From Bullera alba (lineage: Eukaryota > Basidiomycota > Tremellomycetes > Tremellales > Bulleraceae), in the NCBI GenBank assembly GCA_001600095.1, contig BCIX01000001.1:3621198-3685197 (forward strand): a DNA stretch of 64,000 nucleotides, in the 5' to 3' direction. The position numbers and the translations under genes are program-made. Below the pieces are notes generated by a model. That model did no database searches, was not told the DNA's origin, and worked only from the letters and a program-made list of their open reading frames with translations. This document shows positions 1 through 64,000 of this stretch, one piece after another (the first letter of the stretch is position 1; each line of letters starts with the position of its first letter).

Positions 1-404
1 TTCGTTCGTGCGGCCAACGCTTGCAAACAGGGACAATGACTTTGGCACAAGCTTCGCAATCGCTACATGGTCTAGCTGGTAGCTTCGACCGCATGACTGC
101 AGACATAGTGAGGCGAGCTGCCGGAGGACCTGTCGGTGACCGTCAAGCAACTACCACTGCTGGGGGAGCGTCAGCAAACGGACAGATTGTTTCTGCTCAA
201 TCGACGGCTCTGGTGAACAAGTGAGTCACATCTTTTCGTGACAGGTCTGCGTGACTGATCCATCGATCCTGTCAGTTCGACTCCAGGAGTTATCCTCGGA
301 GGCGGTCAGTCATCAAGGTGAGAATGAGGGAGAGTGTTCGGGACTGAAGACTAACTTATCACGACTGCAGCTCCCAGTACAACCTACGAAGTCGCCAGTC
401 TTGA
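1..404 (+). CDS. C-terminal part of an unrecognised protein (5' end outside window)
   Basis: The reading frame is open from base 3. Exons are 1-220, 276-317 and 371-404, with introns 221-275 (GTGAGT...CAG) and 318-370 (GTGAGA...CAG), and a TGA stop at 402-404. About 113 residues are visible. They are rich in Ala, Ser, Thr and Gln, and the tail is GGGQSSSSQYNLRSRQS. No domain was recognised. The splice sites and intron sizes match those of the other genes here, and the joined frame is open, which is the main support. The gene converges on the BCKDH E2 gene, with stops 127 bp apart. The start and function cannot be given. Confidence 0.55.
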
Positions 405-531
405 CAGAATCAAGGGTCGGAGGAGAGGTATCGCTAACCGTGTATCGCGCCTGCTACTTGACGCCATTTTCCCAGCCTGTGATGATCATTGATGATATCG
501 TGACATCGTTCGTTGACATATTGTTTCGGCT

Positions 532-2572
532 CTACCCGTCAATCTTGAGCCAGCGCCATGGCTGTTCTATCCACTTCTTCCAGCTCTCCGTGAAAGCAAT
601 CAGCTCTGCGCCCTCGAGCTATGAGAATCATGCTTAGCCGCAGTCTTGCTTGTCTTTGTCATCGCCTTGATCACTCACCAGTCTATGATCTGCGCTCCAT
701 CCTACTGGACACCTAAGAACAGCTCTCGCTCCCGCCTTCTCCACCATCCCTGGATCCAATTTCATTCCTCCATCCCGCATCGTCCACTCAATCTCCCACT
801 TTGCCCTTCCAACAGCACAGATTGCCAACGCGCCATTGGGGGGCAAGATCGGCATTGCACCTATCGACTCGCCCAACCCTCCCACCGACGAGATAATCAA
901 ACTGGGGGATTGACCCATCGCCGTGGGTGAGGCTCTGACTGCTGATAGGTGCGAGGTTATGCTGGATAATGGGGTTGAAGGGGGTAATGGCGGTAAAGAT
1001 GGTGTCAGAAGTCCGACCTTTGGCGCCGACACAGCGATTCCAATGACACCGTCTCGTCTGATCTCCAGATGTCTATCCTGGTCTTTGGTCACCACTTTGG
1101 CTCGCATGATGGGATTCTCCTCCATGGCTAGTAACATCGATTTGACCAGGAATGTGAGCAGAGTCGTCTTCTGAGCCGCATCTAGAGGTTGTGGATCTTG
1201 AGACAGATGTGGAGGGATGTCACCGGCGATATAGGGCGGTTGTGAGGGCGCAACTTGTGGAGGGTTCAGTGCTTTGAGGTAGGGTATCAACGGCGTCAAG
1301 TCGAGAGTGTGGGAGTATCTAGACAAGTCAAGCGTCAGCTGAATATTTCTGGACGTTCGGGTTGAGGTTTGCTCACCCGAAATGAGGCACGCTGCCTTGA
1401 GGACTAAGCGCTTTCCACATCATCTTCCTTATCCTGCCAAACTCCACTCGTGTGCTTTCCGGCATCTTGGCCCTGTCTCCCGTAACCCTCGGTGCGGACA
1501 TCGTTGGCAAGGGTGTCGAACGAGCTCCTGACGATTGGGAAGAGGCTGTAATGTCGTCCTTGGTGATACGGCCATTGGGCCCACTACCCACAACATCTTG
1601 CAGATTGACGCCTAGCCTGCCAGCTAGATTCCTCACCGCCGGCGAGGATAGGATGACCTTGCGCCGCTCGTTGAACTCCCCTTCTCGCCTCTCTGGCACT
1701 GGACCAGCGAAAGTAGCGGCTCGAGGAGCCGGAGCCGCAGAGGGCAATATCGAGGCTTCACCAGAGAACGAGACGCCGGTCGAGTACTGCGACGAATCAT
1801 CATTCAGGCGGGTCTCCTCGACGTTGTGTCTAGCCGAAGGCGTAGGTGAAGGCGAAGGTTGCTGCTGTCTCTTTACAGACTCCTCGGGCTCTGCCCTAGA
1901 GGATTGTGGTTCTGGTACTGGCTCCTCCTTCCTTTGCTGGACTTCGTGAACCTCTTCTTCAGGCTCTTGGACCACAGGGCTCTCCTCTTCAACTGCCTCT
2001 CCTCCTTCGTCGTCCGTTCTGATCTCACAGAGGGTCGAGCCCACTCTCACAATTTGCCCTTCTTCGACATTGAGCTTATGTACCACTCCGGGGGTTGGCG
2101 AAGTAAGCTCCGCTCTTAGAGATTCATCAGCTCTATTCGCCAAGCCTGAACTCCCCCCGCTCTCCGCAATGATCACCCAAGGCGGGAGGTGGGAGCTGAT
2201 GCATGATGGGAGGCATTCACCAGGGCACAACTTGACTCACGTGCTCTTGTCACTCTGCACCTCGCACAGCTCGTCGAAATGCTCTACTCGCTGTCCCACT
2301 TTGACTTTCCACGACAACATCTCCACTTCCATGATACCCTCTCCAATGTCGTGCAGCTTGAACGGCACTATGGCTCGTAGAGGTGTATACGTCGAGAATC
2401 CACGTTGAGTTGTACTGACCACCCTCGAGAGTGTGTCGCTCTGCTGGACACCTTGGCATATCGACCGACATGACTTGTAGCTGATCGTCCTGCTTGTTGC
2501 TGTAGTGACTCTCAATGGCAGTACAGCCTGGCGGGTACTCCTCGCGATCGATGTGCGAGCTGATCGAAGCAT
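532..2572 (-). CDS. DBT: Branched-chain alpha-keto acid dehydrogenase E2 (dihydrolipoyl transacylase), mitochondrial
   Basis: This is the core acyltransferase of the branched-chain keto-acid dehydrogenase complex, which moves acyl groups from lipoamide to CoA in the mitochondrial matrix. Exons on the minus strand are 2241-2572, 1377-2114, 679-1318 and 532-618; they join to 598 residues plus stop. A basic N-terminus of about 65 residues fits a targeting peptide. The lipoyl domain follows (from about residue 68; EVQSDKST with the lipoyl Lys near 109). Next come a long Pro/Glu/Ser linker, the E3-binding domain (SSPAVRNLAGRLGV, then GPNGRITKDDI) and the acyltransferase core (QGSVPHFGYS, SSVGGLGES, WSADHRLLEG). 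The linker makes it longer than the roughly 480 residues of animal DBT. In the usual HxxxDG active-site motif the Asp is Glu (HRLLEG), read across an exon junction with good splice sites. The lipoyl and core motifs point to DBT rather than pyruvate dehydrogenase E2. Confidence 0.9.
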
Positions 2573-2944
2573 GATTGTGAGAGATTGCCAGGTGAGACCA
2601 CCAAAGCGGAGTCCAGTCCTAGTCTCAGTCTCGTCGATGTATGACTACGTCAACCAGGCAATGCAGCAAGCGTCCCTTATACTTGCTGGACAGCAGCGAG
2701 TGACCAGACAGTGGTCCAGTACCACGGCCCACACGTCTCACGGATCATGTGGCCGACCCGGCAATAACAAGTTCCGGCCGGATCTCGACCCGGTACATCC
2801 TCCATCGCGCTGGTTTCATGGCATGAGTTCATTTCCAACATCTTTTAAGACTATCGACAAAAGTATAAACGGAGAGCAGAAGGAGGGAAGAGACCGAGGG
2901 CCAACAAGAAATCCAAAAGGATATGAACCATTCTAATTGACGGC
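2573..2944. other. Intergenic, upstream of BCKDH E2
   Basis: These 372 bp lie between the start of the E2 gene and the stop of actin, both on the minus strand. They should hold the E2 promoter and the actin 3' UTR. A plus-strand open frame overlaps the E2 first exon but shows no family likeness or splice support. Confidence 0.5.
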
Positions 2945-4499
<1,555 letters not shown>

Positions 4500-5460
4500 T
4501 TTGATTGGTTTATCTGATGAGAGAACAAGAGTACAGTCAGCATCAATCCATTGCTTGACTATATCAACAGGATAGCCAGAGGGCGACGACTGCTTGGCTT
4601 CATTGCCCTCCGCAGTCATCGGACGATCCGACGGCTGGAAGCAGTGCAATGGGATAGCGTGGATGGAACTGAGCGGGAAGATCTGGACCACCTTCGGCTT
4701 GCTCCACATGTGACAGGTACGAGGTAGTTACCAGGTAGTGAGCGGTCACGAAGAAGGAGGATGGATCCTGAATTGCAGTGTGACCGCCAGAACGTCATAG
4801 ACTCCCCGGCGATCCACCGTCCAGTCGTGCTGACCATCGAAGCCATGCTAAACGGCCGGGTCCTCCTCGAAATGACTCTGTTAAGCCAGTGGCATCGGGC
4901 GCATGACCTTTGACGCAATCACACCCTTCCACCCTCTCTCGCCGTGGCCATCAAGCACACATCCGTAATCGGTGATTCCACGTCGGCGACTGAAGCTTCG
5001 ATCCGTCGCACGCGATAAGGTAGGGGACAGTACTCACTGGTCTTTTGGGTAGGGTTTAAGAGGTGACAGACGAGTCTGTTGTAGGTTGTAGTAGGTGGGA
5101 TGACCTTGTGGACGTGGGTTGGTAATGGAGAGATAGGAGGATGGCTGGGGAGAGAGCTGGGCGATGACGCTGGGACCCCCCGCCGCGCTGTGCTCCCCCT
5201 GGATGCTTGGGACTGCATGGGCCGGTGGGAGATAACGCCGAAAGGCTATAGATATCGGGATTAACGAATGTGGCACTCTGTCAGGCTGCTGCAGCTTGCG
5301 CGTCTCTCGTTAGTGGAGGTCTGTCCAGCAGCGTCCAGCTCATCCTCGCATCAACTGCTCCAATCGTCATACATAGACAGAGGTGACAGGAAGCTTCAAC
5401 ACTGCTGTAGACTCCACGGCCGATACAGAAGAAACCAGCTAAGCCGAAGATCTCGCCAAC
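4500..5460. promoter_or_regulatory. Divergent promoter region between ACT1 and RPN10
   Basis: These 961 bp separate the two start codons. The actin-proximal part carries, on the minus strand, a branch-site-like GCTGAC, a pyrimidine tract and CATCAG about 15 bases before the actin ATG, so a 5' UTR intron is likely. Small open frames here have no support. No clear TATA box was seen. Confidence 0.5.
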
Positions 5461-6924
5461 ATGCCTCTCGAATCGTGTATGCTTGTGTGAGTTCACAAGG
5501 TTCACCACAGAATCCAAACCCTTCGCTAACCTCAACGATCAGCTTGGACAACTCGGAGTATATGAGGTGGGTAGACATGCCAAGTATAGTCTATGGGAGG
5601 GACACTTAACATCATGATATAGAAATGGAGACTACGTTCCAACCCGATTTCAAGCTCAGGCTCAGGCCGTTAGCACAGTCTTCACCGCCAAAACCGACTC
5701 CAACCCAGAATCGGCAGTTGGCCTGATGACCATGGCAGGGAAATCGTAAGTAACAGAGGCGATCCAGCACGTAATCCAAAGACTGGCTGTCTCCTGGGGC
5801 TGTCCAGTCGTCCGCTCTAGGAGCAAACAACTGATACGAACAACCTTAGACCCTCTCTCCTGGTCACGCCCACCAACGATATCGGAAAGCTCCTCTCGGC
5901 TTTGTCGAAATCGACGATAGGCGGCACATCAGATCTCGCCACAGCTGTTCAAATAGCTCAGCTAGCGCTCAAGCACAGAGAGAATAAGAACCAGAAACAG
6001 CGTATAGTCGTCTTCGTCGGATCGCCCTTGGAGGATTCGCAGGACAGTCTAGTCAAGCTAGGCAAGAAGTTGAGGAAGAACAACGTCTTGGTGGACGTTG
6101 TGACCTTTGGAGAGGAAGGAATGGGCAATGATGAGAAGCTGAACGCGTTGATCGAGGCTGTTGGCGGGGAGTCTGCCGATTCGTGAGTAGCCCGTAGTCA
6201 TGTTAGCTTCCATTTTGGAGAGGACCCAGCTGAACGGTCGCGCCTAGGCATTTGGTTTCGGTACCCCCCGGACCTCTTCTATTGGCCGATGCGATCATCT
6301 CGTCACCTATCCTCTTCCAGGGAGGTACTGGCGGCGAGGGTGGTGCCGAGGGCATGGGTGGCTTCGCTGGTGCAGACGGAATCGACCCAAATATGGATCC
6401 AGAGTTGGCTATGGTGAGTCCAGCGAGCATCCTATCTTATGATCTCACTAACCCTCACTCAGGCTATTCGAATGTCACTTGCCGAGGCGGAACAAGCAGC
6501 CGGAAGATCTGCAGCGCCTCAAGCTGGACCATCGTCATCTACAACAGCTCAACCCGCCGGCGAGGCTTCCACCACCAATGCCGCCGCTCTTCCATCTACC
6601 CTCACCCAGCCCCTGACCAACGCGATGGACTCTGACGTCCCGATGGCCAGCGGAGATGTTCCGCCAAATCCACAGTCTGCCGCCGTGGCCACTGGTGGGG
6701 TCGGCGCAGAGCAGGATCTACTGGGCGACGATGAAGACGAAGACGAGGACGAGATGCTGAGACGAGCAATGGCTCTGTCGAGAGGGGAGAATCCGAGCGA
6801 AGATGTGACCATGGCGGATGTCGAAGGGGATGACGACGAAGAGGATGAGGAAACGGCTATAGCTAGAGCGATTGCCATGAGTCTGGAAGAGGACAAAAAG
6901 GGAGAAGACAAGGAGTCCAAGTGA
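5461..6924 (+). CDS. RPN10: 26S proteasome regulatory subunit RPN10 (S5a), ubiquitin receptor
   Basis: This is a ubiquitin receptor of the proteasome 19S particle. Exons are 5461-5486, 5543-5566, 5623-5745, 5850-6182, 6248-6413 and 6463-6924, giving 377 residues. The N-terminal von Willebrand A domain (about 1-195) contains the family signatures [33 protein letters not shown] and [10 protein letters not shown]. The C-terminal half is acidic and carries three ubiquitin-interacting-motif-like helices: [17 protein letters not shown] (about 219-235, spanning an exon junction), [15 protein letters not shown] (about 317-331) and [16 protein letters not shown] (about 351-366). Yeast Rpn10 has one such motif and human S5a two. 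The start is supported by the typical MxLESxM opening. It is transcribed divergently from actin. Confidence 0.95.
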
Positions 6925-7077
6925 TCCGTCGCCTAGATTGCGAGGGATACCCGTATGAAGCATATGCATTGATAACGCGTTGTCCAACTTGTAGTAGCAG
7001 GAAACAAAGTGATCACAGCCCAGTCTAGATATTGCCCTCCTCACGCAGCCTCTCCTCGCCTAGCTCTCTGAGGCGCC

Positions 7078-7898
7078 TTACAGCTCCTTCTTCTCGCCCA
7101 TAGCTCTGGCGTCAATCTCTCGCTGCTCCTTCTCCTCTTGTCTTCTGGCGTACTCCTGTCCGATCTGCATCAGGATGATACCAGTCGTCAACATGCCGAC
7201 AAGGGCATTTCCGGCAGCAAGCACTCTGACCGCCTCGACCTTCTCGTCAGCGGTGGGAGGGGTTTCTCGAGGTGGTGGTGGCGGCAGGATGGAGAAGGAG
7301 GTCGTCGTTTGCGAGTCTGGCACTATAGTAGTGTCAGCTTACTAAAATCACTCCCGGTCAGTGAGAGCGACTCACGGAAAGTCCTGAGGGAGTTGATGTG
7401 TATCGTCAGGTAGATGACGATGTTGGCGACATGTAGAGCTGTGCAAGCGAGACTTAGCTATGAAGTTCCTCAATGCCCCTGAAGGACCTCTGCTCACCAA
7501 TGGAAGATCCGTCAAAGAACATGGCGCTCTCGGTCCATCTATGCAGCTTTGCCAATAGAGCCACCAGTGGAAGAGCAAGAGCGACGTGGAATAGAGCCTT
7601 CACAGTGCATCAGCCAGTGCTGATCGTCCTATACTTTCGAGCTGAGCGTACCTTGACCGCTCCAGGAGCTTCGTACCACATCTCGTAGAAAGTGAAGGCG
7701 TTCTGCACCGCCTGATCCGTCACTGGCATGTATAGCAGAGGTATGTCAACCTATCATGGTGACGATCAGATTAGCATTTGGCCCTACTTCGTGAGCTGAA
7801 CCGAAGATACGTCGACTCGTACTCACTACCTGGCAGACAAACACCATGCCTAGCATGAAGGCACAAGAGCCCAACACCATGTTCTGCTGGAAACCCAT
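7078..7898 (-). CDS. SHR3-like ER membrane chaperone for amino-acid permeases
   Basis: Yeast Shr3 is an ER membrane chaperone needed for correct folding and export of amino-acid permeases. Exons on the minus strand are 7827-7898, 7652-7750, 7498-7597, 7376-7438 and 7078-7322, giving 192 residues. Seen in the product are a hydrophobic N-terminal segment, then LLYMPVTDQAVQNAFTFYE, a second hydrophobic segment ending in VALLAKLHRW, FFDGSSI, further hydrophobic segments (ALHVANIVIYLTIHINSL and GNALVGMLTTGIILMQIGQ) and a charged cytosolic tail (EYARRQEEKEQREI). The YE...AKL...LFDGaS pattern is the Shr3 family signature. The first donor has two in-frame options 3 nt apart; the better consensus GTGAGT was used. 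Confidence 0.75.
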
Positions 7899-8755
7899 CT
7901 TGAATCAAGCCGTTCAGGCCAAGTCCAATGGTTGATTGAGGTGTCTAGATTCCCAGCTCGGTGCGCTACGTGCTGGACGGTTTAAACAAGGTGTGCACTC
8001 GAGTAAGATAACGTGCAAAGTGCAGAGTCTGGCAAGAGCAAGGGAAGATACGGGCCTCTACGAGTTCCGATAAAACCGCCCATAGAGATTTTGATTCCGC
8101 ACCACCAAATGGTGTTCGTTCGCCAATTCGCGATTTGCGAGCCCGCCATCTCACTGGCTTTCCTACCCCTGCTCCTATCGATTCTCTGTTCCCTGTCGAG
8201 CGCCCCTCCCAGTCCGGCTTCTATATACGGCTCGAGTCTCATCGACGGCACAGCGTGGCGACTAATCATGGCAGTAACGATCAACGATCTCCTGGTGTGG
8301 CATCTTCCCATCACCCCTTGGCGGTCAAACGCAATCGCAGTATGACACGCCATGTCCATGTCAGAGCTCCTTGAGGGATCCTTTGCAGCAAGGTGGCCCA
8401 GTGTTTTGGCCATTATGGACGAGTATACCAAAGGAGCCACCAGTACTGACATATTGGCGGCTTGGCTGCCTGTTGCCATCAGCTTGTCTATCTCACATCT
8501 CTACTGAGCGCCAGGAATTCATCCTTGCCCTCGTTCTCGCTCTGCAGCACACCGCCGTGTCCAACTCTCAAAACCGCCAGCTGATGTCTAGTGGCCTGGA
8601 CGCCGCAAGTTCTCAACTGGCAAATCTTACACCTTTTTGATACTGAAGCGCGTTCTGTGAATGGCCAGTATCCCTAATTCAATCTTCGATTACCTGACGT
8701 TTACCTGGCACTAATCCAAAGCATCGCCGTCGGGGTCGCTGTGATCAAGCTCAGG
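7899..8755. promoter_or_regulatory. Divergent intergenic region
   Basis: These 857 bp lie between the SHR3-like start (minus) and the secreted CFEM-like gene (plus). Several 60-160 codon open frames overlap one another on both strands, but none has a recognisable family, consistent codon bias or convincing splice partners. No gene is called. Confidence 0.45.
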
Positions 8756-10616
8756 ATGCGCCAACGACACTTATACACTCTTTGCCACGTATTCCTAGCA
8801 TCTTTCTTCCTCTTTGCACCCACCGTCCTCGCCTCACCCGACGTCAAAGCCTTTGCCCGGTCGCACGTACCTCGTCCTCTCGACCCCGGAAAAGTTCGAC
8901 GAGCAGATCTCTCCCTATCTCTGTCTCCCACCTCGACTTCGCTCAACCCAGCATCCATCACCTCCGAATGGCGTCCCGAGGCTTCAGCTCTCGAGAGTGC
9001 CAATCGGAACAACACGGCCCTTCAGCTCGGTCAATACATTCTCACCCACGCGAACGACGAGTGCAAAGCCACCGGCGGCGGATGTTCCATGTTCAACTAC
9101 ACCCTCACCGACTGTCTTACCGATTCGTGCGCCTGTGAAGACGAGACAACGCTTGCGGCAATGGTGTGTGCATCATGCCAACCGGAAGAAAACGTCGTCA
9201 AGGTGTATAACAAGTACCTCGAGATTTGCAAGCAAGAGGGTATGGCCCAACCATCAGACACGGTGGTTGTGACTGTCCCCTGGCTATCAGCTCAACCTTC
9301 GCCCTCTCCGGGGGGTTCGGTACCGTCTGGAGGTGCGACCATCAGCGGCAATGTCATCCTCACCGTCAACGACCTTCCTGGTGTCGGTAGCACAGGTTCC
9401 GATAGCGTCCCTGGACCGAGTGGTGCAAGTGGGCCAAGCCAGCCGAGTCCAAGTCCCAGCGGTGCAGCTGTCAACGTCATCCAAACATCAATCATAGAGT
9501 CGCCTTCGGCACCCACGTTGTCACCCTCGGCTTCCGTCCCAATTCAATCGGGACAACCGGCTGGTCTGCTCATGGGCCTCTACGATCCCAACGCAAACGT
9601 ACAGCCGTCATTCTCCAGCGCTCTATCCCCTGGTGGTGTATCGGGTTTGCCCAATGCCAACCTACTAGGACTCGATGTTTTACCCACTGCTTCCGGTGGC
9701 TCAAGCACTGCGCCCTCGTCTTCGGCTTTGCGACCAGCCACTTCGGGTCCCGCTTCCGTCGTGATGCCCGACCCAGATGCCATTGCCAACGCAAGAGTCC
9801 AAGCTCTCGGCGAAGCGGCTGCTTCTAGGTCAGAATCAGTATCATTGCCATTCGCAACGTCCTCAGGTGCTCTCAGTGCCTCGGCGAGGCCGCCAGCCAG
9901 TCTGGGCTCGGCCACCTTGGTCTCAGCGGCAGAGGTCACGTTACCCGCTGGTGGAAACACCACGGCGTTGGAGAAGAGTACTTTGGCGCTCAATGCCGCT
10001 ATAGCTTTCTTCTCAGTGAAAATCGACCCGAAGTGCGACAAGGACTGCGGCACCTGGAGATCGCTCTTGAATGTAAGTGCACAGTATGCTTGTCAGAGCT
10101 GGAAGCTGATCTCCGCGGCCACGCTTAGACATGCACGCAAGACCTGTGTATTTGCACCGACCCAGGCGTGCTTTCCGCTTCCGCGTGTCAGCAGTGTTTG
10201 GGAACCACCACTCATGGAACAGGTTATCAAAGCCAAATGGCTGACTATTCCGCTTTCGCTGGCAACTGCTCTGCAGAGGTCGAGGGCCTGGTGAGTTGAC
10301 GAGCGGCGCTCCCAAGTCCGGGCTGTGTCAGCGAGCCTGTCACTGACCCTTGTCGTAGTCACCTTCGGCAAGCAAATCCGCTGCCTACGATATCGTCGCC
10401 GCGGCCACCTCTCGAGCAGGTACGGGATCACCCTCGGGCGTCCCTCGATCCAGTGCCATAGGTGTGACAGTCCCAGCGGCAGCTGCGAACGAGGTAGTTG
10501 TCACCAAGACGAGCGCTGCCTCGCCAGTGACATCCTTGCGGCTGCATTACGAGGTCTGGGTGACAGCTTTGACCGGATTGGCGGTCGGCGCAAGCGTGCT
10601 GTATGCTGTCGTCTGA
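8756..10616 (+). CDS. Secreted Ser/Pro-rich protein with two CFEM-like eight-cysteine modules and a GPI-type tail
   Basis: Exons 8756-10072, 10129-10290 and 10359-10616 give 578 residues. The N-terminus is a signal peptide (basic start, then FLASFFLFAPTVLA). The first Cys-rich module (about residues 100-160) has eight Cys with spacing C-x6-C-x9-C-x4-C-x-C-x10-C-x2-C-x16-C and includes TDCLTDSCACED. The second (about 423-485) spans two exon junctions, has C-x3-C-x9-C-x4-C-x-C-x10-C-x2-C-x23-C and includes TCTQDLCICTD. This is close to the CFEM pattern. Between them lie about 260 residues of Ser/Pro/Gly-rich, low-complexity sequence. The C-terminus ends in a hydrophobic stretch (VWVTALTGLAVGASVLYAVV) with no basic tail, as in GPI-anchored proteins. 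Upstream GTG is in frame, but the first ATG at 8756 gives the clean signal peptide. A cell-wall or membrane-anchored surface role, perhaps haem or metal related as for some CFEM proteins, is inference only. Confidence 0.7.
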
Positions 10617-10841
10617 TTGAGATTTCCAACTCGTTGTACCATTTTGTCTCAACTTCGCATTTAGCAAGCACTACTTCACGTTTAGCAAAAATCTCAATAG
10701 CATGTTCCAATTTGTAACGCCATGTAACATCAGGATACCCTCAAGTCGAAGATATATGACGTGGCATCTCGGGTGTGATCTTACAACATTGGGCGATCAC
10801 GTGTGATTGCGAACTAAACGTCCAAGATGTGCGCTAAGGCA

Positions 10842-11953
10842 CTACTTAGCCCTCCTCTCCAGAGCAGCTTTGACGCCGTCGCTCATGACACCCTTCTTGA
10901 CGTTATCGTAGTCGTACATGACGATGACACTGAGGACATCAGGATCGGTCTCCTATACCTTTGATTTATAAACTCACCTCTCGCCGGTAGCGACGACCTT
11001 CTTGTCCTTCAGGGACCAGAAGGAGCTGGCAAGAACGAAAGTGGCCCGGTCCTGGTCGACATTCGTGGGTTTGGTGGAGATCATGATCTATCAAGGAATC
11101 AGCAAGACGCTCGGCTTCCACGCAAGCATACTCACGGTATCAGGGAAGGTGACAGGAGCCTTATACCTGATCCGCAGGTCTTTCAAGATCAATCCGGTAC
11201 CTTTGCCGCTCTAAAGCGGAGGTCAGCTGCTGCACAAAACTTATGGTGCGAGTAGCGGGTTCACTCACCATGTTTCCCTCGCTTGCTGGGAACTCGTGCT
11301 CCAGACTGTCCCAGTATTTGATTCTCGCCGATTCAAACCACTCGGCATACCTGACATTGTTCACATGACTACAGGCATATGATGAGTCGGGCGAATCATT
11401 GCATCTCGTTCGCTCTGACTCACTTGAACATGTCACAGTTTCCCCAGGCCACTGGCCATTCCAACACCTCGTGCGGCTGCGTGGCAAAGCCTTCCTTCCT
11501 GAACTCTTCAAGTCCAAGCTCCCGACTCTTCTGGTATTTGGCGCCAGAGCCGCTCGAGTTGGACTGATTCGAATGCTGCCTCGATCGAGGGGGTCTCGAG
11601 CTCGAGTGGTCATTCTCATCCACGGGACCCGTCGTCCCTGGAGGGATGTAGTACGGCGAGGCGGGGTCATGGAACTTGGCCAGCAGGTTGACCAGTTGCT
11701 GTAGCCGAATAGTCAGTCAGATGCTGCCGTACGTCATGATCGAGGGTCACCGGTTACTCACCTCTTTGGTCTGTTCCGAAGGGTCCGTCATCTTTGAAGT
11801 TGTAGAGGATGCTCTGCGAGGGAGATACGATGTAGATGCTATTGAAGCTATATATGCGATCGGACTCGACGTGTGCGGTGATTGATGACTGGGACAATGT
11901 GCTTTGACTACTTCTCGGCAATACTTGGCGACTCGGGCGGTGGAGCGGTTCAT
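10842..11953 (-). CDS. Hotdog-fold thioesterase (4HBT family), probably mitochondrial
   Basis: Exons on the minus strand are 11762-11953, 11424-11698, 11269-11368, 11136-11210, 10978-11087 and 10842-10929, joining to 279 residues. The hotdog signature is NHVNNVRYAEWFESARI, followed by GTGLILKDLRIRYKAPVTFP and MISTKPTNVDQDRATFVL, as in acyl-CoA thioesterases and thioesterase-like proteins of the 4HBT superfamily. The first 55 residues are basic and hydroxylated without acidic residues (RSTARVAKYCREVV..., SYLPRRASSTTSK), which fits a mitochondrial presequence; a second in-frame ATG after it could give a cytosolic form. An internal Ser/Arg-rich insert (about 85-110) precedes the catalytic domain. 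The substrate is not predictable. Confidence 0.8.
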
Positions 11954-12915
11954 AACAGAAAGGAGAGAAACAGGAGGGGCAAAGGGTGACCTAGACGTTT
12001 TATATAGGTTTCGTGGGCCTGTATTTTCACTCGTGTGCGACTCCCTTTTGCTGTGATTTGTAGATGGCTTTGGAAGAGAAGGAGGAGGATCGGAGCACTC
12101 GGGACGATTGATTTGTAGAACGAGGCCACTTTATTTGTAGAGGACGATCAAGGTGGAGGTCAAACAAATACAAATTCCAGCGTGTTGTCCCTATCAACTG
12201 GCCGAGATCCGGTAGAAGAGGCAAGGGGGCGCTCATTACCACCGATTAGATTCACCGGGGTATTTCGAATAAATTCTCCGGATGCAAGTCCAGTTCTACA
12301 AATCAACAAGATCGCCATCCCATCCACCTCCGACGAGCGGTGGCATGTGACAGGGCCCACAGGGGGGTGACTAAGGGGTGACTACACTGTGCTGTGACTA
12401 CGCTGTCAAGGGTCGATAGTAGACACCAATACTACCATACGTGAAACAGGAGATGTTGCATGTATCGGTTTGAACTGGACAGCTTGTTCCAAACAGTTCC
12501 AAACGCTGAAAGATGCTCGCCTGCTGCAAGATTGGGTAACACGTCTGTCTTCACGGTACTTCACCTTCGACCCGTTCTCCAGAGCTGCCACCTACGTCCT
12601 GCAACCGTGTCGGGACAACTTCGATGCGCGTCTCAACAGCCCTGCCAACATCTCTCCTTCCTTCAGTCTCATTTACCCCTCCTCAATCCAAACTAAACGT
12701 CCCGGCTGGCACCCCCGCTCGAGTGCGGTTCCATATGTAGCATTGAGCTTAGGCCGGGAGAGGAGGTAGTGACTGGTTGGGCCAATGGGTCGTCCGATCG
12801 GCGTTTTGGGGTACCACTGGACACGCCAGGCTCCTGTTCGGCCCAGAAGAACCTTTCGAGCACACCGTGCAATTGCGCTGGTGTGCCATCGATTGATCCG
12901 ATGGGACCGGACGCC
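11954..12915. other. Intergenic region with a short GTGACTA repeat
   Basis: These 962 bp upstream of the thioesterase gene contain no supported gene. Three copies of GTGACTA start at 12367, 12378 and 12394. Plus-strand frames near 12470-12770 and 12785-13110 lack any recognisable feature, and the latter is antisense to the repeat protein. Confidence 0.4.
11998..12005 (-). promoter_or_regulatory. TATA box of the thioesterase gene
   Basis: The minus strand reads TATATAAA 45 bases upstream of the start codon at 11953, a plausible core-promoter element if the 5' UTR is very short. Confidence 0.45.
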
Positions 12916-13731
12916 TCAGATGACAGGGTTTGTTGCACCGCTCGCTGTATCCAATCTCCACTTGTCGATAAGTCGGGTCACCTCCGCAACGAGCTCCCCG
13001 CGGATCAGATCGAAGTGGAAGATTTTGGTGCCATCCGCCAGGATCTTGTCGATGTCGGCGTCCGGTTCGAAGAGATCTGCCGCCAAATCTGAAATGTCCT
13101 TCGCCGCCAAATAGTTCACAAAGCTGTTCGGTCCGTTGTCCGAGCCTCTCTTTAGCATGCCCCTCCAGCTATCCCGCCATCGCCCAACTCCCCAAGTATC
13201 CAGCTCGGTGTTAAGAATCTTGACCAGTGCGGGCAGATTCTCCAGCTGTAGACGTCTGACTGCCGTATCCTTTCTCCATTGCTCGATCAGCCGGCTCACC
13301 TCCGCAGCGAGCTCCCCGCGGATCAGCTCAAAGTGGATGATATTTGTCCTTTCCGCCAAGATCCAATCGATATCTGCGTCCGCCTTGACGAGTTCTAGCG
13401 CTAGACCGGCGATTGTACGCGACGCCACCTGGCCCACAAATGAGTCTGGTCCAGAGTCCAGGCTCCTCGGCACCAGCTTCTTCCAGCTCTCCCGCCACCG
13501 TTGGGTTCCCCAGACTTCCAGTTTGGTCTCGAGAGTTTTGGCCAGTGCAGGCAGGTTGTCCGGCTGTGCACGCACGACCACTGGCGCAAAAGGAACCCAA
13601 GGCATCTCGTGAGGGATGCATACCGAGCAGGTGCAGGACTCGGGAAGCTTGATTGTGGGGGCATTGAGCGATTCCGGGGTGGGGGTGATGATTCCGGGAG
13701 CTTGAACGGCCGAAAGGAAGGCCTCGGTCAT
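12916..13731 (-). CDS. Unknown protein with a tandem duplicated ~100-residue module (possible C-terminal part of the helicase-like gene)
   Basis: This is a 271-codon uninterrupted frame. Residues 58-157 and 164-263 are two copies of one module, with about 55-57 of 100 positions identical by hand count. Shared blocks include NLPAL, RWR.SW, SGP.SFV, DADID.ILA and LIRGEL.AEV.RLI..WR. The N-terminal 55 residues contain a C-x-C-x2-C cluster (CTCSVC). The ATG lies in the same frame as the helicase-like gene upstream, separated from it only by one TGA and nine codons, so the two could be one protein interrupted by a stop, joined by splicing, or a recently split gene. No family was recognised. The conserved duplication argues that the frame is or was translated. 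Confidence 0.55.
   Translation of the reverse strand: MTEAFLSAVQAPGIITPTPESLNAPTIKLPESCTCSVCIPHEMPWVPFAPVVVRAQPDNLPALAKTLETKLEVWGTQRWRESWKKLVPRSLDSGPDSFVGQVASRTIAGLALELVKADADIDWILAERTNIIHFELIRGELAAEVSRLIEQWRKDTAVRRLQLENLPALVKILNTELDTWGVGRWRDSWRGMLKRGSDNGPNSFVNYLAAKDISDLAADLFEPDADIDKILADGTKIFHFDLIRGELVAEVTRLIDKWRLDTASGATNPVI
12943..13560 (-). repeat. Tandem intragenic duplication, 318 bp period
   Basis: Copy one is 13261-13560 and copy two is 12943-13242 on the minus strand. Each encodes about 100 residues, with an 18-bp linker between them. At protein level they are about 55% identical, so the duplication is old but still aligns without gaps. Confidence 0.75.
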
Positions 13732-13758
13732 GCATTGAAGGCCCGATAGAGCGTTTCT

Positions 13759-15294
13759 TCAGATGACCGGGACAACGTCTTCGGGGCTGGTAGCGACCTC
13801 GCGCTCTGCAGGAGCACCTGCAGGAAGGTCGTTCGCCGGGATGGCGATGGAGAGAGTGTTTTCTCGACCATCGAGTGTAGTAGGGAGGGATTCGGCTGAG
13901 GACTCGGATGATGGGTATTGCTGATTCCTCTTATTGACAGCAAAGCGAGCTTTGACCTCTTTTGGCTGGAGTCGCGGTTCGATAATGATATAAGCATCGG
14001 CTGCGCTTCCAAGAGGCCTAACTGCCGATCCGATCCGGTGCCACAGTCCACAAGCGGTAGATCCACCCACTTGCCATTGGATGATCCGGCCCGCGTTGAG
14101 CAGATCCATCCCCATTAACATCTCATTCGTACACACCACGCAGAGTATGCGTTTCTGCTCAAAGAGGATTCCTACTCGCCGTCGATGTTCCGGTGTGTTG
14201 TATACCGAAAGGCTCGCTACAGCCCCTTTCTCGCCCGCATTCTCGTACCACTTGTCGAGAAGATAGGCCATGTCATAGTTATTGTCTTCGCCGTCCAGAA
14301 AGATGACGGTAGGAACATGCTTCTTGGCGAACTCCGATGTCCTGGCTGGAAAGTCTTCAAACGGGTACACGGTTCTTCGGACTCGCGACAAGTCACGACA
14401 TGTTTTGCCTATGTATGGGCTCAGCTGACCGCATGGATCATCCTCGCAGCGAAACGCACCGTTCGAAGCCATAGCCGCAACCAAATCAGGCATAACCGTG
14501 AGGAGGTCCACGTACGAGTCGGCGGTACGACGCATACCGACGGCGTGGAGACGAATCTCTGGTCGAGCCGAGCCATAGTTCAAGACGATGGCATTCCTCA
14601 TGTTCAGATCAAATCTCAGATCTCCAAGGTGCGCTTCAGGTAGAGTTGCAGTCATTGCTAGGATGGGAACTTCGACGAGCTGCGGTAATCTCAGTATATG
14701 AACGAGGTCGAGCGCTTTATAACTCACCATACGCTTGAGCCTACCGATCCGATCGTAATTCGCACGAAAAGCCGGAGTTCCCATCTCCACCACCGAATGC
14801 GCCTCCTCGACAATGATCCCTCCGCAACGGTTGACGAAGCTGGAGTCAAGCCATACATGCTCCATCCTGTCTCCAGCTGCCTTTCCCGGAGACAGAAACA
14901 TCAGAGAGTATTTGCCAGCTCGTACGTCCTCGATGAGAGCAGGACTGCGGTGATAGGCATTCAAGTATGTCGCCCTTTCGCCAAAGCTGAGCCGCCCAAA
15001 GTGTGATTAAGTGAGGGAGAGAGGATGTTATGCTGCTCACTGTTCGGCCAGATCTTGCATCGTAGATTCCAAGGGGATGATCACAATGCATACAGAATCG
15101 GGACACGCCATCGAGAGCATCTCGATGATGAAATTCTTTCCCGCTCCGGCTGACGCCGTCAAGATTACATTCCTGCCGCTCAGAAAGGCTTCTAGAGCGG
15201 TCTTCTGGAAGTCGCGCGGCACGCGAGGGGCGAGTCGCGATACGAGTGCTGACCAGTCGAACGTGGAGGGGGCCTTGGTGGAACGCTTCATCAT
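13759..15294 (-). CDS. Degenerate RecQ/DEAD-like helicase
   Basis: Exons on the minus strand are 15041-15294, 14728-14986 and 13759-14679 (477 residues). Helicase landmarks appear in the right order but altered. Walker A is TASAGAGKN with Asn where Ser or Thr is expected. Motif II is EEAH rather than DExH. Motif III is AMTATLP. A motif IV-like VIFLDGEDN and a motif V-like NEMLMGMDL follow. The motif VI region reads WHRIGSAVRPLG instead of the arginine-finger form Q..GRAGR. The 48-nt second intron (14680-14727) is in frame but has strong splice sites, and removing it restores the usual spacing before motif III. ATP hydrolysis is doubtful. RecQ-like helicase relatives are numerous in basidiomycetes, often near telomeres; whether this one is subtelomeric cannot be told. 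It ends at a TGA, in the same frame as the downstream repeat protein. Confidence 0.65.
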
Positions 15295-15809
15295 GCGATA
15301 AATAGACGTTGGTAGCGGTTCTGGGATGTTTTTCCCTGGATTAGAGACAGTCCAGAAAGCCGCAATGTGAGAGGGGTTTGATCTGGAGCCTAATTGGGCT
15401 ACCGATAGTCCATTTTTGCTGTGGCTCGGGGATCACTTGATAGATCGATGCAGAGATAGTGTTGACTCTAGGCTCGACTCTAAGGCCTTAGGAGTTGGGA
15501 GGCTCGACTCTTCGTCGAAGCTCGAGCTTTCGAATGGCTCAGGAAAGGTGGAGGTCAGTCTTTTCCGACGGAATTGGCTTCTCGGTCTCTTTAGTCGTGT
15601 AGAATTGATTGAGTGACAGGCCTGCGAAGGTCAATTGAGCTTAGATATAGGCCAGGGCAGGAGAACTGCCAGACGATCTCTTGGTGATATATCAGTCACT
15701 CTCAACCGCAATACTTGGCTGAGTAGCTCATCAGGATGACGAAAGGTGTCTGTAGCCTGTATCGAATCTGCATTCTTCCACAGACGCTGACGACGAGGGA
15801 CAGTCGCAT
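15295..15809. other. Intergenic region between helicase-like gene and mS29
   Basis: This is 515 bp. Two copies of GGCTCGACTC lie 30 bases apart (15471-15480 and 15501-15510). It should hold the helicase promoter and the mS29 3' UTR. No gene or tRNA was seen. Confidence 0.4.
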
Positions 15810-17602
15810 CTAGTAATGCTCGGTAGCCTGTCGAGTAAAACGAAGTCCTCTGCCAAACTCCCGCGGGTTGCCCATAGCCGCTGTGAAGGCGCCCATGAAC
15901 ATCTCATCGCTCGCTAATCGACAAAATCAGCAGGCGTCCGATTGCGAACACGCTCAGTGCACTCACACTTCAATGTCCAGCCCCTTCTCGACCAAAGCTC
16001 AAACATACCCGCTGCCTCTTGCGTCGACAAACCGAATGGCACCTCGATCTTCGTGGCCGGTGCTGTCGCGTGTGCAAGATGCGCTGGATCCATCTTGGTG
16101 TACGGTGTGATCGGCCGCGTCGAGTCGAGCTCAAGGGCATAGCTGAACTCTGGAGACAATGGTACGTTCGGCGTCGTGTGAGAATACGCCGAGACGACCA
16201 TCCCACGCGCCTTTGTCGCGTCAGTACATGAAGCCCCGCTACAGTAGTGAGGATCACTCACTAGATTCTTCCGGCCAGACAGGAAATTCAATGCTAACCG
16301 AGGCACCGAGAAATTGTACGACTGCAAAGTCTCAAACTGAGGGTTCTTGTACTTCGTCGCGGCGTACAGTGCCTGCACATCGTCCACAGCAAAAAGCACC
16401 GGGTATCTGCACCGACGAGGTGAGTACAGCTGGCCACCGACGACATTGCGACTCACTCTGTTTGTTTCGCGATGGTGTCGAGGCATGTCTCCAAGGCCTT
16501 GATCGTGTCTCCGCCGCTCAACGCGTTCTTGCATATCCTCGCCAAGTCCGTGCCTTCCTCCGTCTTGATTTTCGACAATACAGCACCGTTGACCGATGAG
16601 AAGCCCTGCAACATGCTCTCGGCGATAGCGGGCTGATCAAACATCTGCGTCGAGGGGTTGTATCGGTATGGACTTGTTCCGTCGGTCCATTCGAACGCTG
16701 TGGACAACCAAAATCAGCGGTCACGGACTGGACTATCCTCGACGTTCGGCTCACCTCGGGGAGCGTAGATTACAATCCAATCTGCAGCGTACGCTAGTGA
16801 AACCGTTTGGAGCAAAAGCACACTTTTCCCACTACCTGATTCTCCGCCTGATGAAGATGATAGGATGAGCGAGCGGCTCATTCGGAGAGATCCTTCACCC
16901 ACTGAGGACATATTTGTTCTCTGAAGATGACTTCTGGTCTCCATCAGCCAGCTTGTCGGCCATTTCCACCGTCAATTGCCGTATGATTGAAGCAGGTTGA
17001 CCTGAGGCGTCGAGCTGCTAGGATCAGCGCGGTCCGAGGAGAAACCAAATGGTGGGTATAGCCGCGTACCTCCTTCTCCAGTTTGCGAGGCAGACCCATG
17101 GTCGCCAATTTGACGAATGTCTTCTTACTAAAGGTCGTCGGCGCACCGACGTGCTGAGCCACAGTGTTGCCCTGATAGCGAGTCAGATCAGACTCCAAAT
17201 GGCAGATAGGATGAACTTACGTTCTCCAGTATTTTTAGATCTCCAAGGTCTGGAGTCTCAGAAGCCATAGCATAGCTGAGTTTCAAGCTTTTGACCCTCT
17301 GGAGTTGCGAGATTAGATGACTGGACTTCAGATGCTCGAACGGGACTTGAGACGTACGGCGCCGCTCGATCGCTGGGTTCCACTCTTCTTCTTAACTCCA
17401 CTGAATCCTGCAACCTGCCTCTTCTTCACTGTGGCCACTATTCACCTGATCAGTATGGACTCGAAACATCTTGATTGGACTGACCCGTTGATTTCTTCTT
17501 TTGCTCTGCGAGCACGAGCGGCGTTGTGGTGAAGCATCTTGACGAGCTGGCCAGTGGAGGAATGATCCTCGACGTGCTAGCGATAGCCGATCGTATGCTC
17601 AT
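15810..17602 (-). CDS. DAP3: Mitochondrial small-subunit ribosomal protein mS29 (DAP3/RSM23), GTP-binding
   Basis: The ten exons on the minus strand are 17485-17602, 17358-17437, 17221-17298, 17070-17171, 16903-17017, 16755-16847, 16457-16697, 16262-16406, 15967-16210 and 15810-15913, joining to 313 residues. The start at 17602 gives a mitochondrial presequence (SIRSAIASTSRIIPPL, then SSSRCFTTTP). The P-loop is assembled across an exon junction as VLSGESGSGKSVLLLQ, and family blocks follow: ADWIVIYAPRAFEWTDGTSP, FAVDDVQALY (Walker B-like) and the C-terminal GNPREFGRGLRF. It is a structural GTP-binding head protein of the mitoribosome 37S subunit. The start is 265 bp from that of NOP53 on the other strand, so the two probably share a promoter. 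Confidence 0.9.
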
Positions 17603-17867
17603 GATGACGGACTGTGCTAGCTGCCGTGTCGACTCTACAGTAATCGCATCGATGTATCGCAGTCCCGACTGACAACCTTACAGTCTTGGGTGTCCCGACT
17701 TTCTGGGATAAATTGAAATAAATAGAACATCGATTATATTCAAAAAGTTGATTTTCGGTCCGGCTATTTTCAAAACCTGCAGTCCACCTCGAGACTGCAC
17801 GGTAGGACTATAGCAGAGACAGCATACACCGAGTCCGCTACACTTGAAAGCAGAGACGACCCGCACG

Positions 17868-19510
17868 ATGGCACCCGTAGCATCCTCCAGCAAGCTTCAG
17901 GCCAAGCCTTACGACAGGCCTTCCGCCAAAGGCAAAGGAAAAGCACCGGCAAACGCTTCCTTGAGCGTCAAGAGCGCGACCGAGACCGGAGCTCCAGCTC
18001 AGCACAGTCAGAGGACACGAAAGGGGAAGAAGGCTTGGAGGAAGAATGTCGACATCAGTCAGGAGGAGACTGCAATGGAGCAGGCAAGAGAGGAGGAACG
18101 AGTCACTGGGTGAGCAAATCGCGAGATATACACCGCTCGGCACTGGATCGATCTTGGGTTGAACTGATCTTGGATTATAGCGGACGTCTGAGTGAGAAAA
18201 AGACAGGAGACCTGTTCACTGTCGATACGACTGGAGATGTAGAAGGTGAGTCTGGATATACAGCTATGTGTGCATCTGAGGAATGTACTAAATTTGTGCA
18301 TCCAGTTGCCAAGAAGCTACGACGTGCTCCCAAACCCCTTCGATCCCTGGCCATTCTCGACGAACGCTCCGCTATCCCTTCTCTCACTTCCAAACCTGTT
18401 GCCCTGGCTCCTCGAAAGACGAAGATCTCCGCCGCCGAGAAAGCTCGACTACGCAAGATCGCGAGAAGGGATGTCAACATAGAGGAAGGAGCGCCCATAA
18501 GTTCTGCGGATCTTAAGGCATCCAGTATAGCGACCAAGGACGCTTGGGAGGAGGAGGCGCCTAAAGTGGTGCCAAAGGGTGGCTTTGGAGAGGAGACTAT
18601 GGTGAAGAAGACGGTCAAGGCGCCAAAAACCATCACGGAGCAAAGACAGAATTACCTCAACAACCAGGTCGAAATGGCAAAGGGACTTGAACTTCCATCC
18701 GAGGGCACGAGTTATAACCCCTCAGCACAAAGTCATGCTCAGTTGATGCAGAGCGCTTTGGAGGAGGAGAAACTTCGGTTGGCGAAGGAGGAGGCCGACG
18801 CCGCTAGGATCGCCGTTCTGGGGGAAGCCATCAACGCTAGGAGAACACGTTTACCTGGGGTCGAGTACGCCGCCGGAATGGTGGTCGGCCCAGGAGAGGT
18901 GGACGATGAGGACGAGAGCGCGGATGATGGTGCCGAAGACAAGGTCACCAAGCAGAAGAGGCGAAAGACCCAGGCTCAGCGGAACAAAGCGCTGAGGGCC
19001 AAGGAAGCCGCGAGATTGGCTTCATTGGAGAAGACGCAGAAGCGACTGGCCAAGTCGATAGGAGGACTGTCGACTCTGGAGAAGGATATGAAGAAGAGGG
19101 CAGACGCCATGGCCGAGGCTGAACGTTTGGCCAAATTGGTGAAAAAGGAGAAAGAGAGGATGGGCTTGGTCGGAGGCGAGAAGATTGGCAAACACAGATT
19201 GGCCAAGTCTACCGTCAACGTGCAGCTTGGAGAGGATCTCGCGGAGAGTCTTAGACAGGTCAAGGTAAGCATTACTCCTCGCTCGGAACTGCTCCTCCGC
19301 TGATCTCGTTTCTCTAGCCTGAGGGAAACTTGTTCAAAGACCGATTCTTGGCGCTGCAGAAGAAAGCTCTCATCGAGCCTCGTGTTCCCCAGCTGTACGT
19401 AGCCAGCCCCTCCGCAATTGCTCGAGTGCTGACCATCAACCCCTCTCAGGCCAAAGAAGAAGAACAGGACCAAGGAGTACGAAAAGCACGCTTACAAGCG
19501 ATTTGTATAG
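17868..19510 (+). CDS. NOP53: Ribosome biogenesis protein NOP53 (GLTSCR2 family)
   Basis: Exons 17868-18109, 18181-18245, 18306-19264, 19318-19394 and 19450-19510 join to 467 residues. Yeast Nop53 is a nucleolar factor of 60S maturation that recruits the exosome helicase Mtr4. The family pattern is seen in RKGKKAWRKNVDI near the N-terminus, the EVAKKLRRAPKPLRSLAI segment, the SYNPS block (GTSYNPSAQSHAQLMQ), long Lys/Arg/Glu-rich coiled regions (about 285-400) and a C-terminus ending in FKDRFLALQKKALIEPR and KRTKEY-like basic residues. In yeast Nop53 an arch-interacting motif recruits Mtr4; a clear LFxxD match was not located here. The ATG at 17868 is the first in frame. Confidence 0.85.
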
Positions 19511-19688
19511 ACAGGCCCCTTCGCAAACTCATGACATTGCGTCTACGTCTTCTCGTTTCGTTACATGTATCATGCTACATTGTCCTCAGTCGTCAAAGCT
19601 GGCAGCATTCACAAACAGTGTTTTACTCTCACTACATAGATCGCATAATCAAGTCCAAGCTCGGGATACCTTCCGGCCCGTGTCATCC

Positions 19689-22148
19689 TCACTTGGCCTC
19701 CTGAGCGCCACCGCCGTCCCCCTCGAAGGCATTTAGCAAGTCCATAATGTTCCCTTCCCCTCCATCTCCAGTATTGGCAAACAAGGCATTGAGATCGAAT
19801 CCCATTCCGTTGCCATTCGCGTCTCCTGCAAACTGCGCCAAGAATGCCTCGATGTCAATCTCCCCTTCGAGACCTCCTGTTCCGTTCATATTTCCGATAC
19901 CATCCAGAGTAGCGGACGTAGCGGCGTCCGTAGTATTGACCACACTTTTAGTTCCAAGTGCATCCGCTGGCGACGTCCCAAAGAGACTTGATGGCGAAAA
20001 GAGGTTTTCTGAAAAATCCAAGTGTTTGCCCTGTCCACCATTGATAGTGTCCACCTCGCCAATCCTCGTGCTGAGCCTAGTTGCCATCCGGGGCGAAGGC
20101 TGGGGAATCTGTTTGGACCGTTGCCTCTTCCGTGGACTCTCGGCGACAGGCGGTACTGGAGGATGCTGAAAGCCATTCGGGTGATCGGTAGAGTTTCGGT
20201 TCAGACGGGGTGATGACCGGACGGGGGTATGATGCTGATCATCGAATTTCGCCCTCTTTGGCGAGGTCAAATCGGTATGCGCGTTCGTGTCCCATAGCTC
20301 GGGAGGTCTCATCCTCTTGTTCTTGTTGAAGTACAAGCCACAAGCTGTACAGGTGAGATCGATCAGTACCCAGACTAGCCTACCCATTACGGAGATAGCA
20401 TGCACTCACCGTTGCAGACTTTCTTCTTGGATCCGTCTTTCATATTCTTGGTCCTCCACAGCTCACTCTCGGTAATTCCGCAATTACAGCACCCTTCCAT
20501 ATCTGTGCTCTTGGTGACGGTGGCGCTGGCATTCGCCTTGCCTTTGCCCTTGATGACCGAAGGAGGTGCCGAGGGCGTAGGGGTAGGAGCCTCGCCGTCA
20601 TTACTGCTCGTGCTCTGTTTGTCCTGTTGTTGGGCTGCTGTCTCTCTCTTGTTGTTGTTACTAGGACCGGCTGCGTTTCCGTCACCTAAGCCAATAGCCT
20701 GACCCAATCCGTGCTTTGGGATAGCGGATGCTGGAACGGATTTGAGCAGCTTGAGCAGAGTTGGATGGTTCGCAAGCTGTCGAGCCAGTCCCGGTGACAT
20801 TTTCTCGTCCGTGCGTAATAGTGCGTGAAGCTTGTCTCTGGAAGGAGTCGATGGAGGTGGAGATTTTTTCTGTGGAGGTGGAGGCGGCGTCACTGACCGA
20901 GGAGAAGAGGATGCGCGGGCATTGGTCGAGGACCCGGAAGGTGGAAGGTGGGTAGAGGAGGATGCGATGGGTACGGAGGAAGAAGAGTCGTTGGCTCGAT
21001 GAGGATCGGGTCGAGAACCGCGTGATAGAGCGTAAACCGGCTGACGGACATTGCTCGTCCCAGCGATCTGAGTTGTAGAGGGTAGTGGTGGTGGATGATA
21101 GGATGGCTGGCTCGGTCTAGAGACGGACTGAGAGATGGGAGGAGGTGGAGGCGGGAGAGCCTGATGTTGCTGGATAGGGGATGAGCGGAAAGAGGCAGAA
21201 TGTCCCGGCTTAGAGGTGAGATGTGAAGAGGGACCACTGCTTCGGATGGGGCCAGGGACTTGGGGAGGTAGAGTCTGACGGCGCGCTGGGTCGATATGGC
21301 GTTGTGCGTTCCTCGGGGTTGATGCTGAGGGCGAGGAGGACACATTGCTTGATACGCTTGCGAGGGTTCCCCTTCTCAACATATCCTCAAATTCTCCTCT
21401 ATTCCTAAACTCGGCTTTTCCTTCTGGATCCACCAGCCGCAAAGTGATGCAAACTTCGAGGCCCCATCCTTTGCCATCAGCGCCTTCCCCAGAAGCTCCA
21501 TTACTTCTGTTCGCCGCCTCCGCCATGGCAGCCATCAAGCCTTCCAATCCTCCACCGTCGTTGAACGCCAAAGGCGAGAAGTCATGGTCACGTATCAGGC
21601 GACCCTTGACCAGTGTCGTTCCATTCGCTGACTCCGACAGGACCCAAGAGAGGAAGCCCTTGCCCGTCCAAGCGTCCTCCATGGGCGGGGCGGGAGATGC
21701 AGATGTGGAAAAGGCCCTAGCGGTTCGAGGTCGTATCGAGGGATCCAGGTTGTATACTGAAAAGTCCAATGTGCTCGAGTTGGGGATACATTCAGGACTG
21801 TCGAGCCAGACATGTTCAGCTGTGATAGACCAATAATCGAACAACTCGCTTACCTGGCGTAGCAAATACCTCGAGCCGCTGGCTTCATGTAGCAGCTGCC
21901 TACGATGCTGTCCTCTCCACTTTGAGGCCCTTCAGAGGCTGCCTTCGGATGGACAAACACATCTTGTCTCCCATCAAGCACCGTGACGTAGGACTGAGGG
22001 CTCGTGTCTACGTTGTACAGCACTTTGACTAGTGGTCGTGAACGTAAACAAGACGCGTGATGACCTCCCGTCAGCTCGACTTCAAGAGCTGGTGACTACC
22101 GAGCCACATACCTGGCAGTGGGTGTATCTTGCCTGGCGAGGGAGGCAT
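19689..22148 (-). CDS. GATA-type zinc-finger protein, Ser/Pro-rich
   Basis: Exons on the minus strand are 22112-22148, 21854-22028, 20410-21797 and 19689-20344, giving 751 residues. One GATA finger lies at about residues 508-540 and is completed across the last exon junction (CCNCGITESELWRTKN ... VCNACGLYFNK). The loop between Cys pairs is 21 residues, longer than the 17-18 of classical GATA factors. The N-terminal 120 residues (KVLYNVDTSPQSYVTVL, YASPECIPNSSTLDFSVYNL) look like a folded domain. The middle, about 300 residues, is low-complexity Ser/Pro. The C-terminus has a basic KRAKFDD segment and an acidic, Gly/Asn-rich tail (GEIDIEAFLAQFAGDANG). A nuclear DNA-binding regulator is likely; I cannot assign it to a named factor. 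Confidence 0.75.
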
Positions 22149-22465
22149 GTCATCGAGCTCACTTCTGAGCCACGTTCGTAGGCTTCAGTCACGGAATGTC
22201 GACCAGTATGTTGATGTTTGTGACAAAGTAATGTTGGAGAGTCGATCCAAAAATGCATTCGCGGCGCGCAGGATCGCGTGTTGGTTTTCGGATGAAATGG
22301 CGAGCAACCGAGACGACCAGAGTGGTGACGCCGAGCCCTTCCGTCTCGTCGTTGCACGCTACAACTCCTCAAGTGCAGAGCCAAGCTCGGAAAATTAGCT
22401 CCCATCACCCTCTTAGAGACTCAGAGCGATGAGCTGAGGCCGGCAATCGGAACACAGGCTCGGTC
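22149..22465. promoter_or_regulatory. Shared promoter region between GATA factor and PEX7
   Basis: These 317 bp separate two divergent start codons. No TATA box or obvious operator repeat was seen. Confidence 0.4.
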
Positions 22466-23764
22466 ATGAATGCCAATTCGCCCCTGGTGTTGCGGGCAAA
22501 GACGCCTAGCTTCGCTCATCACGGTATCGCCTTCTCCCCGTTCTTCGAAGATCGCATAGCAGTGGCATCCGGGGCGAACTTTGGTCTGGTCGGCAACGGA
22601 AGAGTGCATGTGTTCGCTCTGGGCCCAGGTGGTCTCACTCTAGGCAAATGGTGAGTCTACGGCGATTGGTCTGTCTAGTCCAGCAGCTGATAGTCGGCAG
22701 GTTCGATACGCAGGATTGCGTGTACGATGTTGCATGGAGCGAGTGTCACGAGTGAGTTAAGGGTCAACCCTATCAAATCTCTCATATGCTAGAACATGCC
22801 TGACAATGTCGCAGGAGTCAAGTCATGGCAGCCTGTGGAAACGGCTCACTGCGGCTCTTTGACCTCAACCTCGAAGTGAGTGACTTCTTGATCGACTGGT
22901 CAGCTACGCTGAAACTGCAGGGCTTAGGGCCTTCCGGTGAAGAAGTGGCATGAGCATTCTGCCGAGGTCATGTCTGTTGAGTGGAACAACCTGCAGAAAG
23001 ACAGCTTTGTGACGGCTTCTTGGGATCAGACTGTCAAGATCGTAAGATGCCGGTCTTCCCAGCAAATGGAGTTTGGTGCTAACTAGCTTTAGTGGAATGT
23101 GGAAAAGGTTACATCGCTGCTCACGCTGCCCGCCCATCAAGGTCAGATATACCGCGCGTCCTGGTGTCCCAATGTCCCGTCGACAATCGCTACTACAGGG
23201 GCAGATGGGTTCATCCATGGCTTCGATCTGCGTACGCCTACGCCCTCTCGCCCTATATGGTCCATCAGGGCCGGCGAGTCTGACGTCCTCGATTTGGACT
23301 GGAACAAATACGAGCCAACACTTATTGCATCTGCGGGCAAAGATGGTGGGATCAGAGTCTGGGATATCCGATCAGGCGGACGCGGACCCCTAGTTGAGCT
23401 TAAGGGGCATCGTCTGGCAGTACGGAAGGTCGCGTGAGTGGGCAGTGTCCTAAGCTAAATCTCTGCTCCCCTATGGCGCTTCATGCCCGCATTGACCAGC
23501 GTTGCAGATGGTCGCCGCACCATCGCGATATCCTTGCCTCCACATCATATGATATGACGTGTCGAACGTGAGTACAGCTGGCATTTGCATATTCTGCCCG
23601 AGCTGAAGCGAATATACAACAGATGGTCAACAAGCCCTCCGGCGGAACGGAACGCACACTCGCAGCACAGCGAGTTCGTCATGGGAACCGCTTGGGCGCT
23701 ATTCGACGAAGGACTTTTGGCCTCATGTGCTTGGGACCAGGAAGTCCACCTGTACAGGGGTTGA
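22466..23764 (+). CDS. PEX7: Peroxin 7, PTS2 import receptor (WD40)
   Basis: Exons 22466-22650, 22701-22751, 22815-22875, 22928-23041, 23093-23433, 23508-23567 and 23623-23764 join to 317 residues, the usual Pex7 size. It is the cytosolic receptor that carries PTS2 cargo to peroxisomes. Six or seven WD repeats are visible, for example VMAACGNGSLRLFDLN, EVMSVEWNN ... VTASWDQTVKIWN, IATTGADGFIHGFDLR, LIASAGKDGGIRVWDIR, LASTSYDMTCRTW and LASCAWDQEVHLYRG. The opening FSPFFEDRIAVASGANFGLVG block is typical of Pex7 rather than other WD40 proteins. For exon 4 the acceptor at 22927 was chosen because the earlier AG at 22920 runs into a stop. Confidence 0.92.
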
Positions 23765-24187
23765 GCTATCCATCACTCAAGTCGATGTCCATCCAACTTT
23801 ATCGGAAGTCAATCCCTCTGCTGATGTAACAACGTATCCCCTCGATCCCACCAACCCTCGTCGAGGCAGTGACACCATGGCAGAAACACGTACTGCTCAG
23901 ATTTCGTGGCCAGTTAACGGTTGCTCACGTCGATCAGGTCGATCAGGGAGCGCGCCGAAATGTTGCCACCCGCGTCCTTTGCACTGGGATCTGCAGGACC
24001 GGGGATCCAGGGGAATTCTGAAACGCGTTGACAATATTCAGCGAATCCTCGGCTCCGGGAATGCTGTCCATGTCTGACTCGAGCCTGACTCGAGCTGTCC
24101 CTTTATCAGGTATATCAACTCGAGGCATCAACACTGGTATCCAATCATCAAAGACCGCGCCGCTGCCCTACTATCAAGATTCAAGAC
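23765..24187. other. Intergenic between PEX7 and the RNA-repair-like gene
   Basis: This is 423 bp between two plus-strand genes. Open frames here are out-of-frame continuations of the neighbours. It contains a repeated CTGACTCGAG (around 24074-24090). No gene is seen. Confidence 0.4.
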
Positions 24188-26804
24188 ATGCAGGTCGACC
24201 CATCAGAGCTCGTTCTCACCCACTATCAAGGCGGTCTAGCGATCCTCGGCCCAGGCCTCGACAGAGCAGTATCCGCCCTGCTCCCCAAGCCATGTCCATT
24301 GGCAACACCCTACCACGTCACTCTAATCACCGCACAAGAATTCAAAGCGGCAGAACGACCGGTGGTTCCGAGCCATATTCGCTTGGATCGGATCTACGCC
24401 CTCGGACTCGGCGGCAAGCGGGACACTCGATGGATAGTGGCTGTATGGAACCATGCGGACCTATGGCGCTCAAGTCTGGGTCTACCGAAGAAGGATTACC
24501 ATATCACCGTGACTTCAAACGATATTCACGAAGTCAAGAAGGGTATATCGAGCCTGCTCCATCCGATTTCCGTCCAAGCCGTCGCCGAGCTGGGCGAGGA
24601 CGTACTGGATCATGTCATCGTTGCATCAAATGACTGCCCAGAGCTGGTGGGTACAGACTTGACTTCTATGTGACCATGCTGACGATGGATGATAGCAAAT
24701 TGCACTGTCGGAGGAGCTAATCGCCAGATATCCCACTTCGTATAAAGGCTACGTTCGGCTATCGGAGTACACGTCAGACCCCAAGCTGTCAGCTCTATGT
24801 CTCGCTCGAGCCTTCGCCCTAGAGCCAAGTATCTCCCACCTGGTGAAACGGCTCGCAAAGCTCGCAGATCAGACTCCATGGGGTCCAACGACGACCCAGG
24901 TCGAACTCGACTGTATACCTCCCGCACTACGCCCTCACCTGCTACTCCCTTGGCCACAAGAATTGGCTAACCGCATCAAGCTCCTATGGACATGTCCAAC
25001 GGCCTCCCGAGACCGACAGATACACTCCGGGTACGAGCTTCCACGATTCTTCTCATGGGTCTATTCCGGTCGCTTGGCGGGCATGTCAACACCTCGGAAC
25101 GAGAACGACATCGACGCACTGGTTGCCATGGGAATCACCCACGTCCTCACCCTCACGGCCGAGACTCCCCTCGATCCCAACTGGTTCCAGTACAAGCTCG
25201 AACACGTCTACATTCCCATTGCGAACTATGGCGCGCCGACCATCGAAGAGATGGACAACGTCTACGCCAGGATGCAAGACGGCGGGGCATGGTTGGTGCA
25301 TTGCGGGGGAGGAGTAGGCCGAGCTGGGACAATACTTGCTTGTGTGATGGCCATGCTGGGTACGGAAGGGGAGGAATCGGAAAACACAACACCGAAGTTG
25401 GATGCCGGAACAGCCATTGCGCAGCTACGCCAAATGCGACCTCGATCACTCGAATCTGCCATTCAAGAAAAGTTCGTGTCATCCTGGATCTCCCACCGCT
25501 GGAAGCAGGCGTACGTCAACACGACAGTCGAAGAACCATGTACGATACTTCAGCGACAAGGCCGGATACCGCTCAATACGCCGCTCGTCCTTTTCCTTAT
25601 AGGCAAACCAGGTTCCGGTAAATCGTGGCTTGCGTCGGCCATTTCGAAGCGCCGACCTCGAGGGAAGACCATGGTCATCAGTCAAGACGAATCTGGTTCT
25701 CGGGCGACTTGCGAGCGAGAAGCGGCTAGGTCCTATCCCGATGACACGCTTGTCATTTTCGACAGATGCAACCCACTCCCTGCCGATCGCAAAACCTGGT
25801 TGGAACTATTTTCTCGACAAAGTGTGGCCGTGTACTTCGACTATTCGGGCGAATTGTGTAGGAAACGGATGAACAATCGCCTCGATCATCCCACCCTTCG
25901 AGCCGGTAGGGGCGGAAACGCATTGGAGCAGTTCGAACGGGAGATGACCGCACCAACATTGGATGAAGGGTTTCAAGCCATTTTGACGATTGGATCATTC
26001 AGTGCATCTAGCTCTGCGATCCAGCTCCTCACCTCGGATCCACCTTTGCTCAAGTTTCCAAGAACCCCTCACCTCATCAACCTCGGTGCGGTAACTTCCG
26101 ACGACGTGGTCACCGACGTCTTTGGCTCTTCCGCACCTGCGTCAGGATCATCGGGCGGAGGCGAGATCCAGGGCCGACTTACGCTTGAAGAGAAGATTGA
26201 TGGAGCCAACATGGGCATATCACTGGATTGGAACAGAGTTCTCCGTGTCCAGAACAGGAGTCATTGGGTGTCTTCGGCGAGTCAAGCTCAGTTCAAGAAA
26301 CTGGACGACTGGATCGAGCGACATTCCACCATTCTGCACAATCTCCTCGATAAGGATCCCGAATACCCTGAACGATACATACTCTACGGTGAATGGGTCT
26401 CAACCAAGCATTCCATTCGATACACTGCTCTGCTTGACCTGTTCATCGCTTTCGACCTGTACGACCGACTCTCGGCCACATTCCTCTCCCGGCGGCTACT
26501 CACCCGCGCGCTCGAAGCCGCATCACGAGCCGCCAGTACTGGGACAGATGGCGATCGTCTGGTCATACACCAAGTACCCCTTATCAATGAGACCGAGTGT
26601 GTTACAAGGGAGGAGCTCTTGACGGTCTTGAAGGGCAAAGGTCAATGGACGGACGAGAGGCTCGAAGGTGTGTATGTCCGTTGGGAGGATGACAGGAGAG
26701 AACAGACGATCAGAAGAGGTAAAATCGTCAGAGGCGATTTCATAGCTGGTAATGAGCACTGGAGCAAAGGACATCTCACGCCAAACGTCCTGAAGCCTGA
26801 CTAA
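24188..26804 (+). CDS. Four-domain RNA end-repair-like enzyme: 2H phosphoesterase, DSP-like phosphatase, P-loop kinase, Rnl2-type RNA ligase
   Basis: Exons are 24188-24646 and 24696-26804 (855 residues); the intron GTGGGT...GATAG joins in phase. Domains in order: (1) about 1-115, two HxT motifs, PYHVTL (His43) and DYHITV (His105), as in 2H cyclic phosphodiesterases; (2) about 120-215, helical, TPR-like; (3) about 260-425, dual-specificity-phosphatase fold with the CX5R loop HCGGGVGRAGT (Cys356, Arg362); (4) about 445-600, P-loop kinase with GKPGSGKS (456-463) and VIFDRCNP; (5) about 640-835, nucleotidyltransferase ligase with motif I EKIDGANMG (Lys653), YGEW, FIAFDLYD, EGVYVRW and RRGKIVRGDF. 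Motif spacing is that of T4 Rnl2-type ligases. These activities match end healing (2',3'-cyclic phosphate opening, 5' phosphorylation) and sealing, but the order and ligase type differ from Trl1 (ligase-kinase-CPD). The biological substrate is unknown. No targeting peptide is seen. Confidence 0.8.
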
Positions 26805-26912
26805 ATATCCCACCTCCACTCTCACTCACTGAATTCTCATCGCACTATGTACCCTATCGGTGATGTTTGACATGTATCCACATATCGCTCATCCTGCTGC
26901 CCTACTGAGGAG

Positions 26913-27684
26913 TCAGTGGGTCATCTCGGTGTCGCCGGTCGTTGGCGTCGCGACGTCGTTTCCAGCAGACTTCTTGGCGTAGACCCGCTTGAGAGCCATT
27001 TCACTGCTCTCGAGATTGGCATAGGTGACGTTCTCGGCTCTGAGATGAATGGAGGGTTGACCTTGATGACTCAGATCCGCTCGAAAGGTGTGAGGTTGAT
27101 GGAAGGTCTGGAGACGACCGCTGAGGATGTCGCTGGCAGCAGTTATTGTTAGACCTCGGTCTGTGCTTGGAACGAGTAATTGAAATCCTGCGCCTTCGTT
27201 AGCCGACTTGAGGTCCAGGACGTAGTCGGAGGACTCGAGGTTGACCGTCGCCCTACAGACCATCAGCCAACTCGTGAAGTCTTACGCGTTGAAATACTCG
27301 ACAGATTGGCATGAAGCCCCTGCCGTCCCCAGGACTGCCACTCACCCGTTTTGAGCGAGCTCAGTCAGGGTATCCTTGATGATAGTCTCCCATGCCCCGT
27401 TCATGTCTCCCGCTGTCATTCCGTCAGGGATATCCTGACTGGCGTCGATGTGAGCTTGCTTCCAATCGTCCCCACTGGCATATCGCAAGGAGACTGTCGG
27501 CGCACCCGGCCTGGCGAGGTACTTGCCCAAGACATGTCTCGGGACTTCGTCGCTGTTGGACTGAGCAGATGAGAGCGAGAATGTGATTAGGTCAGTCAAA
27601 GCCAGCTGTTGTCATTACTCTGATTGTACTCACTGAGAGAAGTATGGTCAATACCTCAGCGACACCAGATGCTGATTCAGCCAT
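26913..27684 (-). CDS. Conserved-looking protein of unknown function (201 residues)
   Basis: Exons on the minus strand are 27634-27684, 27346-27560 and 26913-27252, with good splice sites and consistent phases. The product is soluble, slightly acidic, without signal peptide or membrane segment. It starts with a hydrophobic helix-like AEVLTILLSSN and contains DEVPRHVLGKYLARPGAP and a C-terminal helical ANLESSEMALKRVYAKK. Codon third positions are C-rich, as in neighbouring real genes. I do not recognise the family. A TATATA element lies about 120 bp upstream on its strand (27803-27808). Confidence 0.65.
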
Positions 27685-28338
27685 GATGTCTTGTTTGCAA
27701 AGTGATATAGTGAGAACGTTCAGTAGCTGGAATTGGGCACCAGTAAGAGTGTCTGGAAATGTTCAGTCTGCGAGGGAATACACAGTACCAGCTCGTGGGG
27801 GGTATATATGCTGCTTAACAACTCACACTTGAGTCACTCCTCATGTATCAGTTGTGAAAGGAGGGAACAGACGGTATCCCGCCCCGAAGACGCCACATAT
27901 CAGAAGTACAAGAACGGAAGGAGCAGGCGATCAAGAGACTGAAGGCGCTGACGTCAGTCCATCAAGGGAAGTGCCAATGCGCTTGGGTGACGCCCACGGC
28001 GTGACACGCGGATAGCTTACGGGCTCCCTGGACTGCTGTTCCGACGATCCTTGCGGGTTGGTTATTGATTAGTGAATGACCAGAGAATACTACCCATATA
28101 GCATTGTCAGACACAATGACAGCGAAACGACTGTCTCACGGCCTTCGGCACCGAGTGAAGCTATACATCAGCCACTACGGATCGGCAGAGCTGAAATGTG
28201 GGCTATCATATGTGGGTCTGGCCCCAAATGGAGAAGCGAAAACGAAGATGTCGAACAAGGGGTCGCGGGATGTGCTGGTGTGAAAGAAGAGGTATCGGCC
28301 GCGCAAGAGGATCGCTTGTCGAGCTGTGCGAGGTGAAT
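27685..28338. promoter_or_regulatory. Intergenic with TATA element, upstream of the unknown gene
   Basis: These 654 bp lie between two minus-strand genes. TATATA at 27803-27808 is suitably placed for the 201-residue gene. The rest should include the H4 3' UTR. No hairpin-type histone terminator was noticed and no other gene is seen. Confidence 0.4.
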
Positions 28339-28835
28339 CTAAGCGCCGAAACCGTACAGAGTCCTGCCCTGTCGTTTGAGAGCGTAGACAACGTCGAGCG
28401 AGGTCACAGTCTTCCTCTTGGCGTGCTCGGTGTATGTGACTGAATCTCGGATGACGTTCTCGAGGCTGATCATCGAATTAGCAATCGCCACCATACGGTA
28501 AGGTGGGCCAGCACTTACAAGATCTTGAGGACACCTCGGGTCTCTTCGTAGATCAGACCGGAGATTCGCTTGACACCACCTCGTCGGGCGAGACGTCTGA
28601 TGGCGGGTTTGGTGATACCCCTGGAGAGGTCAGTGACACACTCTAATGACGTGATACCAGGCTCTCTCAATGGGCATGCCGGGCTGGTGAAGATGACTCA
28701 CTGGATGTTGTCTCTGAGGACCTTTCGGTGTCGCTTGGCTCCACCTTTTCCTAGGCCTTTCCCGCCTAATCACCAAGGTCAGCTGTGTAAACAAGGTCCG
28801 TCGGTTCCGACCGGACCTTTTCCTCGTCCGGACAT
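28339..28835 (-). CDS. HHF1: Histone H4
   Basis: Exons on the minus strand are 28817-28835, 28702-28765, 28519-28620 and 28339-28465. They join to exactly 103 codons with the H4 sequence throughout, including [40 protein letters not shown] and the C-terminus GRTLYGFGA. It is a core nucleosome histone. Exon 1 has only 19 nt, and its donor GTCCGG departs from the local consensus, but no other GT restores the frame. Three introns in so short a gene is unlike animal replication histones and ordinary for basidiomycetes. No companion H3 gene is adjacent; the divergent neighbour is bL35. Confidence 0.97.
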
Positions 28836-29413
28836 GGTGTCAGTCTGTATAGAAGTTGATAAGGGATCGCAGGTCTGGCGTGGTATGTCAGCTGATGGCT
28901 CGAAGGAGCAATTATGGGCAGCTCACTTCGTGTCGCGGCTTCTCGATTATCGCAGTCAAAGGGATGAGTGGAGTTGGAAGGGAACACGCAAGTTTGAGGA
29001 GCGGCGATGATCTTATACCAGTTGTACACCAGGCCGCTGAATCGAGAACGCAGGAGCTGGCGGCGAGCCGGCCTGAGCGCGATCGTCGCCGGCATCACGT
29101 GATCCAGTCTGGATGCTGTTCATAGGGAATCGCCTCTTCTGGTAATTTGTAAGCCAAGTTTCTGTTTCACCTTCGAAGCCAACTTCGAACACACCCAAAC
29201 GATCCAACCCATACTTCGAACTCTACAGAAGTACACAAACAGCTACCTAATACAAGGCAACTTCACAGCTCACTCTCTAGTCGTTGTGCCATTCGTCCTC
29301 GATCCACCACCAAATAATACAGAGGACCACGACCAGCCGTTGGAGGGACCTTTCTGCCGCTCTTCAAGCTCGACTCCGGATCCCAGAATCGACCTTCCGA
29401 CACCCGGATTACG
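28836..29413. promoter_or_regulatory. Divergent promoter between H4 and bL35m with three TTCGAA palindromes
   Basis: Within 578 bp, TTCGAA occurs at 29172-29177, 29184-29189 and 29215-29220, the last two inside ACTTCGAA. Such clustered palindromes are candidate factor sites; heat-shock elements are built from GAA/TTC units, but nothing here proves that. They lie about 200-240 bp upstream of bL35m. Confidence 0.4.
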
Positions 29414-30180
29414 ATGTCGTTCTTCCCTAGACTGTCGGCGCTGCAGCCAGTAGCTTCGTCTTCGCGGATGCGGATGCCTTCAGGAGCCCCAATGGCACAA
29501 TCGATGCCAACAAGGATGGTCTTTTCGTCACGTCAATTCTCGACGACGATGGCCGTGGAGAAGATGAAGACGCATACGGGAGCTGCTAAGAGGTTCAAGC
29601 TATCTGGTTCGGGTACAGTGAGTCACACGACCCAATTTCCCTCAACTGCGGGAAAGACATATGTCATCCAATAGGATAGAGCTGACGATGGTTTCAGTGG
29701 AAAAAGGTGGGTCTCAGGTTGCTCCTTCTTTGCCCTCATTCGGCTTGCATTATGTCCCGCCATAGCTACCTCTTGCCGCATGGACAAGGATCTCGCTGCT
29801 TAGCGGAGGATGAGGGGGCTATCATCAGACAGAGACAGGGAAATACTGACGAATGACCCCAGTGGAGAGCATGGATCTCGCACGGAAACACCAAATTCTC
29901 GGGGACCAAGGTCGGCAGATTGCAAAGTGGACAATGGGCAACATCAAAGAAGGAGGTGAGTGACAATGCTTCCTCCTCAACTATTGGCCTCGATACACGT
30001 CCCATCTTCATAACTGGAACTACTCGATCCGCGAGGTAACTGAGCTGACGGATTGTCTCTGTGCTCCCCTTCATTTTTTCGATTCATCAACTCCCATCTA
30101 TCGTTTCTCGACCCGCGCACGCATACACCCCTTGGACCTTGTAGAAGAAGCTGCATCAGAGATTGCAGCCATATGCTTAG
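29414..30180 (+). CDS. Mitochondrial large-subunit ribosomal protein bL35m
   Basis: Exons 29414-29617, 29698-29706, 29863-29955 and 30145-30180 join to 113 residues. The bacterial L35 signature is KTHTGAAKRFKLSGSGT, preceded by a Ser/Met/Arg-rich mitochondrial presequence of about 50 residues, and the tail RLQPYA resembles the PYA end of bacterial L35. Exon 2 is a 9-nt microexon encoding Trp-Lys-Lys. The third exon is placed by phase and by its link to the last exon; its sequence (WRAWISHGNTKFSG) is only weakly L35-like, so the exon 2-3 junctions are the least certain part. Confidence 0.75.
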
Positions 30181-30516
30181 ATAGAATGCAGCATGCAAAT
30201 CGATCAGCTCAGCTCTCAGGTCGACCACCAATACTTGGTACCGTGGGAGAGTTGATCGGACATTACCGCGTCCCATGACGCACCGCTGAAACCAAGAGAT
30301 CGACGCGACCGATTTCTGTCCTCTTTCCTTCCTCCTCTTCTTCCTTCTTACTTTCAGCTCATCACCCAACTCTAGCATTCCTCAGACTCAAAAGCCTTCA
30401 TATCTAACTACTTGTAAGTCATATGTTGTGGTCTCCGTCCGTGTGGTCGCTGGTGGGACACTAGGTTTACCTCATCCGTCGTAGATCACTTCCTCCCATC
30501 ACACATCTCACCCATC
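30181..30516 (+). promoter_or_regulatory. Promoter and 5' UTR intron of the DUF3072 gene
   Basis: In these 336 bp, bases 30414-30484 look like a 5' UTR intron (GTAAGT donor, CGTAG acceptor) ending 32 bases before the ATG. Pyrimidine-rich stretches precede it (30320-30370). Confidence 0.5.
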
Positions 30517-31509
30517 ATGGCCGATCCTTCCAACCTTCCTCCTCTTCCCAAGAATCACCTAGATCATCCCGAGAACTGGACGACCGGTTCTGATCCCGCC
30601 ACCGACAAGCAGAAGGGGTTCATCAAAGTCCTCGAAGGGCAGCATGCCGCCCTCGTGCCTGAGGGTGGTCTCGATACCGACGGCATGGGCAAGTCCGAGG
30701 CTAGCGAGGTCATCGAGAAGTTGAAGAATGGAGTCTCAGTAAAACGTGACTCTGGCGCGACGTCCAACGGCGAGGAGAAGGCGCAGGTGATGGAGCAAGT
30801 CAAGGGCGAGAGTAAAGGAAGTAAGGTGGATGCCAGTAAGGCTGAAGACGAGGAGAAGACAACTCAGAACAAGGAAGAATCTACTGGAGACGACGAGGAC
30901 ACTGCCGAGACCGACGGAAAAAAGCGCAAGTCGAACCCTAGCACGACTGCCGACGACAAGCCAGATGCCACATCCGGAGATGGCGAGGTCACGGAAGACG
31001 ACGCTACAGGCAAGGACCTCCATCCCGACAAGACCAAGCAGACTACTTTGGACAGCGTCGTGTCGAGCAAGTCCAATGGAAATGGCGCTTCCACTGCCGA
31101 TGAGAACGAAAATGGCGCAAGGCAAGCGAAGAAACCGAAACTCGACGCGGTTGAAGTTGCTGGAGAGAAGGAAGATGAGAAGATGGGGGAAGGTAAAGCG
31201 GAGGAGATCAACGGTTCATCCAAAGCCGAAGTCTTGGACAAGCTAGAGGAGAAGACGGAGAATGGTTCTGTCGACAAGGGGGCCACGACGACCAACGGGA
31301 GCAGCGGCGCTGCTCAAACCGGTGACACGATCCCCGGCGACTCGTCCCACCTCGACCATCCCGAGAACTGGGCGACTGGCGACGAACCCGCGACTGAGAA
31401 GCAAAAGGGATACATCAAAGTCCTGGAGAAGCAGAACGGCGTGAGCGGTGGGCCCGTCGAGGATCTAGGAAAGAGCGAGGCCAGCGAGAGGATCGAGGAG
31501 CTCAAGTAG
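30517..31509 (+). CDS. Protein with DUF3072-like modules at both ends and a long acidic linker
   Basis: A single exon encodes 330 residues. Residues about 14-70 and 283-330 are two copies of one module: LDHPENWTTGSDPATDKQKG ... GKSEASEVIEKLK, and LDHPENWATGDEPATEKQKG ... GKSEASERIEELK. This matches the small DUF3072 family (pattern W.TGdePaT..Q..yi..L ... KaEAS..Ie.L), mostly known from bacteria. The roughly 210 residues between are Glu/Lys/Asp/Ser/Thr-rich and probably disordered, with basic patches (KKRKSN, AKKPKL) that could act as nuclear localisation signals. The function of DUF3072 is unknown. Confidence 0.8.
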   Translation: MADPSNLPPLPKNHLDHPENWTTGSDPATDKQKGFIKVLEGQHAALVPEGGLDTDGMGKSEASEVIEKLKNGVSVKRDSGATSNGEEKAQVMEQVKGESKGSKVDASKAEDEEKTTQNKEESTGDDEDTAETDGKKRKSNPSTTADDKPDATSGDGEVTEDDATGKDLHPDKTKQTTLDSVVSSKSNGNGASTADENENGARQAKKPKLDAVEVAGEKEDEKMGEGKAEEINGSSKAEVLDKLEEKTENGSVDKGATTTNGSSGAAQTGDTIPGDSSHLDHPENWATGDEPATEKQKGYIKVLEKQNGVSGGPVEDLGKSEASERIEELK

Positions 31510-31778
31510 GAAGTAAAAAGTCAAGCCCAAGTTCACAGGTCAAAAGTCGGTTCAGAAGCAAAATGCAGGACGGGGGAAATCACAAGGGCTAGCGAAAGGT
31601 CAAAGGCAGCTACAAAATTGTGTCATAACAGGAACGATCTGTAACATGCAAGAGTCACGCGGAATGCGATGGTCCGTTGGTGTCAACCAACGGCGTGGGG
31701 CCCAAGAATGAAGGGTGTCTTTTTCAGCTACTCAAGTACATGCCTGACAGCTTGTTACTTCCATTTTGCAGTGTCACG

Positions 31779-33389
31779 TCACCTCCTACTGTTCCTATCC
31801 CGGTCGTCTCGATACCGCCGATCATCTCGGTCACTTTCCCGAGGCCTGTGGTCGCGATCTCTGCGATCATCGCGGTGTCGGTCCCTGTCCCGCTCCCTGT
31901 CTCTGTGACTATCCTTCTCTCTGTGTTCTCGCCGTTTCTCCGCACTACGGCTTCTCTCGCGGTGCCGCCTTGGACTCCTACTACGGTCCTTCTTCCTGCC
32001 TTTATCAGAGGCCACGCCGTCAAAGACCATTCCGTACCCGTCTCCTTGGTGTGAAGGCGTGTGATGACCACTATATCGTCCACTGGCAGCTTGAAGGTTT
32101 TCTCCCCCGCCATATCCCCCTCGACCGCCGCCGCCGCCGCCGAAAGCGCCTCGACCACCTCCACCACCGCCACCGCCTCGACCTCGCCCACGTCCACGAC
32201 CACCAGAGGTGACTTGGGATATGTTCATCTTGGCGACGGATTGAGAGAAGTCCACCCAGATTCGTCTACAAACTCGTTAGTCATTGTAAACCTTTTCTTT
32301 CTGTCTTCAGACAATCAGACTGACCTGTCATCCACGAGGACGTTCTGCATCTTGAAGTATGCCTGTTGCATCTATCAGCTGGGTTCCGCTTGGTCATGAG
32401 CTAGACGTTATGTCTCACCTGTTCGGCCGACTCTCTCTCGTCAAACTCGATGAAAGCATACTGCAGACTGTCTCCGCTTTTCTTGTCCCTGACGATCTCG
32501 CAACTCAAGATTTTACCAAACCGCGAAAAGATCAAGTCCAGATCGTCATCCTGAGTGACCGGATTGAGTTTGCACACGAAGAGGATATTCTCTGGCGGTC
32601 TAACGGCGGCAAAGGGAATATCTCCAATCATCTCCAGAGTCAACGCCGAACTAGCAGCTGCGGTCTGCCGACGCTTTTCCTCCGCCTCCTCCTCTTTGAT
32701 TTGTTGCAAGGGGTCCTCCTCGTCCGAGATTCGCACGATAGACGAGTTCAAAGCGTCTGGCGGCCGGATGGGCGATGGCGGTACATCGATCAAATTGCTC
32801 GGATCGTCAAATGGGTCCTCCAAGATCTCAACATGTCGTATCCTGATATCCTGAAGTGGTCTGCCTTCTTTGTCGAGGTACGCATCATTGATCCTATCCA
32901 AGGTGTCTAGACCCTCGATCACATGGCCGAACACGGCGTGTTTACCGTCGAGGTATTCGATAGAGTCGGCCAGGGTGATGAAGAATTGAGATCCACATCC
33001 AGGTGGATCTGTTGGGGCAACGGCCATAGAGACGGTTCCCTTTGTCGTATGCTTCAGTTTGTTGGTGATTTCAGGCTGGAAGTATCTCGCTGGTTTCGAC
33101 GAAGATGCGGGGTTCAGAGAGTGAAGATAGGAGTCGAGCGATTCTCCTCCTGTGCCCGTCGCAGTCGGATCTCCGGTTTGAGCGATGAAATCCTTCGAGA
33201 CTGTGGGACATTCTGTGAGCTGTATTCCCTGGTATCTGGAAGCGCACACGACTGACCGTTGAAGAAAGCGTTCAGGGCGTAGTACTTGATTTTACAGAGC
33301 TTGAGGAAGTTCTCGCAAGTCTTCGGACACCTGTCCACCTCGAGATCGATGACGAGCTCCCCTAGGGAGGTCTCCAGCATGACCGACAT
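31779..33389 (-). CDS. Cyclophilin-RRM protein (PPIL4 / CYP6 type)
   Basis: Exons on the minus strand are 33257-33389, 32419-33200, 32325-32362 and 31779-32265, giving 479 residues. Residues about 1-165 form a cyclophilin domain ([43 protein letters not shown]). The catalytic Arg of the FHRVI motif is absent (FFNVSKDF), as in PPIL4, so isomerase activity may be weak. An RRM follows at about 238-322 ([11 protein letters not shown] as RNP2, LQYAFIEF as RNP1). The tail is Gly/Arg-rich ([10 protein letters not shown]) and then an Arg/Asp/Ser/His-rich RD/RS-like region. PPIL4-type proteins are nuclear and spliceosome associated. Confidence 0.92.
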
Positions 33390-33711
33390 GGTGCTTCTAG
33401 CCTGTCGACGAGGTGAGTCTGCTGGTCGAGATGAGATGCTCGACTGTTCAGCTCTGCACCTCTCTTTGGTTTGGAGTCAGGAGATCGAAATGTGTTTGGC
33501 TGGAGTGGAGCCCCGGGTGCCACATCCTCTACGACACCGTGCGCGCGTGTTTGACGTTTGCCACCCGGCGCTGGGACCGCCTCGCCTCCCGCAGGCTCCC
33601 GATCCACATCCTTTCTCACCGCCCTCCTGGCATGCCTGCTTTGTCAACGACCACATCGTCCACTGGTCTATCTTACAAGCAAGCTCTGAACCGTCAATCA
33701 ACGTAACAAGT
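33390..33711. promoter_or_regulatory. Divergent promoter region
   Basis: These 322 bp lie between the cyclophilin-RRM start and the His-rich membrane protein start. A GC-rich stretch covers about 33510-33600. No specific element was recognised. Confidence 0.35.
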
Positions 33712-34789
33712 ATGAAAGTCACTTTGGGAGCAGCCCTCGCGCTAGGTAGGTAGGACAAGCACAGGAAAAGAGATTCCGCTGACACCTTTTCCATAACAGC
33801 CGCTTCAGCTTCGGCTTTCCCAGTCCGAATCATTACGCTCTCTGGCCCGCCTAGCGACGACAATGCCATTGTACGCATCCATGCTCCGATGAACGATGAG
33901 GCGCCTGCCCGAAGTATTTGGGGTGACAAACCGTGTCATGAAATGGCACGTCTTGCTTCAGAACAGCACGGACCTTCTGCACCGCCACAAGGCCCCCTGG
34001 GAGCTCTTCTCGCTCGACTGGGCTTGATGCCAGAGGATGCGCACCGACATTCTGCCAACCGATTCGAGATCACCACTGCGGTCAGAGAGCACGACGGAGA
34101 ACATCGAGCCATCGAGGGCGTGGAGGCTTGGAAGCACCACGTCCAAGAGATGATCCACGGTGCCGAGGACAAGGTCCTGCCAATTATGCAAGGTGGTTCA
34201 ATCAGAATTCTGCCCATCATCAATGAGAATGGCGAATTTGCGCCTCATGTTGGTCAGGATGGGCCAGAGTACCACCCGGGACACGGTCACCACCGACACC
34301 ACGACCACGACCGAGAGCAGGGATGGAAGTCGCTTGAAGGGAAAGGCGGCGTGAAGAAACACCACCACAAACACCAGAGCGGACGATACCATGGGTATTC
34401 CTTCCAACAGGCAAAGACTTTCTCCTGCCGGTAAGTGCTCATTGTGTAGTAATTATGAGCCTCGAGCTGACTTGAACAGACTTGGCCGAGCTCTTAAGGC
34501 CCTGCACCCAACTGAGGCAATCGCCGTCGCTTTTGTCTTTGGTGCCGGTGTTGGATCTATCCTCCACGTCATCTTCATGATCTTCCTCATCACCATCAGA
34601 CTCCTGCGTGGAGGCAAGACGTCGACCTGTGCCGAGAGGCGAGCTGCACGAAAGGCCAGGCGAGCGGAGAGAAAGGCTATCAAGGCTGGTGGTGTCAGGC
34701 TCGAGGGCGAGGAGGGCGTGGCGACTTCCGAGGAGGTTCTGCCAAGCTATGCCGAGGGCGAGACTGACCGTCTTGTCGAGAAGGCCTAA
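33712..34789 (+). CDS. Secretory-pathway single-pass membrane protein with His-rich segments, unknown family
   Basis: Exons 33712-33745, 33800-34430 and 34480-34789 give 324 residues. The N-terminus is a signal peptide (VTLGAALALAASASAF). A presumed extracellular part of about 210 residues follows, with two His clusters, HPGHGHHRHHDHDRE and KKHHHKHQSGRYH. One strong membrane segment (AIAVAFVFGAGVGSILHVIF and on) is followed by a basic cytosolic tail (ERRAARKARRAERKAIK) ending in acidic sequence. The topology fits a type I membrane protein. His clusters suggest metal or pH sensing, but this is inference. I do not recognise a family. Confidence 0.7.
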
Positions 34790-35141
34790 AATGCCCAGAC
34801 TCCATCTCCCTCATAGAGGGATGCCCACTCCCCTCCTTTGTATCTATCTGTACCACCCCTGTTGAGCAAATATCGAATAGCCATGTATGCAATCTGTATC
34901 GCGAGATCAACACGACCGCATCCAAGCACGCATGCGAGGGAGAGTACTTGACATACTTGAGAGTCTACACTGGGGGGTCGCCCTTTCCTCCGCTGGCCGA
35001 CGCGAAAGCGACCATGTGAAGTCTGGGCGCGAAATGCAACTCGTTTCAGGTTGGCTCAATATCTGCATCTTCGTACTGTACAGCTCTCATCTTGACATCA
35101 AATCATTTGCGCAGACCTCACACTAGTCTTCACTTCTTGTA
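34790..35141. other. Intergenic
   Basis: These 352 bp lie between two plus-strand genes, holding the 3' UTR of the first and the promoter of the next. Nothing specific was recognised. Confidence 0.35.
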
Positions 35142-36793
35142 ATGGAGGCGGATCCATGGGCAGACCCTCCTGCGCAAGCATCAACTACAGCAGGCGCTGT
35201 ATCGACTTCCATACCAACGGACAATGGATCTGCATCATATGAACAGGATTTCCCAACATCTCCCAACGTAGAACCCGAGGAAGACAGAGAGGAAGTGGAA
35301 CAGCCACAGGAGGCAGACGCCAAGGAGGATGAGGTACGGGATGAGGCTGAAGAGGAGGCTACGGACCGACCCGACCCATACGCAGCAACTTCTTCGGAAA
35401 CACCTGCCACGGGGGAAGATGACGATTTCGACGACTTTGACGATTTTGATCAACCCGCCGCGGGAACCAGCTCGCCCAGAGCCACTGTCCCAGCTTCTGG
35501 GGGGCAGGTAGAGGACGATGATGGTTTTGGAGACTTTGACGACTTCGAACAAGGCGAATTCGAGGCTCCAGAAGAGCCTGGTGTACAAGCGGTACCGCCT
35601 GAAGTTATCCAGCCTCAATGGGTAAGAGAGCCTTACCATCCGGTGATAGCTGCTGATAAAGTCACATAGTCTGCAGCACGTCTAACACCGATGCCGAATC
35701 CCTCAGAGCTGGTCAATCAGCTCACGCTAATCCTCACCCCGGTCTACGACCCGAATAATCAACCAACATTGTCGGAGGAGCCGCCGAAACAGAGCGGAGG
35801 TATCGGACAGGTCATGGTTTCCGAGTCGAGGTGGGTCTGAGAGGATTCAATCGGTCATGCTCGGGCTCCCAAGCTGACTATACCCACGCGCAGTCGGCAG
35901 GCGTATGCTCAGCTTATAACAGCTCCTATGTTGAAACCCCTGGATTGGACTAGGTCGAAGGTCAGGCGTGATCATCTGATCTCGATGGGCGTTCCTGTCA
36001 ACCTAGACGAGGTGAGTGGGACATGTCGTCCATGGTTGTGAGATCTGACAAATCGTTTGCAGATCGACTCCCATCGATTGTCCTCATTACCTCCTTTACG
36101 CATCACCACGTCGTCCGCTTCCATGCCTCCCCCCTCTGATCCACGCCGGTCATCGGCTGATGTCAATGGTCGTTACTCGGCGCAGCAGAAGGGCAAAGGA
36201 CGGGACATGTCACCCGCGGGCAACGGATCGCATAGTGTTCCAGCCAGCGCGGGCGGAATAGGCATGGGCTCTTCGACTGTCGGCACTGGCGGTGTAAAGG
36301 GAGCCGGGAAAGAGAAATATGGGTTGGGTCGGAAACCCGACTTTGACCAGGAGAGGGCCGAAGATCTGTGCGGCGTCGAGGAAGGTACGTTCTTGCTCCA
36401 ATTTCCCAATGACCTATGACTGAATTAGCGTGTCTCTCAGACCAACTGTCCATGCTCAGTTTGGACAAGCTAAGGGCCATGCAAGCGGAAATCGTTGACA
36501 CATCCGCTCAAGCCTCAGCATTGCTTGCTTGGTCATTACAGCTGAAAGACGCTCAAACTCAAGACTCGGCAACATAGTGAGTACATTGATAGGGGGTGTA
36601 CCGCGAACAAGACTCCTGACTACTTTACAGCAATGGTATGATCTCTGAGCTGATATCCAACGCGGCCAAAGCCAAATCCGCTCAGACCGCTGGTTCCGGT
36701 GGGGTCTTCAAGAGAGCTTCGATAAAAGGTCGGCCACAGAGTCTGAGCGGGACCACAACACCTCGCAGGGCAGCCAGTCCCGCGATGAGGTAG
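35142..36793 (+). CDS. DUF5102 family protein, Laa2-like (clathrin/AP-1 trafficking)
   Basis: Exons 35142-35621, 35670-35830, 35894-36011, 36063-36384, 36441-36576 and 36631-36793 give 366 residues. The N-terminal 160 residues are very acidic, with repeated DDFDDFD and DGFGDFDDFEQGEF motifs of the kind that bind adaptor ear domains. The central block with PLDWTRSKVRRDHLISMG and VPVNLDE is the conserved core of the DUF5102 group, which includes yeast Laa2 (Ybl010c), a protein that helps AP-1 associate with Laa1. A helical segment follows (SMLSLDKLRAMQAEIVDTSA) and a basic C-terminus. Family assignment rests on memory of the core motif. Confidence 0.6.
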
Positions 36794-36832
36794 TACTGGC
36801 TTTGATGACTATCCCTAGCACAATGCATGGGT

Positions 36833-38101
36833 TCAGCCAAAGTCCGCGTATGACCTCTCCCGATGCGAACCGCCGCCGCGCGAACGCCTGATTGATTCGA
36901 ACGAAGTATCCCAATCGGGTTCCTGCCTCGTTGACCGGGATGGCATGACCCGCGTCGCCCGTGTGGGCAAGCTTACACCTCTTGCCCATGATAGGAATAC
37001 TCCATCGGATTCTCTCGCTGTTGACGGCGACGAGTTCCTAGCCGTCCAGTCTGCCCAGGTCTGGCAGTATGCCTCTTCGATTCTTCGTCCGGCCGCGGAC
37101 GTGCGTTGATACTTGATGGGCGACAAATCTGACCAGTGCGGAGGGGTGAAGTCGGCGTCATATTGGTCGGTACCCTCGGCTGCGCCCACCTCGACTGGTT
37201 CATTTGGGTATCTCAACCATTTGGATACGCTTCTATACCAGTGAACGTAAGCGCGCATCGTCAGGAGAAGCTCGTCTACCGTCAAATCCGCTTTGAGGAG
37301 ATTGCTCCTGTAAAGGAACGTCCTGATCTCGTATGATCTAGTGTCGAGGTCTTGATCTCCGACATACCACTCCGATGGACCACTTCTTCGGGACCCAACC
37401 ACATTTGGAATCACCACCATCGGGTCAGGGGGTTTCGGCGATGTTCGGATTGAGTCGGTGTACAGCCCAGCTGATAGGATCCTCTCGAACAATCTACCCC
37501 TGTTTTCCTTTCTGTCATCCAAAAATGTGAGGTGTGTCCCACATGCCGTCCCTGTTCCTCGACAGAGGCTGTCCATGCACCCCCTCACATTATCGGACTT
37601 GCCATCTACTATCGCGCAGAAAAGACTTCTCCACGTCTGACGAACATCTCCTCCACGGGTGTACCATTTCCAGACTTCTTCCGGGTCACTCGGATCAGGT
37701 CGATCGTACCGCTCGTGAAAGTTGTGACTGATGATGCTGTATAGTCTCTTCCCCATTAGCCATTTATCCACTTTGGCCTCAGCGTCCGGCAAGCTTTCTA
37801 TTCCCTCCTCAGTCGCCCATTCATCGAGGTTCTCCGCGAGACCTCTAATAGTGCCACGGGGACAGTCGTCGAGGTATAATGGGACAAGTGAGAGGACATC
37901 CTCGTTGCGCTCGTCTTGTAATTGGTCTCTGAACTGCTCGAGCTCTTCTCGCTCGAATGCCTTGTCCTCGAATCCAGCTCCAAGTCTTGTCATCAGCTCG
38001 CCACGGGCTTCACGTAGTGTTACATTTGCCGCCGGATTGATGCTGCGTTCCACGATGACTACGTCGCTGACGCTCCCGGCATCAGACTCGCACTCGAACA
38101 T
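36833..38101 (-). CDS. Unknown protein, paralogue of the adjacent upstream gene
   Basis: A single-exon frame encodes 422 residues; its stop is only 39 bp from the stop of the convergent DUF5102 gene. It is charged and soluble, without signal peptide or membrane span. It contains a helical, acidic N-terminal part (EREELEQFRDQLQDERNE), WKWYTRGGDV, RGRLFERILSAG and TMRAYVHWYRSVSKW. The last two blocks and the W..RG motif recur in the neighbouring gene at 38666-39693, so the two are divergent tandem paralogues. No known domain was recognised. The C-terminal 100 residues are Arg/Ser-rich. Confidence 0.65.
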   Translation of the reverse strand: MFECESDAGSVSDVVIVERSINPAANVTLREARGELMTRLGAGFEDKAFEREELEQFRDQLQDERNEDVLSLVPLYLDDCPRGTIRGLAENLDEWATEEGIESLPDAEAKVDKWLMGKRLYSIISHNFHERYDRPDPSDPEEVWKWYTRGGDVRQTWRSLFCAIVDGKSDNVRGCMDSLCRGTGTACGTHLTFLDDRKENRGRLFERILSAGLYTDSIRTSPKPPDPMVVIPNVVGSRRSGPSEWYVGDQDLDTRSYEIRTFLYRSNLLKADLTVDELLLTMRAYVHWYRSVSKWLRYPNEPVEVGAAEGTDQYDADFTPPHWSDLSPIKYQRTSAAGRRIEEAYCQTWADWTARNSSPSTARESDGVFLSWARGVSLPTRATRVMPSRSTRQEPDWDTSFESIRRSRGGGSHRERSYADFG

Positions 38102-38665
38102 ATTGTTGTGAATGACGTAGGAGGAGGGCTCTAAGCAGGCTGTTGAGAGATCCTTATCTGTATATCGTTCTTAGTCAAACCAAGATGGCAGACTTGTACA
38201 GTCATCACGAAGTGGAAAAGGGTGAATGCGTTGAATGATTGAGATGTGTGGCGATTGGCAAGGAAGGGAAGAGAAACTCTATAACGTCGGAAACGTCGAG
38301 GGGGAGTACTAGAGTAGTCGTAGTATCAGTGGCGATCATCCTTTGCCAAGTATAGTGCGGTGAGTGAGACAGCTTTTTGCTCTGCATTAGAAGGCTCAGT
38401 CCGCCTTGAGTCCGCTCAAGACCCCTCGTCATACTGCCTGGATATGAGTGAGCGTGGGAGTCGATCCTTTGTGAGATGAAAGGAGAGTGCACGACCCGAG
38501 TCATGCCGACTAGGTCGATCTCTCGCGTCAATCTCTCTCGACCTCTTCGCCACCCTCATGATGCTCACGGTATCTAAAAACGGTCTGCATGAGAGACGGA
38601 ACTTCACGAAGGAGGTGGAAACGTATAAAGCAGATCGACGTACCACACACCAATGGTCTTCAGCT
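38102..38665. other. Intergenic between the two paralogues
   Basis: This is 564 bp between minus-strand genes. Short minus-strand frames here (for example 38205-38531) have no likeness to either paralogue. No gene is called. Confidence 0.35.
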
Positions 38666-39693
38666 TCAGACCTCTGTGCTGGCCTCCTGGAACGCCACGG
38701 TGTAGTTCCTTGCCGATTCTTTGGTTTGTGCATGAGTGGTCTTGAAGAACTTACTGGCGCCACTGGGTCTGCTAGATCCAGCAGTCGATCCCAACTTCGG
38801 CTGAGACATCCACCATTGCACATAGTGTCTCATGGCGAGTTTCTTCTTCTCGGCAGGGTATTTGTCCACAGTATCGTTGATCGTCCAGTCCATGATCGAG
38901 TTGTGGTCGAGGTCCGAGAGGGACATCTTGCTCATATCAAGCTCGAGAGCGGATCTTCTATCAGACCGCACCGCTGCGAAAGGATTTGGGAGGGAGGATT
39001 TGGATTTGTTCACGTATCCGTTGACTCCATCCCAATCCTGAGTGACAGTCAGTATGCGCTCGAATAATTGGCGTTCGTTCTGTTCTCCATCTTCGATTAG
39101 CGCGGTGGTGACCTCACGTTCGAGACTGTCGAATAGCGCACTCAACGCTTGGCTGGTCTCTTGCCGGTTCCCTTGGCAGAGGCCTTTGAAAAGATTGGAA
39201 GTCTCCTCTGGCGCTTGGACGTCCAGCGCCAACACGAGGCGGTTCACAGTCTCGCCCCGGATCCACATCTTCCTCATGGTGCCTGCTTCTTCGATTGCCA
39301 GCGCTGTTGGACCTTCATCTTCATCGTTGAGATGGCTCCGCCAAAGCTCGTAGTTGCGTTCCAGGCCTTGATGCGCGTGGGAACCCGCTTCACCGGTGTA
39401 GAGTACTAGAGGGGGAGATCAGCTTTGATGTGATCATCGACGCCTTTCTGTAAGGCATCAGCGGCGTTGAACTTGTGGACATCGACGACGTCTACAGATC
39501 CGTATTGACTATCGATCCAGCTGTCCACGGCTTGATCAGAAGGACGACCAACGTGAAGGTCTGAGCAACCAGGTAAGCCTTTGATGCAGTCGGGGGCTCG
39601 GGCGCGATGCATCTGCTGAGCCTGGACCTAGCGGCACTCACCCGTCGAATGCGTACCGGTGGGAGGAAAGTCGTAGTTGTAGGTCGGTGTCAT
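38666..39693 (-). CDS. Unknown protein, divergent paralogue of the downstream gene; one splice junction unresolved
   Basis: The start at 39693 opens exon 39642-39693, followed by an intron with GTGAGT donor and CTCAG acceptor and an exon from 39560. The C-terminal coding block runs from 39407 to the stop at 38666 and includes MWIRGETVN, ERQLFERILTV and MRHYVQWWMSQPKL, which mirror W..RG, RGRLFERILSAG and MRAYVHWYRSVSKW of the adjacent gene. Between 39560 and 39407 the frame ends at TAG 39406-39408. That TAG sits in a strong acceptor (AGCTGATCTCCCCCTCTAG), but I could not find a standard donor in the needed phase. The gene may use an unusual donor or be frame-damaged. Confidence 0.5.
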
Positions 39694-40332
39694 GGTCACG
39701 GTCAGTTGGACTCGATACAGCGGAGTGAGCCTGTGAATGTTTAAAAGGTTGAGACTGAAGCTGGAGAGGCGGAAGACTTGAGCGATTGCCACCCACTTCA
39801 TGTGTGCTCTTATACCTGTAGGATATGCCTGTCCATCCTGTCGAGCTGTCGATCTGAGCTTCATCGACATGAAACGCCAGCCTGAGGCCTCAGTGAAAGG
39901 TAAAGCGGATGTCCAAGAGCTCAGCTTAACCGGTGAATGGAGAGTTTGATGACGTCATGTATTGTTGACCACGTTTCAACGTGCTCGACCGCCTCGACGT
40001 CCCGAAACATTTGCCAATTGAGCGACCGTCAATGTTCCAGCTATAACGTGTGATTTGTGGCACGTGCGACTACTTACAGCTCCGCTCGCTCCATCTCGGA
40101 CCGGAAGACGCCAACCCTGTCCTCGGGCCCGGCTGTAACTAGAGCTGCCAGTGGCAAAAGATGCGCGAGCTCCGGGAGCTAAGGCATGAGCCAAGACTTG
40201 CGACTAGTCCGAATGCACTTCGGGTTGCGGCGCCGTGGCCTGCGTGACCCGACAAGCTTCCCTGGAGTATATATAGGTCAGAGGTGGTTGACATGTTCAG
40301 ATGCTAGCTGCATGCACCCGCCATAATCCAGC
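39694..40332. promoter_or_regulatory. Divergent intergenic region with a TATA box for the GH92 gene
   Basis: In these 639 bp, TATATATAGG at 40268-40277 lies about 55-65 bp upstream of the GH92 start codon and is a good TATA element on the plus strand. Nothing else was recognised. Confidence 0.5.
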
Positions 40333-42819
40333 ATGATACTGTACACTGCCCTCCTTGCGGCACTGTCGCTCCGCCTGTGTGAGGCTCGAAACACTGAAGA
40401 CTACTCGCAATATGTGGAGCCGCTGTGAGTACAGCCGTTAGCCGATGACCACGGTCTAGCTGACAGCAATAGACTTGGTACGGAAGGCGGGGGCAACATG
40501 TTTCCAGGGGCATCAAGGCCGCTCGGAGTCGTCAAACTGGGTGAGTGGTCGATTCATTGTTCTTCTTCGCGGCGAGGTCCATAATCCGTTAGCTCTGCTG
40601 ATGGTACTTGACATTCACAGGGACTGATCTATACAGCGGCACGGACGCATACTCGGGATACCTCGCCGAGGGATATGTTCTTGGATTCAGTATGACCCAT
40701 GAGAGCGGCACGGGTGGTGCACCAAAATACGGCGTGGTCTCCCAAATGCCTTGGGTCGGCAACATTTCCAATCCTCTGGTCAAGCTCTGGGCTAATCGAA
40801 CTCAACCGGACGAAGCCAGAGTGGGGTACTACAGGACCACGCTGAACAACAATGTGACCGTCGAACTGGCGGCGACTGACCATGCTGGGATGTATCGATA
40901 CAAGTTCGACCAAACCGAAGAAGTATCGAACATCGTGGTCGATGTGTCGCACGTTCTGAAGAGCTACCGCGGTCAAGGTCTGGGTCAGAACTACACGTAC
41001 GGCGGTATAGAAGTGTTCCAGGATGGCCACTACGAGACCAACGGTTCTTACAATCAGGGTTGGAATATGGGTGAGTGAGAAGTTCCTTGATGAGAGGGGC
41101 TTGCACTGACGGACGTGAGCAGCTCCGGAATGGACAATCTACTCTTGTGGGCGGTTCAACCAATACCCAATCAATATGACGGTGTTCAAAGGCCAGGACA
41201 ACACGACTGCAAATTTGACCTGGTATGGCGAAGCGAATGCAGCGTCAGGCAGCGAGCGCCTCGGAGCCGTGTTCACGTTTCCGCCAAACACCGAGGTGGT
41301 ATCCAGAGTCGGCATATCGTTCATCTCGGCTCAGCAGGCCTGCAACAGTCTAGACAACGAGATCCCCGCTGGTAAACGGTTCTATCAGGTAGTCGACGAT
41401 ACTGCAGAGCAATGGAACACCGAGATTCTTTCCAAGGTCTCGGCGCCCGACGCTTCGGACAACGACAAACGGTTGCTATACACAATGCTATACGGCGCCT
41501 TTCTGATTCCCACCAACAAGACCAACGAGAATCCCAAATGGTCCTCCAGCGAGCCGTACTACGACGACACATTCACGCTCTGGGATCTACATCGATGTTC
41601 GAATGCTCTGTGGCAGGTGCTCCACCCGACCTTCTATGAGGAGTACATTCGGTCTCTGATCGATATCTGGCGATACGACGGCTATTTACCGGATGGTCGA
41701 TCCAGTAATTTCAATGGCCGAACTCAAGGCGGCTCCAATGGTGACAATGTGCTAGCCGATGCATATGTCAAGGGAGTCAGGGGTTCTATCAACTGGGAGG
41801 ACGGATACGCTGCCATGGTCAAGGACGCCGAAGTCACACCGGAGAACAACTTTGACCCGATGGCACCGACTTCAAGCACCAAAGAAGGTCGAGGCGCACT
41901 TCCCGATTGGATCGAGTATGGGTATATCACACCCAACTTTTCTCGAGCTGTGTCCACCGCCGTGGAATACTCCGTCAATGACTATGCTTTGTCCCAAGTC
42001 GCTTTTGGTCTCGGGAAAGAGGACGAGGGGTGGAAGTATCTGGCTCGCGGCCGGAACTGGAGGAATCACTGGAACCCAGACTCCCAATCGCTTGGATTCA
42101 ACGGATTTCTGGTCCCTCGAAATGCGAACGGTACATTTGTCGATCAAGATCCGCTCGACTGCGCTGGGTGTTACTGGGAGGACGCGTACTATCAGGCTTT
42201 ACCATGGGAATACTCCTGGGGAGCGACACACGACGTTGCAACTCTGGTCAACTATACCGGTGGACCGGAGCGATTCGTCGAAAGGCTCGACAAGATGTTT
42301 GAGCCCGGTCAGAACCCAGGTGGCAGCGAGAAGTTCAATTTCACCATCAACAATCCCTCCAACGAGCCCGACTTTGCAGTGCCCTACCTGTACAACTTCG
42401 CCGGAAGGCAGGACCTTGCAACCAAACAGAGCCGGTATATCGCCAAGACATTTTACACCAGGGGGAACACCGGTCTTCCTGGCAATAGCGACGCTGGGGC
42501 GATGCAAACTTGGTGGTTGTGGAACGTTATTGGGCTGTATCCCTTGACGGCCACGCCATACTTTCTCATACATTCACCGTGGTTCAGCCTGGACATCGAT
42601 CTCGGTGATGGCAAGAAGCTGGTAATCAAGGTTCAAGGCGGAGATTCCGACTCTGCGTACTACGTCCAAAGTCTCAAGGTCAACGGTAAAGATTGGAAGA
42701 AGAATTGGTGCACCTGGGATGACATCTTCGCCAACGGTTCTACCATGGAGTACGTCCTGGGCGAGGCTCCCAGTACCTGGTTCGAAGGGGGCGGGCTGCC
42801 TCCCAGCCCAGGCTCGTGA
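40333..42819 (+). CDS. Secreted glycoside hydrolase family 92 alpha-mannosidase
   Basis: Exons 40333-40424, 40473-40540, 40621-41070 and 41123-42819 give 768 residues, the usual GH92 length. The signal peptide is ILYTALLAALSLRLCEA. GH92 hallmarks appear in order: YVEPLLGTEGGGNMFPGA, MTHESGTGGAPKYG, DDTFTLWDLHRC, GYLPDGR, WEDAYYQALPWEYSW, NNPSNEPDFAVPYLYNFAG (calcium-site region) and LPGNSDAGAMQTWWLWNVIG. Enzymes of this family are calcium-dependent exo-alpha-mannosidases, most often alpha-1,2. Many NxT/S sites suggest heavy N-glycosylation. The C-terminus lacks a GPI signal, so the protein is probably released or wall-bound. Confidence 0.93.
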
Positions 42820-42943
42820 TGTTACTGCTCAACTCTGGGAACAGGTCGAAGTAGGCATCGATAATCGTCAAGTTGTTCATGTATCTATAATTCGCGTGTT
42901 TACAGACATTTCTTCGTGACAGACAGAGTATATAGTGACTCGG

Positions 42944-45751
42944 CTACTCGGATTTTCCGACACTGCTAATGGCTCTAGCTCCTTCCTCGCCCCCGTTCCA
43001 GAAACCGCTTGACTCGCTGATGTCCTTGTAATCCTTCCTGTCGATGGCGGCAAGCTGCTCATGCAACTGCTGATTGTTCTGCGCCGAAAGCTTTTGCACC
43101 TCAAGCTCCTCCTCGCTACCTCTCCAGAACAGCCTCTCAGCGACGGCCTCCACGACCCATCTCAGCACGATGAATCCATGAGAAGCCGCTAGTGCCAGAG
43201 CTGCCAAGGGGATCAGCGTAGGTAGAATCGCTTGGAGGGTGGGGTGGACGTCGTATGACGAGATGATTTGGTGGAGGTAGATTGAACCCGTAGGTGGAAT
43301 ATTAGGGTTCGGCGTCTGGCTTTGCAAGGTAGTGGCCGGACGGAAGAGGAAGATGAGGGTGATATTGGTCACCGCTCCGATCCAGGAGATGACGCTCTGA
43401 AGAAGAGGTCAGCTGAATGTCTTGCACTGTAATTACAGGCCAGCAAGACTTACCAAAGTGGAAAGCCACGAGCCAATAGTCTCCACTCGGTCCCCGATTG
43501 GTCGTCTCACATGACGACAGATCTTGAGAGCGTCAGTCCTCAACTCGATGTAGTTGTTGACGAGGGCAAAGACTGGTGCTAGTGGCCACACGATGCTCCA
43601 CACGGTGACATAACCGAATTGGGTGACCATCTCTGCGTAGTCGGCTGGACGGCGTATCGTCAGTCAAGTGTCTTACTGCGAATGTCGACACGCACTGAAT
43701 ATAGAGTACTCGGGCAGAGCAAGCTCTCTGTCGACCTTGTTCAAGAACTGCTTCTCCACCTCCTGCTCGGTCCTTGGTGGAGTCGATTGACCCTTGTTTC
43801 GTGACACGGCATCTTTCAAGGTCGTCTTGCCAGATCGCCAATCGTTGACAAATCGCATGATGTATGGCAGACCGAGCTCAAGGAAGGCATTTACGGCTTG
43901 GTTGGTAACGGTGTCTACCGTAAATTAGCAAAAAGAAGTCATCCCACGATCTAGCAGCAACTCACACGCAAAGAGCTGTCCCTTCAGTCGACCCGCCTTG
44001 ATGGCCTTTTGCTTATTGCCCGTCGTCTTGGGGCCTAGACCGGCTTTTTCGGGGGATTTGGCGAATTTGACGTTCTCCCCTTCGTACGAGGAGCCGGATA
44101 GTATGTTCTGGACGGTCTGCATGATGAATGGCCCGAACGGGACGTACACGTAGCTAAGAATTCAGTCAGTTCTAGCTGGTCAGTAATGAGAAGGGCCACT
44201 CACGCAGAGAGGTAAAGACCAAGGTAGGCAACGATCCCGTTCATCGCACTGAAAGAGGTCAGCCAATGGTCGGAATGTGGACGACGGTCACACTCACAAG
44301 GTCTTGCCTGTCAGACTCTTCTCCGCAGCAACGGGTGTTGGATGATCTTCCCATCTGACTAGACCTTTGGCAAGTTGTTGATAAGCAGCGACGATCTGAG
44401 GTACTACCAAGGCGAAGAGCGCAGTGGGAATGAGAGGCTGGTCCATTTCTTATCAGCACAACACCGGTGAATAATATCGGTCACCACTTACAATGACCTG
44501 CTTGCCAACACCATCATAGACCTGAGCGACAAAAGCCTCGAGTACGAAGATACTCATCAACACACATCCCAGGGCTACTCCACAAAAAGCGATGACTGGA
44601 ATCGAGGCGACCACCTTGACGTCCCGCTTAAGCGCATTGCCTGCCGCAGCGGTGTCGACGACGTTGCTTGTACTGGCACGCGTCTTGTCGAGACCGAGAT
44701 TAGCGACGTATTCGGGTCGAAGCCTTCCAACAGCGACAGATTCACAACCTCGCGTTCCCCATTTGACAGCCAATTTGCGTTCCTTGATTCGCCATATAGC
44801 GACGAAAATCGTTGAATACAGCGAGAGAACCACGGCAAACAGCGGAGGGTACGAGTCGGATGGAGTGAATAAGTAGAAGAGGGCCGAGATGGCGGATAGA
44901 GGGACCAGTGATCGGGTGTAGGTGGATAAGAAGTCAAAGTATAGGTGAACAGGGGGAGGTTGCTGTTCGTGTAGTTAGTAAACAATCCTGACACATAGTC
45001 ACTAGTAAAAAGCGGCCACTTACCTGATTACCGAGGGCCTCACCGTCCTTCTCCTCCAATCCCTTGACTAGACCGACCTGCCAGTCACCACCTAGTGTCC
45101 ATTTCTGGATCCAAGCATGATCTGCTTCCTCGTCGTGAAGAGCGGAGATACTCTTCACCCTATGCCACTTGCCTGCACCTGGAGTGATTCCCAGACCGTA
45201 TTGCACAGTAGGCGATGTGAGAAGAGCGTGCAACAATCGGATCCTGGTCGCAGGTGAGGGTGGGGTGCTGCGGTGCCTCAATGGCAGAGCATGGGACTGG
45301 TCAGATAACCTTTTAGGAATGGCTACTCAGCTATATGTCTGCGCATTTACAGAAGCTGGGCTTACCTCTCTCTTTCCACTAGCTCCTTGACTTTCTCCTC
45401 ACCGGCTCCGACAAAGATCCAGACTTCCTCTTTGCTTTTAGCCCCGACCGCGGCCCGACTGGCAATGCGCAGTCCTCCTTCTCCTTCTAACGCTCGCAGA
45501 AGATCCTCATAACCTTGTCGTATCTCTTGCTGTCCAGTGAGTTTGCCCAGTTTACCCAGCGATATCGAATACGGAATCACGAGGTCCACTTGGAAGGGAT
45601 TTGAGACGTGCGCAGCATCCAGCTTGGTGGAGCTGTCTCTGTTAGGAATAGGAGGCCCAGGAGAGGTCGCAGCGACGCTTGGCGCAAGCTGTGGTTGATT
45701 CGACATTGAGCGGGTGACTCTTTGAGGTGTGACCGGTAGGTTCGAGGTCAT
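42944..45751 (-). CDS. IST2: TMEM16/anoctamin family membrane protein, Ist2-like
   Basis: The nine exons on the minus strand are 45366-45751, 45024-45309, 44492-44962, 44298-44437, 44204-44248, 43966-44153, 43696-43914, 43454-43644 and 42944-43396, joining to 792 residues. A cytosolic N-terminal domain (NPFQVDLVIPYSISLGKLGK, RERLSDQ) is followed by about eight to ten hydrophobic segments. Anoctamin-type blocks are HLYFDFLSTYTRSLVPLSAI, LGLYLSAYVYVPFGPFI, FTDYAEMVTQFGYVTVWS and LRTDALKICRHVRRPIGDR. In yeast Ist2 is an ER protein that tethers cortical ER to the plasma membrane through a long basic tail. Here the C-terminus is short and not strongly basic (ARAISSVGKSE), so that tethering signal is not evident. 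It is head-to-head with a CSC1/OSCA gene. Confidence 0.88.
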
Positions 45752-46442
45752 GTCCTATGAGGATACAGGAATATACCCTGTCCTCTCCGTCCTTTTGATG
45801 TGTGACGACGGTGATGGTGACCACGACAGTCTTGTAAGCACAGACAGCGTGCAGGAACGAGCGCCAGCAGCCGATCATGACGTCTTCAGGAGGAGGAGGA
45901 ACGGAACGGACATCGCCGCAGGCTACAAGCAGCTTGATCGGCGCGTGTAAGAGGACAGTCGTGACGCGTGACGCGTGAGTCGAGCCAGAGTCGAGACAGC
46001 GCGACTTTGGCGCAACTTCACTTGCAACATCGACCCTCCCGCAACCATCCCGACGCGAGTTATGATGGTAGGACCCCGCTGGAGCACGCGGAAAGGCTTC
46101 CAATGCGAGTCTCAGTCTATCTTACGATCCATGCTCACCAAGCCGACGGACTGTATCGCCAAGGCACCTGTAGTCATGGTGAGACGCCGAAATCAACATC
46201 CCTTGACGCTTGAGAGCCTCGTCCTTTGATGCCAGACTCCTTGATTTCAGCTTAGATATTGCCCACGTAATGTCTCTGCTGAGGCCTCGACGGTAGACTG
46301 TCGATCACTCGCGCTTGCATGGCTGTCAACGTTCACTTCGCTGACAATGGCTGTCACTGAACCGCAGGGTGTCCAGATCAAGGCCACCTAGAATGCTCGG
46401 GGAATCCATGACTCGTCCACCCCCCCAAACTGACCTGTCCAT
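45752..46442. promoter_or_regulatory. Shared promoter region between the TMEM16 and CSC1 genes
   Basis: These 691 bp separate two divergent membrane-protein genes. A plus-strand frame at 46062-46229 starts with ATG and ends near GTGAG, but no join to the CSC1 start could be justified. GACGCGTGACGCGTGAGTCG at 45962-45981 contains a short direct repeat (GACGCGT twice). Confidence 0.4.
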
Positions 46443-49400
46443 ATGACCGATCCCTCGCACACTTTCACCGCCTGGCCACGGGCCGAGTCGTCATCCGATG
46501 GCGGGGTCATCACGTCCGAGCAGCTGATCCAAAAAGCAGAAGAGCACTGGAACGTCTCTGGATCCTCCATCATCGCCGCGTGGGCTCTCACATTCATTGG
46601 AGCTGTGAGTCAGCCAACTCAGTCCTGGAGTCAAACAGCTGACTGTCTTGATCAGATTGTAATTTTCGCTGTATTCTCATGGCGCAGAGAGAAAGACCCT
46701 ATGATCTACCTCCCAAGAGTGGACGCTGCCAAATTACGGGTAACAGAATGGGAGATCAAGAATAAGAATACCGTGGGCATATGTCCACCCAAAGTCCCAA
46801 AGGTATGTCACCACTTCCTGTGTAACACAACTATGGCTCACACCGTATAGGTCGACTCCGGTTTTCTGGCATGGTTGACTCCACAGTTTCACGATTTCTG
46901 GCTAGAGTTCTGGCAAATCCTTCATCAGAAACCCATCTTGAAGCGGGATATGGAGTGAGTCGCCCTCTCATGCCAAATGTACTCGTACTGAACTCCTGCT
47001 ATAGGATTCTTGAGCTACTAGGTTCGCGATGAGACATGATGTTCTGATCTATCTGACCACTTCTAGGCCTTGACGCAATCACTTATATCCAGTTTCTGCG
47101 GATGCTAAGGTGGCTATTTGTCACCATCAGTATCTTTTGCGCTCTACCACTTATTTTCGCCAACTACCACTTGAACACGAAGACCGTATATGGCAGCTCA
47201 TCGACCGACCCCGACGACGTGTCGAACAGTACTAACTCAGCGGACGAAGCCAAAGAAATGGCGAAGAGCATGCTTGATAATATGCAGCTCTTCTCGGCCG
47301 CTAATATCAAAGGTCAGGGGCTATGGGTTCATATTGGCATGGAATGGATAGTGACCGGTATCATCCTCGCATTTGGTGAGTCCGGACGAGTAACCTCCAT
47401 GTCTTGTCGCTAACGCCGGCACCTTGCAGTCATCTCGCATTCTCTATATCACCGGAAGCTGGTGGAAAGATGGGTAGAAATGTGAGTGACCCTTCCAGAC
47501 GCCCATGAAAGTGCTGACTCTGCGCCTACAGGAACCAATGCGAGATCTCGTTCATGTCGCTCATGATCACCAACATTGAGATCAAGCCAGAAGTCAAGAC
47601 ACAGAAAAAGGAAAACGGTGTCGTGATCGATTACATGCACAAGATCACAATCATGGAGGCCAAGGAGAAAGTCTGTCGAAAGCTCAAGATCCGAGAACGG
47701 CCCTTCCCCACCAGCGGGGATCACGCTGACTGCTCCGTGAGACTGACTCACCAGAACATGACTCATCTGGCGGAGATGATGGAAGACTTCAAGGTCAAGC
47801 ACTTTCCGCAACTTGAACGGAGTTTGACCGCATACATGCGCAGATTCAAGAACTACTTCGGGGCAGGTCAGGAGTATGACTCATGGTGGGACAGGATTAA
47901 AGGTAACGCAAAGGTGAGTGTGAAACCGATGGCTATGAAAGCGTAAGCTCGTGTTGATATAGGTTCTAGAGCGTGGATGTGAAGACAGACACCCAAGGGT
48001 AAGATAGCGCTAGAATGCTCAGTGAGGCACTGACCGCTGCGCCTTCAGCAAATTGGTCGAGCGGAAGAAGTTCCTGATCGAGCAAGAACGGCTGTTGGCA
48101 AAAGGCGATCCTGACATGGAAGACGTGCAGACTCTCAAGGGAACCGTCAACTCTGGTACGTCTGAAGGATATCTTTCCGTCACAACGTAGCACTGACGAC
48201 CCGCCTGCAGCCTTCGTGACCTTTCCCACAGCACGCAGAGCTCATAAGGTATTGAAGGAGTACAAGAAGTTGAGAAGGCATAAGATCGGCGGACCCACTG
48301 TACAGAATGTAAGCCGCTTTCATCAAGACGACTGGAGAAGATACCCGAGCTAACCGACTGGCAGGCTCCTCGTTCCAAGAACATTGTAAGAAAACTAGAA
48401 CAACACGTACTGGCGGAGACTGACCACCTCCGACCTAGATTTGGAAAAACCTGGAGCTGGATGCGAAGACACGGAGATCGCACGCGATTGGGGGAAGGAT
48501 CGCCATTGGCGTCCTATACTTCCTCAACACCATCCCCCTGATGGCAGTGACCATTCTTGCGAACATCAATTTCGTGAGCTGCCAGGTTGCTCTGTCTCCG
48601 TCGCAGCTATGCTGACTTGACGTCAGTTCGTAGAGAAGGTAGATTGGCTGAGGGATTTCCGCGATTCTTCGTCGATCTGGAAAGGCTTGTTCGCCGTCAT
48701 CGGCGGTATACTTCCTCCTGCAGTAGCTGCCTTGTGTGGATACTTGCTTCCCTACGCCGTCCGATGGCTTGACCGGTGGTCTGGTGCCTTGACGAGAGGG
48801 CAGCTGGATAAATCGGTGATTCGACAGATGTTCGTCTTCCTTCTGGTGAGTCTCGCGCCGTAGGGGAAGGGCAACATGGAGCTGAGCTTTTGAATGAGAT
48901 ATCGAACTTTGTGGTCTTCTCGCTGCTTGGTATCTTGTGGGAAACTGGATTGTCGGTGTACAACGATATTGGCAAGAAATCATGGACTCAGATCCGGGAT
49001 GGTCTGGGTGATGTGCCCGTCAAGATCGCAAGGGCGTACATCGCCAATAACGCATACTGGCTCTCTTGGTTTCCGTGAGTGCTGATCGTGCTTCAGCGTA
49101 AGTGCTCAGTCCATTGACCCCGCTCTACATAGCTTGCGTGCAGCACTGGTCTGTTTGCAACTTCTGCAATTGCCCAGAGCGGGTCTCAAGTTATGGCAGT
49201 TGTGAGCTGTCTCATCTCCGTGATGGTCAGAGGCATAACTTGACCAATGCAGTTTCACAGTTGCATCTGGCTCAGACGTGTATGAGTTGAAGAAGCCAAG
49301 AACGTTCGAGGTGCGTCCCTTAATCTGAGTCCAATGCGTGCTGCCCTGACGTTGCGGTATTCAGTATGCGATCGAGTATGTCCACATCGTAAGCTCATCC

Positions 49401-50201
49401 TTTCCTATCGAACCATCGTGAAAGCTGACCTCCGCATTCAGCTATTTGCGATGGTCGTGGCGTGAGTAAGAGCCTAATTGTGAATGAGGCTCCGTGCTGA
49501 TAGGCAACAAGTCTGGTTTATGCGCCTCTGGCACCTATCGTTGTCATCTGCGGCACGATATACTTCTGGGCCATGTCGATAGTGGTGAGTGATTATGCTA
49601 CATTGGGCGTGAGAGACTGCTACTGATGTCCGTACCGACGACAGCACTACAACAATCTGAAATACATCGAGGACACCATAGAGACCGACGGCAAAGTATG
49701 GCACGTGGTACGGAATAGGCTTCTGGCGGCAACGGTCATGATGCAGCTGCTCATGTCACTGAGTGGGTTCGATGCTCAAAATGTGATATCGAGGATTTAG
49801 CTGACTTCGCTCATCTCCAAATAGCTATTGGCCTGAAGACCAAGTCGCCGACAATGACTCTGTGTGCACTGATACCCATAACCTTCGTGCTCGTACTCAA
49901 ACAACTGGAGATCCGGACCAACATCTTCCCCAAGACCACCGAGCTCATTGGCATGCCGCCGTCCAAAGGCGGTGGTGGCGGACACTGGATGCACGACAAG
50001 ATACCCGAATTCGAGCACGAGCTGCTACGTGACGACTGGATGCCCGAGTTCCACTGGGTGGCCGAGGATCGGGACGGGTTCATCGAAGCCAAGGAGAACT
50101 TTGGCTGGGCGAACCGGCTCTTCGGTAGGGGAGACGACGACGATGATCTGGGCGAGAAGAAGGGAAGAAATCGTTCAAAGTCGTCGAAGAGGCGAAGATG
50201 A
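46443..50201 (+). CDS. CSC1: CSC1/OSCA/TMEM63 family cation channel
   Basis: The 21 exons (46443-46604, 46656-46802, 46851-46954, 47005-47021, 47067-47375, 47430-47481, 47532-47913, 47970-47998, 48049-48155, 48211-48308, 48364-48384, 48439-48573, 48627-48845, 48899-49074, 49133-49201, 49253-49310, 49365-49388, 49442-49461, 49512-49584, 49645-49762, 49825-50201) join in phase to 898 residues. The family architecture is seen: N-terminal helix IIAAWALTFIGAIVIFAVFS, RSN1-type segment GLDAITYIQFLRMLRW, a cytosolic domain with AFVTFPTARRAHKVL and APRSKNIIWKNL, then the multi-helix pore domain (LYFLNTIPLMAVTILANINF and others) and an acidic then basic tail. The relatives are hyperosmolality- or stretch-activated calcium-permeable channels. 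Several exons are tiny (17-29 nt). Confidence 0.88.
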
Positions 50202-50307
50202 TCCTGGATTGCACAAGTACGGGCGGACACTGACGTTGTGAGAGTAAGAGTATCGTCTAATCAAGTATGCATTGACAAACAAGGGACCGATGCGAGGGTC
50301 GCTTCGA

Positions 50308-51245
50308 CTAAGCCTTGGTCTCGACGATTCCACACTTGATAACGACGGCTCGCTTGTCGGAAGACACTTTGCCGTCCTTGGAGCCACCTCTCTCAATCGC
50401 TTTGACAACGTCCATCCCCTCAACGACCTCGCCAAAGACGACGTGCTTTCCACTATACAGGACATTAAGTGATCTTGCCTTTGCTGAAGAGGTGGAACAC
50501 TCACTCAAGCCAATCACACTTCTCGACGGTGGTGATGAAGAATTGGGAGCCATTGGTGTTGGGGCCAGAGTTTGCGCTAGACAACAGCCCGGCCTCTAAG
50601 GTTGTCGCAATCAGCCAAAGGTCTATGTCCAGACCGGGCCAATCTATCATGATACCCACTGTCGTGCTTCTTCTCGAATTTCTCATCGTCAAACTACACA
50701 TCGACCCAATGTCAGTGATGTAAGACCTTGCACCCTGACCCCGCCATAATCACCTTTGATCCGTAGATCGACTGCCCGCCGGTTCCGTCTCTTCGCTCGA
50801 AGTCACCGCCTTGGACCATGAAGCCGGGGATGACTCGGTGGAATGGTGTGCCCGCGTATCCGTAGTTCTTGGGCAGGTCATCGCCGTTGGGTTTCTGCTT
50901 GGGTCTCAATACAAATACACCTCAGGTAATCATGTGAGACAATTCTCACCTTGCCGGCGCAGAGGCCTCGAAAGTTGGCAGCGGTCTACACAAAGTCAGA
51001 GAGGGTTGTGGAAGCCGCTAGAAGTTGTACCTACCTTGGGAGCTACATCGTCGTATAGCTTGATCTCAATACGACCCGCCTTCTCCTCTGTGACGTAGAT
51101 CAGTACTAGCTCGAGACCGCCCTAAAGTTCAGGGAAATAAACTCACTTCCAATACCGATCTCCAGGAAACAGTTGCTGCTCGAGGTCAGCATGATCCAAG
51201 CTAGTGGACGATCATGTTCACTCACGGTAGTGGTGTAGCAGCCAT
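50308..51245 (-). CDS. Cyclophilin-type peptidyl-prolyl isomerase
   Basis: The eight exons on the minus strand are 51226-51245, 51147-51178, 51035-51087, 50950-50985, 50754-50894, 50660-50693, 50505-50595 and 50308-50452, giving 183 residues. The single cyclophilin domain is complete: [39 protein letters not shown] (with the catalytic Arg), [17 protein letters not shown] and [20 protein letters not shown] (with the Trp needed for cyclosporin binding). No signal peptide or ER-retention tail is present, so it is cytosolic or nuclear, similar to cyclophilin A. It catalyses cis-trans isomerisation of Xaa-Pro bonds. Confidence 0.92.
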
Positions 51246-51693
51246 GATGCAGGGTGATGCTTGAATGGTTATGGGATGATTCGACTGTCTTGCCCTATAC
51301 CTTCTGGAAATGCGGATCACGGTTTGCTCACAGATATGTACCAACCGAATGCTTGCTTGCCCGTGACGTACACCGCATCCTTTGTCGTCGAGGCCATCGG
51401 CAGATCCTTTGTCAGTATAGAAAGCCATGGACTATGGTCGAATAGAAAACGACACTACCATCCGGACCCAACGTGGTCGGCTGGTGTCTTCCTTTGTCGA
51501 CATCACCCTAGTCCCCTTTCTCCCCTGTAGCGCCTGATTGCCATCCTTGGTATACCTCCGGACCAGTTAGCGTTTCGAGCACAGCTTGCACTGCCAAGAG
51601 GAATCCGATCGGATACAAATACGGAGTACCTGCTCTTGATGGGTGCACCCACTTTCTGCAGGTAGAACCGCGAGCTAGTTGTTGAGCATCATC
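51246..51693. promoter_or_regulatory. Divergent intergenic region
   Basis: These 448 bp lie between the cyclophilin start and the secreted calpain-like gene. No recognised element and no convincing frame were seen. Confidence 0.35.
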
Positions 51694-52705
51694 ATGGTCA
51701 AAGTCATCAGATTTAGTGTGCTGCTCGTTTCCCTCTTCGGTGAGTCGCATCAGCTGTATCATCAAAGAAGATCGCTAACCCTCTGTAGCCTCGACCGTCG
51801 CCGCGACAGCCGTTCCCGCTCGACGAGATGACACCAGCGCCATGAAGCTATTTGGAGGGGACGGTAAGCCATTGTGCCGACACATCAAGGAAAACCAGTG
51901 GGACAATTGATGGCTTGTGAGTGAACGGCTCCCTATTGACGAGGATATGGACTGAGCAAGACATTAGACCGCTTGTATGTGCGCATTGGCGTACCTCAAT
52001 CCAGAGCGATTGAAGGGCAACACACACATTATCGAGGCCAATGGTCAAGACTCTCGTGTCGTCGATTTCGACACTTATAATGGCACTCTCGCGAAGCATA
52101 CCCAGAGATACACCTATTCCCAAGTCGCGGATGTCCAAACAAGTCGAAGTGGTGACGCCTGGTGAGTCGTGATTTGTTCTTCCTTGAGTGACCAGTATTG
52201 ACCTTGGGCCAGGTGGGTAGGTGGTCTTGAATTGGCTACACTTGCAATGGGAGGCGAAGGCGACCTAGATGTGATCCCAACTACTGCCGGTCGAACATTC
52301 GGGTGCGCCTATGAGCAACAGGGATTGCAGATCCTGACCGGCAAGGCCGTAAAGGAGACCCTGCCTGATGGAATGACTGCAGACAGCATGCGTAGGTCCC
52401 CTTACGGGTGTCTCGGTCTCTGCTGATAGGTATCAGTCGCATTCGCCAAGAAGTCAACCACGACACCGATCATCATTGGCACTTTCCATACTGCCACAGT
52501 GCTGAAGCCTACGCATGGGTATGCTGTCCTTTACGTCAACGAAAGAAAGTGAGTAGCCGAAGCGATGACACGGGCGCGGACTGACAGAACGCCCAGTTTG
52601 ATCTTGTGGAATCCGACTACAGGTCTGGAGGAGACATGGTCGATTGATATGATCTGGAAGGACATTGGCGGGTTCGGCCATTTCGTCGACTTTGAGAAGT
52701 ACTAG
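51694..52705 (+). CDS. Secreted calpain-like (C2-type) cysteine protease-like protein; one junction unresolved
   Basis: Exons 51694-51739 and 51789-51863 encode a signal peptide (IRFSVLLVSLFASTVAATA) and PARRDD. The later exons are (51968 or 52005)-52161, 52213-52391, 52437-52548 and 52597-52705. From 51968 the frame gives a possible catalytic-Cys region (TACMCALAYL), then SGDAWWVGGLELATLAMGGE, GLQILTGKAV, THGYAVLYVN (candidate His) and LILWNPTTG (candidate Asn), with W..DMIWKDIGG. The spacing resembles the compact core of calpains. Exon 2 ends in phase 1 and cannot be joined to 51968 with a standard donor. Joining to the AG at 52004 keeps the frame but deletes the putative Cys. So either the protein is an inactive relative or a donor was missed. 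It is small (about 160-175 residues). Confidence 0.5.
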
Positions 52706-52828
52706 TTAACTCTGTAACATCTGACTAGTTTGACTATGCGTTTTCTGCCAGCCCTCGTCAGTATGTATACTCTCATCTAATGATGCGAAACCACTCACTG
52801 TTTACAACTTTTCCATCGGACTGATGCT

Positions 52829-53378
52829 TCATACCCCATATCTCACTCTCTGAACACTGAGCCAACTCTCATCTCCTCCCTCGTAGCTCCAGCCCAGAGG
52901 TCCCAGATCGCAGTCCGCGCATGACAGCCATTTGACCTTCTTTCCCGACTCGAGACCTGGGGCACCAGGACCTAATTGCAGATTCGCCGAAGGTCTCGAA
53001 TACCCCATATTCTCGAAGGCCATGGGTCCGCCCTTGACGTGCCAGTACTTCTCGGTATCGCCAGTCTCCTTCTCATTGGCGAAAGGCGACCCTGCTTCAT
53101 TGGGTATCTAGCAATAGGTCAGCTACAGGCCGAGATGAGGGAATGGCGGCTCTTACCAGACCTGAGGGTGCTTCGATGACTTCCGCAACACCCTTGCTGA
53201 GAATGAGACTACCGCATCCCTGGCGGAAACAGTGGATCTTGACAGCGTTGCTACCGGAAGCGAAGAGGTTGGTCGGGTCCGCGTGCTCGCTGTAAGCCTT
53301 GGTCTCGGGCCGCCTTCGCGATGAGGACGACTGGAGTTGGAGAGCAGCGAGAACGTCGGCTTGAGATGGTTGTGACAT
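52829..53378 (-). CDS. DSS4: Mss4/Dss4 family Rab-interacting protein
   Basis: Exons on the minus strand are 53157-53378 and 52829-53107, giving 166 residues. The zinc-binding Mss4 fold is shown by CFRQGCGSLIL in the first half and WLSCADCDLGPLGW in the second (two CxxC-like pairs), plus YWHVKGGPMAFENMGYSRP, which is typical of the family. Dss4/Mss4 proteins bind nucleotide-free exocytic Rab GTPases (Sec4 in yeast) and act as guanine-nucleotide release factors or chaperones. The start is the first ATG of the frame. It is divergent from the WD40 gene on the plus strand. Confidence 0.88.
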
Positions 53379-53723
53379 GGCTGATGAAGTACTTTGTGTG
53401 GACTTCCTCGACTTTGGAACTCAGCTGTCAATCTGTTCACCTTGGGTTCAGACTTCAGCTGACGTTGACGACGTGACGTTTCAAATAAGCGGATGAAACG
53501 CGGAACCAAAATAGCCAGGTTCGGGTGGCAAATCGCGCTTCCCGAGGTTGATTTGTCGAGACCTCGAAGTCGATCAAACGTCGAGAGCAGTCTTCATCAA
53601 ATCCAACGTTGACCAATAGACTACTGCTGACAAGCATGTCCTCATGAGGTCGAAAGCACAGGGCTGCCTCGTGATATCCCTCCGATCATCAACAACAAAA
53701 CCAGTCCATGGTCACGCGACGAT
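53379..53723. promoter_or_regulatory. Divergent intergenic region (Dss4 / WD40 gene)
   Basis: In this 345-bp region the 3' part (53650-53723) is open in the frame of the WD40 gene and reads GLPRDIPPIINN, so translation might begin in an unseen upstream exon. A short ATG-TCC-TCA-TGA open frame (53637-53648) precedes the start. Confidence 0.35.
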
Positions 53724-55484
53724 ATGGCAGCAGCTGGACCATTGGGAGTCCTGACCGGGATGAGCTGGGACGCTGATCGCAATCGGTACTTCCCAACACC
53801 TCCGGCCGCTTCCTCAGATCTGGTCAATTCGCCGTCGGAAGGACGTAGTCCTCTCCCGAGACGTCGCGGCATACTCAAGGAGAATGGAGGCGCTATTGGA
53901 CTGCCGGGATCCAGTCGGTCAGGTGGTAAATCCGGCAACGCGAGGATATGCGAGGCAACAAGAGGGAAGAAGGTTAAGTTCAATGGACCGCTACCCGTGG
54001 GACAGGGAGCAGCAGACGAAGACGTCAGAATACGACCAAGAACCGGGCAGATGGTACACAGCCGGCGTGTCCGATCAGATAGAGTTGCAGAGTGAGTATG
54101 AGCGATGTAGTCTACATCGAGCACTTACTGATACGTATGTTAGACGCACTTCTTTCCATTCATCGATGCAGCTTGAACCCATTCGGGTCGCTGCTGATTG
54201 CAATGGGGAGTCGGTCACCAGTATCACGGTAAGCAGTCGGTCTTTCCGCTGCCACGATATATGATCTCACTCTGTCGTAGACTGTCATGGGGGGATACTT
54301 TGCCACGACTGATCACGGGAACTTGATGGGAAACTCAGGAGATGGGATGAGAATGAAGTTTGGCGTATGTGGCGCTGGGGTGAGTGACCTTCTATGATCA
54401 ATTACTTGTCAGTCAAAACCAGCAGCTGAGTTTCGCGCCAGATAATGGCGATGTATAACACTTTCAACCACAAGACTATAGTGTGAGTAGTAGCAAATGA
54501 CGATGTCAGCCAGGGCTTATCGCCCCAGAACAATCTCCAGCGGGGCGGAACCCCACCTCCATCGATGGCGGCTCGACTCCGATCCGCATACTGGCGTCGA
54601 GCCCAATGACAGCCTCGACATCAACACGACAGTCGATATTTTCTCGGTATCAGACTACCGCGGACATGGTGTTCTCGGTTAGTTGCTGCAAGGAAGGAGA
54701 GCGCTGAATCCACAGGCGGCAATGGGAGCTTGACCATAGTGAGACCAAATTTCACAGTGTCACGGCGCGCCCTCCCATCGGATCCCCTGGCCCTGCACTA
54801 TTTCGATAGGCATCTGGTACTAGCCGGACTTCGCAGTGGAAAGGTCCTTCTCGAAGACCTACGCGTTCGACCTGAACACCATGATAGTATCGCCAGTACT
54901 AGGAAGGGGAAGGCCGTTGTGGGGGTGAAGAGACTCAAGGATTCCAGTGTGCCGTGGGGTATGGTGGTCAGCGGGATGAGCCACGAGGTGAGTTCAGTTC
55001 TACCATGCGGCTAGATTTCTGTCCTAGCACTGGCTGATGGCTAACGCCGTAAAGATGCTCGTGTTTGACATTCGGTTCGGTCGTGAACCCCTGCACACCT
55101 TGGCTGGGCACAGGAACAACTACATGCCTGGACTGGTGAGCCCCCTCGTCGACGAATTGCCCATGACTTCGACCGTACTGATGATTGATTTAGGCTCTGG
55201 ACACCACGTCTGACGACAAATTCATATATGCCGCTTCATCCGATAACCGTATACGAGCTTGGCACCTCCGAACCGGTCGAAACCTATTTCCAGACGACGG
55301 AGACGAGCCCTTTCCAGTCAGCGGGAGGATCGGGCCGGTCGAGTTGAATCCGTTGCGCCGCATATTCCCTCATCCAATCGTGGCAATGTCAGCTGGAGAC
55401 GAAGACGGCGTGCTCCATGTGGGCTGTCATGGAACCGTTCATACATACTCGAAGCTCCCATGGCGTGGGCGACACGCACAATAA
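53724..55484 (+). CDS. WD40-repeat protein, DCAF4-like
   Basis: Exons 53724-54091, 54144-54228, 54281-54379, 54442-54482, 54514-54677, 54716-54987, 55055-55135 and 55194-55484 give 466 residues. The N-terminus has GMSWDADRNRYFPTPP, resembling the PGfyyDpe.NRYFp opening of DDB1-CUL4 associated factor 4, followed by a basic, disordered stretch. WD-like repeats follow: GYFATTDHGNLMG, VDIFSVSDYRGHGVL, LVLAGLRSGKVLLEDLR, MLVFDIRFGREPLHTLAGH and FIYAASSDNRIRAWHLRTG. For exon 5 the second AG (54513) restores the frame. A substrate-receptor role in CUL4 ubiquitin ligases is known for DCAF4 and only inferred here. Confidence 0.65.
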
Positions 55485-57515
55485 GAGACTCAAAGTATAA
55501 AACAGATCGCATATAGACGCTGTACAGCCAGCATGTTGCCACATGTATCATGTATCACCACCGACGCCATTCGTTCATGCGCCGAGGACGTAGCATGCTC
55601 TGGCTGCCTGGCATGACTGGACCTACTGGACTGCGCCTGGCTGAGCAGGGCCGAGCGGATTGGCGAGATTTGAGTTTGCACTAACTCGTACCTGATCGAC
55701 AACGCTAAGCACGGACGGGATCAAATGTCAATTAGGCAAAACCCTGCAAAACCCGAACGGCCGGCGAAAGTCCAAATCCCGCCACCCGGACGGTCCCTAG
55801 CCGGGGCATGTGAACAATCGAGATTCTGCGCCGGAAGAGGGAAGTGGCGCAAGAGGCGCTGAAGAACCCGGGTCGCTGGCAACAAGAACAATGACACAAT
55901 CACAGCTTCAAGCTCCTTCCAGCATTCAGCAACTTCCGTCGAGAAGAGCATACATCAAAGTCCCTCACTCGTCATGGAAGGAGGCTCTGCCGATGTGTAA
56001 ATCTGCCAAGATGGAGCCATTAGTCACCTGAACTGATCGGCGGTTCCAGTGCGATGGTCAAAGATCTCGCTGACACTGGCTGACACTTAATCAGATTACA
56101 GCGGACGATGCTCTATGACGCTGCTTAGTGAACGTCTCGGACTCGATGATAGCTACAGGTGCCGGGTACATTGCTCGAAACATCGTCATGTCCGGAAGAA
56201 CAACACGGTTCATCGGAGTTTGTGGCTTGCCGGGCGCGCCGTGGCGTTACCATTGCCGATGTGGGCGGTACCCCTCGACTGCAAATAATTGCCTAACGCG
56301 ACCGGTATCTTGGAAACGCCTCCGAAGCCTTAAAAATTCACGGTTCTTTACGGCTCATTGAGTCATGTCATTCTTCTCGATCTCTCGTCAACCTCGCGTT
56401 GCTTCCAAGCGACGCGCAGGTAGTCTGGACTTTCCTGGGCACGAAACTTACCCAGAACGGTACAATTCCTTGTTGACACAGGTTGACAACCCGAGCGTGA
56501 CTCACTGATCACTGAAATGCTGCTAACATGCAGATCTTTGTCTCGTACCTGGCTACCCAATCTCCTCTTTCACCGCATCCTCTATTGCCTTGTCAGCTGT
56601 ATAGAGTTCCCAAAACGGCAACCTAGATCGCCTTCTGGGATTGTCTACGACCTCTCCTACGCCCCCGACCAACGTGAGGCTCGTCGTCAGGCCTCACATG
56701 TCCTGCGCCCCCGCCCTCGACCACACACTCCTTCGTCCACTACCGCTTTCTCAGGCTGCTTTCGCTCAGTAAAGCCCTGCACGCCCTCCCTCAGCCCCTC
56801 TCAGCCCAGACGCACAATCTTGACCAAGGCGCATCCGGTCCTGGGCCCAACGCCCAACGTCTCCCAACGTTGAGCATACCGCCCATTGTTCGCCGACCTC
56901 TGCCCCACCCTCGCCCACGCCGAACGATCGGCCTGGCGTCGGAAGCAGGTGTGGCACTGGAACGGGCGTCGTGGCTTGACATCGCCGATTGTACCAATAT
57001 AGGAAATCTTCGATCAAACGTGAGTCATTCTTGCAAGATCTTCTTCTTCTATCGTACGCCTCTTGAGCGGCTACGAACTTTAGCCATCGCAGCCATCGCA
57101 GCCACCACCACCACAAACTCCGCTCGATGTCTTCCATATCGTCATCAGACTTTTTGGACCGCATGTTTCTCGAGCTCGTCGATCTCTTCTCGAGTCTTGA
57201 GACAGGTTATAAAGGCCTCATGCAACTCCTCTCTCTCCCTCTTTCTTCGTCTCTATTCCATTGCTCGCTAGTCTCAAGTCTCTGTCTCGTTCCCAGACCG
57301 CTTCTTTCCAACGACTCACCAAAGTCACTGTAGCCTTACTCCCCCTTCTTCAACAACAAAGCTGGTCTTTGTCAACAACACTTCTTTTCCATAACGACTA
57401 TCCTCCTATAATACTCTTCACTCCGCATAATCTCTCGCTTGGCAACAGCATTTAGAACAGCACTCAGCACGACACACCACTTAATTATCACAAAGCACAA
57501 ATCAACTCTATCAAC
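55485..57515. promoter_or_regulatory. 2-kb gene-free region ahead of the DUF1996-WSC gene
   Basis: This is the longest non-coding stretch in the window. Open frames here are short, overlap on both strands and lack family likeness. The 3' 500 bases are strongly pyrimidine-rich (for example 57220-57360), like leaders of highly expressed fungal genes. A TATAAA lies at 57208-57213. It probably contains an extended promoter and a 5' UTR of up to about 270 nt. Confidence 0.45.
57208..57213 (+). promoter_or_regulatory. TATA box candidate of the DUF1996-WSC gene
   Basis: TATAAA lies in the context GGTTATAAAGG, 303 bp upstream of the ATG at 57516 and just before the pyrimidine-rich leader. Confidence 0.4.
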
Positions 57516-60350
57516 ATGCAGCTTCAACTTCTAGCGGGACTGCTCCCCTTCCTGGCCTCGGCTCAGGCTTTCTTCATCCTCTCCCACCGAACTCTACAGA
57601 CGACCCGTCTTGACCCGTGAGTGTCTTGTGCAGCAACACTCGTACCAATACTGACGGCTGCCTATAGCATCGTCAACCCCGGTGTCGTCTCTGGCCATGT
57701 CCACTCCATCGTCGGTGGCAGCAACTTCGACAAGTCGATGACCTACGAGTCCACACAGGCATCCGGTTGCACTACCGCGGCCGTCAGTGTCGACAAGTCC
57801 AACTACTGGACACCTCAGCTCTACTACTACGACCCCAAAGCCACAACCTACGAAGCGATCCCCATCGACGTGGTCAACACCTACTACCTCCCTCGAGCCG
57901 GTAAAGACGGCAAGGTCCAGGCGTTCCCCGACGGTCTGCGAATGATCTCCGGCAGCCCCTTCCGAAGGGATTACAACTCTGCTCGACCAGACGACAACGC
58001 CGTGAGCTATGTCTGTCTCGACTACGCCGGTGGTCACAAAGGCGACCCTGAGTGGGCTCAGCGAAACAGCTTCTTCAACCACAACTGTCCAAACGGTATG
58101 CGAGCCCAGGTCTTCTTCCGATCTTGTTGGGACGGTGTCAACCTCGACTCGGCCGATCACATGTCACACATGGCCTGGCCATCTGGTGGTGTCGATGGTG
58201 GTGAATGCCCAAAGTCCCACCCCGTCCGACTGGTCTCCCTGTTCTACGAGTTCATCTACCGAGTTCAGGACTTCCCCCACAACGGCGCCGCTGGTCCCAC
58301 CTGGGTCTTCGCCAACGGTGACACCACTGGTTACGGTATGCACGGTGACTTCTTGAACGGTTGGCCCGCGTACAACAACGGTACCAACGTCCTCCAACAA
58401 GCCATCGACGGATGCAACCAGAACAACGGTGTCGGTGGTGTCCTCGAGAACTGTCCTCCATTCGTTCCCTTCCTCAACTCGGATGCTGCCTACGGATGTC
58501 AACCTCAGAACTTCTATGTCAACGAGGATGTTGGTTTCAACAGCCCACTGAAGGCTCTGCCCGGTAACAACCCCATCTGGATCGGTGCCGGTCCCAAACC
58601 ATCTTTGGCCAACTACACCGAGGGCAACACGACATACACCAACTTCAAGTCTGTCATCCCCGACGGCTACGACGAGGTTGGTTGTGTCGCCGAGCCATCC
58701 AGTGGTCGAGCTCTTGGTCTGCAGTCCTTCACCGCCGCCAACATGACCCGTGCCGCCTGTGTCAACTTCTGTCAGTCCTTCGGCCTCCCCCTTGCTGGTA
58801 TCGAGTACGGATCCGAGTGCTACTGCGACAAGGCCATGAGGAACGGTGCTTCCAACACTACCCTCCTGTCCGCCTACGAGTGTGGTTCCAAATGCTCCGG
58901 CAACAGCTACGAGACCTGTGGTGGTTCGAGGACTCTCAGTCTGTACAACAACCCCGACCTCTACGCCACCAAGCCTCTTCCTGTTGGTTGGTCCGCGACT
59001 GGTTGTTACAAGGAGGCTTCCGGATCCAGGGCCCTCAAGGGATACTCGTTCTCCGGCAACACGATGACTCAAGAGTCTTGCATGGCCGCTTGTCAGACTC
59101 GAAACTTCACCTACGCCGGTGTCGAGTACGGACGAGAATGCTACTGCTCCAACACCCTCGGCGGTCCTGGTGCTGCCGACGACGCCGACTGCTCGATGCC
59201 ATGTGCCGCCGACGGTAACTCGCAGTGTGGTGGACCATCGAGACTCAACGTTTTCACCTTCGCCAGCAGTGCGCCAGTCACCCCCAGTGCCAGCATCAGC
59301 CCGAGTGCCAGTGCCAGTGCCAGCGCCAGCCCCAAGGTCAGCGTCGCCAGCTCGATCAGCTCAAGCGCCGCCAAGTCGTCTGCTTCGAGCGTCTCGGCCT
59401 CCGCCTCTTCGGTCTCTTCGGTCAGGAGCAGTGCGGTCGCTTCGTCTTCGACCTCTGCCTCTTCCGCAGTCGCCCCCTCCAGCTCGGCTGCCAGGTCTTC
59501 GTCGTCTTCGTCTTCGTCTGCTTCGTCGTCCGCCGCCGCCAGCTCGACTGTCAGCTCTGCCTCGCGAGCCTCGTCGACCACGATCGCTTCGTCGGCCGCC
59601 CCAAGCTCCTCCGCTGTTGTCAGCTCGACTGCCTCGTCTGCTTCGTCAGCCGCCGCCTCGCCGTCAGCTTTGGTGCTACCCGCCGGTTGGGCCTCCAAGG
59701 GATGTTACACCGAGGCCACCACTGCTCGAGCTCTCGCTTCGTTCACCTACGCCGACCCATCTGTCACCGTGACCAAGTGTCTGTCTCTCTGCCAGCAGAA
59801 CGGCTTCAAGCTCTGTGGTGTCGAGTACGGTTCCGAATGCTACGGTGCCAACATCCTCTCCACTGGAAGCACCCTCGCCGCTGCCACCGAGTGCGCCCTT
59901 CCATGTGCCGGTGACAAGTCCCAGACTTGTGGTGGTTACTCGAAACTCAACCTTTACGAATACACCTCCTCCGACCCGGCCCCAGTCAACCCCCTGCCAG
60001 CTGGATGGAGTGCCGAGGGATGTTTCACCGAGCTCAAGAACGCCCGAGCCATCGTCGGCTTCTACGTCTCTTCGACCAAGATGACCCCAGCTCTTTGCGT
60101 CAAGACTTGCGCTCAAAAGGGTTACGCCGTCGCCGGTGTCGAGTACTTCAGCCAGTGCTTCTGTGGTCCTTCCTTCTCCTCCCTCTCGACCAAGGTTGCC
60201 GATGGTGACTGCTCTGCCCCTTGTACCGGTGACAAGACTCAACAGTGCGGTGGTTCAAGCAGGCTCAACGTCTTCACCCTCGACTCGGCCTCGGTCACCG
60301 TTCCCTCGAAACGATCCATCGCCGGTCGTAGGGGTATCCGATACGACTAA
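57516..60350 (+). CDS. Secreted DUF1996 protein with four WSC domains and a Ser-rich linker
   Basis: Exons 57516-57616 and 57668-60350 give 927 residues. The signal peptide is LLAGLLPFLASAQA. The DUF1996 domain covers about 22-300 (VNPGVVSGHVHSIVGGSNF, MISGSPFRRD, LDSADHMSHMAWP). Four WSC carbohydrate-binding modules follow at about 365-464, 470-565, 703-798 and 809-908, each with GCY/GCF ... C...C ... GVEYGxECYC ... C...C ... TCGG. WSC 2 and 3 are separated by about 130 residues of nearly pure Ser/Ala, probably O-mannosylated. The C-terminus is basic (PSKRSIAGRRGIRYD), with no GPI or membrane segment. Codon use is extremely C-biased, like actin, implying very high expression. A secreted wall-associated glycan-binding protein is likely. 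Confidence 0.9.
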
Positions 60351-60673
60351 ACGCCATAGATTTCAAGAAATGAAGTACGAGAAGGCGGAAACGAGAGAAG
60401 AATCTTTACTTGCCTTAATGATCAAAGGACACTTTTTATATCACTTCGTTTAGATCTTCTACTTGGGTACCATGCAATGCCAAAAGAACATGCATGTCTG
60501 AACTTTTGATCTGAAGGCTGAGCTGCATCTCTGGCGACGCGGCGATGGCAGAATCCATGACAGGCGTGGACCAGTTGGGCACTGAGTCCGACAGCAAGGG
60601 TCGTCGTGGCAGCTTCTTCGTAGTGATCATCTGCATGCCATGATGAGGGTGGAGTAATTGTTCGCTGACTCGG
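60351..60673. other. Convergent intergenic region
   Basis: These 323 bp lie between the stops of the DUF1996-WSC gene and ISA2, containing both 3' UTRs. No gene is seen. Confidence 0.35.
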
Positions 60674-61667
60674 TCACTTCAACTCCCAGCTGACGCCGCA
60701 TCCGCACGCGCCGTTATCTTTCGCCTGAGGGTTGTTCTGCAATCTGAAAGAACTGCCTATGAGCTCCGTCGCATGATGCAGCGTGGCGCCTGACGAGTGT
60801 GAGCTTTCTGCTCGACTTGGATATAGGAAGATCTACTCACCCTTCAACAAGCCAAGCGAGACAAGGTCCACTACCACCGGTATACAGTTCACTCCTTCGG
60901 GCTGCAAGACACTACGAATAGTATCAGTGATCGGCTGATGTACGGCATGGCATGACGCAAGGACTCGCGGAAAGGGAAGGGAAGCTCGAGCAGTACTCAC
61001 TAATCGTCCACGCCCCGCTCTTCCGTCAAATCCATGGTGTACTGATACCCATGGCAACCACCGCTTTCCACACCGACTCTGAGCGCGAGCTTCCCCTTTG
61101 CCAACACATCCGCTGGCTCCTTCGATGTTATCCGCTCTAATTGCTAGAGGTTGGGTCAGCATCTAGTTGATGCGCGATCGTACGTCCAGCTGGATTGGAA
61201 TGCAGGAGCAGCCCTCGTTCCCGGAGCGTTATTGGTGTATTGCTCACTTTGATAGCTTCCGGCGTGACAATCATGGTCGCCTCGTGCTCAGGTATCAACT
61301 GCACATCGTCGTCCAGATATCCTTCCTCCTTGATGGCTTCCAATGACGGCGGCGTAACTCGTATTCCCGATTGACTCGATTGTGTGGGCGGAGGAAACGT
61401 CGATGGGTCTACACCAGAAGTCGACGCCATCGAGGCGGATGCGTACGATCGGGTGTTGATCCTGAGCCTAGAATCGGCATTCTGATCAACGGCTTTGCTC
61501 CGGCTTAACCATGAACGACCGCTCGCCGATCCGGCTATGCGAGATGGTCCGACATCGACATTCGAGTAAAACCTCTGAGCGGTCCTCGGGATCGAAGAGC
61601 GGATCGGTGTGGCGGAGGCCGATCGGAGCGAGGTTGCTAGTCTAGTGAGGCAAATCTTGCAGGTCAT
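60674..61667 (-). CDS. ISA2: Mitochondrial iron-sulfur cluster assembly protein ISA2 (A-type, HesB/IscA fold)
   Basis: Exons on the minus strand are 61248-61667, 61001-61143, 60841-60911 and 60674-60789, giving 249 residues from the ATG at 61667; a further in-frame ATG about 70 nt upstream would lengthen the presequence. The first 130 residues are Ser/Arg-rich and unacidic, as expected for mitochondrial import. The A-type domain shows the three conserved Cys: VGVESGGCHGYQY and the C-terminal GACGCGVSWE. Isa2 works with Isa1 and Iba57 to mature 4Fe-4S proteins such as aconitase. Intron one (61144-61247) has a GTGAGC donor and is open in frame almost to its end. Confidence 0.88.
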
Positions 61668-62526
61668 GTTGCTGCTGTGTAGGCGCTTTGGAGTGAAGCG
61701 TGAGTTTACCGACGCTGATAGAGATGCAAGCAACATGCGAGCATGAATCAGCAACGGCGTAATTGGTTGTCTCGAGTGGTGGACCTGACGTGGCAGTGGG
61801 TGGGTGGCCAACGGGCGCGGAAGCAAAATGATCAAGACATCAAGACTAACGGGATCAAAGTCAGCCGCGGTCCTTTACCTCGGTCGGTGGCGACTTTGAT
61901 GACGACGATGATCACTCAACAAAGAGTGACAGCGAGCGAGACAGAGGGGTGCCCAAGAAACAACTATCGTACAAGTCTTGCCTGGAGAGACCTGATAGAA
62001 CCGCTGCATGTCGATACGAGCGTGCATCTGTAATTATCGTCGCTAGCTCTATAGCACTGTACGACCCCTTCGACTCCCACGAACCGACGCCGTCATAGGA
62101 GTCATAGGCCATAGCCGATCGCATTACGGCTTGGCCCACTGCACCGGAATCTACAATTAGCACCAAAGCTAAGGTCGCAGCTATACCAGCAGCACCACTC
62201 GTTTTCCCACTGTAGACCACTACCACCACCCATCACAGCTGCATACAAGAACACGCATGCGATCACCAGGCCCTGCTACCAGTACGCTCGCAGCGCATCA
62301 TCCAGATCATCCAACATTGGCGGATCTCGGTGTCAAGATGGATACATTGGCGAAAAGGGAGACTGACGAGGAAGGTGGGTCGTGCGTTCCTTCCCCCGCG
62401 TGCTCCTCCACAACCTCGGGCTCGGTCAGCGTGTTCAGCGTCGTCGTCCTGTCATCATTCACTACCTAGATAGCTCCTCGCCGCTCTCTCCACCGTCATC
62501 AAATCCTACATTCATGTAGCTCCACC
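61668..62526. promoter_or_regulatory. Divergent region between ISA2 and the PP2C gene; may hold upstream PP2C exons
   Basis: An ATG at 62257 opens a 124-nt frame (RSPGPATSTLAAHH ...) ending in a GTGGGT donor, and ACCTAG near 62470 could accept. Its joining to the PP2C exon at 62527 is not unique, so it is left as possible 5' coding or leader sequence. Confidence 0.4.
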
Positions 62527-64000
62527 ATGAAGCGAGAGCGTGTAGCTAACATCCTTCTCGCTGGTCTAGGCAACTCTATAACAAGTGGCGGGTGAGTCAT
62601 TGAACGCACCCTTTCCGGTATCCCGGTGATGGGATGTCCGGCTTCAACGTGCATTGATCGCTGCCTCGTTCCTGGCTGACCATGGCATGCTGTAGATCAC
62701 CTGTTCAAACGGCGACTCCGACTTCGATGTCAGACATTGATCCTTCATCACCACCATCATCTTTGCATTCCGGCATGCCTAAACGACCAGGAGCGCTCAG
62801 TGAAGGTCCGAACGCAAGGAGCAAAAGCGTGACAGTCGCAGATGGCATGGACACTTTTGGCGTATGTATCAACTGGAATCACGGGGTTGATCTTTGCGGT
62901 GACTGATGATCAATCTTCGCAGGCACTTAACTGTCACCCCAAAGCTTCATCGCCGATCAAGTCTCGCAATCAGTCGGTAGGAAGTTTCAGGATCGGTGTG
63001 AGCGAGGACAAGAACAAGAGATGTAGGAGGACCATGGAAGACGCGCACTCGTTCGTGTACGACTTTGCAGGCGTCAAAGGTCAAGGATACTTTGCAGTCT
63101 TCGAGTAAGTCGGCGTGTGACCTCATACCGGGCGCAGCGTACTGATTACAACTCTTGTAGTGGTCATGCAGGCAAGGTAGCTGCAGAGTGGAGTGGTCAG
63201 AACTTCCACGAGGTATGTGATGGCTTTCTATGGTCATCTCAGCAACTAATTCATACTCAACAGTACTTCCTCGACGCTCTTTACACCTACCCAGATCAAC
63301 CCGTCCCTGACCTTCTCAACCGAACGTTCCATGTCGTCGACTCTAGGCTATCGCAAATGGCCATCGCCGGCAAGACTCAATCTGGCTGCACAGCGGTCAC
63401 CGCCTTCCTCCGACTGGAGCACGATGCCTCGCCAAACGACCCAGAATTCCAGAAAGGCTTCTTGAACCCAGAAATCAAGCCAAGAGGCCTGATCGAGGGT
63501 AAAGGTGAAGAGGAGCTGGAGGAGCCTCCTGCCCGTCGACCATCCATGGGTGGGGGTACTTCAGGCCATGTGGGCGGCGCTGCCAGCGAGACCAGCAGTG
63601 CGCCCTCAACGGGTGCGAGCGGTCTGGGCAGGAAATCTTCCGGCAGACGAATCAGGGACTTCATGAAGGGTCTTACCGGCGGAAGCGACAAGGAGAAAGG
63701 AGAGGAGGAGGATGCGCCAGACTCCAACGACATTCTCCAGGCAGTACCAGAGGGCTCGCGAGTCGAGGCAATGGAGCCACGATCGGGGAAAGGATTGAAG
63801 AGAGTGTTGTACACCGCGAACGTCGGTGACGCCAGGGCTGTTCTATGGTAAGTGACCTAGTCTATTTGTTGCGATAATCGCTGATATTGTTCTATCAGTC
63901 GAGGGGGCAAAGCCGTTCGTCTGACGTATGACCACAAAGGCAGTGACACTCAGGAAGCCAAGCGAATCACCGATGCTGGCGGGTTTGTCATGAACAGCCG
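62527..64000 (+). CDS. PP2C-type protein phosphatase (3' end outside window)
   Basis: Exons 62527-62591, 62696-62861, 62923-63104, 63161-63212, 63264-63847 and 63899-64000 onward are in phase; the frame runs off the window. Metal-dependent Ser/Thr phosphatase motifs appear in order: [20 protein letters not shown] (with the metal-binding Asp), [26 protein letters not shown] and RLTYDHKG, ending at DAGGFVMNS. The arrangement resembles fungal Ptc1, a negative regulator of MAP-kinase pathways. Between SGCTAV and NVGDAR there is an insertion of about 110 residues, rich in Glu/Gly/Ser and basic residues, where Ptc1 usually has a short loop. The true start may lie in an upstream exon. Confidence 0.8.

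Follow-up and report, generated by a model that had tools for sequence, protein, structure and literature searches.

Gene 24188–26804, on the + strand of the window (the whole 64,000-nt stretch of DNA analysed here), raises the question of whether one fungal polypeptide can carry everything needed to heal and seal broken RNA, and what such an enzyme would be for in a genome that also encodes Trl1. We consider it quite probable that the 855-aa product is a complete healing-and-sealing enzyme of the Swiss Army Knife (SAK) type, acting on RNA with 2′,3′-cyclic-phosphate and 5′-OH ends, and that it serves repair rather than constitutive tRNA splicing.

Gene structure and domains

The predicted gene model comprises two exons, and all features of the gene lie on the + strand. 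Exon 1 (24188–24646) encodes residues 1–153, ends in phase 0 and carries the 2H phosphoesterase domain. Exon 2 (24696–26804) encodes residues 154–855 plus the stop and matches its genome at this one place, the gene being present in one copy in 19.4 Mb (7 contigs). The two are joined by a phase-0 intron of 49 nt (24647–24695) with a GTGGGT donor, a CTGAC branch-like site and a TAG acceptor. A first-pass annotation had placed the whole protein in one open frame. This was wrong, as there are two frames with stops between them: the exon-1 frame meets a stop at 24673 and the exon-2 frame starts right after TGATAG (24690–24695). Such a layout would also fit two adjacent genes, one for a short 2H protein and the other for a protein with phosphatase, kinase and ligase. 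However, we regard this as very improbable indeed: the phosphatase match starts at exon-2 residue 116, upstream of the earliest in-frame ATG in that exon (residue 130; an in-frame GTG occurs earlier, at 24843), splice signals sit exactly at the exon junction, and at a related locus, L098, a single unbroken frame spans 2H, phosphatase and kinase. One intron-like element alone is weak evidence, because the window is richer in such elements than shuffled sequence (in their looser form 62 on the + strand and 47 on the other strand, against 10–29 in 20 Markov-shuffled copies). A single two-exon gene is therefore supported by the start of the phosphatase domain ahead of the first exon-2 ATG, by the opening of exon 2 directly after two stops and by the uninterrupted frame of L098. 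As to the surroundings, an exon of a WD40 protein lies upstream of the gene (23099–23437), and window positions 56001–60000 show a strong C-over-G skew (-0.24 and -0.16) with GC of up to 0.60, the rest of the window being fairly even.

The order 2H, DSP-type phosphatase, P-loop kinase and Rnl2-clade ligase, previously proposed from motifs, was borne out, with each Pfam match above its curated cut-off, and the motif positions given for the spliced protein proved correct. The 2H phosphoesterase domain (2H-SAK, PF22547, 4.5e-15, Pfam match at 24311–24529) scored 56.5 bits against a cut-off of 27 over profile positions 37–124 of 124, and contains the HxT motifs HVT (residues 43–45, 24314–24322) and HIT (residues 105–107, 24500–24508). 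A PDB sequence search with this domain returned no match, and the exon-1 structure model, built from a two-row alignment, has a pLDDT of 34.6. Exon 2 opens with a helical linker (24696–24872) of four predicted helices in the AlphaFold2 model (block means of pLDDT 47–70); a Pfam search with the linker between 2H and phosphatase found no family, and our impression from the model is of a TPR-like arrangement. The DSP/PTP-type phosphatase (PTP-SAK, 25041–25478) matched PF22784 at 3.3e-49 (167.3 bits, cut-off 27) over model positions 1–153 of 153, i.e. the whole model, and contains a CX5R loop (HC356GGGVGR362; Cys356 at 25302–25304).

The P-loop polynucleotide 5′-kinase domain (25587–25991), recognised by phmmer and by Pfam AAA_33 (4.5e-7, 30.7 bits, cut-off 27), carries a Walker A motif at residues 456–463 (25602–25625) and an SQD motif at 25680–25688. 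Among solved structures, phmmer placed it nearest to 9d8a, a Rhizopus azygosporus kinase (6.8e-17), and 9drz, a P-loop protein (2.4e-15); mammalian PNKP was weakly similar (0.001), and TIGR01663 matched at 1.4e-7 with 30.3 bits, far under that model's cut-off of 502.8. The chain ends with an Rnl2-clade RNA ligase (nucleotidyltransferase) domain (26046–26801), supported by PF09414 (RNA_ligase, 8.4e-26, 91.6 bits, cut-off 27), by our ligase alignment (A1) and by a structure model with fold search. It contains EK653IDGAN, with the nucleotidyl lysine position Lys653 at 26193–26195, LYGEW (716), FIAFDLYD (736), EGVYVR (810) and RGKIVR (827), the positions previously given being right here too. Thus nucleotidyltransferase motifs I, III, IIIa, IV and V occur together with an Rnl2-like fold. 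The ligase is the sole reliable part of the exon-2 AlphaFold2 model, and its nearest structures are T4 Rnl2 and a Naegleria ligase that seals nicks, in line with the C-terminal nucleotidyltransferase that the first-pass annotation had put up for checking.

Phosphatase residues and the predicted repair pathway

A closer inspection of the phosphatase revealed an unusual residue. The phmmer matches were 25xa (3.9e-17) and DUSP23/VHZ (3.7e-15), and in the alignment to VHZ (4erc, positions counted from the printed alignment) Asn330 (25224–25226) stands opposite Asp65 and Glu406 (25452–25454) opposite Glu134. The ungapped 25xa alignment likewise pairs an Asp with Asn330, so the general-acid Asp in the WPD-like loop of canonical DSP/PTP phosphatases is replaced by Asn here. 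In L098 an Asp is seen by eye near the loop-acid place, but MAFFT leaves it unpaired with Asn330 and it was not counted. Structure searches with the exon-2 model added VHZ 4erc as a single supporting Foldseek row (E 1.6e-3), the phosphatase and kinase parts being poorly modelled; VIA-align listed no rows for these two parts, where pLDDT is under 50. One reading of Asn330 is that the phosphatase spares RNA phosphates altogether, being inactive, regulatory or directed at a small molecule or protein, and that the 2H domain leaves a 2′-phosphate, 3′-OH end which the ligase accepts, as in Trl1. We hold this to be unlikely, since Cys356, Arg362 and Glu406 are intact and since, according to PMC9038691, Glu134 of VHZ takes precedence over Asp65 in the role of general acid. 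The domain may work through Glu406 as an alternative acid, or the phosphatase step may be weak.

From the domains and residues observed we predict activities, an order of steps, a substrate and a biological role. The 2H domain would convert the 2′,3′-cyclic phosphate to a phosphomonoester, and the DSP domain would take that phosphate off through a Cys356 phosphoenzyme to give a 2′,3′-diol. The P-loop kinase would place a phosphate on the 5′-OH, and the ligase, charged as Lys653-AMP, would activate the 5′ end as AppRNA and seal it to the 3′-OH. The Trl1 route leaves a 2′-phosphate at the junction, which Tpt1 removes. The product of the predicted SAK route would have no 2′-phosphate and, unlike that of Trl1, would not need Tpt1. 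The damage mended in this way would be RNA broken by stress or by ribonuclease toxins. In PMC7824862, 2H, kinase and ATP-dependent ligase together form a general RNA repair scheme.

In the same genome, exon-by-exon matches place the ligase, kinase and CPD parts of Trl1 collinearly on the minus strand at C1:2840818–2843475, and Tpt1 lies on C6. RtcB had no match in the genome, using a model that matched 9 of 14 control genomes. Co-existence with Trl1, which the first-pass annotation had posed as a question, is thus found, and with Trl1 and Tpt1 present and RtcB without a match the window protein comes on top of the ligation used in tRNA splicing and does not stand in for it: it is a predicted repair enzyme additional to the Trl1 route. 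Its domains would cover every chemical step of tRNA exon ligation, which could fit a second ligase for tRNA splicing or HAC1-type mRNA splicing, sharing or taking over the work of Trl1. However, the same genome has both Tpt1 and a Trl1 with its three parts in the usual order, and we judge such a role to be quite a bit less than likely, at the level of an outside chance. For the same reason repair rather than constitutive tRNA splicing is the likely job, and it is probably repair after ribonuclease damage. Of the earlier reading, the complete predicted toolkit with reversed order and extra phosphatase stands on Pfam matches and residues and its repair use is favoured, whilst its alternative splicing route is disfavoured by Trl1 and Tpt1 in the genome.

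Relatives of the ligase and their gene neighbourhoods

Alignment A1 located relatives of the ligase in genome and viral contigs; single-sequence queries with exon 2 yielded none in either. The most informative locus is L098 (IMGVR_UViG_3300024981_000137, 5932–8380), which carries a 565-aa 2H-DSP-kinase gene and, convergent and overlapping with it, a 257-aa ligase gene. It has the same four parts as the window protein (2H-SAK, DSP, P-loop kinase and ligase), as two adjacent convergent genes where the window has one fused gene, and the two ligases are 41–42% identical over 219 columns. Because the four domains recur in L098 as adjacent genes, we argue that they work together. Among the 123 loci compared, L098 alone showed a match at 1e-3 to the 2H, the phosphatase or the window-type kinase part. 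Its neighbours are an M13 peptidase, an IMPDH and a methyltransferase, and the contig is catalogued as viral in IMG/VR, which is a label only; a capsid search of the contig gave no match, nor did any control match. Scans of viral contigs with the L098 protein, with alignments A2 and A3 and with the L098 ligase recovered only the L098 contig again and L139, which has a kinase match alone (E 1e-3 or better).

The bacterial ligases keep other company. The genome loci examined are the best 80 of 550 confirmed, with several near-copies (Lentzea) and one locus, L074, that repeats plasmid locus L012, and the rates are accordingly biased: HEC-03B and HEC-03A both lie upstream of the ligase on the same strand in 50/80, HEC-03B only in 8/80, HEC-03A only in 7/80 and neither in 15/80. 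Examples of the pair with a ligase behind it are L012–L014 and L018. Some contigs among these last 15 stop close upstream (L079 after 223 nt, L081 after 585 nt). HEC-03A and HEC-03B are PADLOC candidate defence families, identified by model match in L012 and L013 and, for the remaining loci, through tblastn searches with the L013 proteins as queries. HEC-03B is an AAA/DUF3696 ATPase. HEC-03A has invariant DTN, D45, D113-R114, F116 and D134 in 20 rows, with the same acidic positions in 61/61, and judged by these conserved acidic residues only it looks like a PIN nuclease; neither of two such proteins submitted to Pfam was matched, and a profile run against the PDB returned only a designed TIM barrel (E 0.067). 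The combination of HEC-03B, HEC-03A and ligase suggests, at the level of sequence, a cut-and-reseal RNA system. PADLOC had no model match for the one ligase tried (L012) and, against the window protein, gave a single weak match (mad8, 0.0063). HEC-03 together with a ligase was not found among the literature matches listed, which is not proof of absence.

In 6 of the best 80 of 550 loci (L022, L071, L076, L085, L096 and L097), a rate with the same bias, the ligase is followed downstream by an HD-domain/P-loop-kinase gene, and three further loci (L016, L017 and L116) share this arrangement. That bacterial and phage-contig relatives of the ligase stand beside other end-healing genes speaks for the repair reading of the fungal protein. 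Pfam, run on L022 only, recognised both HD (6.6e-8) and AAA_33 (6.8e-25) in this gene, and in the neighbour at L113 the HD part was found and the kinase was not. At L022:6001–7922 a Myxococcales ligase lies directly 5′ of such a gene, another healing-and-sealing pair.

Two unrooted trees place the fungal ligase within this set. In a tree of 42 hand-picked rows, omitting the long-branch row L125, the window and L098 ligases are sisters (98/91) and are joined by the Myxococcales ligase of L022 (98/89). A 100/100 branch has these three, all 21 HEC-03 rows and 7 others on one side, and 7 ligases linked to an HD-kinase and 4 from viral contigs on the other. The HEC-03 label does not form one clade in this tree, requiring 7 changes, at least 5 of them forced, and is interspersed with loci that showed no HEC-03 gene. 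A quick tree of 71 rows, drawn from the window and the 123 loci and omitting about half of the genome loci, L012–L015 and matches of under 170 query residues, again groups the window with L098 (SH-aLRT 93), then with L022 (86) and then with HEC-03 rows (85).

Phages and plasmids were also searched. Among the phage matches listed (20 of 131 records) were matches to the ligase part and one to the kinase part (phage G, 6e-3), and the L098 2H-phosphatase-kinase protein found no match in phages. Plasmid ligase matches reached 1e-22 among those listed (20 of 61 records), and the phosphatase part alone matches ordinary plasmid phosphatases in 46 records, 3e-7 being the best among the matches listed (20 of 46). 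None of the matches listed (20 of 131 phage and 20 of 61 plasmid records) spans 80% of exon 2, and the idea that the fungal gene as a whole came from a phage or plasmid was rejected.

Taken together, these data allow a bolder proposal, about which we have more doubt than belief. The fungal enzyme and its split, virus-labelled counterpart may come from one RNA-conflict toolkit, its ligase taken from the bacterial lineage to which a candidate phage-defence operon (with ATPase, PIN-like nuclease and ligase genes) also belongs. On this view the fungus would possess a dedicated RNA repair enzyme of an immunity type, countering ribonuclease attack whether it comes from viruses, toxins or competitors. 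Its phosphatase, VHZ-like and with the general acid switched, would yield clean ends without Tpt1.

Comparison with known repair systems

On its sequence the 855-aa protein joins a group of RNA repair proteins whose design Pfam has already catalogued under the names '2H-SAK', 'PTP-SAK' and 'Swiss Army Knife'. Both SAK-named models match it above cut-off, and the chain holds a P-loop kinase and an RNA ligase as well. SAK RNA repair proteins were reportedly described by Burroughs and Aravind in 2016. That paper, doi 10.1093/nar/gkw722, stands in the reference list of PMC9931718. A HAD_SAK_1 companion was also considered; the genome search gave no match, the controls were silent too, and the idea was dropped. 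A fungal 2H-DSP-kinase-ligase protein was not found among the literature matches listed, which is not proof of absence. What is new here is the co-existence with Trl1 and Tpt1, the division of the set between two genes on a virus-labelled contig, the conflict-type genes beside the ligase's kin and the Asn at the phosphatase loop acid.

Like fungal Trl1, the window protein has ligase, kinase and cyclic phosphodiesterase functions, as predicted, on one chain. However, the domain order is reversed, there is an extra phosphatase, and the ligase belongs to PF09414, a different family from the PF09511 ligase of Trl1; PF09511, PF08302 and PF08303, which match at the Trl1 locus on C1, are all absent from its Pfam table up to E 1, and it is not a Trl1. 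Should the predicted activities be real, there would be two separate healing-and-sealing routes in the fungus, Trl1, which leaves a 2′-phosphate for Tpt1, and SAK, which should leave none. The genetic question would then be which RNA damage the second route mends, and whether other organisms inflict it.

With the Rnl2-type ligases of Naegleria gruberi and T4 the window ligase shares 15% and 14% identity, respectively. T4 Rnl2 has a C-terminal domain that the window protein lacks: the 2hvq alignment ends at model residue 685 of 702 (17 residues left) and at T4 residue 234 of the 317-residue chain, and since only 13–18 residues follow the last aligned residue there is no room for such a domain. 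The bacterial single-domain ligases, by comparison, align with the window ligase nearly end to end and are 29–38% identical in their best segments (best 80 of 550 loci, with an alignment view of five plasmid examples). They are separate genes, partnered by an ATPase and a small PIN-like protein or by an HD-kinase, whereas the window ligase is combined with 2H and DSP domains. The fused fungal gene, the split set of L098 and the bacterial operons represent three natural solutions for pairing kindred sealing enzymes with healing or cutting partners of different kinds, and comparing them helps to show how such kits are put together.
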